Assembly: GCA_026125795.1 (NCBI GenBank)
Contig: JAHCKM010000003.1
Coordinates: forward strand, 372,001-436,000
DNA: 64,000 nucleotides
Direction: 5' to 3'
Source of the DNA: Burkholderiaceae bacterium
Lineage (GTDB): Bacteria > Pseudomonadota > Gammaproteobacteria > Burkholderiales > Burkholderiaceae_C
A program made the translations under genes and the position numbers. Within the stretch, counting starts at the first letter, position 1; the number at the start of each line of letters is the position of its first letter. Shown in pieces: positions 1 to 64,000 of this stretch. A model generated the notes under the pieces. It was given only the letters and a program-made list of their open reading frames with translations, ran no database searches and was not told where the DNA came from.

Positions 1-193
1 GCATGCCGACATGCCAAGCCAGGCGCCGCGGCGCATCCGGCCCGATGTACTGCGCCAGGTAAGGCTGAATCAGCGGCAGCCCAACGCCGTAGCCCAGCGA
101 GACCACGAACACCATCGCGCCGAGCAGTGCCATCGCCATGGCCGACTCGCGCTGCTCGACAGCGCGCGTCAGGGTCAGGCCGGGCTGAGTCAC
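1..193 (-). CDS. MFS transporter, N-terminal part (runs off the left edge)
   Basis: Reading the minus strand from a GTG at 193 gives an open frame to the window edge. About 17 polar residues are followed by a hydrophobic helix starting MAMALLGAMVFVVSLGYG, then GLPLIQPYL. This is the usual start of a major facilitator transporter. The start lies 11 bases after the stop of the copper-type ATPase, so the two are probably cotranscribed. A start at one of the ATG codons in the hydrophobic stretch is also possible. Only about 64 residues are visible, so the substrate cannot be told. Being next to a metal ATPase does not by itself make it a metal exporter. Confidence 0.6.
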   Translation of the reverse strand, partial: MTQPGLTLTRAVEQRESAMAMALLGAMVFVVSLGYGVGLPLIQPYLAQYIGPDAPRRLAWHVGM

Positions 194-204
194 GGCGCGA
201 CCCA

Positions 205-2622
205 CTATGCCGCCGCGGCTGCGCCTGCCGTTGAGGGCTCGAGCGCAGCGCCGGTGGCACGCACCCTGCGAATGCCCGTCAGGCGCGTGCGCTTGAGCAG
301 CAGGGCATTGATGGCCACCAGTGCCGAGCTGCCCGACATCGCTATCGCCGCCACCTCGGGGCTGATCGTGAACGGGTAGAACACACCGGCCGCCAGCGGG
401 AAGGCCACCACGTTGTAGCTCACCGCCCACCACAGGTTCTGGTGCATCTTGCGCAGCGTTGCGCGCGACAGCTCGATCGCACCGACGACGTCGAACGGAT
501 CGCTCTTCATCAGCACGACGTCGGCGCTTTCCATGGCCACGTCGGTGCCGGCGCCGATGGCGAAGCCGACATCGGCCTGGGTCAGTGCCGGCGCGTCGTT
601 GATGCCGTCGCCGACCATGCCCACGCGTCGGCCCTGCGCCTGCAGCTCCTTGACCTTGGCGGCCTTGTCGCCCGGCAGCACGTTCGCCAGGACGATGTCG
701 ATGCCGAGTTCCTTGGCGATGCGTTCGGCCGTAGCCTGGTTGTCACCGGTCAGCATGGCGACCTGCACGCCCTTGTCGTGCAGCGCCTTCACGGTATCGG
801 CGGAGGAGGGGCGCACGGCGTCGGCGATCGCGATCAGGCCGATCAGCCGGCCGCCGTGGGCCACGTGGACCACCGTGCGTCCCTGGCCTTGCAGCTCGTT
901 CGAGCGGGCATGCAGCCCGTCGAGGTCCACCGCGTTGGCATCCATCAGCGCCCGGTTGCCGAGCAATGCCCGCTGGCCGCGAACGACCGCCTCGGTGCCC
1001 ATGCCGTCGATGTTGGTGAATGCGCTCACCGGTTCGAGCGGCAGATCCTTGGCGCGTTTCAGCACGGCCAGCGCCAGCGGATGCTCCGACAGCTTCTCCA
1101 CCGAACCTGCGACGATCAGCAGCTCGTCTGCCGTGACGCCGGCGGCGGCGACGAGATCCACCACCTCGGGCTGGCCGAGGGTCAGCGTGCCGGTCTTGTC
1201 GAAGATCACCACGTCGAGCTTGGTCGCGTCTTCGAGCGCCGAGGCGTTCTTGAACAGGATGCCGTTCATCGCACCGAGTCCGGTGCCGACCATCACGGCC
1301 ATCGGCGTGGCCAGCCCGAGCGCATCGGGGCAGGCGATCACGAACACGGTGATGGTCAGCGTGAGCGCCAGCAGCACGGTCTGGCCCATCGCGAAATACC
1401 AGACACCGAAGGTCGCCAGGCCGATCAGGAAGGCCACCAGGACCAGCCATTGGGATGCCTTGTCCGCCAGCAGTTGTGCCGGTGCCTTGGAGTTCTGCGC
1501 CTGCTGCACGAGCTTGACGATCTGCGCCAGCGCCGTGTCGGCGCCGACCTTGGTGGCGCGGTAGCGGAAGCTGCCGCTCTTGTTGATGGTCGCGCCGATC
1601 ACGCTGTCGCCGATCGACTTCCTGACCGGCATCGATTCGCCGGTGAGCATCGATTCGTCCACCTGCGAACCGCCCTCGAGCACCTCGCCGTCGACCGGGA
1701 TCTTGTCGCCGGGTCGAATCAGCACGATGTCGCCCAGCAACACGTCGGCGGTCGGCAGCGTGACCTCGACGCCGTCGCGCACGACGGTGGCCTTCGGCGG
1801 CGCCAGGTCCATCAACGCGCGGATCGCTTCGGAGGCTCCCGCGCGCGCACGCATCTCGAGCCAGTGGCCGAGCAGGATGAACACCAGCAGCACGGACACG
1901 GCCTCGTAGAACTGCACGCCTTCGAAGAAGAACGTGGCACCCACGCTGAAGAGGTATCCCGTGCCCACGCTCAACACGACCAGCACGGCCATGTTGAGCA
2001 CGCCGTTGCGCAGTGCGCGTGCGGCGGCCACGAAGAACGGCCAGGCCGGGTAGATCACCGCGCCGGTGGCCAGCAGGAACAACCAGAGATTCAACTGCAG
2101 TCCGAACGGCGGGCTCAGCCTGATGAAGTCCATGCCCATCGGGGCATAGAGAAAGATCGGCAGCGTGAACGCGAGGCAGATCCAGAACCGGTTGCGCATG
2201 TCGCGTGCCATGCCGCGCGCGTCCATGCCCGCGCCGTGCCCCATCTCGTGGGACATCGCATCCATCGCGCCGTGGTCCACCGGGTGCCCGGGGGCAGGCG
2301 ACTCGACGCCATGGGCGGCATGCTCATGGACGTGGGCAGGTTCCTTGGCGCTCGTGCCGTGCGGCGCACAGACGTGCCGCGGCGTGGTCTCGCCGGCGCA
2401 GTGGTAGCCGCAGTCCTGAATGGCGGCGCGAATGGCCTCGGGCGTGGTCCGCTGCGGGTCGAAGGTCACGCTGGTCGAGCCGGCGACGTAGTTGACCTGC
2501 ACGGCCGTCACGCCGGGCAGGCGAGACAACTGCTTCTCGACCCCGCGGGCAGACATCGACGACACCAGGCCGCCGACCTCGAAGTTCATCGTAGTGTTCA
2601 CGAGTGGTCTGCCTTCATGCAT
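205..2622 (-). CDS. Copper/silver-type P1B ATPase with degenerate HMA domain and CPD motif
   Basis: An 805-residue inner-membrane heavy-metal ATPase. Visible are the phosphorylation motif DKTGTLT, the TGES loop, the SEHPLA histidine motif and [10 protein letters not shown]. The N-terminus folds like an HMA domain (about residues 12-76), but the usual CxxC is absent: the loop reads [15 protein letters not shown] His/Met-rich stretch (about 80-140) follows, as in CopB-type pumps. The metal-site motif in the sixth helix is CPD (near residue 430), not CPC or CPH. Most likely a Cu or Ag exporter. The start overlaps the DUF2933 gene by 8 bases. A GTG at 2601 or ATG at 2589 could be the real start. 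Family membership is certain; metal choice is inferred. Confidence 0.9.
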
Positions 2623-2818
2623 TCGGCGCGTGGCCGTTCGAGTCCTGCGTCGGCTCGCCCCGGCTGGAGAGGTACAAGAGCACCAGGCACGACAGCAGCA
2701 GAAGGTGAGGCAAGAGACCGAACGTGTGGGCGCGGTGTTCGGCGACGAAGAAGAACGCGGCTATCGCGGCGAAGGCCATGAACACCCCGACAGAGGTGGT
2801 GAAGCGGCGCGAGGGCAT
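2615..2818 (-). CDS. DUF2933 small membrane protein
   Basis: A 67-residue protein with two hydrophobic helices around the phrase [21 protein letters not shown], the signature of DUF2933. These proteins commonly sit beside copper ATPases and copper oxidases; their function is unknown. It precedes and overlaps the P-type ATPase gene, so the two are likely translated from one message. AAGGAGCTCC lies just upstream of the ATG and gives a good ribosome binding site. A second DUF2933 gene lies at 10337-10645. Confidence 0.8.
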
Positions 2819-2860
2819 GGGGAGCTCCTTCCAAAAGGGTTGTCTTTCGAGGCCGATGCA

Positions 2861-3331
2861 TCACTTGGCCTCGCGGTGCGGTGACCAGGCCGAGATGGCG
2901 AACTCGATGTCGGATGTTCGGCCGGTCAGCCTGACGAAGACGCGAAACCGATACGGACCCGCCGTGGCCGTGGAGAACAGTTGGCCGTACGACGCATGGC
3001 CGTCGATGACCATCGGCGTCAGGTACTTCGGCGGCGCATCGACGATCGCGGTTTCATGGAGCTGCGCCCGCACCACGGCGTCTTCGATGCGTTTGCCGTT
3101 CGCGTCGAACAGTGCAACCACCAGGTGGTGGTTCTGCCCGCCATCCTTGGGCACGATGCCGTGCATGTCCTCCAGCGCGTGCTTCTGCGACACGACGGCG
3201 GCCGGCACCAGACCCCAGTACAGCACCACGCCGTCGCGCTGCAGCCGTTGCTGCGCCGAGGCGATGGACGGTGCCAATGCGAGCAGCACCATCGCGAAGA
3301 GACCCATGAGCCTGGCGTGGATCGATGACAT
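2861..3331 (-). CDS. Putative secreted protein of the copper cluster (YtkA/FixH-like fold suspected)
   Basis: A 156-residue protein. The start at 3331 gives a clean signal peptide (MSSIHARLMGLFAMVLLALAPSIASA, cut near residue 26). The mature part contains HHLVVALFD and YRFRVFVRLTG, a beta-rich pattern like the periplasmic YtkA/FixH-type domains found near copper genes. It has two adjacent histidines and several scattered ones that could bind metal, but no cysteine motif. It lies upstream of the DUF2933 and ATPase genes on the same strand, with a 42-base gap. The family assignment is tentative, because I see only the shape of the sequence. Confidence 0.6.
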   Translation of the reverse strand: MSSIHARLMGLFAMVLLALAPSIASAQQRLQRDGVVLYWGLVPAAVVSQKHALEDMHGIVPKDGGQNHHLVVALFDANGKRIEDAVVRAQLHETAIVDAPPKYLTPMVIDGHASYGQLFSTATAGPYRFRVFVRLTGRTSDIEFAISAWSPHREAK

Positions 3332-3357
3332 GGCAGTCTCCGGTTCGGCTGCGGGCA

Positions 3358-4245
3358 TCAGCGCAGCCGTGTGCGCACGGCGTCGGCGACGGGCGCGGTG
3401 AGCGAGATGCGATTGGAGGCGTGGCGGATCGTGTCGCAGCTCACGACGTCGGCCGCGCCGGCGGCGAGCAGGTCCTCGAACGCCGTCTGCGCGAACACGG
3501 CGTGCACCGCCATGCACACCGGCGCGGCGAGCCCGGCCCGGCGCAGATGGCTGACCGTTTCGATCATGGTGCGGGCGGTCGAGACGATGTCGTCCACCAG
3601 CACCGGCGTATGAGACCGCCAGCGCTCGACCTCGGGCACGGAGACTTTTACGTCGCGGTCACCGTGCCGCGTCTTGGTCAGTACAGCGAAGGGCGCGCCG
3701 GCGCGCTGCGCTACGTCGCCGACCCACTGCGCGCTCTCTTCGTCAGGGCCGATCAGCAGGGGATTGGGCACGTTCGCCTTGACCCACGTCGCCACGCTTC
3801 CCGCGGCATGGACCACGGAGGACGGAACGCTGTAGACCTGCGACAGGTCCGCGATGCGGTGCAGGTGCGGATCGACCGACACCAGCCAGTCGACGTAGCG
3901 TGAGATCCATGAGCCGACATGCTGGGCGCTGATCGTCTCGCCGGGATGAAACTGACGGTCCTGTCGCATGTAGGGCAGGTACGGTGCCACCAAGCCCACC
4001 GAAGAGGCGCCGGATTCGCGCGCCGCTGCCGCCAGCAGCAGCAACGGCACCAGCTTGTCGTCGGGTCGGTCGAGCGTGCAGACGATGACTGCGGCGCGTC
4101 CGGCGACCGGCGCCTCGATGCGCACGTGCGACTCGCCGTCCGGAAAGCGCCGCACCGTGGCCGCCGCACGCTCCAGTGACAACACGGCGGCCAACTCATC
4201 GGCGAGCTGCTCGTTGCCGGGCATCGCGATCACGGCGGGCTTCAC
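3358..4245 (-). CDS. prs: Ribose-phosphate pyrophosphokinase (PRPP synthetase)
   Basis: A 295-residue cytoplasmic enzyme that would make PRPP from ribose 5-phosphate and ATP. Recognisable are [11 protein letters not shown], the [12 protein letters not shown] segment of the ATP site, SVDPHLH, and the PRPP-binding loop [13 protein letters not shown]. It is a little shorter than housekeeping Prs (about 315) and diverged, so this is probably an accessory paralogue. The GTG start overlaps the stop of the upstream phosphorylase as GTGA, so the two are translationally coupled. Together with the phosphorylase it points to ribose-phosphate or nucleotide salvage. Confidence 0.9.
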
Positions 4246-5750
4246 GGCGTCATCTCGTCGGCCAGCGCGACCACGGGGTGCGTCGCGAGGTAGCCGCGCG
4301 CGTACGCCATCTCGCCGGCGGCGCGCGCGTGCAGCGTGAACAGCGGCATGCCGCGCTCGACGCGGTCACCGAGCCGCACGTGCAGCACGAGCCCGGCGGT
4401 CGGCGCGCCCGGTGCGCCGGCGAGCTTGGCCACGCGCGCGAGCCGACGGCTGTTGATCGCGCTGACGTGTCCGCTGCGCTCGGCCAGGACCGGTTCGCGC
4501 AACGGCGCGACACCCGGCTCGCGCAGGCCGCCTTGCGCTTCGCAAATGGCCTGGAACTTGTCCCATGCTGCGCCGCTGTCCAGCAAGCGCCAAGCCTCGG
4601 AGTGGCCGGTGCCGGGCGCGCTGTGGCCGCAGAACTCGAGCAATTCGCCGGCCAGCGCCAGGGCCCTCATGCGCAAGTCCACGGGCGCCGAGGCCGCGCC
4701 GCGCAGCACGGCCAACACGTCGTGCGCCTCGAGCGCGGGACCCACGCCGCGGCCCACGGGCTGGGCACCGCGCGTGCGCAGCACCTTCAGATGCAGGCCG
4801 TGCGCCGCGGCCACTTGTTCCAGCATGGCCTGCAACCGGTGCGCATCGTCCTCGGTGCGCACCTTGGCGGTCGGACCGACCGGGATGTCGATCAGCGCGT
4901 GGCTCGCGCCGGCAGCGATCTTCTTCGACAGCACCGAGGCGACGAGCTGGGCATCGCTGTCGAGGTCGAGCGGGCGCTCCACCCGGATCAGCACGTCGTC
5001 GGCCGGGCTCAGTGTCAGCGCGCCGCCCCAGACGAAACAGCCACCTTCGCGTTCGACCACGTGGCGCATCGCCTTCAAGTCGAGATCGACGCGCGTGAGC
5101 GTTTCCATCACGTCGGCCGTGCCGGCCGGCGACGTGATCGCGCGCGACGAGGTCTTGGGCATCGTCAGGCCGGCCGCGGCGACGATCGCCACCACGATCG
5201 GAGTGGTCCGGTTGCCCGGCAGACCGCCCACGCAGTGCTTGTCGGCGATCGGACCGCGCCCCCAGTCGATGACCTCGCCCGCGTTCACCATGGCCGCGGT
5301 CAAGTCGATGGTCTCCTGCAGGTCCATGCGGCCGCCGGCGCAGGCGCTCAGGAAGGCCGCGATGTGCATGTCGGAGTAGCGGCCCGCGGCCACGTCGCCG
5401 ACGATGGCGTCGAGCGCCTGCGCGTCGAGGCGGTGGCCGTAGATCTTGGAGCGCATCGCGCTCAGCGAGTCGAGCGTCGGTGCGTGCGCCACGGTGACGA
5501 CATCGCCCGAGGCGGCGCTCAGCGCTTGCCACGCGCGGGTCGACAGACCGGCCTCGCCCTTCGGCAGCAGGTCGGTGTCCACGACGTTGAGCGTCGCGAT
5601 GATGCGTCGCTCCCGCAGGACCACCTCCACACGCGTCTGCGCCTCGAAACCCTCGGCGCGGCACACGTGGCAGTCGCGGCGCATGTAGATCACGTGCTCC
5701 TGCTGGGTGTCGATGCCCAGCAGACGCAGGCGCAGGCCCGCTGCGTGCAT
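4242..5750 (-). CDS. AMP phosphorylase / thymidine phosphorylase family
   Basis: A 502-residue protein of the DeoA/AMP-phosphorylase family. Archaeal-type AMPpase motifs are clear: a [15 protein letters not shown] glycine loop, the [18 protein letters not shown] segment and GGCFVWGG. Family members split nucleoside monophosphates (AMP) or thymidine with phosphate, giving free base and a ribose phosphate. It has the long N-terminal domain (about 85 residues) typical of the AMPpase group. The start ATG at 5750 shares one base with the stop of the beta-CASP gene and the stop overlaps prs, so all three form an operon. Whether the substrate is AMP or a deoxynucleoside is not decided by sequence alone. 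Confidence 0.88.
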
Positions 5751-7108
5751 CACGCGAGCTCCACGCTCTGGCCCAACCGGGGCACCGTTGCGGACCAGCC
5801 CAGGTCGCGCTCGATGCGTTGCCGCAGGGCATCGGCCGGTCCCGGCTCGCCGTGGTTGAGGTAGACGCCGCGCGGCGGCCGCGGTGCGGTTGCCAGCCAA
5901 CGCACGAGTTGCGTGGCGTCGGCGTGCGCCGACATGCCGGGCAGCGACACGACCTGGGCATCGATCGTCACGTCCTCGCCGTGGATGCGGACGCTGCGCT
6001 CGCCCGCCAGCAGCCGGGCACCGCGCGTGCCACCCGCCTGGTAGCCGGCGAACACGATGGTGTTGCGGCGGTCCGGACCCAGGGCTTTCAGGTGGTGGAG
6101 CACGCGCCCGCCGGTGGCCATGCCGCTGGCCGACACGATGATCGCCGGGTAGCGCAGCGCATTCAATGCGCGCGACTCCTCGACCGTTCGCGTCATCTTG
6201 GCGACGTGGCACATGCCGCTGCATTCCTCCGGTGACAGGCGATGCTCCGCACGATGCCGGTGGTAGATCTCCGTCATGTCGATCGCCATCGGGCTGTTCA
6301 GGAAGACCGGCAGGTCCGGTATCGCGCCGCGCTTCTTCAGCCGATGTATCGCGTACAGCAGCGCTTGGGCACGGCCGACCGCAAAGGCCGGCACGATGAC
6401 GATGCCGCCACGCGCCGCGGTGCGCTTGATCGCATCACCGAACGCGGCCTCGGCGTCGTGCGTGTCGTGCAGCCTGTCGCCGTAGGTCGACTCGATCACT
6501 ACATGGTCGGCGCGCTCGATCGCGGCGGGCGCGCGCATGATCGGATCGTCGGGACGGCCCAGGTCCCCGGAAAAGAGCACGGTCGTGTCGCCCGAGGTCA
6601 GCTCGGCCGAGCCGGCACCGAGGATGTGGCCGGCCGCGCGCAGGCGCAGATGCAACACACCGGCCACGTCCGTGCGTTGCTCGAAGGCGAGCGGTTCCAG
6701 TCGGCGCAGCGCGCGCTCGGCGTCATCTTCGGTGTACAGCGGCAGGGCCGGGCGGTGCTTGGAGATCTTGTGGCGGTTGGCGTACTCCGCGTCTTCCTCC
6801 TGCAGCCGCGCACTGTCGGGTAGCAGGATCCGGCACACGTCGATCGTCGATGGCGTTGCGAACACCGGGCCGCGGAAGCCCCGTTTGACGAGCAGCGGCA
6901 GCGCCCCCGAGTGATCCAGATGCGCGTGCGTCAGCACCACCGCGTCGAGCTTGGCCGGATCGAACGGGAACGGCTCCCAGTTCATCACCCGCAGGTTCTT
7001 GTAGCCCTGAAACAGCCCGCAGTCGACGAGCACCTGCCTGCCTTCGTGCGTGACGAGCGTCTTGGAGCCGGTGACGGTGCCGGCGGCACCGAGGAAGTCG
7101 AGCTTCAT
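5750..7108 (-). CDS. Beta-CASP metallo-beta-lactamase fold RNase
   Basis: A 452-residue protein of the CPSF73/TTHA0252 type. The zinc motif HAHLDHSG is at residues 61-68 (H61, H63, D65, H66), SGDLG follows, then a beta-CASP insert. Other motifs are [23 protein letters not shown] and NHGEP. Known relatives are endo- or exoribonucleases acting on mRNA. The ATG at 7108 begins [15 protein letters not shown], the canonical family start; an upstream extension in the frame has no family resemblance. It lies between the phosphoketolase and the phosphorylase on the same strand. Such RNases recur in low-oxygen gene clusters with these neighbours, but its target here is unknown. Confidence 0.9.
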
Positions 7109-7145
7109 GGGGCAGGCTTTCGAGTCGTGAATGGGAGCCAGGTGC

Positions 7146-9641
7146 TCACCGCAGCACCTGCGGGTCGCCGCGTCCTTGCACGGCGGCGAGCTCACCGTTG
7201 CTGAGCCAGCCGGCCGCGTCGACGCCCAGCGCCTGGGCCGAGGCCGCGAGCAGATGGGCCCACGTGCACTGGTTCGCGAACAACATGCCGAACGTGTCCA
7301 GCGTTCCGCCGCGGTTCTTGAAGCCGAGGAAGCGAGTGACTTCGCGCCCGGTGTCGATGCGGCGCAGCACGCCGGCCAGCAGCTCGGTGCGGGTGTGCGA
7401 CACGACGACGCGCGCGCTGCTGTGCGCGGGGAACAGCGCGCCAAGAGCCTCGTCGGACAGCGTGACCCGCGCCTCGCTGTCGTCGCGCGGCAACCGCAGG
7501 CGCCCGGGCTCGAGAGCGACGACGACCGCGTGGGCGACGCCGTGCGTCTGAAGCCGGCTCGAAGCTCGTAGCGCCTCGCCCAGTTGGTAGGCACCGATCG
7601 CGACCAGGACCAATCTTTCGCCGGCAGCGCCGCTGCCGACGATGCGCAGCGCGCCATCGGCTGCGAGCTGGCGCGCCTGCCGACGGTCAAGGCGGGCCGG
7701 CACCGGGCGCTTCGGCGCAACGATCGCCCAGATCTCGCCTTGCGTTCGGTAGCAGTCCTCCAGGCAGGCGACGGCCGAGTTCGCGTCCGGAGGGAACAAC
7801 ACCCTGGCGCGGTCCGCGGGTTCGGCCATCCAGGCTTCCGACAGCGTCGGATCCTGGTGCGACAGCTCGTTCTTGCCGTTCTCCCACGCATGCGACGTGA
7901 GAATCACCGGCACCGACAACCAGCCCGGCGCACGACCCGCGAGCGCCTGGTGGCGCGCGAAGTTCATCTCCTGGCGCATCGCGCCGAGCATCTTCACCGC
8001 GAAGGCCTCGTAGCTGACGACGAGGTTCAGCCCGGCCTTGTTCGCCAGCGCCGCCGAGACGACGGCCTCTTCGTTCAGCGCCGTGATCACGGCGCCGTCG
8101 AGCGCTTCAGCAACGCCCGGCTCCGGGCGCGTCGTCCGGTGGCGAAAGCGTTCCAGCGTGCCCGCCATGCCGTTGCTGCGCAGCTCATCGGGGTTGCCGA
8201 CACGCACGCGAAGGCCGGGGTTGGCCTCGGCGATGGCCAGGAATGCCCGGTCCAGTGCCTCCATCGGCGACACGTCCACCGTGGACGAAGCCGGTTCGTG
8301 CCAGGGCAAGCTCGCTTGCACGCAGGCGGCGCGGCGCGCCGACAGCGCATGGTCGCGTTCGCGCACCCGGCCCTGCTCGGCGTGATTGCTCAGAGCTCGA
8401 ACCGATTCCGCGAGCTCGCCCGGCGAGACCCGGAGATCGCGGCTCGCATGGTTGAACGCGTCGCGTGCCGCAAGGTCGTTGGCGGGATTCGCCCCCAGCG
8501 GCAGGTTGTGCGCGAGGTTCGTGCCCGCGCCCGGGAAACCATAACCCTTGGGTGCCTGGGCGATCGTGTAGTGCAGCGCCGCCGGGTAGTGCAGCGAACC
8601 GGCCTGCGCCGCCGCTGCGCAGGCCGACAAGCGGGCCTCGGCTTCGATGATCGCCCACGCGAACGCCGCCGGGTCGGTGCCATCGATCAGCACTGGATCG
8701 AACCCGTTGAGCCGTAGGTGTTGGGCAAGCCACTCGGCACCGCCGTCCTGCGCCATCGAACTGCGCTGCTCGATGCGGCGGCCATTGAGCAGCATGATGG
8801 GCAGGGTCAATCCGCAGTCGCCGGCCCGCCACCAACGCGGTGCCCAGTCGGCACCGCGTTGCTCCTCGAACGCGCCGTCGCTCAGGAAGGCGACCAACGT
8901 CTCGCCCGGCAGCGGCATGTGTACGTACTGCAGTTCGGCAAAGCCGAGGTAGCCGCCTTCGATCAGGCCGCCAGCCGTGTGCGCATTGACGTGGCTGCCG
9001 AGCGGCACGCCCGGGTCGCCGTCGGGTGAGAGCGCATAGGAATAGAAGTCCGAGCAAAGCCGCGACAGGCCCGCTTGCGTGGCGTCGTAGCGGCTGGCCT
9101 GCTCAGGATGAAGATTGCCGACGAGCACGTTGACGGCATCGATCGCGGCGACGCAGTGGCCCTGGCCCATGAGCCACGACCGGGTCCGTCCGGTCAGCGC
9201 ATTGGCGAGCAGGTAGCCGACATAGGCCGGCACCATGTTCAGCGAGCCGCCGGTGTGGCCGTCCGGCGCCGCCTTGAAGTCGGACGCCTCCAGCGGCTCG
9301 CCGTCCAGGTGGACGCGCCGTGCGTAGGTCATGTGCGCCACCAGCCACATGGCGGCACTGGCCACGCGGTCCGCTGCCGAGAGCAACCGCCACAACTGCG
9401 CGGCGGTGCGCGCGGCATCGTGACCCAGCAAGTCGGTGACCAGGCGCCGCACGCGCGACTGGGTCGTGTCGTCGTGCTGGATAACGCCGAACCCCTGCGC
9501 CCATTGCGCGAACAACGCATCGTCTCGGCGCCAGACCTGTGCCTCGGCGGCGATGCGGTGCTGCTCGTGCGTCGCCGGCCGCGTGGGCGCGTCGAGCGCA
9601 TAGGGAAAGACGTGCGCGCCATCGGCTTGTCTGTCGATCAC
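7146..9641 (-). CDS. xfp: Xylulose-5-phosphate/fructose-6-phosphate phosphoketolase
   Basis: An 831-residue thiamine-diphosphate enzyme that splits xylulose 5-phosphate or fructose 6-phosphate into acetyl phosphate and an aldose phosphate. Clear family segments are PDGHTGGSLNMVPAYVGYL, GPGH-like MGQGHCV, HVNAHTAGGLIEGGYLG, the cofactor motif FLSDGAFEEQRGADW, and ANPGLRVRVGNPDE in the second half. Length fits the family (about 790-830). Acetyl phosphate would feed the acetate kinase encoded nearby at 11353-12597, giving ATP. The gene is followed after 37 bases by the beta-CASP RNase gene, so the operon likely continues. Confidence 0.95.
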   Translation of the reverse strand: MIDRQADGAHVFPYALDAPTRPATHEQHRIAAEAQVWRRDDALFAQWAQGFGVIQHDDTTQSRVRRLVTDLLGHDAARTAAQLWRLLSAADRVASAAMWLVAHMTYARRVHLDGEPLEASDFKAAPDGHTGGSLNMVPAYVGYLLANALTGRTRSWLMGQGHCVAAIDAVNVLVGNLHPEQASRYDATQAGLSRLCSDFYSYALSPDGDPGVPLGSHVNAHTAGGLIEGGYLGFAELQYVHMPLPGETLVAFLSDGAFEEQRGADWAPRWWRAGDCGLTLPIMLLNGRRIEQRSSMAQDGGAEWLAQHLRLNGFDPVLIDGTDPAAFAWAIIEAEARLSACAAAAQAGSLHYPAALHYTIAQAPKGYGFPGAGTNLAHNLPLGANPANDLAARDAFNHASRDLRVSPGELAESVRALSNHAEQGRVRERDHALSARRAACVQASLPWHEPASSTVDVSPMEALDRAFLAIAEANPGLRVRVGNPDELRSNGMAGTLERFRHRTTRPEPGVAEALDGAVITALNEEAVVSAALANKAGLNLVVSYEAFAVKMLGAMRQEMNFARHQALAGRAPGWLSVPVILTSHAWENGKNELSHQDPTLSEAWMAEPADRARVLFPPDANSAVACLEDCYRTQGEIWAIVAPKRPVPARLDRRQARQLAADGALRIVGSGAAGERLVLVAIGAYQLGEALRASSRLQTHGVAHAVVVALEPGRLRLPRDDSEARVTLSDEALGALFPAHSSARVVVSHTRTELLAGVLRRIDTGREVTRFLGFKNRGGTLDTFGMLFANQCTWAHLLAASAQALGVDAAGWLSNGELAAVQGRGDPQVLR

Positions 9642-9653
9642 TTTGCGGCCTCG

Positions 9654-10316
9654 TCATGCGTGGTGGTGCGTCGGACCTGATGCGCCGATCCGTGGAAAGA
9701 ACCGCGGCGTCCGATGCGCGTAGGCCTCCCATTCGGCGCCAAACGTCTTGGCCGCATCGCGCTCTTCCGTGATGGCCAGGCGCACGTACATCGCGACGAG
9801 GATGGGGAACATGGCCAGGGTCAGCACGGTCGGCCACTGCAGCAGGAAGCCGAACATGATCAGCACGAAGGCGACGTACTGCGGGTGCCGAATGCGCGCA
9901 TAGGCGCCGGTGTGCGCCAGCGTGCCGGCGCGCTGTGCGGCATAGAGCACCGACCAGGCGGACGACAGCAGCCAGAACCCGCCGCCGATGAAGATCGCGC
10001 TGAGCAGGTGGAACGGGCCGAAGTGCGGATTGGCGCGCCAGCCGAACATCACCTCGAGCAGGTGGCCCGCGTCGTGCGACAGGAAGTCCACGCCGGGGAA
10101 CTTGGTGCCCAGCCAGCCCGACAACAGGTAGATCGTCAGCGGGTAGCCGTACATCTCGGCGAACAGCGCCACCAGGAATCCCGAAAACGCGCCGAACGAT
10201 CGCCAGTCGCGCTTGGACTGCGGCCTGGCGAAGCTGAACGCGAAGATGACGAAGACGAGCGAATTGATGATGACCAGGGACCACAGTCCGTAGGCCGGTG
10301 CGTTGTCGTGCGACAT
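9654..10316 (-). CDS. Isoprenylcysteine carboxyl methyltransferase-like membrane protein
   Basis: A 220-residue integral membrane protein with about five hydrophobic helices. Its C-terminal half has the ICMT/PEMT signature ARIRHPQYVAFVLIMFGF followed by ITEERDAAKTFGAEWEAY. Such proteins methylate small lipid or thiol substrates using S-adenosylmethionine; the bacterial substrate is not known. The gene lies between a DUF2933 gene and the phosphoketolase gene, 12 bases before the latter. A broken relative is at 18443-18861. Confidence 0.8.
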   Translation of the reverse strand: MSHDNAPAYGLWSLVIINSLVFVIFAFSFARPQSKRDWRSFGAFSGFLVALFAEMYGYPLTIYLLSGWLGTKFPGVDFLSHDAGHLLEVMFGWRANPHFGPFHLLSAIFIGGGFWLLSSAWSVLYAAQRAGTLAHTGAYARIRHPQYVAFVLIMFGFLLQWPTVLTLAMFPILVAMYVRLAITEERDAAKTFGAEWEAYAHRTPRFFPRIGASGPTHHHA

Positions 10317-10336
10317 GGCGAGTCCTTGCGGTTGGC

Positions 10337-10645
10337 TCAGTGTTGGTGGGGCGGCCGGGCAGCGGTCGGCGGCGTCGGCGGTGAACTCCGGCCGTCAGCT
10401 TCCGGTCGCGACGAGCCGTGTCCTTGATGGCTGCCGTGTCCGCCATGGCCTCGGTGGAACAGGTGCATCAACGGGCACAGTGCGAGCAGGACGAAGGGAA
10501 GCGCGCCCAACAGATGCGCGCGGTGCTCGGCGAAGAAGAAGAAACCGGCTACCGCCAGGAAGCCGAAGAAGACCCACGGCAGCGCGGCGCCGCGCTGCGC
10601 GCGGGGGCCCGGTGCGTGATGGGATTGGAACGATCGATTCGTCAT
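10337..10645 (-). CDS. DUF2933 protein with His-rich tail
   Basis: A 102-residue protein starting MTNRSFQSHHAPG at 10645. The DUF2933 core is FFFFAEHRAHLLGALPFVLLALCPLMHLF, followed by a histidine/glycine tail (HRGHGGHGSHQGHG) that could bind metal at the membrane surface. Function unknown. It is the second DUF2933 copy in the window and precedes the ICMT-like gene by 20 bases. The 184 bases upstream of it (10646-10829) carry no gene. Confidence 0.75.
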   Translation of the reverse strand: MTNRSFQSHHAPGPRAQRGAALPWVFFGFLAVAGFFFFAEHRAHLLGALPFVLLALCPLMHLFHRGHGGHGSHQGHGSSRPEADGRSSPPTPPTAARPPHQH

Positions 10646-10829
10646 AGCGCGCGCCCTCGATGGATCGGTTTGCCTGGCCCGGCAATTGCGGCGCCTGGCT
10701 GAATGCTCAACCCAAGTGCAGCGCACAGGTCAAGCGTCTCGGCTGCTCGGTAAGGCCAGCTGGCTGTGGCGGAGGAACCCGACAAGCTCGATCAGGCAGT
10801 CAGCCGCAACCCCCAGCAGTCGCGGAGCG

Positions 10830-11279
10830 TCAAATGCGCAGGCGAGGCGCGATGTCCAGCGGAGCGCGCGACGGCGGCGGCCGCTCCAGACAGTGCGGCC
10901 GAGTGAGAGCCGCGATCGGCACGGGCCGCAGCCAGGTAGCCGGGGCATACGTGCAGGCGGCGGCGTCGCCCACCGCGAAGGACAACTTCTTGACCGCGAC
11001 AGCGCCCGTCCCGTCGATCAGGTAGGTCGGCTCTTCGCATGCGTGGTCGCCGCGATCCTTCGCTGGCGCCTCACCGGACGAGCCATGCTCATGCGGCGCC
11101 GCTCGGTGCTGCGCTGGCGCGGAACGGTCCTGTGCGCTGATGGCCTGCGCGGTCCCTGGTGGCGCACCGTGCTCGCCGTACAGCTCACACAGCGCCGTGC
11201 CTGCAACGGCGCGCATGGCGAACAACAACAGCAGTGCAGTCGCTGCACTCCTGTTCAGTTTGCGTCGCCACGTCACCAT
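10830..11279 (-). CDS. Small secreted His/Cys-containing protein
   Basis: A 149-residue protein with a signal-like N-terminus (MVTWRRKLNRSAATALLLLFAMRAVAGTALC) and a mature part holding scattered histidines, an acidic/His patch and one HACEEP cysteine. No family is recognised with certainty. It resembles in plan five other small secreted proteins in this window, which sit near metal genes. An FNR-type box ends 64 bases upstream of the start, so it may be induced at low oxygen. The next gene downstream on this strand (DUF2933) is 184 bases away. Confidence 0.5.
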   Translation of the reverse strand: MVTWRRKLNRSAATALLLLFAMRAVAGTALCELYGEHGAPPGTAQAISAQDRSAPAQHRAAPHEHGSSGEAPAKDRGDHACEEPTYLIDGTGAVAVKKLSFAVGDAAACTYAPATWLRPVPIAALTRPHCLERPPPSRAPLDIAPRLRI

Positions 11280-11342
11280 CTCGTCGATCCTGCATCGGCG
11301 CTGATCTGGGTACAGAGGCTAACCGGCGGCATCGCAAAGCGA

Positions 11343-11356
11343 TTGATATCCGTCAA
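11343..11356 (-). promoter_or_regulatory. FNR/ANR-type box
   Basis: TTGATATCCGTCAA matches the FNR/ANR consensus TTGAT-N4-ATCAA at nine of ten positions. Its centre is about 70 bases upstream of the ATG at 11279, a fitting place for a class II activator site (-41.5) with a short leader. It overlaps the 3' end of the acetate kinase gene. Assignment by pattern only. Confidence 0.5.
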
Positions 11357-12597
11357 GATCGGCGCCCGTCGCCTCGGTGGCCGTTCGCCGTCAGCATCAG
11401 CGCTTCGCGCGCGGCGACACGGCCCTCGTCGGTGGGCACAACCCAGACTTCGATCGTACTGTTTGCAGCATGGATCGGTGCGACCGTGGTGCCATCGGCC
11501 GAATCGTTGGCGACCGGATCGATCTGCACGCCCAGATAGCCGAGCGCGGCACAGACATCGGCCCGGAGGATCGCGTCATGCTCGCCGATCCCACCGGTGA
11601 ATCCGATCACATCGATGCCCCCGAGGCAGGCCGACAGCGCGCCGCACTCGCGCACCACGCGATAGGCGAACAGCTCGATGGCGCGTGATGCGCCAGGCGC
11701 CGCGCTGGCGCGCAGTGTGCGCATGTCGGCGGACACGCCCGAGACCCCCAGCAGGCCAGACTGCCTGTACAGCAGGTTCTCGAGGGTGGAGGCATCCATG
11801 CCCTGTCGCAACCAGTGCAGCAGCACCCCGGCGTCCAGCGATCCGCAACGGGTGCCCATCATCAGACCATCCAGCGCGGAGAAGCCCATGGTGGTCGCCA
11901 GGCTGCGGCCGCCTCGCACGGCGCACAGGCTGGCGCCATTGCCCAGATGCGCCAGCAGCATCCGTCCGCTAGAGCGCGGTGTCATGCAAGCCAGCGTATC
12001 GGTCACGTACTGGTAGGACAGACCATGGAAGCCATAGCGTCGGATGCCCTGCCGGTGGAACGTCTCGGGCAACGCAAAGCGCTGCTCCACCTCGGGCACG
12101 CCGGCATGAAAGGCCGTATCGAAGCAGGCCACCTGCGGCAGGCCGGGGCATGCGCGCCGGAAGGCGCGCACGCCGGCCAGGTTGTGCGGCTGGTGCAGAG
12201 GCGCCAGCGGCGCGACGCTTTCGAGGTAGGCCAGCACGTCGTCGTCGATGACCACCGACGTGGTGAAGCGGTCGCCTCCGTGCACGATGCGATGGGCCAC
12301 CGCGCGCAGGTGGATGCCGTCCTCGTGATCGATCTCGCCGATGACGGCCTGCAACGCGGCATCGAAATGCGACTCGCCGGCGCGCGGCGACAGGGCGCGC
12401 TTGGTCTTCTCGCGGCCCAAGCGCTGGACCGCCACAGTCGCCTGCCCGCCCGGCTCCAACCCCTCGACCTGTCCCGCCAGGAGCGCGGGAGATGCCGCAG
12501 CTCCGTCGCCAGGGTATAGCGCGAACTTCAGCGACGACGATCCGGCGTTCACGCTCAGCACCGCGTCGGCGCGCGCCGAGCGATCGGGCACGATCAT
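11353..12597 (-). CDS. ackA: Acetate kinase
   Basis: A 414-residue enzyme interconverting acetyl phosphate plus ADP with acetate plus ATP. Seen are the N-terminal phosphate-loop motif SVNAGSSSLKFALY, the catalytic-region VAHRIVHGG, FDTAFH, LLAHLGNGASLCAV, and TMGFSALDGLMMGTRCGSLD, plus GFTGGIGEH near the C-terminus. Full length for the family (about 400). The start overlaps the stop of the MaoC-Pta fusion as ATGA. With phosphoketolase and phosphotransacylase it forms an ATP-yielding route to acetate. Confidence 0.95.
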   Translation of the reverse strand: MIVPDRSARADAVLSVNAGSSSLKFALYPGDGAAASPALLAGQVEGLEPGGQATVAVQRLGREKTKRALSPRAGESHFDAALQAVIGEIDHEDGIHLRAVAHRIVHGGDRFTTSVVIDDDVLAYLESVAPLAPLHQPHNLAGVRAFRRACPGLPQVACFDTAFHAGVPEVEQRFALPETFHRQGIRRYGFHGLSYQYVTDTLACMTPRSSGRMLLAHLGNGASLCAVRGGRSLATTMGFSALDGLMMGTRCGSLDAGVLLHWLRQGMDASTLENLLYRQSGLLGVSGVSADMRTLRASAAPGASRAIELFAYRVVRECGALSACLGGIDVIGFTGGIGEHDAILRADVCAALGYLGVQIDPVANDSADGTTVAPIHAANSTIEVWVVPTDEGRVAAREALMLTANGHRGDGRRS

Positions 12598-14030
12598 GGC
12601 GGGGCGCTCCTGTACCGTTGGGCCAGTATCACCGCCAGGGCAGCAGATGCCAGCCGCGCCGTCGCGCCATCGGAACGGCTGGTGAGAGCAATCGGCACGC
12701 GCGCACCGAGCACGACGCCGCTTCCCACGGCGCCTCCGAGATATTCCAGCTGCTTGGCCAGGATGTTGCCCGACACGAGGTCGGGCGTCATCAGGATGTC
12801 CGGATCGCCGGCCACCGGCGACGTGATGCCCTTGATGCGCGCGGCCTCCGACGAGATCGCGTTGTCGAAGGCCAGCGGGCCATCGACGAAACCGCCGGTG
12901 ATCTGCCCGCGGTCGGCCATCTTAGACAGCGCGGCAGCATCCAGCGTGGCTGCCATCCGGGGATTCACGCCCTCCACGGCCGCCAATACCGCGACCTTCG
13001 GCTTCTCGCTGCCCAGTGCGCGGGCGAAGTCGATCGCGTTCTGAACGATGTGCACCTTCTCCTCCAGCGTGGGGGCGATGTTCAGCGCCGCGTCCGTCAC
13101 CAGCAGGGGCTTGTGATACGCGGGTACATCGAAGCGGAACACGTGCGACAGGCGCCGCTTGGTGCGCAGCTCGGGCCTGGCCAGCACGGCCTTCATCAGC
13201 TCGTCGGTGTGCAGGCTGCCCTTCATCAGCGCCTGTACCGCTCCCGAGGCGGCCAGCTCCGAGGCACGATCGGCTGCGGCGTGGCTGTGCGGCACGTCAT
13301 CGATTTCCATCGAACCGAGATCCAGCCCCGCTTCCTCCGCCACGGCGCGAATGCGCCGGACCGGCGCCACCAGCACCGGTGTGAACAGGCGATGACGCGC
13401 AGCCTCGAGCGCGCCGCGCAGCGACTCCACATCGCACGGGTGCACCACGGCGCAGCGCAGGCGGTCGTGCCGAGCGGTGGCGTCGAGCAGCCGCTGCAAT
13501 CCCGCCGCGGCGTCGAACACGTGCCAGCGCAGACCGCTCGCACGCCTGGCCCGCTGCTTGTGTGTCGGTGCCGTGACGATCGCCTCGCCGGCCATCAGCG
13601 GCGCGCCGTCGTGACGGCGCACCAGACAATCGAGGGTCACTTGTGCCGTGGCGGGATCCAACGCCGTCACCTTCACCGAGATGTCGAGCTTGTCGCCTGC
13701 GCGCGCGGCCCCGAGAAACCGCATGCGTTGCTCGACATAGACCGTGCCCGGGCCAGGGAAGACGGTACCCAGCACGGCGGACACGAGGGCACCGCTCCAC
13801 ATGCCGTGCACCGTCTTGCCGCGCAGCCCCTGGTCCTGCGCGTAGCTGTCGCTCAGGTGGGTCGGATTCATGTCGCCGGAGACGGCGGCGAACCCGGCGA
13901 CGTCGGCCTCGGTCAGCGTGCGTGCGATCGTGGCCCCCTGGCCGATCGACAGCTCGTCGAATGTGAAGTTCGACATCCACTCTTCTTGCAGCTCGGCACT
14001 GGCCGTGCCGTTGTCACTGTCAGGCTTCAT
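12594..14030 (-). CDS. MaoC-like hydratase fused to phosphate acetyl/butyryltransferase
   Basis: A 478-residue two-domain protein. Residues about 20-150 are a MaoC hot-dog domain (FTFDELSIGQGA, DMNPTHLSDSYA, GKTVHGMWSGALVSAVLG). Residues about 165-470 are a Pta/Ptb phosphotransacylase (ALMKGSLHTDELMKAVL, RLSHVFRFDVP, ITSPVAGDPDILMTPDLVSGN). The second half would exchange CoA for phosphate on acetyl- or other acyl-CoA. The start ATG at 14030 overlaps the end of the DUF3141 gene, and the stop overlaps ackA. The fusion suggests that hydration or dehydration of a CoA ester is linked to acyl-phosphate formation. The preferred acyl chain is unknown. Confidence 0.9.
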   Translation of the reverse strand: MKPDSDNGTASAELQEEWMSNFTFDELSIGQGATIARTLTEADVAGFAAVSGDMNPTHLSDSYAQDQGLRGKTVHGMWSGALVSAVLGTVFPGPGTVYVEQRMRFLGAARAGDKLDISVKVTALDPATAQVTLDCLVRRHDGAPLMAGEAIVTAPTHKQRARRASGLRWHVFDAAAGLQRLLDATARHDRLRCAVVHPCDVESLRGALEAARHRLFTPVLVAPVRRIRAVAEEAGLDLGSMEIDDVPHSHAAADRASELAASGAVQALMKGSLHTDELMKAVLARPELRTKRRLSHVFRFDVPAYHKPLLVTDAALNIAPTLEEKVHIVQNAIDFARALGSEKPKVAVLAAVEGVNPRMAATLDAAALSKMADRGQITGGFVDGPLAFDNAISSEAARIKGITSPVAGDPDILMTPDLVSGNILAKQLEYLGGAVGSGVVLGARVPIALTSRSDGATARLASAALAVILAQRYRSAPP

Positions 14031-15681
14031 AGAGACTCTTGAATGTCCACTCGGCATTCTTGTCACGCAGGTGGCGCCACGATTCGAGCGCCGAGGCGAT
14101 GCTCTGCGAACAGCCGCGTTCGATCGTGTACAAAGGGTTGTCCTCGCGCTGATCGTCGGCGCAGCCCATGCTCTGCAGCGCTGTCGACATCAGCGGCAGC
14201 AGCGCCGTCCCCGGGACGAAGCGCGACGACCATAGCAGCCGACTGGTACGCATCGGATGCGAGAACTGCAGCCACTGCGCTGTCACCTCGTTGCTGAGTG
14301 ACCTCACGATCGGCGAGATCCATTGGCTGTACCAGTCGTCAAGCCTGATCGACAGGTCGTTGACCTTGTCGAAGCCCGCCGGGCGTGGTTCGTACGGCAA
14401 GTCTTCGATCCGTCGCGGCGCGAAGCTGGCGCGCGCCGCCCGTTCGTCGCTGTCGGCCGCCGCATCGAGCGTCATTTCGTACAGGCCCGGGGACAGCGCT
14501 CGAATGGCCGCTGCGTGATGCAGGATGGCTCGGTGCTCGTGCTGGGCCACGTCCGCGGAGACGAAGATGCCCAGATGCCCGACATGCTCGTGCATCATGT
14601 AGACGACGCGCTGGCCGGCCCGCACAAGCGCGTCGGTGGTGCCGAAGACCGTGGCGAGCCAGCCCAGGGCCTGGGCGGGCGGCGTGATGTTGTCGCCCTT
14701 GGAGCAGAAGATCACCAGCGGTGTCCGCAACTTTGCAAGGTTGGCGCGGCAGTGGCCGTCGACCACCACTTCGCCGCGTTCGACGCGATTGCCGATGAAC
14801 AGATCGCGCACGATGCTCAGGATTTCCTCGCGCCCCAACTTGTAGAAACCGCCCCACCAGCGCTCGAACTCCAGGAAGCGCTCGTGCTCGCGATCGGGCT
14901 GTGCGAACACCTGGTCGTACTTCTTCCAGACGCCTTCGGGTCGCAGGTTCTCCCAGTTCTGCACCAGCCAGGCGCCGTCGAACTGCCCGTTGCCCAGGTC
15001 GGCTGCAAGATGCGCCGGCCAGACGCCACCCAGCAGGCCACCAGCCAGGCGCATCGGGTTGACGTCCGCTTCCCCAGCCCAGTAGGACAGGGGCGAACCG
15101 TTCAGCACGGCCAGCGCAGCTTCGCGACGGCAGTGAGACAGCGCCAGCGCGACCGCCCAGCCTGCCTGGCAGTTGCCGTAGACGATGGGCGGCTTGTTGC
15201 GATGGCGGACCGCGACGATATCGATGAATCGAGCCAAGGCTTCGACGACGGCCCCCATGGTCTGGCCTTCGACCGGCTCGGGATCGAACACCACGAAGTA
15301 GGTCGGATGGCCTTCGAGCATCGCCATGCCGACTTCGGAGTCGCGCTTGAAGCCGCCGATGCCCGGGCCATGCCCGGCGCGCGGATCGACCACGATCACC
15401 GGAACGCCGTCACGTCGAACATGCCGTTCCATGTGGTGCGGACAGCTCGTGATCTGCAGCAGGCGATAGTTGCACGGCGGCGCAAAGGTGCGCGCGTCGG
15501 CAATCTCCTTGCCCTCGAAGTGCAGCAACGGCGGCATGCCGGCGGCCTGGTGGTCCAGCATGTTGTCGGCACGCTGGCGCATCAGGTCCATGGTGGCAAG
15601 CGATCGCCACATGGCATCGGCCCAATACCGTGTCCAAGAGTCGCAGCTCATGCCCTGGGCTTCGGGATCGATCGTCTTCAT
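14020..15681 (-). CDS. DUF3141 alpha/beta-hydrolase-like protein
   Basis: A 553-residue cytoplasmic protein of the DUF3141 family, distantly related to PHB synthase/PhaC-type hydrolases. The PhaC-like features are an N-terminal helix with WADAMWRSLATMDLMRQRADN, the nucleophile elbow region YGNCQAGWAVALAL (Cys in the usual nucleophile place), VVDPRAGHGPGIGGFK, and HEHVGHLGIFVSADVA near the end. The function of DUF3141 is unsettled. It often lies next to Pta and AckA genes, as here, where it overlaps the MaoC-Pta gene by 11 bases. The ATG at 15681 begins MKTIDPEAQG. Confidence 0.85.
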   Translation of the reverse strand: MKTIDPEAQGMSCDSWTRYWADAMWRSLATMDLMRQRADNMLDHQAAGMPPLLHFEGKEIADARTFAPPCNYRLLQITSCPHHMERHVRRDGVPVIVVDPRAGHGPGIGGFKRDSEVGMAMLEGHPTYFVVFDPEPVEGQTMGAVVEALARFIDIVAVRHRNKPPIVYGNCQAGWAVALALSHCRREAALAVLNGSPLSYWAGEADVNPMRLAGGLLGGVWPAHLAADLGNGQFDGAWLVQNWENLRPEGVWKKYDQVFAQPDREHERFLEFERWWGGFYKLGREEILSIVRDLFIGNRVERGEVVVDGHCRANLAKLRTPLVIFCSKGDNITPPAQALGWLATVFGTTDALVRAGQRVVYMMHEHVGHLGIFVSADVAQHEHRAILHHAAAIRALSPGLYEMTLDAAADSDERAARASFAPRRIEDLPYEPRPAGFDKVNDLSIRLDDWYSQWISPIVRSLSNEVTAQWLQFSHPMRTSRLLWSSRFVPGTALLPLMSTALQSMGCADDQREDNPLYTIERGCSQSIASALESWRHLRDKNAEWTFKSLYEA

Positions 15682-15713
15682 CACGAGTTTCCGTTGAGGC
15701 GTGGTTCGAAAGT

Positions 15714-15809
15714 TCAGCGCTCGTTGCGCGGTTGCACGCACCACAGCATTCCGAGCGCGAGCAGGCCTGCCCCCGTAGTCTGCAATGCGAAAGTCAGAGC
15801 GCGATTCAT
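15714..15809 (-). CDS. 31-residue membrane peptide
   Basis: A short frame, MNRALTFALQTTGAGLLALG then MLWCVQPRNER, with one hydrophobic helix and a charged tail. CCAGGAGCACCCAAG directly upstream places AGGAG about nine bases from the ATG, one of the better ribosome binding sites in the window. It ends 32 bases before the DUF3141 start, so it probably leads that operon. I do not know a named family. It could be a small membrane subunit or a leader peptide. Confidence 0.55.
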   Translation of the reverse strand: MNRALTFALQTTGAGLLALGMLWCVQPRNER

Positions 15810-15945
15810 CTTGGGTGCTCCTGGAGCGTGCTCGACCCGAGGCTTCACTCGTGGAGTTGGTTGAGATTGCGCGGAACAAGGCGCCGCACAACGTTGCTCG
15901 AACGCATGGCAAAGGAAAGGCGGTGCACGCCTTTCCAGCGAGGCG

Positions 15946-16404
15946 CTACAACGCGAGTCGCAGATACTCGATGGCGATCGGCAGCGGTGGCCGGTCGCGG
16001 TGCGCTCGTGCCTGCGCGGTGATCAGCGCAACGCCGGCCTGCGTATCCGGGCGCAGCACAGGCCACAGCGGCGCCACGCCCGCCGCTGAAGCGTCGCCAC
16101 TCGTGTCGGGCACGCTCGAAACGGCCTTGGCGTCATCGCAGAACTTGAGGCACGCGGCTTTGCCTGCCAGATGCATTGCGTTCCCATCGCCAGCTCCGGC
16201 GTTCGCATGATGATGAGCGGCCCCGGCCGGACTGGCCTGGCCGATGGGGTCGGCCGAATGGGTCTTCGGTGCCAGGCCGCATGCATGCACGACACCGGCT
16301 CCGAGGGCAAACACCCACAGCAACAGCAGATGGACTGCCACTGTGCGGATGCGCGAACGGTGGTGGAACATGGTCTCGGGCGCGTGCTTCGAAAGCCTGG
16401 ACAT
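15946..16404 (-). CDS. Small secreted His-rich protein with CLKFCDD motif
   Basis: A 152-residue frame. Starting at MFHHRSRIRTVAVHLLLLW (ATG at 16371) gives a standard signal peptide ending near VVHA; the annotated upstream ATG at 16404 is an alternative. The mature part has a cysteine at its start (ACGLAPK), a histidine cluster (HHHANAG) and CLKFCDDA, like the CxxxC motif of DUF2946/CopL-type proteins. Probably periplasmic and metal related. The FNR-type box at 16431 is well placed for the 16371 start. Assignment to a family is tentative. Confidence 0.55.
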   Translation of the reverse strand: MSRLSKHAPETMFHHRSRIRTVAVHLLLLWVFALGAGVVHACGLAPKTHSADPIGQASPAGAAHHHANAGAGDGNAMHLAGKAACLKFCDDAKAVSSVPDTSGDASAAGVAPLWPVLRPDTQAGVALITAQARAHRDRPPLPIAIEYLRLAL

Positions 16405-16430
16405 GCTGCGATCTCGGGCAACCGCAGCCG

Positions 16431-16444
16431 TTGACGAAGATCAA
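16431..16444 (-). promoter_or_regulatory. FNR/ANR-type box
   Basis: TTGACGAAGATCAA fits the TTGAY-N4-ATCAA consensus in both half-sites. It is 66 bases (centre to start) upstream of the ATG at 16371, and lies in the gap between that gene and the nuclease gene. Pattern match only. Confidence 0.55.
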
Positions 16445-16510
16445 CCCATCGGCATCCGCTGGCATCCGTGATGGCCTCGACGTGCCGGCCGTCGCACGCG
16501 CCGCCGGGCG

Positions 16511-17773
16511 TCAGAGCCGTTGTGACGCTGCGATGAGCGGCTTGAGTCCGCTGCCGAAACGAATCATGGCCTCGCGATGGGTCTCGAGCTCGCCGTAGGG
16601 CAGGTACCGAATACCCAACTCGGACACGCGCGAGAACGCGGGACGGCTCAGCTGCTGTCGCACCTCGTCGCGGCGATGGTCCGGAGCGACCAGGAACATC
16701 GTGCAATCGGCTCCGACCGACGACCCGAGCGCCAAGTCGAGCATGCGGACGATGCCGGAATAGATCGAGGTCGAATGCTCGACTTCGAACGCTGCCACGA
16801 TGGCGTGCCCACCGGGCGCCACCCAAACCACATCGATGAGCCGCACCGATTCGCCGCCCGTCGATGCAGCGGCCGGCAGATCCGGGAGACAGCCGTCGGC
16901 GAGGAGACCGCCCCGATAGGGCCGGCTTCGATCATTGGCGGCCACCCAGACGCCATAGCCCAACGCGATGCCGAGATCGCGCAGCCAGCCCTGAATCTGC
17001 GTGTGGGTGGCGTCGCTCTCGCGCTCGGCGGCCCATTGCCTCTGCGCAGCCGCCGATTCCTCGCGCACCTTGGCGAGGTCCGACTCCCAGGCGGCGCGCG
17101 CGCCGGCGTCGTCGCTGGCCGGTGGTGCGGCGAACCGGCCGCTGCCCACGTCGAAAAGGACTCCAGCGACCGCACCGAGATCGTTGGATAGCTGACGGCG
17201 ATAGATACCGTTCAAGCGCAGCGCGCCCTCGCGCAGCGACAGGTAGTGGTCCCAGCGGCCGAGCTTCACGCGGCTGCCCGTCAGCGCGTTGTAGCCGGCC
17301 ACGATGGCGGTGTTGAACGGCAGCACCAGCGTGGGATGAATGAAGTACAGCAGGTTGGCCACTGCCGGGCCGAGCCCCTTGATCTGCAGGCCGTCGATGC
17401 GCCGGATCGCATCGATTACCGCCTCCGCGGTGTCACAGCAGTTGCACGTGTGCAGCAGCCTGGCAAAGGCGCGCTGGTTGTCCTCGTTCTCGTAAATGTC
17501 CGGGATCCGCAGCTTCGGCTTCCACAGGAAGGCGTGGTCCGCGCCCTTGAAGATCTGGCGCTGCTCCGCGATCGACGCGACGACGGTCTCCAGGGTGGAG
17601 CCGCGGTACGCGTTGCCGAACGTACCGGCCTGAATGTCGCTCACGACCTGCCCGATGCCGCGCCGGATCGAGCGAAAGTTCTTCAGCCGTTCTTCCCACA
17701 GAAACCAGCTGGCGTAGGTCGAGTGGGGATCCGCCTTCCAGCGATCGATCAGCAGTGAGATGGCGTCTTGCAT
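16511..17773 (-). CDS. Solitary nuclease: HhH N-terminal half, PD-(D/E)XK C-terminal domain
   Basis: A 420-residue protein. Residues about 110-160 form a helix-hairpin-helix (IDGLQIKGLGPAVANLLYF), followed by a long helical linker (225-260). The C-terminal domain has the PD-(D/E)XK arrangement: D314 in LIDVVWV, then E330 and E332 in AAFEVEHSTS, with Ser/Thr and RMLDL after. The EVEHST pattern is typical of type II restriction-like nucleases. A double cysteine (CNCC, 110-113) may bind metal. No methyltransferase gene is next to it. I read it as an orphan restriction-like or DNA-damage nuclease; the target is unknown. Confidence 0.7.
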   Translation of the reverse strand: MQDAISLLIDRWKADPHSTYASWFLWEERLKNFRSIRRGIGQVVSDIQAGTFGNAYRGSTLETVVASIAEQRQIFKGADHAFLWKPKLRIPDIYENEDNQRAFARLLHTCNCCDTAEAVIDAIRRIDGLQIKGLGPAVANLLYFIHPTLVLPFNTAIVAGYNALTGSRVKLGRWDHYLSLREGALRLNGIYRRQLSNDLGAVAGVLFDVGSGRFAAPPASDDAGARAAWESDLAKVREESAAAQRQWAAERESDATHTQIQGWLRDLGIALGYGVWVAANDRSRPYRGGLLADGCLPDLPAAASTGGESVRLIDVVWVAPGGHAIVAAFEVEHSTSIYSGIVRMLDLALGSSVGADCTMFLVAPDHRRDEVRQQLSRPAFSRVSELGIRYLPYGELETHREAMIRFGSGLKPLIAASQRL

Positions 17774-17950
17774 GGCGCAGGCGGACGCAGCGCCGGCAGT
17801 GTACGCGGCGACTCCGGCCCGTGACGGTTCGCCACTTCAGCGGGCGGGCTCGGCGGCCTGCTCCGCGCTGGCGCCGACCCACAGTGCATGAGCAAGGATG
17901 CCCACCGACGCCACGAGGAGTGCCGAGCGCGACGCGTCGCGCTCTCAGTC

Positions 17951-18223
17951 TTACGACGACCGGCGAGAGTCGTGTGTCTTTCTCAGCTTGCTGGCCGGCT
18001 TCGATGCGGCATCGGACTGCGGGCACGGCTGCATCGCCTGCTTGCCCGCACCGCGATCAACGCCGTGCTCGTGCTTCTTGTTCGGCGCCCGGGCGCAGTC
18101 GGCCGAGGCCGCACCCGACTCCTTCTGAGCGGCAGCCCCTGGTTGTTGTTGCTGTTGCGCATGGGCGGCGAGCGTGGTGCCCATCACGAGCAGCGCGGCG
18201 AGAGTGAGACGAGAAACCTTCAT
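17951..18223 (-). CDS. Small secreted protein, Cys-containing
   Basis: A 90-residue protein from ATG 18223, preceded by AAAGGAGCTGCC, a strong ribosome binding site. Signal peptide MKVSRLTLAALLVMGTTLAAHA is followed by a run of five glutamines, then a polar, charged region with two cysteines (DCARAP, QPCPQSD) and a basic tail. No known domain. It lies alone; an FNR-type box lies 64 bases upstream. Probably periplasmic, and perhaps part of the low-oxygen block. The 177 bases between it and the nuclease gene carry no gene. Confidence 0.55.
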   Translation of the reverse strand: MKVSRLTLAALLVMGTTLAAHAQQQQQPGAAAQKESGAASADCARAPNKKHEHGVDRGAGKQAMQPCPQSDAASKPASKLRKTHDSRRSS

Positions 18224-18286
18224 GGCAGCTCCTTTGTTGATCGATGTCTGCGTCAACGATGCTGCAGGAGCATGAGATGACGAGAC

Positions 18287-18300
18287 TTGACAAACATCAA
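18287..18300 (-). promoter_or_regulatory. FNR/ANR-type box
   Basis: TTGACAAACATCAA matches TTGAY-N4-ATCAA perfectly. Its centre is about 70 bases before the ATG at 18223, the same spacing as the other two boxes in this block, which supports all three. Pattern match only. Confidence 0.55.
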
Positions 18301-18442
18301 TCGTCGATGCTTTGCCGCCAAACGCAGCGGCGCGGCATGACTCACCAATGGACGGCGCACGTCGATGGGCACGGGGCGCGCCCCAGTGCCGTGCGCCAAT
18401 CACCACAAAAGGGCATTGCGGCTTGCGTTGCCGCTTCACGCG

Positions 18443-18861
18443 TCACAGCCAGCGCCGAACCTTGGCGGCATAGCGGTGGTACTCGTCGCCAAACTTCCGT
18501 TCGAGATAGCGCTCCTCTCGCAGAACGATGCCCCAGTGCGTGACTGCCGCTGCGGCTGCAGCGGTGAGCAGGAGCCACGTTGCGTGTGATGCAAATGCAA
18601 GGCCGACCTGCAGTAGCAGCGAGAGGTAGGTTGGATTGCGGCTGATCCTGAACGCCCCCGTCGTCACGATGGCTGTCGTCGGCTTTCGTGCATCGAACGC
18701 CGTGTCGGCGCGCAACTGAGGCACGACCGCGCACAACACCAGGACGACGGACAGCGCAATCTAGGACAAGCCGAGCGCTGTCGCGTAGGAAAGGACAGCA
18801 CAACGGTAGGGCGGAGCCACTCGAACAGGTAGCCCGCAGCGATGGCAGCGCCGAAGAACAC
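18443..18861 (-). pseudogene. Broken ICMT-family methyltransferase gene
   Basis: Two frames together make one ICMT-like protein. The first (from ATG 18861) reads MFFGAAIAAGYLFEWLRPTV and runs out of frame after about 30 residues. The second frame continues as ATALGLS-stop-IALSVVLVLCAVVPQLR, then TTGAFRISRNPTYLSLLLQVG and REERYLERKFGDEYHRY, the family's C-terminal signature. So a frameshift near 18790 and an in-frame TAG near 18762 (likely a former TGG) interrupt it. The C-terminal 98 residues could still be made from an internal start, but the catalytic fold would be incomplete. Confidence 0.65.
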
Positions 18862-18922
18862 TGGGGCGCGGGGGCGAGCACCCCGGCGGTTGCATCAGCG
18901 CTACGTTCGTGCCCTCCAGCTT

Positions 18923-19126
18923 TCATCGCTGTCGATGCCTTCGTCGTTTGCGCCCCGTCTTGCGCGCTGGAGCAACCGGGGTCTTGGCTTTGCGTCCGCG
19001 TCGATCGCGCCAATAGAGATACAACCTGAGCCCGATCACAGCCACCGCGCTCATGCCGAAGCCCATCAGGATGACCGACAGGGTCTCGTGCGACTGATAC
19101 TTGAGATTCAGCAGTTCATGCGACAT
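18923..19126 (-). CDS. Small single-helix membrane protein
   Basis: A 67-residue protein: MSHELLNLKYQSHETLSVIL, one hydrophobic helix (SVILMGFGMSAVAVIGLRLYLYW), then a strongly basic tail rich in Arg and Lys. No family recognised. AGGGCGATGAACC upstream gives a modest ribosome binding site. It is 58 bases after the CusF-like gene and probably the last gene of the copper operon that starts at 23949. Confidence 0.5.
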   Translation of the reverse strand: MSHELLNLKYQSHETLSVILMGFGMSAVAVIGLRLYLYWRDRRGRKAKTPVAPARKTGRKRRRHRQR

Positions 19127-19184
19127 GGTTCATCGCCCTGGCGCTTGCCTCTCCAGGGGACAAACAGGGATCCAACCCGCGGCC

Positions 19185-19526
19185 TTACTGCGCCGATCGG
19201 ATCTCGGTGACGGTGAACTTGCCGCCCTCGTTGACGGCCTTGAACTTCACCTTGTCGCCGGTCTTCAGCTTTTCGAGCATGGCCTTGTCCTTGACGGCGA
19301 AGACCATCGTCATTCCCGGCATCTCGAGGCTCTTGATCTCGCCGTGCTTCAGCGTGACCTTGCCTCCCTCCAGGTCGACCTTGCGCACTTCGCCGTCGGC
19401 CATGTCGGTTGCGGCGCTTGCCGCTGGTGCGGCCTTGTGGTGTGAGTCGTCTGCTGCGGCGACCAGCGGTGCCAACATTGCGAGGGCGATGGCGGTCGAG
19501 AGCAGCGCTTTGCGATGCGTGATCAT
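19185..19526 (-). CDS. CusF-like periplasmic copper-binding protein
   Basis: A 113-residue secreted protein. Start at 19526 is chosen because AAGGAG lies nine bases before the ATG. Signal peptide MITHRKALLSTAIALAMLAPLVAA is followed by a CusF-type OB-fold domain with GEVRKVDLEGGKVTLKHGEI and LEMPGMTMVFAVKD. The His and the two Met residues match the Cu(I)/Ag(I) ligands of CusF; the stacking Trp of E. coli CusF is Met here. Likely a periplasmic copper chaperone. It follows the cupredoxin gene in the same operon. Confidence 0.85.
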   Translation of the reverse strand: MITHRKALLSTAIALAMLAPLVAAADDSHHKAAPAASAATDMADGEVRKVDLEGGKVTLKHGEIKSLEMPGMTMVFAVKDKAMLEKLKTGDKVKFKAVNEGGKFTVTEIRSAQ

Positions 19527-19622
19527 GACAATGAACTCCTTCATCGATTGGTGAAACCGCATGGGTTTCGTTGCTGTGAATCGGTGGCCGTTGCCGGGTT
19601 CCATCGGCGGCGGCGCGCTCGA

Positions 19623-20147
19623 TCAATGCTTGTGGCCCGCATGGCCGTCTCCCTTCGGGGCTGCCGCAACCTTGACCTTGCCAACCATGCCCGCCTGGTA
19701 GTGGCCGGCGATGAGGCAAGCGAAGTCGAAGTCGCCAGCGCGATTGAAGGTCCAGATCACCTGGCCGGTCTTGCCCACCGGAACGTGCGCCATGTAGGGC
19801 TCGTCGTGCTCCATGTTCGGGAACTTGACCATCAGCGCAGCGTGCTCGTCGAGTTCCTTCTTCGTGCCGAGCACGAACTCATGCAGCATCTGGCCCTCGT
19901 TCTTGATCATGATCTTCACCGTCTCGCCCTGGCGAACTTCGAACTTGTCGGGCGTGAACCGCATGTTGTCGGTCATCTTCAATTCGATGGTTCGCTTCAC
20001 CGCCTTGGCATCGCCGGCGATGCCCCATTCCTTCTGCTCCTTCTTGACCGGCCCGGCCTTCTTGCCATGCTCCTCCTCGCCGTGGGCCATGGCCAATCCG
20101 CCGGCGGACAACGCGGCGGTCAGGACGAGTACCTTGAATGCATTCAT
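19623..20147 (-). CDS. Periplasmic cupredoxin
   Basis: A 174-residue protein with signal peptide MNAFKVLVLTAALSAGGLAMA, a His/Glu/Lys-rich linker and a plastocyanin/azurin-like domain. Type-1 copper ligands can be seen: His in MLHEFVLG, then Cys-His-Met in ACLIAGHYQAGM. The C-terminus ends in a GHAGHKH histidine tail. It probably carries electrons or copper in the periplasm. Its position right after the multicopper oxidase gene supports a role in copper oxidation or resistance. Confidence 0.85.
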   Translation of the reverse strand: MNAFKVLVLTAALSAGGLAMAHGEEEHGKKAGPVKKEQKEWGIAGDAKAVKRTIELKMTDNMRFTPDKFEVRQGETVKIMIKNEGQMLHEFVLGTKKELDEHAALMVKFPNMEHDEPYMAHVPVGKTGQVIWTFNRAGDFDFACLIAGHYQAGMVGKVKVAAAPKGDGHAGHKH

Positions 20148-20184
20148 GGGTCTTCCTTGTTGAGTGGGTGGGGCAACGATCGGC

Positions 20185-21600
20185 TCAGTTACCGGAATGT
20201 CCGCCCGTGGGCTTGCGGACTCTTACTTCTGTCTCGACGGCAGGTTTCGACACGGGCTTCATCGAACCCGTGCCTTCCGCCTTGAAGCGAGCCGGATCGG
20301 GCAGCGATCCGGTCCACTCGTAGGCCACTTCGCCGGCCGGGTGCTTGTACCAACCCGGGTCCCTGTAGTCGCCCGCGCGCTGGTCCTTGCGCACCTTCAC
20401 AACGCTGAACATGCCGCCCATGCCGACAGAGCCGAACGGGCCGGTACCGGTCATCATCGCGGCGGTGTTGTCGGGCAGCGGCATCTCCATTTCGGTCATG
20501 TCCTTCATGCCGCGTTCGCCCATCACCATGTAATCCGGGACCAGCTTGGTGATCTGCCGTGCCACGCCACGGTGGTCCACGCCGATCATCGTCGGCACGT
20601 CGTGGCCCATCGCGTTCATCGTGTGGTGGCTCTTGTGGCAGTGAAAGGCCCAGTCGCCTTCCTCGTCGGCGAGAAACTCGAGCTGGCGCATCTGGCCCAC
20701 CGCTATGTCGGCCGTCACCTCGTACTGGCGCGTGCTCTTCGGCGTGGGGCCGCCGTCGGTGCCGGTGATGAGGAACTCGTGGCCGTGCAGGTGCATCGGA
20801 TGGTTTGTCATCGTCAGGTTGCCGATGCGGATGCGCACCCTGTCGTTCTTGCGCACCACCAGCGGATCGATGCCCGGGAAGATGCGGCTGTTCCAGCTCC
20901 ACAGATTGAAGTCGAGCATCGTCATGATCTTGGGCGTGTAGCTGCCCGGATCGATGTCGTAGGCGTTGAGCAGGAAGCAGAAGTCGCGATCGACCTCCTC
21001 GATCAACGGGTGCTTGTTCTTCGGATGCGTGATCCAGAACCCCATCATCCCCATCGCCATCTGCACCATCTCGTCGGCATGCGGGTGGTACATGAAGGTG
21101 CCGGGGCGGCGCGCGACGAACTCGTAGACGTAGGTCTTGCCGGGCGGAATGCCCGGCTGGGTGAGGCCGGTGACGCCGTCCATGCCGTTGGGCAGCCGCT
21201 GGCCGTGCCAGTGGATGCTGTGCAGCTCGCCGAGCTTGTTGGTGACGAAGATGCGCACGCGGTCGCCTTCGACCACCTCGATCGTCGGCCCTGGGCTCTG
21301 GCCGTTGTAGCCCCACAGGTGAGCCTTGAAGCCGGGCGTCATCTCGCGCACCACCGGCTCGGCCACGAGGTGGAACTCCTTCACGCCGTTGTTCATGCGC
21401 CAGGGCAGGGTCCAGCCGTTGAGCGTGACCACCGGGTTGTAGGGCCGGCCGATGTTAGGCGCCAAGGGCGGCATCGTGTCGGGCTTGGTCTGGATGACCG
21501 GCTCCGGCAATGCGGCCATCGCCGCCCTGCTGACGGAGGCGGCGGTCACGGCGGCGGCGACGGCACCGGCGCCGCCGATCAGATTGCGTCTGGAAACCAT
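20185..21600 (-). CDS. Multicopper oxidase, Tat-exported
   Basis: A 471-residue periplasmic oxidase. The N-terminus MVSRRNLIGGAGAVAAAVTA is a twin-arginine signal. All four copper motifs are present: HSIHWHGQ, TFMYHPHADE, HPMHLHGHEF and AFHCHKSHHTMNAMGH (with the type-1 Cys and Met). A methionine-rich C-terminal stretch (MVMGERGMKDMTEMEM) may bind Cu(I). Likely oxidises Cu(I) as part of copper tolerance. The ATG at 21600 is 16 bases after the TolC-like gene, so both are in the operon running from 23949 to 18923. Confidence 0.92.
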   Translation of the reverse strand: MVSRRNLIGGAGAVAAAVTAASVSRAAMAALPEPVIQTKPDTMPPLAPNIGRPYNPVVTLNGWTLPWRMNNGVKEFHLVAEPVVREMTPGFKAHLWGYNGQSPGPTIEVVEGDRVRIFVTNKLGELHSIHWHGQRLPNGMDGVTGLTQPGIPPGKTYVYEFVARRPGTFMYHPHADEMVQMAMGMMGFWITHPKNKHPLIEEVDRDFCFLLNAYDIDPGSYTPKIMTMLDFNLWSWNSRIFPGIDPLVVRKNDRVRIRIGNLTMTNHPMHLHGHEFLITGTDGGPTPKSTRQYEVTADIAVGQMRQLEFLADEEGDWAFHCHKSHHTMNAMGHDVPTMIGVDHRGVARQITKLVPDYMVMGERGMKDMTEMEMPLPDNTAAMMTGTGPFGSVGMGGMFSVVKVRKDQRAGDYRDPGWYKHPAGEVAYEWTGSLPDPARFKAEGTGSMKPVSKPAVETEVRVRKPTGGHSGN

Positions 21601-21616
21601 GAATGTTCCTTGCGGT

Positions 21617-23083
21617 TCAGTGAGCGGCGCCACCGGGCTCGGCGGTGATCGCGGGACCGGCGGGTGCGGCGAGACTGGGCTTGCCAATGAGCGCCATGTC
21701 GAGGTCGGCCTGCGCGGTCCAGAAGTCGCGCAGCGACTCGATGTAGTTGTTGACGCTCTGGATCTGCGCGCGCGCATCGGCCAGCAGCTCGAACACACCG
21801 ATCAGCATGCCGTTGTAGCGCAGCAGATTCTCCTCGGCGATCAGCTTGCGCAAGGGCACGATCTCGTCGCGGTGGTGGCGCGCGATGTCCCAGGCCAGCC
21901 GATAGCCCGTGTACGCCTCGCGTACCTCCGAGCGCGCGTTGATGGCGGTCTCGGCGGCGCGGTGCACGGATTCCATGTAGATGGCCTCCGCCTTGGCGAC
22001 CCGGGCGTCACCCCAGTCGAACAGCGGCAGTTCCAGGCTGATCTCCCAGCCGCGTTCGCGCGGAGGCGGCTCGTTGAAGCTGTTGCGCAGCAGGCCCAGC
22101 TCCAGCACGTTGACGAAGCGCGTGGTGCGGGTCAGGCCGAGGTTCTTCGCCGTCTGTTCGGTTGCCAGCCTTGCGGCCAGCACGTCGAGCCGCTGGCCGA
22201 TCGCGGTGCGCTCCACGTCGGGCAGGTCACGCGTCTCCTTGGGAAGATCCGGCAATCGCTCGGGCAGCACGAACTGCGCCTGCGCCCCCCACAGACCCAA
22301 CAAGCGGGTCAAGCGTTCGCGCGTCGAGCGCTGTGCCAGTTCGGCCCGCGCGAGATTGAGTGCCGCGTCGGCCTGGAAGACCTGTTCCCGCGCCCGCGCC
22401 AGCTTGTTGAAGTTGCCCACTTCCTCCATGCGACGCGCGAGCTCGGCGGTCGCCGCGGCAGCCTGCTGGATCTGCCGCATGTAGCGCACCGTCTCCTCAG
22501 CGGCCAGCGCGTTGACGTAGGCCTTGCGCGTATCGGCGGCCAGCACCAGCACGTTCATCGCCACCATGGCCTGCGTTTGCTCGAAGCGCCGGCCCTCCAC
22601 CTGACGGATCAGCGGCAGCGCGAGCAGCCGCGCGAGATTGAAGTGCAGGCCACGCTCGATCTCCACCTCCTCGCCGCGCGTAAGGCGCCCGAAGCTGAAG
22701 CCCGGATTGGGCAGGCGCCCCGCCTGCACGAACTCCGCCTCGGTGATGCCGAGCTGCTGGAACATCGCCTGCAGGCCGCGGTTGTTCAACAGTGCAAGTT
22801 GCACCGCATCCTCGGCGCTCAGCGGCTTGGCCAGCAATTCCCTGACGCGCTGGTCGATGATGTCCTGGTCGGCTTCGCTGCGTGCCCACCGCACCTCCTT
22901 GCCCAGGCGCTCCTTCGCGGTGGATTCGACCTTCGAGAAGCCACTGTCGGGCGAGAAGCTCGCACAACCCGACACCACGGCGGCCAGGATGAGCAGGCCG
23001 TAGCGCGCAAGGCGACGGGCGGGCCGTGCGACCGGCAGCATCGGCGCAACTCCAAGAGAAGCACTCATTCGCGCGTTCCTCAT
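21617..23083 (-). CDS. Outer-membrane TolC/CusC-family lipoprotein
   Basis: A 488-residue outer-membrane factor. The start ATG at 23083 overlaps the previous stop as ATGA. A lipobox (LLILAAVVSGCAS) marks it as a lipoprotein. Two long coiled-coil-rich OEP repeats follow, with AVQLALLNNRGLQAMFQQLG and GWEISLELPLFDWGDARVAKAEA. The typical partner would be an RND or other pump, but none lies in this operon, which instead carries a multicopper oxidase. Such oxidase-TolC pairs are known in copper clusters. Confidence 0.88.
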   Translation of the reverse strand: MRNARMSASLGVAPMLPVARPARRLARYGLLILAAVVSGCASFSPDSGFSKVESTAKERLGKEVRWARSEADQDIIDQRVRELLAKPLSAEDAVQLALLNNRGLQAMFQQLGITEAEFVQAGRLPNPGFSFGRLTRGEEVEIERGLHFNLARLLALPLIRQVEGRRFEQTQAMVAMNVLVLAADTRKAYVNALAAEETVRYMRQIQQAAAATAELARRMEEVGNFNKLARAREQVFQADAALNLARAELAQRSTRERLTRLLGLWGAQAQFVLPERLPDLPKETRDLPDVERTAIGQRLDVLAARLATEQTAKNLGLTRTTRFVNVLELGLLRNSFNEPPPRERGWEISLELPLFDWGDARVAKAEAIYMESVHRAAETAINARSEVREAYTGYRLAWDIARHHRDEIVPLRKLIAEENLLRYNGMLIGVFELLADARAQIQSVNNYIESLRDFWTAQADLDMALIGKPSLAAPAGPAITAEPGGAAH

Positions 23084-23418
23084 TTCTTCTCTTGGCCGCC
23101 AGGGGCGGCGGGTGCCGTGCCTGGCACGGGCTGCCTCGGGGCGGAAGCCGGCGCTGCGGCGGGTTCGGCGGCTTCGCGTGCGTACACGCGCCAGCCGCCT
23201 ATGCGATTGACCGTCTCGTTGGCGCTGCGCCACGAAGCGACCGGCTGCTCCGCGAACCGCCGGTACTCGGCTAGCGGCGAGTGATAGACGAGACGCGGCG
23301 CGCTCGCTGCGGCATCCAGCGGATCGGCCCTGCCTCTCGGCGCCGTCTGTGCGCACGCCAGCGTGGCGCCGGCCAACAACATTGCAGGCGTCAACCTGCG
23401 GAACATTGAAATCGACAT
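23080..23418 (-). CDS. Hypothetical secreted protein of the copper operon
   Basis: A 112-residue protein with start at 23418 supported by GTGAGGATTGC. Signal peptide MSISMFRRLTPAMLLAGATLACA, then SPLAEYRRFAEQPVASWRSAN and ETVNRIGGWRVYAREA, ending in a Pro/Ala-rich tail. I know of similar proteins next to CopA/TolC-type pairs but not their function. It is coupled to the TolC-like gene by ATGA. Confidence 0.6.
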   Translation of the reverse strand: MSISMFRRLTPAMLLAGATLACAQTAPRGRADPLDAAASAPRLVYHSPLAEYRRFAEQPVASWRSANETVNRIGGWRVYAREAAEPAAAPASAPRQPVPGTAPAAPGGQEKK

Positions 23419-23517
23419 GCAATCCTCACGATTGTCAGGACGGTCCGTGCACACGTTCGCACGGAGCCGCTCTCGGCCGGGACCTGTCGGCGCAGGAACG
23501 CCGATCGAGATCGGGAC

Positions 23518-23949
23518 TTAGGTGAGGATCGGACGCGGTGGTCGGTCCGGCAGATCGCCGGTGACGCCGGAGCACCAGGGCTCGACTTCCTGGCCGACAG
23601 CTGCAACGACGTCGGGCTCGGCGAGTGCGATGACTTCCGACCCAGGTGCCGCCGCAGCGCAACACGGTGCACAGGCGCTGCACTTCAGCATGTGTGCACC
23701 GACGGCGCCGGAGTCGTTGTTGCCGCCGTCCGGTGCATGCGGCACGGCAACCGGGGCGGCGTGCGCATGCGCGTGGGCGGCGGCACGCTCTTCGTCGGCC
23801 GCCGTCGCGTGCGGCCCGTGCGCCACGGCCGCGGTGCCCACGCCATGGTGCGCCTCGCCGCATGAGAGCATCGCTGTGGCCGCCGCTCCCTTCAAGGGAA
23901 CGGCAAGCACCATTAGCCCGATCAGGACGAGCCTGAGCACACGCGACAT
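23518..23949 (-). CDS. Small secreted His/Cys-rich protein (first gene of copper operon)
   Basis: A 143-residue protein. Signal peptide MSRVLRLVLIGLMVLAVPLKGAAA; the mature region has a histidine cluster (AAHAHAHAAPVAVPHAP) and a cysteine motif CSACAPCC, suggesting metal binding. Similar in plan to five other secreted proteins in the window (DUF2946/CopL-like). It opens the operon down to 18923 and has a CopR/CusR-like palindrome 47 bases upstream of its ATG. Confidence 0.6.
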   Translation of the reverse strand: MSRVLRLVLIGLMVLAVPLKGAAATAMLSCGEAHHGVGTAAVAHGPHATAADEERAAAHAHAHAAPVAVPHAPDGGNNDSGAVGAHMLKCSACAPCCAAAAPGSEVIALAEPDVVAAVGQEVEPWCSGVTGDLPDRPPRPILT

Positions 23950-23995
23950 GAGCGAAGTCTAGCGCAGGGGTGGCTGACGGAAACCGATCCGCCAC

Positions 23996-24011
23996 ATTAC
24001 AGGCGTGTCAT
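23996..24011 (-). promoter_or_regulatory. CopR/CusR-like operator
   Basis: ATTACAGGCGTGTCAT resembles the copper-response consensus ATKACA-N4-TGTMAT. It lies just upstream of the copper operon's first gene (ATG 23949) and just downstream of the sensor-kinase gene. The likely binder is the regulator encoded at 25441-26127. Pattern match with one half-site mismatch. Confidence 0.45.
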
Positions 24012-24031
24012 CTATCGTCCCGGCTCCAGCC

Positions 24032-25444
24032 TCAACTGCCTTCGGGCGTGCGCGCCTTGCGATTGCTCACCCAAGCGCGGACGCCGTGGGATGACGACGA
24101 CGGAGCCGCCTGCGGCGGACCGCTGGACTGCAGCAGCGTCAGGCCGATCGCCGTGATGCCGTCGGCCGAATGCGCGATTGGCCGGCCCCCGTGCATGCGA
24201 GCGATCGCCGCCACGATGGCCAGACCCAGGCCGTGGTGCTCGCCGGTCGTTCGCACGCTGTCGCAGCGGAAGAACCGGTCGAACAGCCGCGGCAACTGAT
24301 CCGCCGCGATGGTCGGACCCTGGTTGACCACCACGATATGGACGTGCCGATCCGGCACTGTGATTTCCACGCGCACGTTGGAGCCCGGCGTCGCGTAGCG
24401 CGTGGCGTTGCCGATCAGGTTCGACAGCGCGCGACGCAGCAACGCCACGTCCACTTCGGCCGCCGCGTCGCCAGCGACCTTGACACCGACGCGTGCTTCT
24501 TCGAGCGCAGCGTCGTGGTATTCGGCCACCGATGCCGCGATGGCCGCCAGGCTGGGCACGGCTTCGCGTCGTGCCGCGGCACCACGGTCGGCGTGCGACA
24601 GGAAGAGCATGTCGTGCACGATGCCGGACAGGCGCCGCAGATCCTCGAGGTTCGAGCCCAGCACCTCGCGCATCTCATCGATGCTGCGAACCCTGCGCAA
24701 GGCGAGTTCGCTGGCACCGATCAGCGTGGCCAGGGGCGTGCAGAGTTCGTGCGCCACATCGGCATTAAAGCCCTCCATTTGCTCATAGGCCTTGTCCAAC
24801 CTGCGCAGCAGTGCATTGAACTGCTCGACAAGGGGCTGGAGCTCGTCGGGTTGCGCCGATCCGTCCAATTGATGCCGAAGGGAGTCTGTCGGCAGGCGTC
24901 GTGTCTGCTCGACCAGACCTCGAACGGGAGCGAGGCCGCGGCGTACGAGCAGGAATCCTCCCATCGACACCAGCAACACGCCGGCGGCCGCCGCACCGAA
25001 AAGCGCAAGCGCGAGGCGCCACAACAGTTGCTCGTCAGGCCGAAGGTCCACAGTGAGCGTCGCGTTGATTGGGGTTATCCCTTCAAGAGTGACCGGCACG
25101 GCGAAGGCGGCAGTCCGGGTGGAATCCGAAGCCGGGATCTTGGCGGAGCGATACAGCGGTGGGTTGTTCCCGGCCTGAAGGACCAACCCCATGTCGGTAT
25201 GCCCCATCAGAAAGTCGTCGAGCCGGTGCTTCAATTCGTGAAGATCGTGATGCGTCGAGGCCTCTTCGAGCAGATGTCTGATCAGCGCCTGCTTCTGCGT
25301 GAGCGTCTCGGCCTGGCGTGCCGAAAGGCTCATCGCAAACGCGACGTAGACGGCGGCGCACACGGCTCCGAGGCCCACAAGCGTCTCGAAAGCCAGCCAC
25401 CACGACAGGCGTCGTCCGAGCGAGCCCGGCGCGCGTCGCCTCAC
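24032..25444 (-). CDS. Metal-type sensor histidine kinase
   Basis: A 470-residue inner-membrane kinase. Helix 1 is near residues 13-38 and helix 2 near 143-167, enclosing a periplasmic sensor loop with histidines (HLLEEASTHHDLHE). A HAMP segment follows, then the H-box ADVAHELCTPLATL (H232; Cys replaces the usual Arg), an N-box LIGNATRYATP, and a G-box region HHGLGLAIVAAIARMHGG. The layout matches CusS/CzcS/CopS kinases. It starts with GTG that overlaps the regulator's stop as GTGA, so the pair is coupled. Signal probably copper, judged from neighbours. Confidence 0.9.
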   Translation of the reverse strand: MRRRAPGSLGRRLSWWLAFETLVGLGAVCAAVYVAFAMSLSARQAETLTQKQALIRHLLEEASTHHDLHELKHRLDDFLMGHTDMGLVLQAGNNPPLYRSAKIPASDSTRTAAFAVPVTLEGITPINATLTVDLRPDEQLLWRLALALFGAAAAGVLLVSMGGFLLVRRGLAPVRGLVEQTRRLPTDSLRHQLDGSAQPDELQPLVEQFNALLRRLDKAYEQMEGFNADVAHELCTPLATLIGASELALRRVRSIDEMREVLGSNLEDLRRLSGIVHDMLFLSHADRGAAARREAVPSLAAIAASVAEYHDAALEEARVGVKVAGDAAAEVDVALLRRALSNLIGNATRYATPGSNVRVEITVPDRHVHIVVVNQGPTIAADQLPRLFDRFFRCDSVRTTGEHHGLGLAIVAAIARMHGGRPIAHSADGITAIGLTLLQSSGPPQAAPSSSSHGVRAWVSNRKARTPEGS

Positions 25445-26127
25445 GGTTGGCGGGCCTCGAGAACGTAGCCCATGCCGCGCACCGTATGCAGCAGCGCGCG
25501 CTCGAACGGCGCATCGATCTTGGAACGAAGACGCCGGATGGCGACCTCCACGACGTTGGTCTCGCTGTCGAAGTTCATGTCCCAGACCTGGGCGGCCAGC
25601 TCCGTGCGCGAGAGCACTTCCCCCTGGCGGCGCAACAGCAAGGCCAGCAGGGTGAACTCCTTGGCAGTCAGGTCGAGCCGTTGGCCGGCCCGAACGGCTT
25701 TCCGCCGCAGGAGGTCCATCTCCAGGTCAGCCAGGCGAAGGACCGTCGGCTCCGCGGCGTCCGGACGCGGTGCCGCACGGCGAAGCAGCACCTCGATGCG
25801 CGCCGTCAGCTCCGAGAAGGCGAAGGGCTTGGTCAAGTAGTCGTCCGCTCCGTTGCGCAACCCACGGACGCGGTCATCGACGTGCACCTTGGCCGTCAGC
25901 ATCAGGACCGGGGTCTGCTTGGACTTCCGAAGCGCAGCGAGCAGCGCCAGCCCGTCGATGCCCGGCAGCATGCTGTCGAGCACGATCAGGTCGTGCCCGC
26001 CTTCCATGGCCAGATGCAGCCCGTCGATGCCGTCATGGGCGACCTCGACCACGTAGCCCGACTCGGTGAGCCCCTTGCGCAAGTACTCCGCGAGCTTGAC
26101 CTCATCCTCGACGACGAGCAGCTTCAT
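25441..26127 (-). CDS. OmpR-family response regulator (copper/metal type)
   Basis: A 228-residue regulator. The receiver is complete: acidic pair in VVEDEVKL, phospho-acceptor D51 (VLDSMLPGIDG), Thr in MLTAK and Lys in TKPFAFSEL. The DNA-binding domain has the CusR/CopR-type ending NVVEVAIRRLRSKID and TVRGMGYVLE. Partner of the kinase that follows. A palindrome of the CusR/CopR type lies 33 bases upstream, which suggests autoregulation. Confidence 0.92.
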   Translation of the reverse strand: MKLLVVEDEVKLAEYLRKGLTESGYVVEVAHDGIDGLHLAMEGGHDLIVLDSMLPGIDGLALLAALRKSKQTPVLMLTAKVHVDDRVRGLRNGADDYLTKPFAFSELTARIEVLLRRAAPRPDAAEPTVLRLADLEMDLLRRKAVRAGQRLDLTAKEFTLLALLLRRQGEVLSRTELAAQVWDMNFDSETNVVEVAIRRLRSKIDAPFERALLHTVRGMGYVLEARQP

Positions 26128-26159
26128 GCCGATATTCTGGAGCGCAGGCGAGCCGCGCG

Positions 26160-26179
26160 AGATGACGAAATTGTCATCT
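26160..26179 (-). promoter_or_regulatory. CusR/CopR-like palindrome upstream of the regulator gene
   Basis: AGATGACGAAATTGTCATCT: perfect 7-base arms round a 6-base centre. The core ATGACGAAATTGTCAT is one change from the CusR-box consensus ATGACAANNTTGTCAT. It sits between the two regulator genes, 33 bases before the ATG at 26127. Confidence 0.65.
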
Positions 26180-26205
26180 GCCTGTGCTCGCGGACAGCGC
26201 CTGCG

Positions 26206-26904
26206 TCAGGCCGTGGCCTTCGGGTCTGGCTCGCGGCGTTCGAGCACGTACCCCATTCCGCGCACCGTGTGCAGCAGCTTGTCGGGGAATGGATCGTCCA
26301 GCTTCGTTCGCAGGCGGCTGACCGCGACCTCGACGACGTTGGAGTCGAGATCGAAGTTCATGCCCCACATCTGCTCGGTCAACTCCGTGCGGGAAAGCAC
26401 CTCGCCTCGATGGCGCAACAGGGCATGAAGCAGCGAGAACTCCTGCACCGTCAGGTCCAGGCGCTTGCCGGCGCGCTGAGCGCGGCGTCGTACGGGGTCC
26501 AGCTCCAGGTCCCCCAGTGACAGCACCGTGCCTTCCTCCGCCGGCGTTGCGCCGCGCCGAGCCACGGCTTCGATGCGGGCGAGCAGCTCCGTGAACGCAA
26601 AGGGTATGACCAGGCAGTCGTCGGCGCCCGCACGCAGATGGCGGACGCGGTCCTCCACGCGGTCGTCGGCCGTGAGCACGATCACCGGCGTCTGCTTGTG
26701 AGCCCGCAAGGATCTCAGCAGCTCGATGGCGTCGAGCCCGGGCACCTTCGCATCGAGAAGCACGAGGTCGTGCTGCCCTTCGCAGGCAAGGTGCAGGCCA
26801 TCGGGGCCATCCGGCGCAACGTCAACGACGTGGCCGCGTTCCGTCAGGCCACGCTTGACGTACCCAGCCAGCTTTTGCTCGCCTTCGACCACCAGGATGC
26901 GCAT
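26206..26904 (-). CDS. Second OmpR-family regulator with degenerate receiver
   Basis: A 232-residue paralogue of the neighbouring regulator, with a strongly similar DNA-binding half (SNVVEVAVSRLRTKLDDPFPDKLLHTVRGMGYVLE). The receiver keeps D51 (LVLLDAKVPGLD) but has lost one residue of the acidic pocket (VVEGEQ where VVEDE is usual) and the invariant lysine, which is Ile100 in CLVIPFAF. Such receivers are often not phosphorylated normally. It has no kinase gene of its own. It may be a constitutive or decoy regulator of the same promoters. Confidence 0.85.
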   Translation of the reverse strand: MRILVVEGEQKLAGYVKRGLTERGHVVDVAPDGPDGLHLACEGQHDLVLLDAKVPGLDAIELLRSLRAHKQTPVIVLTADDRVEDRVRHLRAGADDCLVIPFAFTELLARIEAVARRGATPAEEGTVLSLGDLELDPVRRRAQRAGKRLDLTVQEFSLLHALLRHRGEVLSRTELTEQMWGMNFDLDSNVVEVAVSRLRTKLDDPFPDKLLHTVRGMGYVLERREPDPKATA

Positions 26905-26948
26905 GGTTGGTCGTCAGCCGGCGCGCGGCACGTTGGACGACGCGCGCC

Positions 26949-28496
26949 TCATCCGGCGAGCGCGAGCTGCAGCGTTGGCCTGGTCCGCAGCGCCCACTTC
27001 GTGCCCTGACGCAACGAATCCAGTGTTGCCGAGCTGACGCGGGCGAAAAACATCGCCTCGTCGATCTGGTGTCGATCGAACGCGCGCCGCTGGCGCAGGG
27101 ACCGGCGCCGCCAGTCCCCCTCGAAGGGATCGCCGTCGCGCTGGGCTTGCTCGAAGAATGCGGCGGCGCGTTGCAGGTTGTCCAACGCAGCCGGGCGCAG
27201 CGCTGGCACTGCGCGTGGCGCGGCGACCCTGTTCTGCTCGACGAACCGGTTTCTGCCCACGACGAGTCCCCAGGCGCGCCTGCCATCGATCGGGTCCACG
27301 CACAGAGCTTCCAGCTTGGTGAGACCGAAGTCGCGCGACATGCGAAGCCGTACGGCGAGCCAAGGATCGGTGTGGCGGATCGCCTCGATGGCCTGGTCGG
27401 CCTCGTCGTCGTCGCCCTCGAGCGGCAGCACCAGCGACTTCAGGAGCCGCGCGGCATGGCTGTCACCTTGCCTGGATGCCTCATAGAGCCAATGAATGCC
27501 GTGCTCCGAGCTCTTCAGATCCGATGCCGAACGAAGGATCAACGCACCGAGCCGGCGCTGTGCTTCGGCGTCGCCCTGGATGGCCGCCTTCTCGAGGAAG
27601 AAACGCGCCATCTGCGGGTTGGCGACGCTGCACCGGTGATCGGCGTGCACCCGGTAGAGCTGCATCCACGCGTCGTGGCAGCCGCCATCGGCAGCCCTGA
27701 GCAGCAGAGCAGAGCCCTTGCGCAGATTGCCGCCGCTGACCAAGGAAGCGGGTGCGACCGCACCGCACGCAATGCCGCAAAGGGCGCGGCCCAGCAGGTA
27801 CTCGGCGCCGTGGTCGTCCTCGGTCACGATCAGCTCGAGGCATGCCTCTACCTGATCGGGGCTCAGTCCCTGAACCTGCCGGCCCGATCGTTCGCACAGG
27901 TGCACGGCCTTGACGACAAGGCTCGCCAATGCAGTGGTGAGCCGAGGCGTCACGGCCAAAGCGATTCGCAGGCAATGGCTCAGGCGATCGAGATCCGGTT
28001 CCTCGGCCAGGGCCTTGGCCGCAAGCGAGGCGACCGAATCGATCTCGAGGTCGCGACTTTGAGCGACCGACCGAGCAAACGCCAGCACGTCGTCTGAAGT
28101 CGCACCGCTGCCCAGCGCGGCCCGTGCACGGCGTGCGATCGCATGGCCACCGGCGCTTGCGGCCTCGAGCCAGCGCGCGCAAGGCTGCGTCTGGCCATGG
28201 CGCAGGCACAGCCAGATGGCCAGCTTGAACTGCGCCGCGGCGCTGCCGGCGTGTGCCGCGCGAACCAGCGCCGCCTCCTGCCGGTGCGACACCACTTCCT
28301 GCAGAGTCAAACACTCGGAGATCGCGAAAGCGGCCTCGCGCCCGTCCTTCAGGCTCGGATGGCCGAGGTACTCGATGCCCGTCTCGATGTGGCGTGGCAG
28401 GCCTTCGATTCCCAGCAGGTAGCGGCGTCCCAACTCGAGCTTGGCGGCCGGATCGTGCCGAGCCTGAGCCATGAGGTGAACGTTCTGACGCCGCAT
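26949..28496 (-). CDS. Sel1-like repeat protein
   Basis: A 515-residue protein made of Sel1/TPR-type alpha-helical repeats, for example GSAAAQFKLAIWLCLRHG, GDAEAQRRLGALILRSAS and GDSHAARLLKSLVLPLEGD. No signal peptide, so probably cytoplasmic. Such proteins mediate protein-protein contacts; the partner is unknown. The ATG at 28496 has GGAG six bases upstream. It lies 44 bases upstream of the degenerate regulator gene on the same strand and might be cotranscribed with it. Confidence 0.75.
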   Translation of the reverse strand: MRRQNVHLMAQARHDPAAKLELGRRYLLGIEGLPRHIETGIEYLGHPSLKDGREAAFAISECLTLQEVVSHRQEAALVRAAHAGSAAAQFKLAIWLCLRHGQTQPCARWLEAASAGGHAIARRARAALGSGATSDDVLAFARSVAQSRDLEIDSVASLAAKALAEEPDLDRLSHCLRIALAVTPRLTTALASLVVKAVHLCERSGRQVQGLSPDQVEACLELIVTEDDHGAEYLLGRALCGIACGAVAPASLVSGGNLRKGSALLLRAADGGCHDAWMQLYRVHADHRCSVANPQMARFFLEKAAIQGDAEAQRRLGALILRSASDLKSSEHGIHWLYEASRQGDSHAARLLKSLVLPLEGDDDEADQAIEAIRHTDPWLAVRLRMSRDFGLTKLEALCVDPIDGRRAWGLVVGRNRFVEQNRVAAPRAVPALRPAALDNLQRAAAFFEQAQRDGDPFEGDWRRRSLRQRRAFDRHQIDEAMFFARVSSATLDSLRQGTKWALRTRPTLQLALAG

Positions 28497-28726
28497 CGTT
28501 GTCTCCGTCTGTCGCGTGGCGCTGGCGACACGGCCCGACGGATATAGCCGGCGAGTGCTCGCGCGCCATCGTGTGTTGGCACGCGCGAACGATAGAACCG
28601 CAGGCCTGACCGCATGCTTGCTGAAAGATGACGAAGAAGTTATCCGGCTTAAACATGATCACTCAGTGGTGCGAAAAAACGCTGAGTCCGTCGTGCAGCC
28701 GTTTTGCGGTCTTCTGTGGCAACGGC

Positions 28727-28747
28727 CAAACGACCAGTTGTCGTTTG
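28727..28747. repeat. Inverted repeat upstream of the porin gene
   Basis: CAAACGAC-CAGTT-GTCGTTTG, perfect 8-base arms. It lies in the 447-base gene-free stretch 28497-28943 between the divergent Sel1 and porin genes, 197 bases before the porin ATG. A regulator site is possible. Apart from this repeat I see no gene in the stretch. Confidence 0.5.
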
Positions 28748-28943
28748 ACGGGTCGACGCAAGCGTGCGCAGCCCTGTTCTCGCATGCGGGGGTGAGTTCG
28801 GGCGCTGCACTGCTTAGCCTCCCGCCTGACCTCGATACCAAGCGTGTGTCTCGATGGCCTCGAGCAGGCCGATCGAGTTCGAGCACGCGCGCATGCACCG
28901 TCGAGGCTGTCGTTCCCCGTCGTCAACCTTGGAGAGAGTTGCA

Positions 28944-29954
28944 ATGAAAAAATCTCTGTTCGTTCTCGCCATCTCATCGCTTGCGGCCGGCACGGCCGCC
29001 GCGCAATCGTCGGTTACTTTGTTCGGCATCGTCGACATCAACGCTCGCAGCACGAAGAACGATGGCACCGGAAGCCTGAAGTCGCTGAGCAACGGCGGCT
29101 ACAGCAGCAACCGGATCGGCTTTCGCGGCGTCGAGGATCTCGGCGGCGGTCTGAGTGCGGGCTTCTGGCTCGAGTCCGACATCAACCCCGACATCGGCAC
29201 CACCAATCCGAACGGCAAGTTCTTCGCGCGCCGCTCGACGTTGAGCCTCTTCAGCCGCTTCGGCGAACTGCGCATGGGGCGTGACCTGACGCCGTCGGGC
29301 GCGTTCACCTACACGTTCGATCCGTTCGGCGTCATCGGCGTCGGCGGATCCGCCAACACGGCCCGCAACAGAGGCCAGACCACCTTCTTCCGTTCGGACA
29401 ACTCGGTGGCGTACTGGCTGCCCTCCGATCTGGGCGGCTTGTACGGCACGGTGATGGTCGCGCCAGGCGAAGGTGCGGCGAATGCCAAGTACAGCGGCGT
29501 GCGCCTGGGCTTCGCGGCCGGTCCGGTGGATGTGGCGGCCTCCTACGGCCAGCAGGACGTGGTCGGCGGCAAGTTCAAGAGCACCGGTCTGGCCGGCTCG
29601 TACAACCTCGGCGTGGTCAAGTTGATGGCGCACTACTACATCGACAAGGTGATCTCCGCTGAGGAAAAGCGCTGGCTGGTGGGCGCCACGATGCCGCTGG
29701 GCCAGCATGAGTTGCGCGCCTCGTACGTGCGCTCCGACGCCAGCGGCGGCACGGCAGTCTTCAATGCGCAGGATGCCAACCAGATCGCGCTGGGCTACGC
29801 CTACCACCTGTCCAAGCGCACGAACATCTACGGCACCGTGGCTACCGTCGACAACAAGGGCACCGCGACTTTCACCGTGCCGGGCGGTCCCGCCGGCATC
29901 ACGCCGGGCGGCAAGTCCACGGGCTACGAGATCGGCGTCCGCCACGTGTTCTAG
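28944..29954 (+). CDS. General porin (porin_4 family)
   Basis: A 336-residue outer-membrane beta-barrel. The ATG at 28944 is preceded by TTGGAGAGAG and gives signal peptide MKKSLFVLAISSLAAGTAAA. Typical features follow: QSSVTLFGIVDINARS, NRIGFRGVEDLGGGLSAGFWLES, FARRSTLSLFSRFGELRMGRD, and the terminal phenylalanine in EIGVRHVF needed for barrel assembly. Betaproteobacterial OmpC-like porins have this form. It forms trimeric channels for small solutes. Confidence 0.93.
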   Translation: MKKSLFVLAISSLAAGTAAAQSSVTLFGIVDINARSTKNDGTGSLKSLSNGGYSSNRIGFRGVEDLGGGLSAGFWLESDINPDIGTTNPNGKFFARRSTLSLFSRFGELRMGRDLTPSGAFTYTFDPFGVIGVGGSANTARNRGQTTFFRSDNSVAYWLPSDLGGLYGTVMVAPGEGAANAKYSGVRLGFAAGPVDVAASYGQQDVVGGKFKSTGLAGSYNLGVVKLMAHYYIDKVISAEEKRWLVGATMPLGQHELRASYVRSDASGGTAVFNAQDANQIALGYAYHLSKRTNIYGTVATVDNKGTATFTVPGGPAGITPGGKSTGYEIGVRHVF

Positions 29955-30044
29955 CCGGGACCGCGTCGCACCACGCAGCGGGGGCGAGGGTGGGGCGGCA
30001 CGAGAGCGCCGGCTCCACCCGTTCACCTCGAGCTGCCGCACCAG

Positions 30045-30060
30045 GTGACAGAGTTGTCAT
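30045..30060 (+). promoter_or_regulatory. CopR/CusR-like operator
   Basis: GTGACAGAGTTGTCAT is close to ATGACAANNTTGTCAT, with intact TGACA and TGTCA half-sites. It is about 109 bases upstream of the DUF4148-like gene and follows the porin gene. It may place that gene under the copper regulator. Confidence 0.45.
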
Positions 30061-30168
30061 CGGGATGCCAGCCTCGCGTCGGCGATGAACTCCTAGAGTG
30101 GCCACACGGTGCAAGCGTGCATCGTCTGGGCGGGCAACAGTGAGTCCGCTTCACTCAGGAGTCTCATC

Positions 30169-30594
30169 ATGAATGCGCGCCTCTTTGTGGTTGCGGCATC
30201 GTGCGCAGTCGCGCTGCCGGCGGTTGCTGGATCGGGCTTCACGCCTGGCAAGGGAGAATCGAGTGGCAGCTACCACTGGATGCCTTCCACCGTGACGGTC
30301 GAGCAGGTGCGCGCCGACCTGGCCGCATGGAAGCGCAACCCTGTGACCGCGGACGGCCTGCGTCAGGTCAACGGCGATCCGGGTTGGGTCTACGTCGGGA
30401 CGAGCGCTACTGGAATGACCCGGGCGCAAGTGCGGCAGGAACTGGCTGAATTCCGCCGCAACCCGGTGACTGCAGACGGCTTGACATTCATCTCCGGCGA
30501 GGCCGGCTGGGTCGAGGCTGGCATTGCGCAACAGGCGGGCGCCGTCGCACGGTCGACGGCCCCTGTGACGGTTGGCCAACGTCCGCTTCGATGA
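30169..30594 (+). CDS. DUF4148-like secreted protein with two repeats, probably frameshifted near its end
   Basis: A 141-residue secreted protein, ATG preceded by TCAGGAGTCTCATC. Signal peptide MNARLFVVAASCAVALPAVA. Two similar units follow: VRADLAAWKRNPVTADGLRQ and VRQELAEFRRNPVTADGLTF, each ending in a GW-V segment, as in DUF4148 proteins of Burkholderiales. The current frame ends VTVGQRPLR, but the next frame continues as LANVRFDDTGSGVGQLAPNV and TLGELRDR to a stop at 30656. One extra G near 30571 would explain this. So the present end may be an indel, natural or technical. Confidence 0.7.
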   Translation: MNARLFVVAASCAVALPAVAGSGFTPGKGESSGSYHWMPSTVTVEQVRADLAAWKRNPVTADGLRQVNGDPGWVYVGTSATGMTRAQVRQELAEFRRNPVTADGLTFISGEAGWVEAGIAQQAGAVARSTAPVTVGQRPLR

Positions 30595-30664
30595 CACGGG
30601 CAGCGGCGTCGGCCAGCTCGCGCCGAACGTCACACTGGGCGAGCTGCGCGACCGATGAGATAGT

Positions 30665-30693
30665 GGGCGCGGCCGTGCGTCGGGGCCGCGCCC
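30665..30693 (+). terminator. GC-rich hairpin, likely terminator
   Basis: GGGCGCGGCC and GGCCGCGCCC form a perfect 10-base stem with a 9-base loop. It starts 7 bases after the stop that would end the restored DUF4148-like frame (30656-30658). There is no T tract, so it may act as an attenuating or Rho-assisted end. Confidence 0.5.
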
Positions 30694-30890
30694 TTCGAAC
30701 CGAAGGCGTCGCCGACGGATTCGTCGGGTGGGCGTGCGCGTCCGATGGTGTACGGAAGGTCGGCCGCGCAAGAGGCATGCCGATTGCTCCTTCCGCACGA
30801 GCGGCTCGCATGGTATACGTGTGTTCGTGACTCCATGCGTGCGCCGCGTTCGGTCTGCGCTCGCAGGAGTGCGGGCACGGGGACGACGAC

Positions 30891-32000
30891 ATGCATTCCG
30901 ATCGTTGCCTCGCGGCGAGCATCGCCGTGTCGAGTACCGAGCAGCAGCTCGCCGCCGGCCGCACGGCTGCAGTCACCAGGCCCGTTCGCCATGACTGGAT
31001 GGACTACGCGAAGGGCATCTGCATCGTCGCGGTGGTCAGCTTCTACACGACCAACCACGTGTCCGAGGCGCTCGAGCGCACGACGTGGATGCAGTACTGG
31101 ATCGAGTTCGCGCGACCGTTCCGGATGCCGGACTTCTTCTTCATTTCGGGCCTGCTGCTCGGCCGCGTGATCGAGCGGCCATGGCGGACCTACGCCGACG
31201 CCAAGGTCGTCCACTACCTCTACTTCTTCGTCATCTGGAGCCTGCTGTATTTCATCTTCAGGCTTGTCATAGGGTCGGCAGGCGAAACGCCCACACGCGT
31301 CGGCGCCGAGTTCGTCAAGGTGATGACGCACGGACCGTTTGCGATGCTCTGGTTCGTGCAGATGCTCGCGTTTTACTTCGTGCTCACGAAGCTGCTGCGT
31401 CGGGTACCGGCCTGGCTGGTGTTCACGCTGGCAGTGGCGTGGTACCTAGCGCCGATCGACACCGCCTGGAGCCAGGTCGACCGTGCCGGCGAGCGCTACG
31501 TGTTCTTCTTTGCCGGCTACTGGATCGCGCCAATGGTCTTCGGCTACGCCCGCTGGGTCGCCGCGCATCGCGGCGTGGCCCTGACGGGGATCCTGGCCTG
31601 GGTGGCGGTTGACGCGACGCTGGTCTTCTCCGGCGCGGCCAACTTGCGCGCGGTGAGCTTGCTGCTCGGGTTCCTCGGCGCATTCGCGGTGATCGGCGTG
31701 GCGGCGCTGTTGCAGTCGGTGCGCGCGTTGGATGTGCTGCGCCGCTGTGGGCAAGACTCGCTGCCGATCTATGTCGGCTTCTTCCTGCCCATGTGGGCGA
31801 TCGTGAACCTCTACGAATGGAGCACCGATCACTTCGGCCGAGCGCCACTGGAGCCCGGCGTGGCGGCGGTGCTGTTCGCGGTGTTCAGCATCGCGATTGC
31901 ACTCGCAGCCGAGAGGGCCGCTCGCGGCACGCGCCTCGCGTGGCTGTACGAGCGGCCACGCCGTGCCAGACTCGGACCCTCAGCGCCGGGACAGGCGTGA
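30891..32000 (+). CDS. Acyltransferase 3 family membrane protein
   Basis: A 369-residue integral membrane protein with about ten hydrophobic helices. The start region HDWMDYAKGICIVAVVSFYT and FRMPDFFFISGLLLGR is the acyltransferase_3/OpgC-type signature. These enzymes move acyl groups onto sugars or polysaccharides at the inner membrane. The substrate is not visible. It stands alone on the plus strand; 30694-30890 upstream and 32001-32279 downstream carry no other convincing gene. Confidence 0.8.
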   Translation: MHSDRCLAASIAVSSTEQQLAAGRTAAVTRPVRHDWMDYAKGICIVAVVSFYTTNHVSEALERTTWMQYWIEFARPFRMPDFFFISGLLLGRVIERPWRTYADAKVVHYLYFFVIWSLLYFIFRLVIGSAGETPTRVGAEFVKVMTHGPFAMLWFVQMLAFYFVLTKLLRRVPAWLVFTLAVAWYLAPIDTAWSQVDRAGERYVFFFAGYWIAPMVFGYARWVAAHRGVALTGILAWVAVDATLVFSGAANLRAVSLLLGFLGAFAVIGVAALLQSVRALDVLRRCGQDSLPIYVGFFLPMWAIVNLYEWSTDHFGRAPLEPGVAAVLFAVFSIAIALAAERAARGTRLAWLYERPRRARLGPSAPGQA

Positions 32001-32279
32001 TGGTCGGACCGTTGACGCCTCAGCGCATCTCGTGAGATCCCATGCCACCGCCCAGCAGCGGACATCAGCACGGGCGTTTCCTTGCTCGGGCCGACGACAA
32101 TGCCGCCGATGTCGCGGTCGGTCAAGTGCATCATCGCTCGCGCCTACACGTCGCCCGACCGCCATAGAATGTGGCGCGACCCCAATCGCGCCGACGCCGA
32201 TGCTTGACGCTTCCAGCCGTTCCTCGTTCACCGCTGGCGTGGCCCGGGTCTGCACCGGGGCACCGCGAGGCTTGCGCGC

Positions 32280-32696
32280 ATGAGGATGCACTGGTTGCGC
32301 ACCGTGGCCCGCGGGCTGATCGGCGTGCTGTTCACGGTGCAAATGGCCGTGGCAGCGCACGTGTGCCCCACGAGCCTGCGGCTCCATTCGCAAGCCGACT
32401 TGCAGGACGAGTCAAGCGAAGCGCACGCGCCCGCGGCGATGGCCGATGCTGCCAGCTGTCACGCGGGCGCTCCGTTGGACCCGGACGCGCCCAATCTTTG
32501 CGCCGAGCACTGCAAGTACGGCCAACAGATCGACGTTTCCAAGCCCAGCGTACCCGCGGCGGTTCTGGCTGCCCTGTACCTGACGCCGCCCGTGCCGGAA
32601 ACGGCAGTGCGGCCGCGCCCCGCGCCGGCCACCATCAGTGCACTGGTCGCGGCTGCACCGCCGCACGCCATCTTGCACTGCGTCTACCGCATCTGA
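32280..32696 (+). CDS. Small secreted protein with LCAEHCKYG motif (DUF2946-like)
   Basis: A 138-residue protein. Signal-like N-terminus RTVARGLIGVLFTVQMAVAAHVC, a His/Asp/Glu-rich segment, then CHAGAPLDPD and LCAEHCKYGQQ, the CxxxC pattern typical of DUF2946/CopL-type proteins, and a Pro-rich tail. Probably periplasmic and metal related. One of six proteins of this plan in the window. It precedes the methyltransferase gene by 130 bases. Confidence 0.6.
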   Translation: MRMHWLRTVARGLIGVLFTVQMAVAAHVCPTSLRLHSQADLQDESSEAHAPAAMADAASCHAGAPLDPDAPNLCAEHCKYGQQIDVSKPSVPAAVLAALYLTPPVPETAVRPRPAPATISALVAAAPPHAILHCVYRI

Positions 32697-32826
32697 TCCG
32701 CCCAACGATGCTGCGCTGACGGCCTCGCTGCCTCGGCGCATTGGCCGTGCCCGCGTCTTCGGTGGACGTCACCACCGTTGCTCGGGATCGACACGACACC
32801 ACCGGTTTCGTTTGGTTGGAGATTTC

Positions 32827-33585
32827 ATGTCTGCCGGCACATCTGATCGTCAGCCTCGATGCACAGCCCCTCGGGCAGGCGGCGTCGCGAAGCGGCTCAA
32901 CTGGCGCCCCGCTGTGTTGGCCAATCTGCGCCGGGGGCCCGACCGCGACGCCTCGCTGCGGTGCTATGCGGACCTGGCGCAGGACTACGAACGCGCCACC
33001 TCGAGAATACGCGAAGTGCGCAGCCGAGCCGTCGAGCGGCTCGCGCTGCGCGTCGGCGACACCGTGTTCGACGTTGCGTGCGGGGCGGGGGCCATGCTGC
33101 CCGACATGGCGCGCCTCGTTGGACTGCAAGGTCTCGTGATCGGCATCGAGCAGTCTCCGCACATGGCTGCATTGGCCCGCGAAGCGAGCCAAGGCCTCGC
33201 ACAGGTCGAGGTGCATGGCTGCCCCGTCGAGGAATTCGTCGCGCCGTGCGCGGCCGACGCGCTGGTGTTTGTCTATGCACACGATGTCCAGCAAAACCAA
33301 TCGGCGTTGCAGGCTGTCTTCGCGCGGGCGAAGCCGGGTGCGCGCGTGGTCGCCGCCGGCCTGTGCCTGTTGCCCTGGTGGGGAATGCCGATCAATGCCT
33401 GGGTGCTGTGGGGTGCACGCCGGTATCTCACCACCTGGCATGGGCTGCGCAGTCCATGGCAGCAGTTGCTCCATTGGTGCCCGAACCTGCAGATCGTCGA
33501 GCGCTTCCATGGCGGCACGACTTACCTGGCTGTCGGGACTGTCGCGCCGGCGCGCGCCGGTGGTGATGAACGAGGACGAGGATGA
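32827..33585 (+). CDS. Class I SAM-dependent methyltransferase
   Basis: A 252-residue enzyme. The SAM-binding motif I is DTVFDVACGAGAMLPDMARL, with the acidic loop VIGIEQSPHMAALAREA after it. Family of small-molecule or quinone/lipid methyltransferases (UbiE-like). The start is the ATG at 32827; an earlier one in frame adds unrelated sequence. The stop overlaps the patatin-like gene as ATGA, so the two are coupled, which hints at a lipid substrate. Confidence 0.8.
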   Translation: MSAGTSDRQPRCTAPRAGGVAKRLNWRPAVLANLRRGPDRDASLRCYADLAQDYERATSRIREVRSRAVERLALRVGDTVFDVACGAGAMLPDMARLVGLQGLVIGIEQSPHMAALAREASQGLAQVEVHGCPVEEFVAPCAADALVFVYAHDVQQNQSALQAVFARAKPGARVVAAGLCLLPWWGMPINAWVLWGARRYLTTWHGLRSPWQQLLHWCPNLQIVERFHGGTTYLAVGTVAPARAGGDERGRG

Positions 33586-34550
33586 GGTCGCACGCGCTCC
33601 ACGCGCGCATCGCATCGATCGCCCTCGCGTCGGCGATGCTGTCGCTGCTGGCCGGCTGCGCCTCCACGATCTTCATCTCCAGCCAGGCGCCGGGCGACAT
33701 CGCGCCGGTCGATGAACCGCGCTTCGAAGCACGGACGCTCGACGCACCACAGCGTGTCGCGCTCGTGTTGTCGGGCGGCGCGACACGCGCTTTTGCGCAC
33801 CTGGGCGTGCTGCGTGTGCTCGAACGCGAAGGTCTGCGCCCCGACCTGGTTGTCGGCAGCAGCGCGGGAGCGATCGTCGGCGCGCACTACGCCGCGGGCA
33901 AGCCGGTGGCGGAGATCGAGGCGCTGGCCGCAAGGCTGAACCTGCCGACGCTGATCGACATCGATCCGGTCAAGACGCTGCTCGGTGGCTTCGGCGGCCT
34001 GGGCCTTGCCAAGGGTCAGCGACTCGAGGCATTCCTGCGCGAATCGATCGGCGCGCCGCTGCAGTCGCTGCCGATTCGCTTCGCCGCCGTGGCCACCGAC
34101 CTGAACAACGGCGAGACGCTGCTGCTGAACCACGGCGACACCGCGCGTGCGCTGCGCGCTTCGTCGGCGATGCCGGGGCTCTATGAGCCGGTGCACGCCG
34201 GTGGGCGCGTGCTCGGTGACGGCCAGATCGCCAGCCCGCTGCCCACCGGCGCCGCGCGGCTGCTCGGTGCGCGCGTGGTGGTCGGCGTCGATGTGGTGTA
34301 CCCGCCGCAGCACGCCACGCTGACGAGTGCCATGTCGGTGCTGTTCCAGACCATGACGATCTCCACCTACCGGCACCTGCAGCGCGAGCGCGAGCTGGCC
34401 GATCTGGTGATCACGCCGGAGATTCCATCCACCAGCGATCTGGCGCTTTCCGATCGCGAGTGGTTGATCGCGGCCGGCGAGGCCGCAGCCGAGAAGGCGC
34501 TGCCGGCGCTGCGCGCCGCATTCCGCAAGCCGCAAGCGCCCGGACCGTAA
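33582..34550 (+). CDS. Patatin-like phospholipase, lipoprotein
   Basis: A 322-residue RssA-type patatin. A lipobox (AMLSLLAGCAS) makes it a predicted lipoprotein. The oxyanion loop SGGATRAFAHLG, nucleophile elbow GSSAG and the catalytic Asp in LGDGQIASPLP are all there, so a Ser-Asp dyad is likely intact. It would hydrolyse acyl esters of phospholipids or thioesters in the envelope. Translationally coupled to the methyltransferase. Confidence 0.88.
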   Translation: MRSHALHARIASIALASAMLSLLAGCASTIFISSQAPGDIAPVDEPRFEARTLDAPQRVALVLSGGATRAFAHLGVLRVLEREGLRPDLVVGSSAGAIVGAHYAAGKPVAEIEALAARLNLPTLIDIDPVKTLLGGFGGLGLAKGQRLEAFLRESIGAPLQSLPIRFAAVATDLNNGETLLLNHGDTARALRASSAMPGLYEPVHAGGRVLGDGQIASPLPTGAARLLGARVVVGVDVVYPPQHATLTSAMSVLFQTMTISTYRHLQRERELADLVITPEIPSTSDLALSDREWLIAAGEAAAEKALPALRAAFRKPQAPGP

Positions 34551-34587
34551 GGGAAACGTTCCTGCTGCGACGAACTCGTGGCCACAG

Positions 34588-35031
34588 ATGAAGTCAAACG
34601 CCAGCCCGATCCAGCAGCCTTCTCGCGCCATGGCTCGCAATCCGATCCAGTCGTTGTCGCGCCGCACGCCAATGCGCCGCTGGGTCGTCTTCATGCTGCT
34701 GCCGGTGTTGCTGTTCGCGCAGTTCGCGACAGCTGCCTATGCCTGCCCGCTGTTGACTCGAGCGATGGCGCAGTCCGCGTCGATGCCGATCGACTGCGAC
34801 ATGTCGAAGGCCGACACCGACCAGCCGACGCTGTGCCAGGCGCATTGCACTGCCGCCGCGCAATCCAGCGGCCCGACACTGGATCTGGCGGCGATGCCGG
34901 CCCTGCCGACCCCGCATCCGGTGTGGCACGCGCCGGTGCGCACGCTCGCGACGCATCCCGCTGCGGCGCACAACGCCGCGCCATACAGCGGGCCGCCGCT
35001 GTACCTGCTGCACATGGTGCTGCGCGATTGA
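34588..35031 (+). CDS. Small secreted protein with LCQAHC motif (DUF2946-like)
   Basis: A 147-residue frame. The hydrophobic signal is MRRWVVFMLLPVLLFAQFATAAYAC, so the real start may be the ATG at 34672 rather than 34588. The mature part has IDCDMSK and TLCQAHCTAAA cysteines and a His/Pro-rich tail. It follows the patatin gene by 37 bases and resembles the protein at 32280. Likely periplasmic and metal linked; function unknown. Confidence 0.6.
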   Translation: MKSNASPIQQPSRAMARNPIQSLSRRTPMRRWVVFMLLPVLLFAQFATAAYACPLLTRAMAQSASMPIDCDMSKADTDQPTLCQAHCTAAAQSSGPTLDLAAMPALPTPHPVWHAPVRTLATHPAAAHNAAPYSGPPLYLLHMVLRD

Positions 35032-35182
35032 AGCGCCGGCACTGCCGGCAGGGCTTGGCCCATGCCGAGCGGTGCGTGCCGTGCCGGTGCCTTCGGCACC
35101 CCTCAGCTCTCGCTGTCTGCCTGTCTGCCGTTGGCGCCGCCTGGTCGCCAGCGTTATCTCACCCTACTGATCGGAGTCCATC

Positions 35183-35446
35183 ATGAAGAAGCTACTCACC
35201 ACCCTCGTCGGCGCCGTCGCACTGAGCACGATGCTGCCCGCATTCGCCGGCCCCGACTGGCAAGTGATCGAACAGGCGCGCAAGAACAGGAGCGCGCAGG
35301 TGGCCCAGAAGGACCGGCCCATATCGGCCGAAAAGTGCGCCATGCGCACGGCCCTCGCACTCGACCACGGTCCGCGCGCGACGACCACGCCGTACCTGAA
35401 CGAGCAGCGCCGAGGGCGGGTGCCGGCTGACACGCGGGCCTGCTAG
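35183..35446 (+). CDS. Small secreted protein
   Basis: An 87-residue protein: signal peptide MKKLLTTLVGAVALSTMLPAFA, then a short basic region with EKCAMRTALALDHGPRATTT and a C-terminal cysteine. ATCGGAGTCCATC upstream gives a ribosome binding site. No family known. It ends 9 bases before the multicopper oxidase gene, so it is probably cotranscribed with it. A short hairpin (GGTGCC-TTC-GGCACC, 35086-35100) lies before it. Confidence 0.55.
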   Translation: MKKLLTTLVGAVALSTMLPAFAGPDWQVIEQARKNRSAQVAQKDRPISAEKCAMRTALALDHGPRATTTPYLNEQRRGRVPADTRAC

Positions 35447-35455
35447 GCAGCCATC

Positions 35456-37090
35456 ATGAACTGGCAACGGCGCCAATGGCTGATCCGCTCAGCCGGCGCC
35501 GCCGCCGCGATCGGCATCCCTTCGCTGGGTGCCACCGTCGCGGCCGGCGGCGCGGTCGACGTTCACGTCGAGCTGCACGCCGAGCCAGGCGAGGTGGCGC
35601 TGCGGCCCGGCCGGCCGACCCGCGTCTGGCGCTACCGCGGCGAGCTGGCGCGCGGCGAGGCCAAAGCGCTTACATCCAGCGCCGGCGGCTACCTGGGCCC
35701 GATCATCCGCGTGCGCCGCGGGCAGCGCGTGCGCATCGACCTGATCAACGAGCTGCCGGAGCCGACCATCATCCACTGGCACGGGCTGCATCTGCCCGAC
35801 ACGATGGACGGGCATCCGCGCTTCGCGGTCGCGCCCGGCGGCCGCTTTGAATACGAGTTCACGGTGTCCAATCGCGCGGGCAGTTATTGGTTCCATCCGC
35901 ATCCGCACGGCCGCACGGGCGCGCAGGTCTATGCCGGCCTCGCCGGCCTGTTCCTGGTGAGCGACGACGAGGAAGCGGCGCTCGGCCTTCCGAGCGGCGC
36001 GCAGGACCTGCCGCTCGTGATCCAGGACCGCAACTTCGATGCGGACAACCAGCTCGTCTACCCGGGCGGCGCTGCGGCTCCCCGCCGCGGCCGCGGAATG
36101 ATGGGCGGCGGAACGATGGGCGGCGGCGGAATGATGGGCCGCGGCGGGATGATGGGCGGCGGCGGCATGGGCTCGATGATGGCCGGCATGATGGGCGTGC
36201 TGGGTGATCAGATCGTCGTCAACGGCAGCACGGAGTCGGGCCGCGACGTCGAGCGGCGCGCGTACCGATTGCGCCTGCTGAACGGGTCGAACAGCCGCAC
36301 GCTCAAGCTGGCCTGGAGCGACCGCACGCCGCTCACCGTGATCGGCAACGACGGCGGCCTGCTGGCGGCGCCGCTGCAGCGCGACCACGTGATGCTCGCG
36401 CCGGCCGAACGCATCGATCTGTGGGTCGACTACGGGCGCTGGGCGCCGGGCACCGAGTTGACGCTGCGCAGCCTGGCGTTCGAAGGTGGCATCGACATGG
36501 GCGGCATGATGGGCGACATGATGGGCGGCAGCGCCGCGCTGGCCGATGGCGCCGCCTTCGCGGTGCACCGGTTCAAGGTGGGCCGCGGCGCGGCAAGGAA
36601 CGAATCGCTGCCACAGCGCCTGTCGACGATCGAGTCCGCGCAGCCGCGGTTCGCAGTCAACTACGCGCGGCCCAAGGTCTTCGAGCTGACGATGGGCATG
36701 ATGGTGTGGGGCATCAACGGCCGGGGCTTCGACATGCTTGAGGCCAGCGAACTCGAGACCGTCAAGCTCGGCACGCAGGAGATCTGGGAGTTCCGCAACG
36801 AGGGCCGCGGCGCGATGATGGGCATGGTGATGCCGCACTCGATGCACGTGCACGGCCTGCAGTTCCGCGTCATCGAGCGTTCGGTGTCGAGAAGATTCGC
36901 GGACGAGTACGACACCGTGAAGGCTGGCCTCGTCGACGACGGCTGGAAGGACACGGTGCTGGTGATGCCGGGCGAGCGCGTGCGCATCCTGCTGCGCTTC
37001 GCGGACCACCCGGGTCTGTTCCTCTACCACTGCCACATGCTCGAGCACGAGGACTCGGGCCTGATGCGCAACTACCGCGTCGTGGCATAG
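35456..37090 (+). CDS. Multicopper oxidase with Met-rich insert (CueO/CopA type)
   Basis: A 544-residue Tat-exported oxidase (MNWQRRQWLIRSAGAAAAIG). Copper motifs: IIHWHGLHLPD, SYWFHPHPHG, HSMHVHGLQF and FLYHCHMLEHEDSGLM (type-1 Cys, His, Met). A Met/Gly-rich insert around residues 210-245 (repeats of GGGMMG) and a further MGGMMGDMMGGS stretch resemble the Met-rich Cu(I) entry regions of CueO and CopA. Likely oxidises toxic Cu(I) in the periplasm. It is the second such enzyme in the window and not a copy of the first (different length and inserts). Confidence 0.93.
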   Translation: MNWQRRQWLIRSAGAAAAIGIPSLGATVAAGGAVDVHVELHAEPGEVALRPGRPTRVWRYRGELARGEAKALTSSAGGYLGPIIRVRRGQRVRIDLINELPEPTIIHWHGLHLPDTMDGHPRFAVAPGGRFEYEFTVSNRAGSYWFHPHPHGRTGAQVYAGLAGLFLVSDDEEAALGLPSGAQDLPLVIQDRNFDADNQLVYPGGAAAPRRGRGMMGGGTMGGGGMMGRGGMMGGGGMGSMMAGMMGVLGDQIVVNGSTESGRDVERRAYRLRLLNGSNSRTLKLAWSDRTPLTVIGNDGGLLAAPLQRDHVMLAPAERIDLWVDYGRWAPGTELTLRSLAFEGGIDMGGMMGDMMGGSAALADGAAFAVHRFKVGRGAARNESLPQRLSTIESAQPRFAVNYARPKVFELTMGMMVWGINGRGFDMLEASELETVKLGTQEIWEFRNEGRGAMMGMVMPHSMHVHGLQFRVIERSVSRRFADEYDTVKAGLVDDGWKDTVLVMPGERVRILLRFADHPGLFLYHCHMLEHEDSGLMRNYRVVA

Positions 37091-37106
37091 CCTGGGGAGA
37101 TGCGCG

Positions 37107-37658
37107 ATGAAGCACCGAAAGAAGGCACCCCGCGCCCACGCCGCGCCTGCGGCCGCAACGGGTGCGCAGACGGCGCGACTGCCTGCCATCATGGTCGGTG
37201 CACTGACCCTGGCCAGCGCCATCGTGCTGGCGGTGTGGCTCGCCCCGGTGCCGGAGGCTGGGCGCGAGGCCGGCATGGCGACCGGTGCCGTCTCGGCGAA
37301 CGGATCGGCATGGAGCGTCGGCATGCTGCGGCCAGACGGCCTGCGCATCGTCGTCACCGGACGCGACGATGCATCGAAGGTGCTCGACCCCGCGCAGTTC
37401 TCCGCTGAGCGGGTCCAGCGCGGCTACCGGATCGCGGCGCGGATCCCGGCCGTGCTGAACAGGCTCTACTGTTGGTGCGGCTGCGAGAACCGCGGCGAGC
37501 ACCGCTCGAACCTGCAGTGCTTCGAGGACCGGATGGCCGAGGATTGCGAGGTCTGCCTCGGCACCGCCGAGATCGCCGACGACATGACCCGCAAGGGCAT
37601 CACCGATGCGGCGCAGATCCAGGCCGCCGTCGACGTGCACTGGGGGCCGGGTCGATGA
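37107..37658 (+). CDS. CYCXC-family membrane-anchored protein
   Basis: A 183-residue protein with an N-terminal membrane helix (IMVGALTLASAIVLAVWLA) and an exported domain. The signature YCWCGCENRGEHRSNLQCFE and EDCEVCLGTAEIA match the CYCXC (PCYCGC) family, in which the dense cysteines presumably bind metal or do redox work. Function not established. It follows the Met-rich multicopper oxidase by 16 bases, so a copper or thiol role is likely. Confidence 0.75.
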   Translation: MKHRKKAPRAHAAPAAATGAQTARLPAIMVGALTLASAIVLAVWLAPVPEAGREAGMATGAVSANGSAWSVGMLRPDGLRIVVTGRDDASKVLDPAQFSAERVQRGYRIAARIPAVLNRLYCWCGCENRGEHRSNLQCFEDRMAEDCEVCLGTAEIADDMTRKGITDAAQIQAAVDVHWGPGR

Positions 37659-37695
37659 CCGAGGCGCGCTCCAAGACCTTCGGTGAAGGGCATCG

Positions 37696-38256
37696 ATGGA
37701 CATCCTTGCACACGCGTTGTGGGCCGGCGCAGGCGTAGCGCTGGCGCGGCGGCGGTGGACCGTGTCGCCGCGCACGACGGCGCTCACGGTCGCGCTGGCC
37801 GTCGCGCCCGACCTGCCGCACATGCTGCCGGTGCTGTGGTGGTCGGCGTTCGGCGCGGGCAGTCCCGCGGCGCTGGCCGGCTACGCCGGCGCCGCCCCCA
37901 GCCTGGAGCCTGCGCTGCCGGAGGCGGTGCAGTTTCTGTCGCACCACCTGCACTGCATCACGCACAGCGCGATCATCGCCGGTGTGGCCACTGCGCTGCT
38001 GTGGGCGTGGCTGCGCAGCCTGTGGATTCCGATGCTCGGCTGGTGGTCGCACATCGTCATCGACGTGTTCACGCATTCGGCCGACTACTACCCCTCGCCG
38101 GTGCTCTATCCAATCACGCGCCAGGGCTTCGACGGTGTGGCGTGGAACACGCCCTGGTTCATGGTGTTGAACTACGCGGCGCTGGCGGCGTCCTACGCAT
38201 GGTTGTTCCGGACCCGCCGTGCCCGAGCCGGCAACTCGTCGGCATCGTTGAGCTGA
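37696..38256 (+). CDS. YbcI/DUF457-like membrane metal-dependent hydrolase
   Basis: A 186-residue membrane protein. MDILAHALWAGAG at the start, PDLPHMLPVLW, HCITHSAIIAG and WWSHIVIDVFTHSADYYPSPVLYP hold the conserved His/Asp pattern of YbcI/DUF457 proteins. These are predicted hydrolases whose substrates are unknown. GAAGGGCATCG precedes the start. It follows the CYCXC gene after 37 bases and is the last gene of the plus-strand copper run. Confidence 0.7.
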   Translation: MDILAHALWAGAGVALARRRWTVSPRTTALTVALAVAPDLPHMLPVLWWSAFGAGSPAALAGYAGAAPSLEPALPEAVQFLSHHLHCITHSAIIAGVATALLWAWLRSLWIPMLGWWSHIVIDVFTHSADYYPSPVLYPITRQGFDGVAWNTPWFMVLNYAALAASYAWLFRTRRARAGNSSASLS

Positions 38257-38316
38257 GCGGCGACTCGTTACGCATCGCAGTCTGATTGTGTAGCCGGGCG
38301 TGCCCGCGCCTCCGCT

Positions 38317-38715
38317 TCAATCCACTGTCAGCGCGTGGATGATGGGGCAGTAGATCTCGCTGCCGGGTGCATCGCATTGGCGCACCAGACCGGCGAGCGC
38401 CTTGCGCATGGCTTTCAGGTCGGCCAGCTTGCTGTCGATGATCTGCAGCTTGCGCTGCGCCAACTGCCGCGTCTCGGCGCAGGCGCGCACCTCTTCGAAC
38501 CGCAGCAACCCCGCGATCTCCTCGAGCGTGAAGCCGAGCACCTGCGCGCGCTTGATGAAGCGCACGCGCTTGGTGAGCTCGGGCCGATAGCGCCGCTGCC
38601 CGCTGCGCGGCCTGGGCGGCTCCGTCAGCAGGCCGCGCCGCTGGTAGTAGCGGATCGTCTCCACGTTGACGCCAGCCTCCGCGGCGAGGCGGCCGATCGA
38701 CAGCTCAGGCGTCAC
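38317..38715 (-). CDS. merR: MerR mercury-responsive regulator
   Basis: A 132-residue regulator, start GTG at 38715 behind AAGGGGTGCGAC. The HTH reads IGRLAAEAGVNVETIRYYQRRGLL. Three cysteines (C79, C114, C123) have the same spacing (35 and 9) as the Hg(II) ligands C82, C117 and C126 of MerR, in ACAETRQLA and RQCDAPGSEIYCPIIHAL. It is transcribed away from merT over a shared operator and would repress, then activate, that promoter on mercury binding. Confidence 0.92.
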   Translation of the reverse strand: MTPELSIGRLAAEAGVNVETIRYYQRRGLLTEPPRPRSGQRRYRPELTKRVRFIKRAQVLGFTLEEIAGLLRFEEVRACAETRQLAQRKLQIIDSKLADLKAMRKALAGLVRQCDAPGSEIYCPIIHALTVD

Positions 38716-38725
38716 GTCGCACCCC

Positions 38726-38757
38726 TTGACTCCGTACCGTGGTACGGACTCTAGACT
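38726..38757 (+). promoter_or_regulatory. MerR-type promoter/operator
   Basis: A -35 TTGACT (38726-38731) and a -10 TAGACT (38752-38757) are 20 bases apart, the over-long spacing used by MerR activators. The dyad CCGTACCGTGGTACGG (38732-38747) fills the spacer. It drives merT and overlaps the merR control region. Confidence 0.85.
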
Positions 38758-38770
38758 GCGTTTCGGCGCA

Positions 38771-39136
38771 ATGGTTCGGAGCTCGTGCGTGGCATCGCTC
38801 AACGTCAAGGGGTCGCTCGTCGCCGGCGCGCTGGCGGCCATCGGCGCATCGGTGTGCTGCGTCGGCCCGCTGGTGCTGCTGTTGATGGGCATCGGCGGGG
38901 CCTGGGTCGGCAACCTGGCGGCCTTCGAACCGCTGCGCCCGTTCTTCATCGCGGCGACGCTCCTCTTCGTCGCACTGGCGTTTCGCCGCCTGTACCTGGT
39001 GCCCCAAGCGTGCGAGCCCGGCACGCCCTGCGCCGATCCGCGCACGTTGAAGCGGCAACGGTTGGTGTTCTGGCTCGTCGTTGTCGTACTGGCCGCGTTG
39101 TTGGCGGTGCCTTGGGTGGCACCGTTGTTCTACTGA
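38771..39136 (+). CDS. merT: Mercuric ion transporter MerT
   Basis: A 121-residue membrane protein with three hydrophobic helices. The paired cysteines of helix 1 (GASVCCVGPLVLLLMGIGG) and the cytoplasmic pair (ACEPGTPC) are those of MerT. It moves Hg(II) inward. It starts 14 bases after the -10 element. Mercuric reductase, the usual endpoint for imported Hg(II), is not in the window. Confidence 0.9.
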   Translation: MVRSSCVASLNVKGSLVAGALAAIGASVCCVGPLVLLLMGIGGAWVGNLAAFEPLRPFFIAATLLFVALAFRRLYLVPQACEPGTPCADPRTLKRQRLVFWLVVVVLAALLAVPWVAPLFY

Positions 39137-39154
39137 ACGATCGAAGGAGCAACC

Positions 39155-39433
39155 ATGCGCAACGCTCTCACCGCAACCCTCGCACTCGTCGTGCCGCTCC
39201 TCGTGCTGGCCGGCGAGCAGCAGACCGCCATCCTCGACGTGCAGAACATGACCTGCGGCGTGTGCCCGATCACGGTCAGGAAGGCGCTGCAGAAGGTGCC
39301 CGGCGTCAGCGAGGCCAAGGTCGATCTCGACGGCAAGACCGCGACGGTGCGGTTCGACGCCGCCAGGGCCGACGTGGCCGCGCTGGTGAAGGCGACCACC
39401 GAAGCCGGCTTTCCTTCTACTGCACGCAAGTGA
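39155..39433 (+). CDS. merP: Periplasmic mercury-binding protein MerP
   Basis: A 92-residue protein with signal peptide MRNALTATLALVVPLLVLAG and an HMA domain carrying NMTCGVCPITVRKAL, the Hg-binding CxxC. AAGGAGCAACC gives the ribosome binding site. It hands Hg(II) to MerT. It overlaps the next gene as GTGA. Confidence 0.92.
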   Translation: MRNALTATLALVVPLLVLAGEQQTAILDVQNMTCGVCPITVRKALQKVPGVSEAKVDLDGKTATVRFDAARADVAALVKATTEAGFPSTARK

Positions 39434-39651
39434 ACCGCGTGGACACCACCGTCGTCGAGTCCACGCTGACATGCCCGCGATGCGGCCATGGCAGGCGCGA
39501 GGTCATGCCGGTCGACGCCTGCCAGTTCTTCTACGAGTGCGCGCGCTGCAAGGCACTGCTCAGGCCGCTGCGCGGTGACTGCTGTGTCTTCTGCTCCTAC
39601 GGCACGGTGAAGTGTCCTTCCGTCCAGGCAAGGAGATCGTGCTGTGACTGA
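39430..39651 (+). CDS. GDCCVxC-motif Cys-rich protein of the mer operon
   Basis: A 73-residue protein beginning with GTG inside the merP stop (GTGA). It has a zinc-ribbon-like pair (CPRCGHGRREV and ECARCKALL), then GDCCVFCSYGTVKCPS, the GDCCVxC motif found in small proteins of mer-type operons. Twelve cysteines in 73 residues. It presumably binds Hg or carries it. Function has not been settled as far as I know. Confidence 0.8.
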   Translation: MNRVDTTVVESTLTCPRCGHGRREVMPVDACQFFYECARCKALLRPLRGDCCVFCSYGTVKCPSVQARRSCCD

Positions 39652-39675
39652 CGGCCTCTGCAAGGCGCACACCGC

Positions 39676-40350
39676 ATGACTGAACTCGGCCTGGCCGGCG
39701 TCGTGGGGCTGCCGATCGTGCTCGGGCTGTTCGGCTTCGTCGAGCCGTGCACGATCGGCTCGACGCTGGTCATGGTCAAGCAGCTCGAGGGGCAGCCACG
39801 CGAGGCGCGGATCGTGCAGGTGCTCGCCTTCGCCGGTGCGCGCGCCGTCTTCGTCGGTGCGCTGGGCGCCGTGGCGGCGGCGGTGGGGTCGGTGTTCCTC
39901 GGTTTTCAGAAGGCCGCGTGGATCGTGCTCGGCGCGCTGTACCTGGCGCTCGGCGTGCTCTACCTCGGCGGTCGCGCCGCGCTGCTGATGCACGGCTTCG
40001 CGCCGCGCCTGCAGCGGCTGCGCAGCACGCGCGGCGCCCTCGCGCTCGGGCTGGTGTTCGGGTTGAACATCCCGGCCTGCGCGGCACCGCTGCTGCTGGC
40101 GCTGCTCGGACTCGCCGCGGCCGAAGGCGTGAGCGGGAGCGCGCTGGGCAGCGGTTTCGTCTCGCTCGCGCTGTTCGGCCTGGCGCTGTCGCTGCCGCTG
40201 GTGGTGGCGGTGTTCGTCGCCGCGGCGCGCGGCGTGCTCGACCGCCTGGCGGCGCTGTCGCGCCGCGTGCCGCGCTGGACCGGCATGCTGTTCGTGCTGC
40301 TGGGCCTGTGGTCGATCTGGTTCGGGTTGTTCGTGTCGATCGCGCCATGA
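39676..40350 (+). CDS. CcdA/DsbD-type membrane protein in the mer operon
   Basis: A 224-residue protein with six hydrophobic helices. The paired motifs FVEPCTIGST and NIPACAAPLLLAL put one cysteine and proline in each half, as in CcdA/DsbD electron-carrying proteins. These pass reducing power from the cytoplasm to the periplasm. In this operon it might keep periplasmic MerP or GDCCVxC thiols reduced, which is inference. It follows the GDCCVxC gene by 24 bases. Confidence 0.85.
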   Translation: MTELGLAGVVGLPIVLGLFGFVEPCTIGSTLVMVKQLEGQPREARIVQVLAFAGARAVFVGALGAVAAAVGSVFLGFQKAAWIVLGALYLALGVLYLGGRAALLMHGFAPRLQRLRSTRGALALGLVFGLNIPACAAPLLLALLGLAAAEGVSGSALGSGFVSLALFGLALSLPLVVAVFVAAARGVLDRLAALSRRVPRWTGMLFVLLGLWSIWFGLFVSIAP

Positions 40351-40383
40351 GCGCCGGGCGGCGGCAGGTGCATCCATCTGGGC

Positions 40384-40414
40384 TTGACCTTGCCACCGGG
40401 GGAAGGTTTAGCTT
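40384..40414 (+). promoter_or_regulatory. CueR-type copper promoter
   Basis: A -35 TTGACC (40384-40389) and a weak -10 TAGCTT (40409-40414) are 19 bases apart. The dyad ACCTTGCCAC...GGGAAGGT (40387-40407) is the arrangement bound by CueR-like MerR regulators on copper or silver. It lies at the end of the CcdA-like gene and points into the 77-residue gene that begins 8 bases after the -10. Confidence 0.65.
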
Positions 40415-40421
40415 GCCTTTC

Positions 40422-40655
40422 ATGCGCTGCCGCGCCACCCGCACGACCCGGCCCTCGCGTCCGCTGGACGAGCTGCTGCTCGCTGCCCTGCGCTGCGCCG
40501 TCGCGCAGCGGCTCGATGACGTGAGCGAGGCCCTGCTGTGTGCGCTGGAGGCGCACGCGCGCTGCACGGCACAGCATGCAGGGCTCGACGCGGCCTACCT
40601 GCTGGCAAGCTCGGCGGCTGCGCGGCGCCAGGGACGCAATCGGGGCATGGCCTGA
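40422..40655 (+). CDS. 77-residue Cys-containing protein behind a CueR-type promoter
   Basis: Starting at ATG 40422 (MRCRATRTTRPSRPLDELLL) the protein is helical and has four cysteines (MRC, LRCAVA, LLCALE, ARCTAQ) and three histidine/cysteine pairs. No family recognised. The CueR-type promoter would start transcription almost at the ATG, so the mRNA may be leaderless. A longer frame from 40347 would cover the promoter and is less likely. Copper induction is suggested by the promoter alone. Confidence 0.5.
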   Translation: MRCRATRTTRPSRPLDELLLAALRCAVAQRLDDVSEALLCALEAHARCTAQHAGLDAAYLLASSAAARRQGRNRGMA

Positions 40656-40694
40656 CCAGACCGAGTTTGGCGTCGAGTTTGGGCAACCGGTGAT

Positions 40695-41063
40695 CTACTT
40701 CAAGGTGAAGCGGGCAGCAACTGCCGGCTTGCCGTTGAGTGCCACTTCGGCCAGCACCTTGGCGCCGGGGTCGACCTTGAAGCTACCCTTGGCCTCGAGC
40801 TTGTCGCCCACCAGCGCGAGCGGTGCCTCGGTCTTGTCTTTGCCGTTGAAGACCGTGACCTTGCCGCTGGCGCTGGTCAGCTTCATCGGCTTGCCGTGGT
40901 CGCTGACGTGAATGACAATCCCGTCGGGCTTGGCAACGAGTTCCATGTCGGCAACCTTGGTCTCGACCACCACGCCGCCGTGCTTGGGCGCGTGGTCGTC
41001 TGCGGCGAAGGCGGGGGCGGCCAGAGCAGTCGCGATCACGAGCGAAAACAATGCGTTCTTCAT
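40695..41063 (-). CDS. Periplasmic protein of the metal-efflux operon
   Basis: A 122-residue protein, signal peptide MKNALFSLVIATALAAPAFA. The mature part is a small beta domain with histidines at the start (DDHAPKHGGVVVETKVADME), IVIHVSDHGKPM, and ARFTLK at the end. Similar proteins travel with RND metal pumps; the role is unknown (perhaps metal chaperone). It is the last gene of the run that begins with the outer-membrane factor at 47090. Confidence 0.7.
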   Translation of the reverse strand: MKNALFSLVIATALAAPAFAADDHAPKHGGVVVETKVADMELVAKPDGIVIHVSDHGKPMKLTSASGKVTVFNGKDKTEAPLALVGDKLEAKGSFKVDPGAKVLAEVALNGKPAVAARFTLK

Positions 41064-41101
41064 CAGGGTTCCTTTGGGTTGGGTGCGGAAAGCGAAGCGC
41101 G

Positions 41102-41440
41102 TCAGTGGATCGGCACTGCACGCGCGAGGTCCGAAACAGTGACCCAGCCGGCCACGGCCTGTCCGGTGCGCGCCGCATCCACCAACGCGGCGACGAGCGC
41201 GTCGACTTCGCCGTCCTCGCACAGCAACTCGAGCTTGTATTCGTTGACCACCTCGTCGCCGAGGTCGATCGCGTAGCGGCGCTCGCTGCTGTCCAGCGGC
41301 AGCAGCGAGCCCTTCACGATGTACACGGCCAGGTTGTGGCGCCGGTCGCCGCGCTCGCCGCCCCAGACCGGACTGTTCTTCAGCGCGGCGATCACATCGG
41401 CGATGCGGCTCTGGTGCACGTAGGCCTTGATTTCCTTCAT
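41102..41440 (-). CDS. PII-like signalling protein
   Basis: A 112-residue protein of the PII/CutA superfamily: MKEIKAYVHQSRIADVIAAL at the start, YAIDLGDEVVNEYKLELLCE and DLARAVPIH at the end. The fold is that of GlnB but the uridylylation Tyr loop is not recognisable. PII-like genes beside heavy-metal RND pumps are known, probably as regulators sensing metal or nucleotide. The start overlaps the stop of the RND pump gene. Confidence 0.75.
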   Translation of the reverse strand: MKEIKAYVHQSRIADVIAALKNSPVWGGERGDRRHNLAVYIVKGSLLPLDSSERRYAIDLGDEVVNEYKLELLCEDGEVDALVAALVDAARTGQAVAGWVTVSDLARAVPIH

Positions 41441-44400
41441 GGCGTCTCCTCGGTGGGTTGCAGGGGGATGGCGCGCTCATCGGCAGCCTCGGCGGCCCGT
41501 TGCTTGGCCGCGGCGCGCGTCTCGGACCATTCGTAGAAGAGCGGCAGCAGCAGCAACGTCAGCAGCGTCGACGTGATCAGCCCGCCCACCACCACGGTGG
41601 CCAGCGGGCGCTGCGTCTCGGCGCCGACGCCGCTGGAGATCAGCATCGGCACCAGGCCGAGGATCGCCACCGACGCCGTCATCAGCACCGGCCGCAGCCG
41701 CAGCGCAGCACCCTGGCGCACCGCGTCGCGTATCGGCAGCCCGTGCCGGCGCTGGTCGTTGAGAAACGACACCAGCACGATGCCGTTGAGCATCGCCACG
41801 CCGAACACGGCGATGAAGCCGATCGCCGACGGCACGGAGAGGTATTGGCCCGTGACGAACAGCCCGACGATGCCGCCGATGATCGCGAACGGCACGTTGG
41901 CGATGATCAGCGTGGCGTGGCGCACCGAGTTGAACGCGGTGTACAGCAGGATGAAGATCAGCCCGATCGTCAGCGGCACGATCAGTGCCAGCCGCGCCAT
42001 CGCGCGCTGCTGGTTCTCGAACGCGCCGCCCCATTCGACCCAGTAGCCGGTCGGCAGCTTGACCTTGGCGGCGATCGCCGCATTGGCCTCCTGCACGAAG
42101 CTGTCGACGTCGCGCCCCTGCACATCCATCTGCAGCACGGCATAGCGCTGCAGCGCCTCGCGGCGCACGAAGGTGTAGCCCTCGTCGAGCTCGATCGTCG
42201 CCACCGCCGAGAACGGCACCAGCGCGCCTTCGGCGGTGCGAATCGGGATCGCGGCGATCGCCGCCGGGCTGTTGCGGTACGCCTCGGGCAGGCGCACCGA
42301 GATGTCGAAGCGGCGCGTGCCCTCGATCAGCGTGGAGACCGTCTCGCCGCCGATGCCGGCCTGCACGACGGCGAGGATGTCGTCGGCATTCAGCCCGTAG
42401 CGCGACGCGGCCTGGCGGTCGACCCGGATGACCATCTGCGGCTTGCCCTTGTTGGCCTCGGCCGAGAGGTCGGCCACGCCGGGCACGGCACCGATCACGC
42501 CCTTGAGCTGCGCCGACAGGTCTTCCAGCTTGTCGAGATCCTCGCCGTAGACCTTGAGCGCCAGCGTCGCGCGCACGCCGGAGATCAGTTCCTCCACGCG
42601 CATCTGGATCGGCTGCGTGGCACCGAACACCACGGTCTGCACCTCGCCTTCGAGGAACTCCTGCATCTCCTTGCCGAGCGCGGAGAAGGTCTGCTTGCGC
42701 GGCCATTCCTCCTGCGGCTTGAGGTCGAGCAGCACCTCCATGTAGTTGACATCGGCGGTTTCGCCTTTTTCGGCGCGGCCGATCGTGGCCAGCACCGAGC
42801 GCACCTGCGGGTATTGCTTGCGCAGGCTGGCGTCCATCGCGTTGGCCACGCGGACCGACTCGTCGAGCGAGGTCGACGGAATGCCGACCACGCGGAACAT
42901 GATCGAGCCCTCCTGCAACTGCGGCATGAACTCCTTGCCGAGCAGCGGGAACAGCGCGAGCGCGCCGACGAGCAGTGCAACGGCCGCACTGATCACGATC
43001 TTCTTGCGCTCAAGCGCCCAGTCGAGCAGCGGCAGGTAGACCTTCTTCGCGCCGCGCACCAGCCAGGTGTCCTTCTCCTCTTTGGGTTTCAGGATCAGCG
43101 CGGCGAGCACCGGCACCAGCGTCAGCGACAGCAGCAGCGAGCCGGCCATCGCGAAGGTGATCGTCAGCGCCATCGGCTTGAACAGCTTGCCTTCCAGCCC
43201 GCTGAGCGAGAACAGCGGCAGGAACACGACGATGATGATCAGAATCGCGAACGCGATCGGATTCGCCACCTCGCGCGCCGCTTCGAGCACGATGCCGGTC
43301 CGGTTGACAGGACGGCCCGATCCGCGCGCATGCGAAAGCAACCGGAACGCGTTCTCGACCATCACCACCGCGCCGTCTACCATCATGCCGATGCCGATCG
43401 CCAGCCCCGCGAGCGACATCAGGTTGGCCGACAGCCCGAAGCGCTGCATGCAGATGAAGGCGAACAGCATCGCCAGCGGCAGCGTGACGATCACGACGAT
43501 CGCCGAGCGCAGCTCGCCGAGGAACAGGAACAGGATGACCGCCACCAGGATCGAGCCCTCGAGCAGCGCGCTCTCGGCCGTCTGCAGCGCCTTCTTGACG
43601 ATCTCGGTGCGGTCGTAGACGGTCTTCAGCTCGATGCCCTTGGGCAGCGCGGCCTGCGCGATGGCGAGCTTGGCCTTGACCGCGTCGACCACCTTGGCGG
43701 CGTTCTCGTTGATGCGCGCCAAAGCGATGCCGAGCACCGTCTCGTGACCATTGCGCGTGACCGCGCCGAAGCGCACGGCGGGCGCCACTTTCACGTCAGC
43801 CACCTCGTGCACGTGCACCGGCGCGCCGTTGCGCTCGGCGACGACGATGTCGCCGATGTCGGCCGCGTTGCTCACGAGCCCAAGCCCGCGCACCAGGTAC
43901 TGCTCGGCGCCGATGTTCAGGTACTGCCCCCCCACCTGCTTGTTGTTGGCGGCAAGGCGCTCCATCACCTCCTTGAACGACAGGCCGTACTTGACCAGGC
44001 GCCGCGGGTCGATCTGCACCTGGTACTGCTTCTCGTGGCCGCCCCAGGTGGTCACGTCGTCCACGCCGGGCGCGGTGCGCAGGATCAGCCGCACGGTCCA
44101 GTCGTGCAGCGTGCGCAGGTCCATCGTGCTGAGCTTCTTGTCGGCGTCTTCGATCGTGTACCAGAACACCTGGCCGAGACCCGAGCTGTTGGGCCCGAGC
44201 ACCGGCTCGCCGTAGCCTTGCGGCAGGCGCTCCTTCACTTCCTGCAGCTTCTCGCCGACCAGGCGGCGCGCGAAGTAGATGTCGACATCGTCATTGAAGT
44301 AGACGCCGACGTACGACAACCCGAACAGCGACACCGAGCGCACCACCTCGACATTGGCCAGGCCGGCCATCGCGCCTTCGATCGGCACGGTGAGCAGCCG

Positions 44401-44586
44401 CTCGATGTCTTCGGCGGCCACGCCGGGGGACTCGGTGTAGACGTTCACCTGGGCCGGCGTGACGTCCGGGAAAGCATCCACCGGCACCTGGCGGAAGGCC
44501 ATGACCCCCAGGCCGACGAGCACGGCGAAGGCCACCAGCACCAGCACCTTGTAGCGCAGTGCGGCATCGACGATTGCATTGAGCAT
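41437..44586 (-). CDS. Heavy-metal RND efflux pump (CzcA/CusA family)
   Basis: A 1049-residue inner-membrane proton antiporter of the HME-RND family. Seen: MLNAIVDAALRYKVLVLVAF, QVPVDAFPDVTPAQVNVYTE and the fourth-helix motif GLAIGIGMMVDGAVVMVENA. The classic CzcA DFG aspartate is absent (GIG instead), so the motif is closer to CusA or to HME-3 than to CzcA. The metal is therefore uncertain (Cu/Ag or Zn/Cd/Co). The start is 15 bases after the membrane-fusion protein gene. Confidence 0.95.
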   Translation of the reverse strand: MLNAIVDAALRYKVLVLVAFAVLVGLGVMAFRQVPVDAFPDVTPAQVNVYTESPGVAAEDIERLLTVPIEGAMAGLANVEVVRSVSLFGLSYVGVYFNDDVDIYFARRLVGEKLQEVKERLPQGYGEPVLGPNSSGLGQVFWYTIEDADKKLSTMDLRTLHDWTVRLILRTAPGVDDVTTWGGHEKQYQVQIDPRRLVKYGLSFKEVMERLAANNKQVGGQYLNIGAEQYLVRGLGLVSNAADIGDIVVAERNGAPVHVHEVADVKVAPAVRFGAVTRNGHETVLGIALARINENAAKVVDAVKAKLAIAQAALPKGIELKTVYDRTEIVKKALQTAESALLEGSILVAVILFLFLGELRSAIVVIVTLPLAMLFAFICMQRFGLSANLMSLAGLAIGIGMMVDGAVVMVENAFRLLSHARGSGRPVNRTGIVLEAAREVANPIAFAILIIIVVFLPLFSLSGLEGKLFKPMALTITFAMAGSLLLSLTLVPVLAALILKPKEEKDTWLVRGAKKVYLPLLDWALERKKIVISAAVALLVGALALFPLLGKEFMPQLQEGSIMFRVVGIPSTSLDESVRVANAMDASLRKQYPQVRSVLATIGRAEKGETADVNYMEVLLDLKPQEEWPRKQTFSALGKEMQEFLEGEVQTVVFGATQPIQMRVEELISGVRATLALKVYGEDLDKLEDLSAQLKGVIGAVPGVADLSAEANKGKPQMVIRVDRQAASRYGLNADDILAVVQAGIGGETVSTLIEGTRRFDISVRLPEAYRNSPAAIAAIPIRTAEGALVPFSAVATIELDEGYTFVRREALQRYAVLQMDVQGRDVDSFVQEANAAIAAKVKLPTGYWVEWGGAFENQQRAMARLALIVPLTIGLIFILLYTAFNSVRHATLIIANVPFAIIGGIVGLFVTGQYLSVPSAIGFIAVFGVAMLNGIVLVSFLNDQRRHGLPIRDAVRQGAALRLRPVLMTASVAILGLVPMLISSGVGAETQRPLATVVVGGLITSTLLTLLLLPLFYEWSETRAAAKQRAAEAADERAIPLQPTEETP

Positions 44587-44601
44587 GGTGTGGCGTCCCT
44601 C

Positions 44602-45816
44602 TCAATGCCCGTGGCCGAGCTGCGACTTGAGCTTGCGCGCCTTGAGCGCGTAGGCGCCCGCGGTCACCACCTGCTCACCGGGCTTCAGGCCACCCTTGAC
44701 CACCGTGCGGCCGCCGCTGCGCTCGCCCGGCTCGATCACGCGCATTTCGTAGGCGCCCTGCTCGTAGACGAACACGGTCGGTTGGCCCTGCATCAGCACG
44801 ATGGCGGCGTCGGGCAGCGACAGCAGCTCGCGCTTGTCGCCCGCGACTTCGATCGCCACGGTGGCGAACATCTCCGGCTTCAGGCGACCGTCGGTGTTGG
44901 GCACGACGATGCGCGCGGCCACGGTGCGCGTCTCCTTGTCGAGCGTGGCGCCGAGGTGATCGACGCGGCCGGCGAAGGCCTCGCCCGGGTAGGCCGGCAC
45001 ACTGATCTTCGCGTTGGCGCCCACGCGCACCTTGGCCAGCGCGGCCTCGGGCAGGTCGGCCAGGATCCAGACGCGGCTCAGATCGGCCAGCGTGAACAGC
45101 GGCTCACCGGGGCTGCCCAGTTCGCCGAGCGTGGCCTTCTTCTTGATCACAATGCCGGCAAACGGCGCGCTGACGACGAAGCCGGCGACCTTGCCGTCGC
45201 CGCCAGCGTGGTTGCCACCCAGCAGACGCAGCTTGTCGGCCGCGGCGCGAAACGCCACTGCCGCCTTGTCGCGCTCGGACTGCGCGCGCAGGAAATCCTT
45301 GCGCGCGATGATCTCCTCGGCGTTCAGCGCATCCGCGCGCTTGAAGTCGGCCTCGGCGATGCGCAACTCCGATTGCGCCTGCACCCAGGCCGCGTGCGCC
45401 TCGCCGACATCCACGCTGTCGAGCGTGGCCAGCGTCTGGCCGGCGCGCACGCGGTCGCCGAGCTTCGCCGGCGCCGAGGTGATGCGGCCCTCGATGCGCG
45501 GTGCCACGTGCGCCAGCTTGTCGGCATCGGGTTGGATGGTTGCGGTGACGGTCACCACATCGCCGATCGCTTGCGGCCTGATCTCCTCGACCTTCACGCC
45601 GGCGCGCTCGGCCTCTTCGGTGGTGAGCGTCAGCTCGTCGCTGTGACCGCCTTCCTTCTTCTCGCCGCTGTGCTCGGCATGCTTGTCGCCTTCTGCCGCG
45701 TGATCGTCCTTGGCGCCGCCCTTGCCGCAGGCAGCGAGTGCGAGGGCAACTGCAAGAACGATTGCCAGCACGGCGAGCCGCGCGGGACGGGCCGCGTGGT
45801 GATGGAGGTCCATCAT
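44602..45816 (-). CDS. RND periplasmic adaptor (CzcB/CusB type), lipoprotein
   Basis: A 404-residue membrane-fusion protein. A lipobox (LALAACGKG) follows a His-rich N-terminus (MMDLHHH), and a stretch DDHAAEGDKHAEHSGEKKEGGHS is rich in His, Lys and Glu, typical of CzcB. It then has the lipoyl/barrel-sandwich and beta-barrel domains (VGANAKISVPAYPGEAFAGR). It links pump and outer-membrane channel. ATG at 45816 overlaps the CzcC-like stop as ATGA. Confidence 0.92.
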   Translation of the reverse strand: MMDLHHHAARPARLAVLAIVLAVALALAACGKGGAKDDHAAEGDKHAEHSGEKKEGGHSDELTLTTEEAERAGVKVEEIRPQAIGDVVTVTATIQPDADKLAHVAPRIEGRITSAPAKLGDRVRAGQTLATLDSVDVGEAHAAWVQAQSELRIAEADFKRADALNAEEIIARKDFLRAQSERDKAAVAFRAAADKLRLLGGNHAGGDGKVAGFVVSAPFAGIVIKKKATLGELGSPGEPLFTLADLSRVWILADLPEAALAKVRVGANAKISVPAYPGEAFAGRVDHLGATLDKETRTVAARIVVPNTDGRLKPEMFATVAIEVAGDKRELLSLPDAAIVLMQGQPTVFVYEQGAYEMRVIEPGERSGGRTVVKGGLKPGEQVVTAGAYALKARKLKSQLGHGH

Positions 45817-47090
45817 TTCGTGGTTCCTTCCAGCGGCCAGCCGGCCGCTTGTTCGAGTTCGATCCGGGTCGCGTGGTACTCGGCGAGTGCGTCGTTCAAT
45901 TCGCGCTCGGCGTCCAGCGTCTGCCGGTTCACGAGCAACTGGTCGAGCAGGCCGATCTGGCCGGCCTGGCGTGACTTGGCAGCCAGGTCCTGGCTTTGCG
46001 CGGCGGGCGCGAGCATCGCGCGCTGCAGGCGCTGCACGCGCTCGCGCTGGCTGTCGAGCCGGCTCCACAGCCGTCGCACCTGCGCCTGCGTGTCGCGCAG
46101 CGCGACCGAGCGCTCGATCTCGGCTTGGTCCGCCTCGGACAGCGCCAGGCCGATCGCCGCATCGTTGCGCTTGAAAAGCGGCAGCGGCACCGACACCGAG
46201 AGCGTGGTGACGCGCTCGCGCGCATCGCCGGGCCCCTCGCGCCCGACGTTGACGCCCACGGTCACGTCTGGGTACCGGCTGCCGCGCTCGACGCCGACGC
46301 GGGCGCGCGCGGCATCTTGTCGCGCTGCCAGCGCGCGCTGCTTCGGCAGGTCTCGAACCGCCGCCAGCAAGGGCTCCAGTTCGTAAGGCAGCTTGTCTCC
46401 CGCCGGGGCCACAAGATCGCCCGAGAGTTCGGGCAAGGCCTGCGGCGCAAGCTGCAGCGTCGTGCTGAGTTCGCCGCGTGCGTCGAGCAGGCGCTCGCGC
46501 GCCGTCGCGAGCGCATTGCGCGCACGCTCGGCTTCGATCAGCGCCACGTTGGCGTCGAGCCGCGTATCCTCGCCGGCGGCGCGACGCTTCTCGACAGCCT
46601 GCGCGGTGCGCTCGAACAGCTCGAGCGAGTGCTGCTCGATCTGCACGCGGCGCTGCGCCGCCAGCACGGCATGGAAGCGCAGTGCCGCTTCGGCGCGCGC
46701 CTGCCGACGCGCATCGTCGATCTCGGCGCGCAGTGCATCGAGTGCGGCGGCAGCGGCTTCGCGGCGGCGCGACTGCTGGCCGCCGGTCTCGATCGGCTGG
46801 GTGATGCCCACCGACCGTTCGTTGGCGCGACCGTCGAGCGTCGCCGTCCGCCGCCGTGTGCTTTCGGCGTTCAGCGCGGGGTTGTTGAACAACGGCGCGG
46901 CGGCTTCGCGGCGCACGCCCTCGGCCGCGGCGAGCTGGGCTTCGCGGCTGCGCACCGCGGGGTGCGCGGTCTCGGCGAGGCGCATGGCCTCGGCCAGGGT
47001 CAGAGGGGCAGTGCCTTGGGCGCTCTGCGCGCTCGCAAAGGTTGCCGAGGCGGCCAGCACGCAGGCCAGCGCCAGGGAAGGGAATCGCAT
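45813..47090 (-). CDS. RND outer-membrane factor (CzcC/TolC family)
   Basis: A 425-residue OEP protein with signal peptide MRFPSLALACVLAASATFASA. Coiled-coil-rich with two OEP domains (TLAEAMRLAETAHPAVRSRE and SVGITQPIETGGQQSRRRE; later VSVPLPLFKRNDAAIGLALS). It would complete the three-part efflux system with the adaptor and pump following it. First gene of the overlapping RND trio. Confidence 0.9.
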   Translation of the reverse strand: MRFPSLALACVLAASATFASAQSAQGTAPLTLAEAMRLAETAHPAVRSREAQLAAAEGVRREAAAPLFNNPALNAESTRRRTATLDGRANERSVGITQPIETGGQQSRRREAAAAALDALRAEIDDARRQARAEAALRFHAVLAAQRRVQIEQHSLELFERTAQAVEKRRAAGEDTRLDANVALIEAERARNALATARERLLDARGELSTTLQLAPQALPELSGDLVAPAGDKLPYELEPLLAAVRDLPKQRALAARQDAARARVGVERGSRYPDVTVGVNVGREGPGDARERVTTLSVSVPLPLFKRNDAAIGLALSEADQAEIERSVALRDTQAQVRRLWSRLDSQRERVQRLQRAMLAPAAQSQDLAAKSRQAGQIGLLDQLLVNRQTLDAERELNDALAEYHATRIELEQAAGWPLEGTTK

Positions 47091-47145
47091 CGAGTCATCC
47101 TTCTTGTCTCACGACAGAAGCGACTCGACGAAGGGGCCGGACGGC

Positions 47146-47559
47146 TCAGTCCTCGAGGAACGCGCCGCTCGCAACACCACCGCCGAATCGCGCGGCAAGT
47201 GATGCCTCGGCAATGTTCGGGCGTTCCGGGCCAGGTGGTGTGTGCGATCGGTAGTGGGGGAAGGGGTGATGCGGCGCGACGGCCAGCGGCAGGTCACCGA
47301 CCGAGACCTCGCTGCAAGGCAGCGTCGCAGCCGCGCCCAGGTGGCAGGCCTCGCAGTCCAGGTGGGTGGCGCCAAGGGCGTCTGACCCGTCATCGGTGCC
47401 GGACCCCGCCTTGGTCCCTTCGTGCTGGTGCTCGTGGTGCGCGAAGTGCTTCTTCTCGCCGACGAGCTTGGTCTCGTGCGCGCAATACGGTGCGGCTGCC
47501 GCCCAGACCATTTGGATCGGCAGCACGAGCAGCATTGCGATGAGCAGCCAGCGGCGCAT
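47146..47559 (-). CDS. Small secreted His/Cys protein (CzcI-like)
   Basis: A 137-residue protein with signal peptide MRRWLLIAMLLVLPIQMVWA, then HFAHHEHQHEG and CEACHLGAA. The His cluster and CxxC resemble CzcI and related proteins found before RND genes; they are thought to modulate metal pumping. It lies between the P-type ATPase and the RND genes, on the same strand. Confidence 0.6.
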   Translation of the reverse strand: MRRWLLIAMLLVLPIQMVWAAAAPYCAHETKLVGEKKHFAHHEHQHEGTKAGSGTDDGSDALGATHLDCEACHLGAAATLPCSEVSVGDLPLAVAPHHPFPHYRSHTPPGPERPNIAEASLAARFGGGVASGAFLED

Positions 47560-47668
47560 GGCCGCGGATTCTACGTGCATCGCGATGACCCGTTGCGGTG
47601 TCGTGGCTCGGTAGCGCCACCGCCGTGCCCGAGGTCACGCCCGAGCGGACGCGTGCTGCGTCGGTGCT

Positions 47669-49963
<2,295 letters not shown>

Positions 49964-49970
49964 GCGTGCC

Positions 49971-50001
49971 ATTGCAAACCCTGTAGTGGGTGTAGAGTCA
50001 A
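49971..50001 (-). promoter_or_regulatory. CadR/PbrR-type promoter/operator
   Basis: On the minus strand a -35 TTGACT (50001-49996) and -10 TGCAAT (49976-49971) are 19 bases apart. The spacer CTACACCCACTACAGGGTT resembles the imperfect dyads bound by CadR, PbrR and ZntR. Transcription would begin close to the ATG at 49963, so the message is nearly or wholly leaderless. Confidence 0.7.
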
Positions 50002-50037
50002 GCGATCCACTCCACCCATACCGACAGAGTTCGAGCC

Positions 50038-50484
50038 ATGCGCATCGGAGAACTCGCACGGGCCAGCGGCACGCCCATCGAGACCATTCGCTTCTACGAG
50101 CGCGAGGGGCTGTTGCCCGCGCCGAGCCGCACGGAAGGCAACTACCGGATCTATGCCGCGGCGCATGCCGAGCGGCTGGGGTTCATCCGGCAGTGCCGCG
50201 GCTTGGACATGACACTCGACGAGGTCCGCGTGCTGCTGCGTTTCAAGGACATGCCGAACGCCGACTGCGGCGAGGTCAACGAGTTGCTCGACGAGCACAT
50301 CGGGCATGTGGCGCAGCGCATCCGCGAACTTCGCATCCTCGAGAGGGAACTGCGAACGCTGCGCGCGCAGTGCGCAGCGCCGCACGCCGCGGCAGATTGC
50401 GGCATCCTGCAGGGCATCGAGGATGCTGCGGGGCAGACGAGCAAGCCGACCTCCGCCAGGCGTCACATCCGCGGCGCGCACTGA
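50038..50484 (+). CDS. cadR: MerR-family Cd/Pb-responsive regulator (CadR/PbrR)
   Basis: A 148-residue regulator. HTH MRIGELARASGTPIETIRFY; the C-terminal part has C77 (NADCGEVNELLD), and C112 plus C121 in QCAAPHAAADCGILQGI, the ligand pattern of CadR/PbrR. The extra N-terminal cysteine of many CadR proteins is Thr or Pro here. It is divergent from the Cd/Zn/Pb ATPase gene, with the operator between them. Confidence 0.85.
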   Translation: MRIGELARASGTPIETIRFYEREGLLPAPSRTEGNYRIYAAAHAERLGFIRQCRGLDMTLDEVRVLLRFKDMPNADCGEVNELLDEHIGHVAQRIRELRILERELRTLRAQCAAPHAAADCGILQGIEDAAGQTSKPTSARRHIRGAH

Positions 50485-50928
50485 CATCGACTTAGAGCTG
50501 GGCTCTTCATCGCCAACTGTTTCGTTCCGGCTGCTGCGATCGCAACCCAAGCAGGTGCCGCGGCGATGGTGGGCCGCACATCCGAGGGGTCAGGGTGGGG
50601 CGTGTCCCCGCTGCGCGGGGCCGGGCTGTTGCGCTGCGCGTCGAGCCGATGTCAAAGGCCCATCGTCTCGCCCCTTCGGGCTGCCATCCCTCACGCGAAC
50701 ACGGCCAAGGCCGGCTGCGCCGGCAATCATCACGCGCGGGTGGCGGTGGCGTGAGCAGGAGGCTTGCCGTGTCGACCCACGCTACCACGGCGTTCTCACC
50801 GTCAAGGTCTGCGCGCTCGCGGTGGCGAGCGCTTGCGACCTGCGGTCGTCTCCGAACCCTGACGGCTTGCGCTGCGCCGTGGTGCGCCGGTCTCGGGCAA
50901 TCCCGCCCGACTCAGACCGGAGTTCGCC
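50485..50928. other. Gene-free stretch with a repeated hairpin block
   Basis: 444 bases between the CadR-like and RadC-like genes without a convincing frame. It carries GCCGGC-TGC-GCCGGC (50710-50724). The surrounding CATCCC...GGCCGGCTGCGCCGG...TCA block has a partial copy near 53790-53840. It may be where the metal cargo joins the element backbone. No direct evidence for an attachment site. Confidence 0.4.
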
Positions 50929-51450
50929 ATGTCGTCGTCTTCAATCCATTGCGTTGATGCTGCCGCATCCGATGTGCTGCTGGTGCGCGATGTTGATGGC
51001 CAGTACCGTCCCGCGAGCGCCGACGAGGTGCTGCAGCAGGCCCGGCGGGTGTTGTCGCGGCGGGTGCGCCGAGGCTCGACGATGTCGTCGCCGCAAGCGG
51101 TGAAGGATTACCTGCGTCTGCAGATCGGGGTGCTGGAGCACGAGGTGTTCATGGTCATCTTCCTGGACGCGCAGCATCGGTTGATCGCATTAAAGGAGAT
51201 GTTTCGCGGGACCGTGACGCAGACGTCGGTGTACCCGCGAGAAGTGGTCAAGGAAGCGCTGGCGGTGAATGCCGCGGCGGTGATCTTTGCGCACAACCAT
51301 CCGTCGGGAGTGGCTGACCCGAGTCGGGCCGACGAATTCCTGCCGCATTCGCTGAAGGCGGCGCTTGCGCTCGTCGACGTGCGGGTGCTGGACCACCTGG
51401 TGGTGGCGGGGGAGAACGTGGTCGCGTTCTCTGAGCGCGGTCTGCTCTGA
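50929..51450 (+). CDS. radC: RadC-like JAB/MPN-domain protein
   Basis: A 173-residue protein of the plasmid/ICE-type RadC family. The JAB metal motif is [20 protein letters not shown] (His-x-His, Ser, Asp). [20 protein letters not shown] is a family hallmark. It lacks the N-terminal HhH domain of chromosomal RadC, as is usual in the short forms carried on mobile elements. Role unknown, perhaps DNA metabolism after transfer. It marks the beginning of the backbone. Confidence 0.9.
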
Positions 51451-51560
51451 CAGTTGCGCGCGTCGCAGCCGGTCAGCCAAGTGAACAAAGGGTCGGCGCA
51501 CCGCCTCGCAGCCGGTGCGCCAGGCGTGCCGGTGACACCGTCCAAAGCGGCTGCGATGAC

Positions 51561-52436
51561 TTACTGACCGCCCGGACGGGTTCGACGCGCCCTTTCAGCG
51601 CCGGCGACGCCGACAAGCAGCCAGAACGTTCCAACGAGGAATCCACCCACCACGTCGCTCGTGTAGTGCACGCCGAGGAAGATCCGGCTGAAGCCGATCG
51701 AAGTGACCATTGTGGCTGTCCAGAAGACCAGCTCGAAGCGCGCGCGTGCCGTCGGAAGCTCGCGCGCGATCACGTAGGCAATAAAGCCATAGACAGCCAT
51801 CGCCGCGGTCGCATGCGCGCTCGGAAACGAAGGTGCCACGGCGCTCGCGGCCTCGATGAAGCCAGGCCGCTCGCGACCGATCACGTACTTGCCGGCCCAG
51901 GTGGTCGCCTGTGCGCCGAGGACCGTGATCCACAGCGGCGCCACCAGAAACGACCGGCTGTGCGACCACAGGAACCCCGTCGCCACGACACCCACAGCCA
52001 CGATGGCTGGACTGCTGCCGAACGCGGTCAACCAGAGGAACGCCTCGAGCAACGGCGTCACCCGGCATGCAGCGAACAAGGCGTTGATGTCCGCATCGAA
52101 GAGGATGATGCCCTCGCGCTGCAGCAGATCCTCGATGAGCCCGCCGAACAGACCAAACACGTACAGCGCCGCGATCGCCATCAGCGTGAGCGGCAGACCC
52201 GCAAAACTGTGTGGGTTCACGCGGCGCGCCAGCACCGCATACAGCCGGGGCCAGCGCGCAGCGAATGCAGCTCGGAGTGGGTGCGCATAGGCCATCGCTC
52301 CCCACCCGCGCAGATGCGGTGAGGCGCGGCGGGCCGCGCGGTCGGCGAGGCTCCATGCGAACCATGCAAGGCGATGAAGCAGCGCGAAAGCCACGATCGC
52401 CACCACGGCCAGACCCGCAAGTTGAATTGTCGTCAT
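51561..52436 (-). CDS. PAP2-family membrane phosphatase
   Basis: A 291-residue membrane protein with six hydrophobic helices and the PAP2 signature split in three: KYVIGRERPGF, PSFPSAHATAAMAVYG and SRIFLGVHYTSDVVGGFLVG. These enzymes remove phosphate from lipids such as phosphatidate or undecaprenyl pyrophosphate at the membrane. It is 66 bases upstream of nothing on its strand except the MFS gene end, so it may be cotranscribed with MFS. Confidence 0.88.
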   Translation of the reverse strand: MTTIQLAGLAVVAIVAFALLHRLAWFAWSLADRAARRASPHLRGWGAMAYAHPLRAAFAARWPRLYAVLARRVNPHSFAGLPLTLMAIAALYVFGLFGGLIEDLLQREGIILFDADINALFAACRVTPLLEAFLWLTAFGSSPAIVAVGVVATGFLWSHSRSFLVAPLWITVLGAQATTWAGKYVIGRERPGFIEAASAVAPSFPSAHATAAMAVYGFIAYVIARELPTARARFELVFWTATMVTSIGFSRIFLGVHYTSDVVGGFLVGTFWLLVGVAGAERARRTRPGGQ

Positions 52437-52502
52437 GCTTCGCGGATCACGTCCGCACGTCCATGAGGGTAAGCGCGGCGGAGTCGGATCGTGCCATGGA
52501 GT

Positions 52503-53741
52503 TCACTCGTGCGGCCCGTGGAGCGGAACTCGAGCGGCCGATCGTTCCCGCCGCCGTTCCGGCGGCAACAACAGCGCAATCCCGAGCACGGTCAAGGTAG
52601 CGAATCCGGCACCCACATAGAACGTGAACGCGGACCCGGCCGCGTCCCACAACAACCCCGCGATCACGCTTGACGCGAGCATCGCGATGCCGCTGAGCAG
52701 GTTGAAGAAGCCGTAGGCTGTGCCGCGCAGGTCCTCTGGCGCGGTGTCGGCGACCATCGCTGCGAGCAGGCCCTGCGTCATGCCCATGTGTACGCCCCAC
52801 AGAGCGACGCCCAGCCCGAGCAGCGCCCAGCCGCTGGCGAGCGCCAGCACGAGATCCGACGCGATCAGCACGACCAGCCCCAGCGCCAGCAGCGTGCGAT
52901 GGCTCATGGAGTCCGACAGCTTGCCGAACGGATAGGCCGATCCGGCGTAGACCAGATTCATCGCCACCATCACCAGCGGCACCCAGGCGTTCGCGACGCC
53001 GAGTTGCGAGGCGCGCAGCACCAGGAAGGCTTCGCTGAACCGCGCGAGCGTGAAGACCGCACCGACGCCGACCACCCACCAGTAGGCACTGCCCAGTCGC
53101 GCCAGGGCTTCCCGGCGGATCGGATTGACAGGATGCTCCACTGTTGCGCGGACAGGCTCCCGAACCCCGACGAGCAGCAGCAGCACTGCCAGCAGGCCTG
53201 GGATCACGGCGGCCCAGAAAACCGCGCGGAAGTCGTTCGCCCACAGGAGCATCAGCGCGGTGGCCAGCAACGGACCGACGAACGCGCCCACCGTGTCGAG
53301 CGACTGGCGCAAGCCGAAGGCCGCGCCGCGGATCGCCGGCGGCGTGATGTCGGCAACGAGCGCATCGCGCGGTGCGCCGCGAATGCCCTTGCCGATGCGA
53401 TCAACGAATCGAGCCGCGACGACCGCCCCAACACCGGTGGCGAGCGCGAACACGGGCTTCGTGAAGGCGCCCATGGCGTAACCCAGCACAGCGAGGCCTT
53501 TGCGCCGGCCCAGGTAGTCGCTCAACGCGCCCGAGAACACCTTGACGATCAGTGCGGTCGATTCGGCGATACCCTCGATGACACCGACGGCCAGCACGCT
53601 GACGCCCAACGTCCCCACCAGAAACAGCGGCAGCAGGCTGTGGATCATCTCGGAGGAGATATCCATCAGCATGCTCACGAATCCGAGGACCCAAACGCCG
53701 GCAGGAATGCGGTCGGTGGCGATTGAAGGCAGATTGCGCAC
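52503..53741 (-). CDS. MFS transporter
   Basis: A 412-residue protein with about twelve hydrophobic helices. The loop 2-3 motif GALSDYLGRRKGLAVLGY and DRIGKGIRGAPRDALVADIT place it among drug/metabolite MFS exporters of the kind found with metal resistance genes. GTG at 53741 is taken as start; upstream sequence in frame is low complexity. Substrate unknown. It precedes the PAP2 gene on the same strand. Confidence 0.85.
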   Translation of the reverse strand: MRNLPSIATDRIPAGVWVLGFVSMLMDISSEMIHSLLPLFLVGTLGVSVLAVGVIEGIAESTALIVKVFSGALSDYLGRRKGLAVLGYAMGAFTKPVFALATGVGAVVAARFVDRIGKGIRGAPRDALVADITPPAIRGAAFGLRQSLDTVGAFVGPLLATALMLLWANDFRAVFWAAVIPGLLAVLLLLVGVREPVRATVEHPVNPIRREALARLGSAYWWVVGVGAVFTLARFSEAFLVLRASQLGVANAWVPLVMVAMNLVYAGSAYPFGKLSDSMSHRTLLALGLVVLIASDLVLALASGWALLGLGVALWGVHMGMTQGLLAAMVADTAPEDLRGTAYGFFNLLSGIAMLASSVIAGLLWDAAGSAFTFYVGAGFATLTVLGIALLLPPERRRERSAARVPLHGPHE

Positions 53742-54471
53742 GCCGCATTGTGTCGGGCCTGTCCGCCGGCCCCGTGTGGGTCCACTGGCTTCCATCCCCT
53801 GCGCGACGCGACCAGGCCGGCTGCGCCGGCGGTGATCACGAAGGCGGCCCTTCCCGTGGCCGAGGATCGCGGGCCCTGATGTCCGTCGCGGGTACGCGAC
53901 CGACGGGCCCGCTTGACGAACTGACCCGCTGCTCGCGCACGGCGCTGCGCTCCACTGCGTTGCGCTTCGCTTCGTGTGCTTGCGCACGTGCCAGATCGTC
54001 ACCTCGACCACCCGCCACGCCCGCAGCCGGGCCGCCACAAAGCCAAGTTGGCTCATGCCGGCTCGACCGCCGCGCCAGTCGCCTTGCTTGGTGGCACGTC
54101 GGTCGCAGTGACGCCGGCTCTCGTGACCATGGGCGGGCCTCTCGCGGCAGCCGTCGCGCCAGCGGAGCTGTCACGCCGTCCGCGTCCGCTCGGGCTCTCT
54201 TGCGTTGCGGTCGCTGCCCGTCGTGCCGGTTCAGCCCACCGCGATCCCCCCACGGCGCCCCCGTCTGCGAGTGAGGGGGACTTGTGGGGGGATCTTCAAT
54301 GCGGTGGGCCGGAAAACCGGCTCACCGTTTCGTCTGTTGGCGACCGCGTGAACACCACCCCACCCCCCGCCCGCCCCTGAAAGGGGCGGGAGCGAGGGAG
54401 TCCGAGCGAGAGGATCAGTTTTCACGGACCCGAGAACCGGGCCCGGCTGGTTGTCTCGTGAGGAGTGGATC
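53742..54471. other. 730-base gene-free region before ssb
   Basis: No convincing gene. It contains a second GCCGGC-TGC-GCCGGC hairpin (53816-53830) and a strong stem CCCGCCCC-TGAAA-GGGGCGGG (54370-54390) 82 bases before ssb. The stem may end transcription of something upstream or control ssb. Composition is very GC-rich with many short G/C runs; an origin or transfer locus here cannot be shown from sequence alone. Confidence 0.4.
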
Positions 54472-54957
54472 ATGGCTTTCGTTCGAGTCGAACAACGCAA
54501 TGCGCACCTGGCTTCGGCGGTGCGGCTGGTTTCCGTCGCTGGGCGCGACGGCCCCGTCAGCAAGGCGACGCTGACCGCGATCAGCAACACCAGGAAGGGC
54601 AGCGGCGACAACCGCGGCGACGAAGCGACCGCGATCCTGTGGACCCTGTGGGGCAAGCAGGCCGAGAACGCGGCGCAGTATCTGGCCAAGGGCAGCCACG
54701 TCAACGTGGTCGGCCGCGTGCAGAACAACAACTACGAGAAGGACGGCGCGACCGTCTACTCGATGGCCTTCACCGCCGAGGAGATCGACTACCTCGACAC
54801 CAAGGCCGCGGGTGACGCGCTGCGCGCCAAGCAGGGACCGGACGACGGTCAACCCGCGTTGCAGACCACGCTGGCGCCCGCGAAACCCGGCAAGGGCGCG
54901 AAGGGCCGCAAGACGGCCACGGTGGGTGCCGACGCTGACGACGACATCCCGTTCTGA
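54472..54957 (+). CDS. ssb: Single-stranded DNA-binding protein (element-borne)
   Basis: A 161-residue OB-fold protein. ATG follows GTGAGGAGTGGATC. The core reads LVSVAGRDGPVSKATLTAIS, ILWTLWGKQAENAAQYLAKG and NNNYEKDGATVYSMAFTAEE. The C-terminus is the acidic SSB tip DADDDIPF, which binds partner proteins. It is distinct from housekeeping SSB and typical of plasmids and conjugative elements. Confidence 0.92.
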   Translation: MAFVRVEQRNAHLASAVRLVSVAGRDGPVSKATLTAISNTRKGSGDNRGDEATAILWTLWGKQAENAAQYLAKGSHVNVVGRVQNNNYEKDGATVYSMAFTAEEIDYLDTKAAGDALRAKQGPDDGQPALQTTLAPAKPGKGAKGRKTATVGADADDDIPF

Positions 54958-55027
54958 ACGAGCCGGGCGGAGCTGGGACCGCTCCGGCTTCGTCCCTTCA
55001 TCTACGCAGACGATTGAAGGAATCATC

Positions 55028-55897
55028 ATGTACTCAAGGCCAACCCTTGCCACGCGTTTCGCGCGCAACACGCGAGTCGTGCGCTCCGATGTCCCGCTGA
55101 CCGAGGACCAGATGCGCGCCGCTGCGCCTTCGGTCTTCGCCGAAGGCAAGCACGAGAGCCGCTCCGAGCGTTACACGTACATCCCGACCATCGATGTCCT
55201 GCGCGGGCTGCGCAAGGAGGGCTTCGAGCCGTTCATGGTTGCTCAGGGCGCGAGCCGCGTCGAGGGCAAGGCCGAGTTCACCAAGCACATGATCCGCATG
55301 CGCCACGCGGGGCAGGGGCAGGCCAAGCCCGAGGCGAACGAGATCATCCTCATCAACAGCCACGACGGCGCGAGCAGCTACCAACTCCTCGCCGGTGCCT
55401 TCAGGTTCATTTGCCATAACGGATTGATCGTGGGTGACGTTGTTGAGGACATTCGCATCCAACACCGGGGCGATGTTCAAGGCGAGGTCATTGAAGGCGC
55501 ATTCCGCGTGCTCAACGAATTCGGCGTCGTGGATGAGCACGTCGCGGCCATGAAGGCGCTGCCGCTCGAGCCGCGCGAGCAGATTGCCTTCGCTACCGCC
55601 GCGCTGGCGCTGCGTTTCGGCGAGCGCCCGGTCGAGGAGACCGGCGGGCATCGGCCTGCGCCGGTTACTGCCGAGCAGCTCAACGAGGCGCGGCGCATCG
55701 AGGATGTCGGGCACAACCTGTGGGAGACACTGCAGCGGGTCAGCGAGAACTGCCTCCGCGGTGGTCAGCCTGGCCGCAGCGCACAAGGGCGCAGGCATCA
55801 CACCCGGCCGGTGGGCAGTATCGACCGCAACGTGAGCCTCAACCGCGCGCTGTGGATGCTGGCCGAGGAGATGCGGCAGATCAAGGCTGCGTCCTGA
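55028..55897 (+). CDS. DUF932 protein
   Basis: A 289-residue protein of the DUF932 (phage/plasmid-like) family: ERYTYIPTIDVLRGLRKEGF, VAQGASRVEGKAEFTKHMI, EIILINSHDGASSYQLLAGAF and RFICHNGLIVGD. Such proteins are frequent on plasmids and conjugative elements; their role is unknown (suggested anti-restriction or replication). The start follows GATTGAAGGAATCATC. It is in line with ssb and the next gene. Confidence 0.88.
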   Translation: MYSRPTLATRFARNTRVVRSDVPLTEDQMRAAAPSVFAEGKHESRSERYTYIPTIDVLRGLRKEGFEPFMVAQGASRVEGKAEFTKHMIRMRHAGQGQAKPEANEIILINSHDGASSYQLLAGAFRFICHNGLIVGDVVEDIRIQHRGDVQGEVIEGAFRVLNEFGVVDEHVAAMKALPLEPREQIAFATAALALRFGERPVEETGGHRPAPVTAEQLNEARRIEDVGHNLWETLQRVSENCLRGGQPGRSAQGRRHHTRPVGSIDRNVSLNRALWMLAEEMRQIKAAS

Positions 55898-55911
55898 TCG
55901 CGTGAGCCGGG

Positions 55912-55939
55912 GCGATGACTTCGAGGCCGAAGTCATCGC
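55912..55939. repeat. 28-bp palindrome, copy 1
   Basis: Arms GCGATGACTTCG and CGAAGTCATCGC are perfect 12-base complements round AGGC. It lies between DUF932 and the next small gene. Same length and plan as the element at 56432-56459. A candidate site for the ParB/KorB-like protein. Confidence 0.75.
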
Positions 55940-56004
55940 TCGCCGCTCGTGCCGCCGGCTCGACCATCGAACTGGTCCTCAACGCCTTCGACGGAGTTCG
56001 CGCC

Positions 56005-56370
56005 ATGAGTCCACACGAAGAGATCGAAGCCGCATTCGACGAATATCAGCGCCGATCACGCGCAGCCACAGCTGCCGGCGCGCAAGCTTTCGGGCGCCTG
56101 CTGCGCCTGGCCGAGGAGCGCGACTCGGGGCAGATCGTCCGCGTGGTCCGTTTTCTCGCGGCGACCTACAACGGCCAGGCCTTCGCGTTTGACGTATTCG
56201 AGTTGCGCGCCGTCGATGTCGCGATCAGCGACGACATGCTGCAGTGCCTCGACGCGCTGCGCTGGGGTCGCGCCGACCTGCACACACTCGTTCCCGATGG
56301 CGACCGGCGCATGCAGGCCGCGATCGCGCGCTGGCGCCTGCGCTGGCCCCAGGCAGACGCCCACAGCTGA
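56005..56370 (+). CDS. Hypothetical protein of the backbone
   Basis: A 121-residue cytoplasmic protein from ATG 56005 (GGAG nine bases before). MSPHEEIEAAFDEYQRRSRA, then RLAEERDSGQIVRVVRFLAA and FDVFELRAVDVAISDDMLQC. No named family that I can assert. Small proteins like this lie beside DUF932 and ParA on Burkholderiales plasmids. The frame can be extended to 55915, but that would cover the palindrome. Confidence 0.65.
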   Translation: MSPHEEIEAAFDEYQRRSRAATAAGAQAFGRLLRLAEERDSGQIVRVVRFLAATYNGQAFAFDVFELRAVDVAISDDMLQCLDALRWGRADLHTLVPDGDRRMQAAIARWRLRWPQADAHS

Positions 56371-56431
56371 ACGCCGCGCGAGGCGGCTGCGCCTTGCCTC
56401 GCCCTGTCATCCGTCCTCCCGCCCCCCGCGC

Positions 56432-56459
56432 GCGATGACTTTGCGGCCAAAGTCATCGC
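56432..56459. repeat. 28-bp palindrome, copy 2
   Basis: Arms GCGATGACTTTG and CAAAGTCATCGC are perfect complements round CGGC. One base in each arm differs from copy 1 and the two changes compensate. It lies in the 307-base gap before parA (56371-56677), which otherwise holds no gene. Confidence 0.75.
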
Positions 56460-56677
56460 CGCCGCATCGCTCGCCCGCGCCGATCATCGATCGGGCGCGG
56501 TGGTCGCGCTGCGGGCTGCAAGTCGCGCTCGCCGGCCCACGCTGTCGCATCGGCCGGCTCGCGACGCCCGACGTGCGCCCATCGAGGGCTGCTCGCCGGG
56601 TTCGGGCTCCTGCGCCGCTGCCGCGTCCACCTCCCGGGTCGGTGGTCCGCGATCCGCTCGCGAAGGAGCCTGAACTC

Positions 56678-57517
56678 ATGAAGACCCTCGTCTTGTGCAA
56701 CCAGAAGGGTGGCGTCGGCAAGAGCGCCGTCGCCACGCTGCTGGCGCACCACCTGGCCCAGCGCGGCCGCCGCGTCCTGGCGATCGACCTCGATCACCAG
56801 GCCAACTTCACCAAGCCGCTGCGGCTGTCCGGGCGCGCGGCGATCACCGCTTTCGCGGCCGACGCGCTGCTCACCGGGACGCCGCCGCCGCTGCCCGACA
56901 AGCCTTTCGTGCTGGTGCCGGGCGACCGCGCACTTCTCGGGCTGGAGCGTCAGCCTGCTCTGCACACGCCGTTCGCGCGGAGCTTTCGCGCGTTCCTGGT
57001 GGCCGCGCGCGACGCCTTCGATGTCTGCATCATCGACACCAACCCGAACCCCGACATCCGCGTCATCGCCGCGCTCGCGTCGGCCGACTACGTGCTGTCG
57101 CCGATCCAACTCAATCAGGAGGCGATGGACGGTGTCAGCGGACTGCTAAACCACGATCGCGTGGGCCTGCGCAAGATCAAGGCGGTACTGAACCCGAAGC
57201 TCGCGCTGATCGGCCTGCTGCCGACGATGGTCGAGCCGACGCCGTTCCAGAAGGCCAACTTCCTGCAGGTGGTGCAGCAGTACCACCCGCTGATGATCCG
57301 GATCGGCGCCGGGCCCGGCGCGTTCGCGTCGATCCCGCGCCGATCGTGCATCGCCGAGGCGCAGGCCGAGGGCGCCGTGCTGTGGGAGATGAAGAAGACC
57401 GCCGCGCGCGACGCCTGGCGGGAGATCGAATCGAGCGTCGCGCGCATCGGCGACATCGTCACCGGCGCCGCTTCCACCACGAACCGCAAGGAGGCCGCCG
57501 ATGCCGCTGCAACTTGA
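56678..57517 (+). CDS. parA: ParA-type partition ATPase
   Basis: A 279-residue ParA/Soj ATPase. The deviant Walker A motif is KGGVGKS (10-16), with the Asp of motif A' in IIDTNPNPD. GAAGGAGCCTGAACTC precedes the ATG. It works with ParB in segregation or element maintenance. The last codons overlap the start of parB by 17 bases, so the pair is coupled. Confidence 0.92.
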   Translation: MKTLVLCNQKGGVGKSAVATLLAHHLAQRGRRVLAIDLDHQANFTKPLRLSGRAAITAFAADALLTGTPPPLPDKPFVLVPGDRALLGLERQPALHTPFARSFRAFLVAARDAFDVCIIDTNPNPDIRVIAALASADYVLSPIQLNQEAMDGVSGLLNHDRVGLRKIKAVLNPKLALIGLLPTMVEPTPFQKANFLQVVQQYHPLMIRIGAGPGAFASIPRRSCIAEAQAEGAVLWEMKKTAARDAWREIESSVARIGDIVTGAASTTNRKEAADAAAT

Positions 57518-58445
57518 TGACTTGGCCGCGCTCGACGCGCCGAGCCCGAGTTCGACCGGCCAGCCGCTGCTGCTGCCGCTGGCCGACATCGACGAAGACC
57601 CCGACCAGCCGCGCCGCGAGTTCGACCCCAACGCGCTGCAGGAACTCGCCGAGACGATCAGCGAGCGCGGCGTGCGGCAGCCGATCTCGGTGCGGCCGAA
57701 CCCGCAGCAGTCCGGCCGCTGGGTGCTCAACTTCGGCGCGCGGCGGTTGCGCGCGTCGAAGCTCGCGGGGCTGGACACCATCCCCGCGTTCATTGACACC
57801 ACGGCCGACAGCTACGACCAGGTGATCGAGAACGAGCAGCGCGAGGGACTGAAGCCGCTCGAGCTGGCGCTGTTCGTCCAGAAGCGCCTGGCTGCCGGTG
57901 ACAACCAGGCCGAGATAGCCAGGCGCATGGGCAAGAGTCGCCAGTACGTGACATTCGCTACCGCGCTGATCGATGCGCCGGACTGGCTGCTCGAGCTGTA
58001 CCGGAAGGGGCGCTGCAAAGGCATGGCTGAGTTGTACGAGTTGAGACGGCTGCATGGCGAGCATCCGCAGACGATCGAGGCATGGTGTTCGGGGCACGAA
58101 CCGGTCACTCGCAGCGATGTCACGGACCTGCGCGCCAGGATTTCAGGCGACAAGTGCGCATTGTCGGAAGGCGAAACTGCAGCTGGGCCGAAGCGCTCGG
58201 ATGTCGGAGGACCCGCTGCATTGAGCGAGCCGGCAGCCTCAGATCCAAGGCCAAGTGCGAGGGCGGGTCAACAACGCAGGATGAATCTGCACGTGGAGAT
58301 GGATGGCGAGAACTATCGGCTTGTCTTGTCGGAGGCGCCGCAGATGGAAGGGCACTTGTATGTGCAGCCGCTGTCTGGCGGGACGCGCCGGCTGGTACCT
58401 GCCGCGTCGCTGAGGCTGATCGGGTTTGTGAGTCGAACGAATTGA
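57501..58445 (+). CDS. parB: ParB/KorB-like DNA-binding partition protein
   Basis: A 314-residue protein. The ParB/Srx-type N-domain has DIDEDPDQPRREFDPNALQE and FGARRLRASKLAG, the HTH is GDNQAEIARRMGKSRQYVTF, and the C-terminal end (LHVEMDGENYRLVLSEAP) resembles the SH3-like dimerisation domain of KorB. It should bind a palindromic operator/centromere; the 28-bp palindromes are the best candidates. Bases 58446-58534 after it are gene-free. Confidence 0.9.
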   Translation: MPLQLDDLAALDAPSPSSTGQPLLLPLADIDEDPDQPRREFDPNALQELAETISERGVRQPISVRPNPQQSGRWVLNFGARRLRASKLAGLDTIPAFIDTTADSYDQVIENEQREGLKPLELALFVQKRLAAGDNQAEIARRMGKSRQYVTFATALIDAPDWLLELYRKGRCKGMAELYELRRLHGEHPQTIEAWCSGHEPVTRSDVTDLRARISGDKCALSEGETAAGPKRSDVGGPAALSEPAASDPRPSARAGQQRRMNLHVEMDGENYRLVLSEAPQMEGHLYVQPLSGGTRRLVPAASLRLIGFVSRTN

Positions 58446-58534
58446 CCTGACGTACTCGACGCGTCGGCACGTTCGGAGACGTTGCCAGGTAGTGGATGGT
58501 GCACCGCCGGCCTCAATGCACGGAGCCCTTGACT

Positions 58535-58556
58535 TCATCGTCAGATCTGACGATGA
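58535..58556. promoter_or_regulatory. Perfect 22-bp palindrome at the methylase start
   Basis: Eleven-base arms TCATCGTCAGA and TCTGACGATGA meet directly; the centre AGATCT contains GATC. It ends nine bases before the GTG of the Dam-like gene and so covers the place where a ribosome binding site would be. A regulator or the methylase itself may bind here. Confidence 0.75.
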
Positions 58557-58565
58557 TTCGCGCCC

Positions 58566-59258
58566 GTGCGCTATCCCGGGGGCAAAGGCAAATCCTTCCA
58601 CCACGTCATCAACCTGATGCCGCCGCATCGTGTCTACATTGAGACGCACTTGGGCGGCGGTGCGGTGATGCGTCACAAGCGGCCAGCGATGCACAGCATC
58701 GGCATCGACGCTGACGCGCAGGTAATCGGCATCTGGTCGCAGAGGGATCTCCACGGAGTCGAGCTGGTCTGCGAGCGTGCCGAGGACTTTCTCGCACAGT
58801 ACCCTTTCCAGGGCGACGAGCTGGTCTACGCCGACCCACCCTACTACCCCGGGACCCGTCGCCAAGCCAGGGTCTACCGGTATGACTATGCCGCCGAGGA
58901 TCATGCACGGCTGCTGGTGCTGCTCGCCTCGCTTCCCTGCAAGGTCATCCTCTCCGGTTATGCCAACGACCTGTACAGCGGATTGCTGCATGGCTGGCGA
59001 ACCCGCACCTTCAAAGCCAAGACCCACACTGATGTCCGTGAAGAGACGCTGTGGTTCAACTATGTGCCGCCGCTGGTGCTGCACGACAGCCGTTACTTCG
59101 GCGAGACCTTTCGGGAACGGCAGACAACCAAGCGCCGCCTGCAGCGCCTGCAGGAGAAGGTGACGCGTATGAACCCCGTCGAACGGGCGGCGTTTACGCA
59201 ATGGCTTAGCGAAGCATATCCCTCGCTTCTCTCACACAACCGGAGCGACACACGATGA
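58566..59258 (+). CDS. Dam-like adenine-N6 DNA methyltransferase
   Basis: A 230-residue D12-class methylase. RYPGGKGKS opens the SAM site, ETHLGGGAVMRHK follows, and the catalytic motif is DPPY (90-93, in LVYADPPYYPGT). The start is a GTG: a stop lies in frame 12 bases before, and no other start is upstream. It has no clear ribosome binding site. Target sequence unknown; GATC is possible because it lies in the palindrome at its start. The stop overlaps the glycosylase start as ATGA. It is shorter than E. coli Dam (278). Confidence 0.9.
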   Translation: MRYPGGKGKSFHHVINLMPPHRVYIETHLGGGAVMRHKRPAMHSIGIDADAQVIGIWSQRDLHGVELVCERAEDFLAQYPFQGDELVYADPPYYPGTRRQARVYRYDYAAEDHARLLVLLASLPCKVILSGYANDLYSGLLHGWRTRTFKAKTHTDVREETLWFNYVPPLVLHDSRYFGETFRERQTTKRRLQRLQEKVTRMNPVERAAFTQWLSEAYPSLLSHNRSDTR

Positions 59259-60094
59259 CGCAGACGGCCAGCCTCCTCACGCGCACAGGCACCATCCAGG
59301 TGGAGATGCCATCGCCCGATGAAATGCTGCTGGGCAACGTACGCTGGGGCGCGTTCGACGCATTCCCGACACCGGCCTACTGGCAGTACCAGGTGTTGGC
59401 CCGGCGTCTCACCGGCCGGCCAGCCGGCTATAGGCTCGGCCGCACGTTGGCCGAGGAAGTGACGGCATGTCTGCTGGGCGGTCACGGCATTCCTGCCACG
59501 GTGGGCTTGGCGGCGTACCAGCGGCTGCATGAGCGTGGAGCGTTCGGTGCACAGCCGCCGTCCGAAGCAACGCTCGAGGAGTGGTTGAAGGAGCCCCTGC
59601 GGATTGCGTCGCAGAAGGGCGTGCGTCAGGTGCGCTATCGCTTCGCCGCGCAGAAGGCACGCTTCCTGGCGGCGGCGCTGCCCGAGGTCCACGCAGCGCC
59701 GGCCTTCGACACCGGGCGGCAGTTGCGCGACTGGCTGATGAAGCTCCGAGGAGTGGGACCGAAGACCGCCTCGTGGATCGCCCGCAACTGGAAGGATGCG
59801 GACGACGTCGCGATCTTGGACATACACATCATGCGCATCGGCCAGGTACTGGGCCTGTTCCCGCGCGAGCTCACGGTGGAGCGCCACTACCCGGAACTCG
59901 AATCCTTGTTCATCCAATTCAGCGATGCATTGAATGTGCGCGCTTCCGAGCTCGACGCGGTGATTTGGTACGAGATGGCCTCCTCACCCAAGGCGGCGCG
60001 TGCGGTGATCGAGCAGTTGGAGGCACCGTCGACGACGTCTGTGCGCTGGCGCTCGCGGGAAGGCACTCGCCAGCGTGAATTGAGCCTGGTTTGA
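59255..60094 (+). CDS. OGG-type HhH-GPD DNA glycosylase/lyase
   Basis: A 279-residue HhH-GPD protein. The hairpin is LRGVGPKTASWIAR with the catalytic lysine K170, and the general-base aspartate D189 in AILDIHIMRIG. The 19-residue K-D spacing equals that of human OGG1. So it should remove a modified purine and nick the backbone. Proteins of this kind appear in defence loci, for example as Cap11 of type IV CBASS. Coupled to the methylase by ATGA. It ends seven bases from the converging SagB-type gene. Confidence 0.88.
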   Translation: MTQTASLLTRTGTIQVEMPSPDEMLLGNVRWGAFDAFPTPAYWQYQVLARRLTGRPAGYRLGRTLAEEVTACLLGGHGIPATVGLAAYQRLHERGAFGAQPPSEATLEEWLKEPLRIASQKGVRQVRYRFAAQKARFLAAALPEVHAAPAFDTGRQLRDWLMKLRGVGPKTASWIARNWKDADDVAILDIHIMRIGQVLGLFPRELTVERHYPELESLFIQFSDALNVRASELDAVIWYEMASSPKAARAVIEQLEAPSTTSVRWRSREGTRQRELSLV

Positions 60095-60101
60095 AGCGAG
60101 A

Positions 60102-60764
60102 TCAGGCCGCACTTACCACGGCAAGACCGACCGCCTGCAAAGCGGATGAGCCGGGCAGGTATTCGGTCAAATACGGTTGCCCTGTCGTGCCTAGCGGGCA
60201 GAACGCAAGCCCGAGCGCTTCGGCCATCAACGAAAGGTAGCCCAGCACCACACCGGCGTCGCGCCACACCAGCGACTCGGGGTGTTCGTACTTGGCCGCG
60301 GTCTTGCCGGGTTCAGCTACCAGGCCGATCAGCGTGCCATGCTCGAGCTCGACCAAGCTGCTTGCGGCCCGTCGGCCGGCCGCAGCGCTTGCGCCGGAGT
60401 GCGGCAGTTCGATGAGGGCATGTTCGAGCGGGTCGTAGCGCAGCCACGGCCCAGTCTCGCGCGCTAGCAGAATGTGGATTGGGTGCATGGCCCCGGCCGA
60501 CGGATGGACCCGCGACTCCTGATCTGGCCCGAAGACGCTCGGACGCGCGCTACGGTTGCGGCAGGCGAGCCACAGGATCTCTCCCAGTGTCGTGTCGTCG
60601 AGGGGTTTCTCGAACTGACGCCGCGTTTGACGCTGCTCCAGGAGCGCCACCAAGTCGAGCGCCATGGGCTGCGCGCGTGGTGCCAGCGCGGTCCTCGCAC
60701 CGGCCGGCCAAGCATACGGCGCGTAGTGCACCCGCACTGCGCGGGGCACGGGATCAGGCCGCAT
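60102..60764 (-). CDS. SagB-type FMN oxidoreductase
   Basis: A 220-residue nitroreductase-fold protein from ATG 60764, which lies 11 bases inside the end of the QueC-like gene. RQTRRQFEKPLDD, RVHPSAGAMHPIHILLARE and WRDAGVVLGYLSLMAEALGL are the SagB/ThcOx-type FMN motifs. These oxidise azolines to azoles in peptide natural products or reduce other substrates. No cyclodehydratase is near, so a peptide azole role is not supported. Here it may act on a nucleobase or amide made by its neighbours. Confidence 0.85.
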   Translation of the reverse strand: MRPDPVPRAVRVHYAPYAWPAGARTALAPRAQPMALDLVALLEQRQTRRQFEKPLDDTTLGEILWLACRNRSARPSVFGPDQESRVHPSAGAMHPIHILLARETGPWLRYDPLEHALIELPHSGASAAAGRRAASSLVELEHGTLIGLVAEPGKTAAKYEHPESLVWRDAGVVLGYLSLMAEALGLAFCPLGTTGQPYLTEYLPGSSALQAVGLAVVSAA

Positions 60765-61362
60765 CGGTGTACGCCGAGCCCAGTTCCGCATAGGTCGCGA
60801 AGTACTTGTTGCAGCCTCGGCAGTCACCGCATGCGGTGTCGGACCTGTGGCAGCTGTGCGACCAGGCCAGCAGGCCGGGCGGCACGCCAACCATCCGGAT
60901 CAGTTCGGTGGTGGTGAGCGTGATCGCCGGCGCGACAACCCGCAGGCCACCTTCCTGGAACCGCATTAGGTTGTCCAAGTGGCTGATGAACTCTGACGTA
61001 CCGTCGCGGTGGCTCTCGCCGTCGGACTTGACGGTCCCGATGTAGAGGGTTTGGACCTCGCTGGCGATCGCGCGCATGCCAGCAAGCGTGATGAGTAGCT
61101 GATTTCGGTACGGCCACCAGTCCGAGGTGGCGCCGCGTGGATCGGCCGCCTTGTGTGCCATATCACCCGAGCCGAGCGAACTGCAGTCCACCGTGATGAC
61201 GTCATGCGCGATGCCGAGCTCGTGGCAGACCTGGGCGGCGGCGAGCTTCTCGGCGGCCGCGGCCTTCTGGCCGTAGTCGATCGTCACTGCCCATTGCGGG
61301 CGTTTCCACCAGGCGATGGCGATCGAGTCCATGCCGCCCGACAATAGAAGGCCTGTCTTCAC
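60754..61362 (-). CDS. QueC-like 7-cyano-7-deazaguanine synthase homologue
   Basis: A 202-residue PP-loop ATPase. GTG at 61362 gives VKTGLLLSGGMDS, the normal QueC start, has GGGAGG upstream, and overlaps the previous stop as GTGA. The PP-loop SGGMDS is at 8-13, PYRNQLLITLA is the QueC second motif, and the zinc site is four cysteines in SCHRSDTACGDCRGC. QueC adds ammonia to a carboxyl-deazaguanine by ATP. No queuosine genes (queD, queE, queF) are nearby, so it probably works in another pathway, as the type IV CBASS Cap9 does. Confidence 0.88.
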   Translation of the reverse strand: MKTGLLLSGGMDSIAIAWWKRPQWAVTIDYGQKAAAAEKLAAAQVCHELGIAHDVITVDCSSLGSGDMAHKAADPRGATSDWWPYRNQLLITLAGMRAIASEVQTLYIGTVKSDGESHRDGTSEFISHLDNLMRFQEGGLRVVAPAITLTTTELIRMVGVPPGLLAWSHSCHRSDTACGDCRGCNKYFATYAELGSAYTDAA

Positions 61363-62576
61363 AGCTTCACGGCCTCCCACAGCGTGGTGTAAAGCGCGGT
61401 GGTGTAGTTCTCGCAGAGTGTGCAGCCCGAGCCTTCCATCATCTTCAGGCTCTCACCCTTGTGGCGCTCGCTGTAAACGACAACCGGCTTGTTCAAGGCT
61501 CGCGCGTACCCGATCTCGTAGACCGTGCCGGCGTCGAGCCCGTCGGTGATGGCCAGCACCAGGTCACATTCTTCGATGGCCCGCAGGTCCTGTACGACCA
61601 CATCGCTGGCGGCGCCCAGGCCGACATCGTGGTAGGGCGAGAAGACCTGCAGATTCATCTCGCGCAGGCTGTTGCGGGCCTGCTCGACCATCCAGACCTG
61701 CGCCAGGTCGAAGAAGGGACCGGCCAGGTAGACTCGGCGGCGCGTGCCACTGCGGTACTGCGCCGAGAGCTCGACCGGCGGGAAGTTCTTGGTGGCCAGG
61801 GTGTCGGCGCTCGGGAAGCCTTGGGTCTCACAGTAGTAGCTAGTAGCGCGCGAGGCAATCTCGGCCGCGTCGCGCGGCGACTTGCCATCGTGCATCCAGG
61901 CGTTCGCGAAGTGCGCCACGAAGCAATCGCCTGAGCCCAACTTCCACACTCGTTCCGTGCGATAGGCGGGGACCTGATCGGTGCCCTGGGCGGTCCAGAC
62001 GAAGGCTCCTTCCGGTCCCATCTTGACGACCACCACCTCGGCGTTCTGCTGCTGCGCGAGCGCGGGCGCCGTTCGCGAAGGATGTTCGCCGGCCATGCCG
62101 GCCATGCGACCGGCTTCAAAGTTGTTCAGGACCAGCGCCAGGTGGTCGGCGGTGGAGCCGTTGGCGTGGAAGGGCTGGCTGGCATGTTCGTTCTGCGGAT
62201 CGTAGACAGCCCACTTCGCATGGACCACCGAGTTGCCTTCGAGCATGCCGAAGCGCACCACCTTGTCCTCGGTCACCGCAATGGGCTCGAATGGCTGGTC
62301 GGGTACGTTGTGGATCTTCGGCACCGCCATGTCATGAAGGTAGGTGAAGCCGACCATGTCGGGCACGGCGGTCGCGTTCGCTTGGAAAGACTTTAGCCAA
62401 ACGCCTTGATCTCTCATCGCCTGCAGCGCCTCTTCGTTCATGTACGACTGCAGTACCACGGGCGTGTCCACCGTCGCAATAGCGAGCGCGGCCCGGCCCG
62501 CAGAACCGAAGATTGCGTTCCAGCGAGGGTGGACGCAGTACTCGCGGTACACGCCTCCGACAACGTGTAGCGTCAT
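61359..62576 (-). CDS. PfkB-kinase / nucleoside 2-deoxyribosyltransferase fusion
   Basis: A 405-residue two-domain protein. Residues 1-265 are a PfkB/ribokinase-type sugar or nucleoside kinase with the anion-hole motif GSGDCFVAHFANAW (D217). The usual N-terminal glycine pair is present but the start is short. Residues 280-405 are a nucleoside deoxyribosyltransferase: YLAGPFF, DLRAIEECDLVLAITDG, and the nucleophile E354 in GTVYEIGYA. It could swap bases on a nucleoside and phosphorylate it. Start ATG shares a base with the previous stop (TGATG). Confidence 0.85.
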   Translation of the reverse strand: MTLHVVGGVYREYCVHPRWNAIFGSAGRAALAIATVDTPVVLQSYMNEEALQAMRDQGVWLKSFQANATAVPDMVGFTYLHDMAVPKIHNVPDQPFEPIAVTEDKVVRFGMLEGNSVVHAKWAVYDPQNEHASQPFHANGSTADHLALVLNNFEAGRMAGMAGEHPSRTAPALAQQQNAEVVVVKMGPEGAFVWTAQGTDQVPAYRTERVWKLGSGDCFVAHFANAWMHDGKSPRDAAEIASRATSYYCETQGFPSADTLATKNFPPVELSAQYRSGTRRRVYLAGPFFDLAQVWMVEQARNSLREMNLQVFSPYHDVGLGAASDVVVQDLRAIEECDLVLAITDGLDAGTVYEIGYARALNKPVVVYSERHKGESLKMMEGSGCTLCENYTTALYTTLWEAVKL

Positions 62577-62905
62577 CAGGTGTGCGTGACTTCGACGCGA
62601 ACCTGGCCGCTGGTGATCGAGAGGACTTCGGCCTGGTAGTCGTGCCCGTCCGCGATGCAGTTGCGAAGGCGCGTCGCCTCAGGGCCGGCGAGACCCCCGA
62701 CCAGCGTGCCGTTCTTCAGCACCCTCACCACCACCTGCGCGCCAAGCTGTACCACATCGATGTCAAGCACATCGCCAACTTTCAAGGCAGCCACCGCCGC
62801 CGGTTTCGGGCTGGACACAAGGATGCTGAACTTCAGGTCGCTGCACGAGGCCTGGGTGTCGGCAACTCCGCCCCCGCCGCCCCCACCGCCGCTGCTTCCG
62901 GACAT
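62576..62905 (-). CDS. Small protein with polyglycine N-terminus
   Basis: A 109-residue protein from ATG 62905, preceded by TTGAGGGAGGCAGGC, a strong ribosome binding site. It begins MSGSSGGGGGGGGVADTQ, a disordered glycine run, then a compact beta domain (about 25-109: VGDVLDIDVVQLGAQVVVRV, LSITSGQVRVEV) with two cysteines. No family recognised; the fold may be HIRAN- or OB-like. First gene of the minus operon. The exposed glycine tail could be a site for modification by the QueC-like enzyme, which is a guess. Confidence 0.75.
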   Translation of the reverse strand: MSGSSGGGGGGGGVADTQASCSDLKFSILVSSPKPAAVAALKVGDVLDIDVVQLGAQVVVRVLKNGTLVGGLAGPEATRLRNCIADGHDYQAEVLSITSGQVRVEVTHT

Positions 62906-63342
62906 GCCTGCCTCCCTCAATGGAATGGCTAGGAATACAGACTACTCAGCCACGCGACGGGGCGCAATGGGTCTTCTCCACACCAGGGGTCGGTAGTGCG
63001 CTTGACCGGCACGTGCAAAGCGCTGTCCTTGACAGTGCTGTCTGATCGATCGCGCGGGAATGTTGGTCTTGGGTGGGACTGCAGCTGATCGACCCAAATA
63101 TGACCGCCACCTCCGCCGCATTGCTGTCGTCCCGTCGCACCTGCCTCGGTCACTGAGCCCTGTCAAACCGTTTGACAGCTCTCTCCGACGCGGCGTTGGC
63201 GATGATTCTTCGGCCCAAATCATCGGTCTTGCGACCTCGATCGAGACCAATACTGAATGCGTAGGTGATTGCAGAGATAGGCGGCTTGCCGCCAAGTTGT
63301 GAAGCGCTGCGCTTGTCTCGCAACGCATCGATTGCTCGGTCC
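62906..63342. other. 437-base gene-free region with palindrome-like copy 3
   Basis: Divergent control region between the polyglycine gene and the mobilisation gene. It holds no convincing frame. At 63199-63226 a 28-base element GCGATGATT...AATCATCG has 8-base arms and looks like a degenerate copy of the palindromes at 55912 and 56432. Promoters for both directions must lie here. Confidence 0.5.
63199..63226. repeat. 28-bp palindrome, degenerate copy 3
   Basis: Same length as copies 1 and 2 and same outer sequence GCGATGA, with 8 pairing bases per arm (CGATGATT and AATCATCG) and an unpaired middle. It lies 117 bases before the mobilisation gene. Weaker evidence than the other two. Confidence 0.45.
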
Positions 63343-63927
63343 ATGAACACCCCGCCTCACGCGTTCGTCACGGTGGACATGCGCGGCCTGAAGGCCGCGC
63401 TGGTTGCGCGAGCGCAGGCTGAGCGGGTCAGTGTGTCAGTGGTGGTGCGACGTGCCGTCGAGCGCGAACTGGGCGTGCTCGACGCAGCGACGCAACCGGA
63501 GGCGGGTGCGTCGACCATGGCGCCAACAAGTGCAATCGTGAAGCTGTCCATCCGATTGACACGCGCTGAAGCCGAGCAGCTCGATGCGAGCGCGTGGCGG
63601 GCCGGTCTCTCGCGTGGCGCGTTCCTCGCGGGTCTGATGGCGAACGTGCCTTCGCTGTCGGGGGAGGGCAGCAGTCGACTCGACTGCGTGGCCGCGCTCA
63701 CTGCATCGAGCGCCGAACTCTCAGCGCTAAGCCGGGACATCAGACACCTGACGGCGCTGTTGCGGCAAGGCGAGGTGCGCGCTGCCCAGGAGTACCGCCG
63801 CTTGCTCGATACCCTGGGCGATGACGTGCGCGCGCACCTGACTCTGGCTGCAAGCGTCCTCGCCGAGCTCCAGCCAGCTCGCAAATCCCGAAGCAGCGTC
63901 GCGCCGAGAGGGCGTGCAACCGTTTGA
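63343..63927 (+). CDS. MobC-like relaxosome accessory protein
   Basis: A 194-residue protein. N-terminal ribbon-helix-helix-like part: AFVTVDMRGLKAALVARAQA, ERVSVSVVVRRAVEREL. The middle (KLSIRLTRAEAEQLDASAWR, GLSRGAFLAGLM) resembles the plasmid mobilisation MobC domain, followed by a helical tail. It would help a relaxase act at oriT. ATG at 63343 is taken as start. The next gene begins 16 bases later. Confidence 0.7.
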   Translation: MNTPPHAFVTVDMRGLKAALVARAQAERVSVSVVVRRAVERELGVLDAATQPEAGASTMAPTSAIVKLSIRLTRAEAEQLDASAWRAGLSRGAFLAGLMANVPSLSGEGSSRLDCVAALTASSAELSALSRDIRHLTALLRQGEVRAAQEYRRLLDTLGDDVRAHLTLAASVLAELQPARKSRSSVAPRGRATV

Positions 63928-63943
63928 TGCGAAGGAGATCGAA

Positions 63944-64000
63944 ATGCCCGAACCTCATGACATCGACGGCATGCTGATCCAATGGGGCGATCGACTGTTC
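63944..64000 (+). CDS. Start of next gene (probable relaxase), cut by the window edge
   Basis: ATG at 63944 behind GAAGGAGATCGAA opens a frame MPEPHDIDGMLIQWGDRLF to the right edge. Directly following a MobC-like gene, it is probably the relaxase. Only 19 residues can be seen, too few to prove it. Confidence 0.5.
   Translation, partial: MPEPHDIDGMLIQWGDRLF

What the first reader, a model, noticed from the sequence alone, without database searches (positions are those of the whole stretch)
58535..62905. Six-gene cassette: Dam-like methylase, OGG glycosylase, SagB-type oxidoreductase, QueC-like enzyme, PfkB-deoxyribosyltransferase fusion, polyglycine protein
Two fully overlapping operons converge with only seven bases between them, and lie between partition and mobilisation genes, where defence cargo is often placed. 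The set combines base synthesis or exchange (QueC-like, deoxyribosyltransferase, kinase), redox chemistry (SagB-like), DNA marking (Dam-like) and base removal (OGG-like). QueC and OGG are found together in type IV CBASS (Cap9, Cap11), but no CD-NTase, TGT or effector of that system is visible. I know of no described system with this set. Best guess: anti-phage defence, or self/non-self marking by a modified base.
Basis: partly seen in the sequence, partly recalled or inferred. Interest (0 to 1): 0.93.

Follow-up and report, generated by a model that had tools for sequence, protein, structure and literature searches.

The report
QueC-family protein-tagging cassette, probably anti-phage
A small set of genes, carried together by very different bacteria and in part by some archaea, looks like a machine that attaches a guanine-like base to the front end of a small protein, probably as part of defence against viruses, using parts not yet described together.

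Summary
They form a conserved module. In 29 of 29 uncut loci chosen by the QueC-like gene alone, it sits with the PfkB-NDT fusion and the small Gly-rich protein; OGG is in 23, SagB in 19, Dam in 7. Two more loci, found by QueC profile among 369 genomes, carry five and six of the genes.

The "polyglycine protein" has a fixed N-terminus: M-[SGC]-G in 50 of 52 copies. This resembles the MGGS and MGTS tails of proteins modified, or thought to be modified, by QueC relatives in type IV CBASS and Qat. Two actinobacterial cassettes also carry QueD and QueE, which make 7-carboxy-7-deazaguanine (CDG), in genomes with no other QueC or QueE match.

Best reading: the QueC-like enzyme joins CDG to the small protein's N-terminus; the others process or read the conjugate. 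Not shown: the reaction, defence, the effector. Against it: residue 2 is usually Ser, not Gly, and the window's genome has no QueE match. The QueC/PfkB pair is in print ("Cluster 4", guessed purine salvage); my searches found no record of the whole module.

The parts
58566..59258 (+). Dam-like D12 class DNA adenine methylase, 230 aa, GTG start, DPPY motif; present in a subset of cassettes
   Evidence: below the curated Dam cut-off, above Pfam's; DPPY in 12 of 12 Dam copies; in 7 of 29 uncut QueC-chosen loci
59255..60094 (+). OGG-type HhH glycosylase/lyase; Lys170 and Asp189 at the HhH active-site positions (positions recalled) conserved
   Evidence: PF22175 1.9e-12; closest solved structures are named N-glycosylase/DNA lyase, best 6.4e-20; K and D in 37 of 37 aligned copies
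60102..60791 (-). SagB-type FMN oxidoreductase (azoline-oxidase-like); start inferred at ATG 60791, longer frames possible
   Evidence: TIGR03605 6e-15, below its curated cut-off; PF00881 8e-10; profile's best solved relatives CyaGox and a SagB-type dehydrogenase, about 1e-12; start checked
60754..61362 (-). QueC-like ATP-pyrophosphatase of PF06508 'Cluster 4'; GTG start overlapping the stop of PfkB-NDT (GTGA); a longer start at 61380 is possible
   Evidence: PF06508 7e-25; SGGMDS, YGQ(x)5E, WWPYRN, HRDG, CHx5CxxCxGCxK; separate clade 100/99
61359..62576 (-). PfkB sugar/nucleoside kinase fused to nucleoside 2-deoxyribosyltransferase (NDT)
   Evidence: PF00294 7.6e-13, PF05014 3.2e-18; a GxGD pattern in 50 of 50 and GTxxExG pattern in 49 of 50 frames over 350 aa (their catalytic meaning is recalled)
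62576..62905 (-). small protein, 109 aa: MSG N-terminus, about 20 disordered Gly-rich residues, then a compact beta-rich domain; proposed substrate
   Evidence: ATG preceded by GAGGGAGG; alignments A7 and A8; AlphaFold2 mean pLDDT 88, ten-residue means of the domain 93-98; no match in PADLOC, NCBIfam or PHROGs at the limits used, only weak scattered Pfam ones
56678..57517 (+). ParA-type ATPase (context); start inferred at ATG 56678
   Evidence: AAA_31 6.5e-26; start checked
57501..58445 (+). ParB/KorB protein (context)
   Evidence: PF02195 5e-19, PF08535 1.1e-13
63265..63927 (+). NikA/RHH-like mobilisation protein (context), followed by a relaxase that runs off the window end
   Evidence: PF01402 1.2e-05, above its cut-off; PF21983 0.00027, below its cut-off; relaxase PF03432 2.5e-11 in L108:15915-16901

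Best explanation
A QueC-family protein-conjugation module, most likely anti-phage. The QueC-like enzyme activates the carboxylate of CDG (7-carboxy-7-deazaguanine) with ATP and joins it to the N-terminus of the small MSG protein after Met removal, in place of ammonia. The PfkB-NDT fusion then binds or glycosylates and phosphorylates the protein-bound base; SagB oxidises the conjugate; OGG, Dam or a neighbouring dGTPase or Mrr nuclease act on DNA or dGTP as readout or effector. Shown here: families, co-occurrence, conserved motifs, CDG-making genes inside two cassettes. Inferred: the conjugation, every later step, and defence.
For: Trio small + PfkB-NDT + QueC in 29 of 29 uncut loci found by QueC alone, and in both survey loci. 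N-terminus M[SGC]G in 50 of 52 copies, agreeing with 12 of 12 annotated starts (three annotated records do not list the gene), against 5 of 547 neighbouring ORFs read from their first Met; residues 2-3 are fixed while the linker after them varies. Published parallels: CD-NTase MGGS and QatB MGTS (PMC13279940; PMC11996544 abstract); a Cap9-locus cyclase starts MGGSGGG. QueC keeps D126 of the guanine-reading YPD motif (51 of 51) and the P-x-RN loop. QueD and QueE follow QueC or SagB in L062 and L064, whose genomes show no other QueC or QueE match. A rhizobial relative pairs PfkB, OGG, QueC, a TIR-TGT fusion and SLATT with a small TIR protein starting MGGG. Pairwise distances of five of the parts correlate, r 0.73-0.87.
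Against: Residue 2 is Ser in 46 of 52 small proteins, Gly in 4, Cys in 1, no start found in 1, whereas the known acceptor is Gly. The stacking Tyr of QueC and Cap9 is His here (50 of 51). The QueC clade is not sister to Cap9 or to the rhizobial QueC. The window's genome has no QueE match and no other QueC; 5 of 24 other hosts also lack a QueE match, four of them MAGs. My start-choice rule for the small protein favoured the motif, so 50 of 52 is biased; the 12 annotated starts are the fairer part. The copy beside QueC in L100 has no such start. No phage assay exists and no effector is identified.
Confidence: 0.55

Rival explanations
1. Antiviral nucleotide maker: NDT adds deoxyribose to a 7-deazaguanine base and PfkB phosphorylates it, giving a deoxynucleotide analogue that spoils phage DNA; dGTPase lowers the competing dGTP; OGG clears the analogue from host DNA. 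The small protein is a carrier.
For: NDT and PfkB patterns intact; a dGTPase-type family within 7 kb of the cassette in 7 of 54 loci, six of these seven given to and six matches to PADLOC dGTPase there; OGG residues conserved; QueD/QueE in two cassettes.
Against: Does not by itself explain the fixed MSG N-terminus; no enzyme among the six that would reach the triphosphate; OGG not found in 6 of 29 loci (two of them end close to the cassette); dGTPase absent from most loci.
Confidence: 0.2
2. DNA self/non-self marking by a modified base, with Dam and OGG as writer and remover.
For: Dam and OGG overlap by ATGA; QueC-derived bases are used for DNA modification in other systems (PMC13329287 introduction).
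Against: No TGT/DpdA-type transglycosylase among the six proteins; Dam in only 7 of 29 loci; trio without Dam or OGG in 6 of 29 (two of them end close to the cassette).
Confidence: 0.07
3. Ordinary purine salvage, as guessed for Cluster 4 in print.
For: PMC13329287 on the PfkB-NDT neighbour; NDT and ribokinase-like domains are salvage enzymes (recalled).
Against: Sporadic presence (2 of 368 other genomes in the class survey; full-length fusion in 1 of 198 other relatives), plasmid carriage, immune-type neighbours at some loci, and a dedicated small protein with a fixed N-terminus.
Confidence: 0.06
4. RiPP-like peptide product: the small Gly-rich protein is a precursor matured by SagB.
For: SagB-type enzyme closest among solved structures to CyaGox and a SagB-type dehydrogenase, with BmdC oxidase also matched; SG-rich tail.
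Against: No YcaO or protease match among the six proteins; the C-terminal part is a well-folded conserved domain; SagB not found in 10 of 29 loci (one cut after QueC).
Confidence: 0.07

Closest known systems
PF06508 Cluster 4 (Libby et al. 2026, PMC13329287)
   Same: QueC with SGGxDS, YGQ...E and CH(x)5CxxCxGCxK; next to a PfkB-NDT protein in about 89% of cases; HTH neighbour common
   Different: Paper suggests purine salvage and, in the parts read (1-3 of 5), does not mention the small MSG protein, SagB, OGG or Dam beside it; it prints YGQ(x)6E where I find five residues between Q38 and E44
Type IV CBASS (Cap9 QueC, Cap10 TGT; OGG as Cap11 is recalled)
   Same: QueC relative plus OGG; partner protein with a fixed small-residue N-terminus
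   Different: No CD-NTase and no TGT in the cassette; QueC is in another clade; partner usually starts MSG, not MGG
QatABCD
   Same: QueC relative paired with a protein that has a disordered N-terminal tail and fixed N-terminal motif (QatB MGTS)
   Different: No QatA ATPase or QatD TatD nuclease among the six; QueC here is about 202 aa and keeps the Asp that QatC has lost; the small protein's domain is mostly beta, QatB is all helical
Rhizobial TIR-TGT/OGG/QueC operon (L142-L144, found here)
   Same: PfkB-NDT relative, OGG, QueC, and a small protein starting MGGG
   Different: Small protein is a ThsB-type TIR; TGT fused to TIR; SLATT and TPR-S proteins (typed by Pfam in L143); NDT half not recognised by Pfam in the one copy tested; no SagB or Dam match

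Membership tests
PF06508 Cluster 4 | SGGxDS plus CH(x)5CxxCxGCxK zinc motif | tested here: met
   Window QueC has SGGMDS and CHRSDTACGDCRGCNK; C177, C184 and C187 in 51 of 51, H178 in 49, C190 and K192 in 50 of 51 copies
PF06508 Cluster 4 | Adjacent PfkB-NDT gene | tested here: met
   29 of 29 uncut QueC-chosen loci
Type IV CBASS | CD-NTase in the operon | tested here: not met
   None of the six proteins matches one
Type IV CBASS | Cap10 TGT-family protein | tested here: not met
   No PF01702 match in the six proteins
Type IV CBASS | QueC groups with Cap9 | tested here: not met
   Own clade 100/99; only two Cap9 sequences in the tree, long branches
QatABCD | QatA KAP ATPase, QatD TatD, extended QatC | tested here: not met
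   No such match in the six proteins; QueC about 202 aa
QueC-type N-terminal deazaguanylation | Partner with disordered tail and exposed N-terminal glycine | tested here: inconclusive
   Disordered tail and fixed motif yes; residue 2 is Ser in 46 of 52, Gly in 4
QueC-type N-terminal deazaguanylation | CDG available as substrate | tested here: inconclusive
   QueE match in 19 of 24 hosts and inside two cassettes; none in G000
QueC-type N-terminal deazaguanylation | CDG-protein conjugate formed | not testable with these tools
   Needs protein mass spectrometry
Anti-phage defence system | Protects cells from phage | not testable with these tools
   Only genomic context available

The most novel reading that the evidence does not exclude
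The module builds a new kind of protein-nucleotide conjugate. QueC first links CDG to the amine of Ser2, then uses its second ATP step (the one that makes a nitrile in preQ0 synthesis) to activate that amide so the Ser2 side chain closes on it as an oxazoline; SagB oxidises this to an oxazole; NDT and PfkB add deoxyribose and phosphate, leaving a small protein capped with a deoxynucleotide mimic that senses or blocks phage DNA synthesis. Residue 2 is Ser in 33 of 33 SagB loci counted, while the 5 non-Ser copies lie among the 16 loci without SagB (Fisher p 0.002, not corrected for kinship). Against: the Lys of the azoline-oxidase Lys-Tyr motif (recalled) is kept in only 13 of 30 SagB copies, the Tyr in 30 of 30; 11 loci have Ser2 without SagB.
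Probability: 0.13. Interest if true: 0.94.

Novelty: new variant of a known kind. Interest (0 to 1): 0.8.

Why it matters
QueC enzymes that tag proteins instead of making a base are a very recent finding (type IV CBASS; probably Qat). This module would be a further and widespread case, seen here, by record title or lineage, in Pseudomonadota, Bacteroidota, Cyanobacteriota, Actinomycetota, a planctomycete and a verrucomicrobial MAG and haloarchaea, with enzymes (NDT, kinase, azoline-oxidase-like) that the papers I read do not report in such systems. It makes a direct test possible: weigh one 109-residue protein with and without QueC. In two actinobacteria the cassette carries genes that make CDG, which names the probable substrate.

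Tried and rejected
Rejected: that QueC is simply canonical (separate clade; Tyr replaced by His); that the set is a chance neighbourhood; that QueC is a Cap9 or QatC. A GSG[DE]L motif first looked shared with Cap9, but a second Cap9, L141, lacks it, so I dropped it. The Q(x)5E spacing is also seen in the two Cap9 and the rhizobial QueC printed, against four residues in the two canonical rows printed there.

Led nowhere: a profile search of the small protein in the PDB gave nothing better than E 0.7; Pfam on 41 members gave only single scattered hits, best E 0.017, including weak S1/OB ones. A search for more actinobacterial copies found only the known one above 80 bits among 396 genomes; the other eight matches, 73-79 bits, were not examined. 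Papers by Burroughs and Aravind that might bear on this are not held. A jumbo-phage review that holds both words was seen in passages only and did not bear on it (PMC7824862).

Of 20 viral hits I used seven, L075-L081, and left out L082-L094. L050, L056 and L075 are cut by contig ends and were dropped before the 29; L054 and L081 stay in but end close to the cassette; L043's QueC is identical to that of plasmid locus L033. Plasmid loci L032-L039 and L095-L106 were chosen by the PfkB-NDT protein and are not in the 29. Alignment A7 holds 41 of the 52 small copies plus none from elsewhere; the 11 left out include three haloarchaeal ones (MGG, MGG, MCG). One search left out seven loci and did not test Dam. 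In the tree two of 13 canonical loci were dropped because my script had picked another ORF. In one search I scanned 60 neighbours: 56 picked by hand from the 118 listed (of 300; counted), plus four Gabija-like proteins added on purpose, so that scan is illustration, not statistics. One search left out L043, L081, both L100 copies and the second L080 copy, and added the two survey loci by hand.
Full report
Observation. The six ORFs, their strands, overlaps and the seven-base convergent gap are as described. Family searches support each name: D12 methylase, Ogg-HhH, nitroreductase/SagB, QueC, PfkB plus NDT. The small protein has no match in PADLOC, NCBIfam or PHROGs at the limits used and only weak scattered ones in Pfam. 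The cassette lies at G000:C3:430566-434905 by the offset given, between ParA/ParB and a NikA-like protein plus relaxase. Its G+C, 0.649, is close to the window's 0.677.

Conservation. A protein search of plasmids found the PfkB-NDT fusion over at least 80% of its length in 37 records. Plasmids of two Pseudomonas, a Synechocystis and a Citrobacter carry all six genes in the same order. To avoid choosing by the answer, I then searched by the QueC-like protein alone in genome and viral contigs. Of 32 loci used, 29 are not cut inside the trio; the small protein and PfkB-NDT are present in 29 of 29, OGG in 23, SagB in 19, Dam in 7. Two of these (L054, L081) end close to the cassette, so the last three counts are lower bounds. 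Among 199 relatives of the host only G000 and G176 have a full-length fusion; G176 carries five of the genes, no Dam match. A survey of 369 genomes of the class found this QueC in G000 and two others; both others carry small, PfkB-NDT, QueC, SagB and OGG, and one also Dam. Pairwise distances of five parts correlate at r 0.73-0.87 over 29-47 loci (the permutation test ignores shared ancestry). In seven close pairs dN/dS is 0.04-0.24, apart from one truncated Dam. Motifs are intact in PfkB, NDT, OGG and Dam (one NDT of 50 misses the pattern).

The small protein. It begins M[SGC]G in 50 of 52 copies. My rule for choosing starts favours this, so the fairer test is the 12 copies with an annotated start in public records, all of which agree; three annotated records do not list the gene. 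Background is 5 of 547 neighbouring ORFs read from the first Met, some of them surely not genes. Residue 2 is Ser in 46, Gly in 4, Cys in 1 of 52. In the 41 aligned copies residue 3 is Gly 40 times, and the Gly-rich stretch after it varies. The window's ATG has a strong ribosome-site-like sequence. A 28-row AlphaFold2 model gives about 20 loose residues and then a domain with ten-residue pLDDT means of 93-98 and order E-H-E-E-E-H-E-E. In haloarchaea (L038, L102, L104) the domain appears twice (read by eye).

The QueC-like enzyme. It carries the Cluster 4 motif of Libby et al. (PMC13329287; parts 1-3 of 5 read). It keeps SGGxDS, YGQ with a Glu six residues after the Gln, the P-x-RN loop, the Asp that reads the guanine edge, and the zinc cysteines, but has His for the stacking Tyr. 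Solved relatives are QueC 2pg3, Cap9 9nto and QueC 3bl5. It forms its own clade, 100/99, apart from canonical QueC, Cap9 and the rhizobial form (several long branches, so deeper order is unsure).

Substrate. Two actinobacterial cassettes, L062 and L064, continue with QueD (above its curated cut-off) and a radical SAM protein whose five best matches are QueE models (below their cut-offs); the L064 protein's only solved relatives at that limit are QueE structures. Those two genomes show one QueC match and one QueE match each, both in the cassette. That is the strongest sign that the substrate is CDG. Two rhodobacteral cassettes have a VUT transporter beside them, annotated for queuosine salvage. 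Against this, G000 has a PTPS gene but no QueE match in two searches and no other QueC, and 5 of 24 other hosts have no QueE match, among them two actinobacteria (L059, L060). Either these hosts get the base otherwise, for example from the infecting phage, or their cassettes are idle, or the substrate differs.

Context. Neighbours within 7 kb recur, by clustering: an HTH gene in 10 loci, a dGTPase-type gene in 7, an Mrr-type nuclease in 4 of 54 (one or two members of each typed by Pfam). A TIR protein lies beside L033, a Bil-like ubiquitin set beside L034 and by annotation L099, Gabija genes beside L035 and L062. TniA/TniB-like genes are near L032 by annotation and near L044 and L107 by similarity. 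This is the company defence genes keep, but no random control was run.

A related arrangement. In three rhizobial plasmids (L142-L144) a PfkB relative of the fusion stands with a TIR-TGT fusion (Pfam tested in two copies; TGT above cut-off in one, below in the other), an Ogg-HhH protein, a QueC and a small ThsB-type TIR protein that starts MGGG, with SLATT and TPR-S genes near. So the same kinds of part assemble around different partner proteins: a CD-NTase in CBASS, QatB in Qat, a TIR here, and the MSG protein in the window.

Mechanism. Published work shows Cap9 joining CDG to the N-terminal glycine of a CD-NTase, with Cap10 (a TGT relative) binding the product (PMC11996544, abstract only), and makes the same likely for QatC and QatB (PMC13279940, parts 1-3 of 6 plus passages). 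By analogy QueC here joins CDG to the MSG protein, and NDT, another base-exchange enzyme, stands where TGT stands. The kinase half then suggests that a sugar is really added and phosphorylated; SagB suggests an oxidation. Residue 2 is Ser in 33 of 33 SagB loci counted and non-Ser in 5 of 16 without SagB, which fits ring closure at Ser2; three of the five are haloarchaea, so kinship may explain it, and the SagB Lys is kept in only 13 of 30. These later steps are inference.

Print record. Searches for QueC with PfkB, NDT, deazaguanylation, OGG, SLATT and Qat terms found, in the listings, the QueC/PfkB pair discussed only in PMC13329287, and nothing on the small protein or the whole set. The library lacks most subscription papers and nearly all preprints.

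Verdict. Observation confirmed; interpretation partly supported; a conserved variant of QueC-family protein-tagging systems that I find undescribed as a whole, with defence likely but untested.

Noticed in passing
L142, L143, L144 (about 6000-11800 of each); also L039 in part: Rhizobial operon of TPR-S | PfkB-NDT relative, TIR-TGT fusion, OGG, QueC, small TIR protein starting MGGG, SLATT, TIR: a possible further QueC-type immune system with a TIR as the tagged protein.
   Followed up: partly
L062:3305-4371, L064:11385-12481: QueD and QueE genes directly after the QueC or SagB gene in two actinobacteria that show no other QueC or QueE match.
   Followed up: yes
L080:8591-10140, L100:2434-4070: A second small-protein plus PfkB-NDT pair without its own QueC, next to a full trio.
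   Followed up: no
L038, L102, L104: Haloarchaeal small proteins carry the domain twice and start MGG or MCG; no SagB, OGG or Dam match in the stretches fetched.
   Followed up: partly
L032, L044, L107: TniA/TniB-like transposition genes beside the cassette, suggesting carriage by Tn7-like elements.
   Followed up: no
L070 (10001-10642): A distant Bacillaceae QueC-like protein that seems to have the Q(x)5E spacing of Cap9 (read by eye); neighbourhood not examined.
   Followed up: no
G000 (window's genome): A PTPS gene is present but no QueE match and no canonical QueC: the host seems unable to make CDG itself.
   Followed up: partly
L059:9944-10963: A 340-aa frame of no Pfam family stands where SagB stands in relatives.
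   Followed up: no
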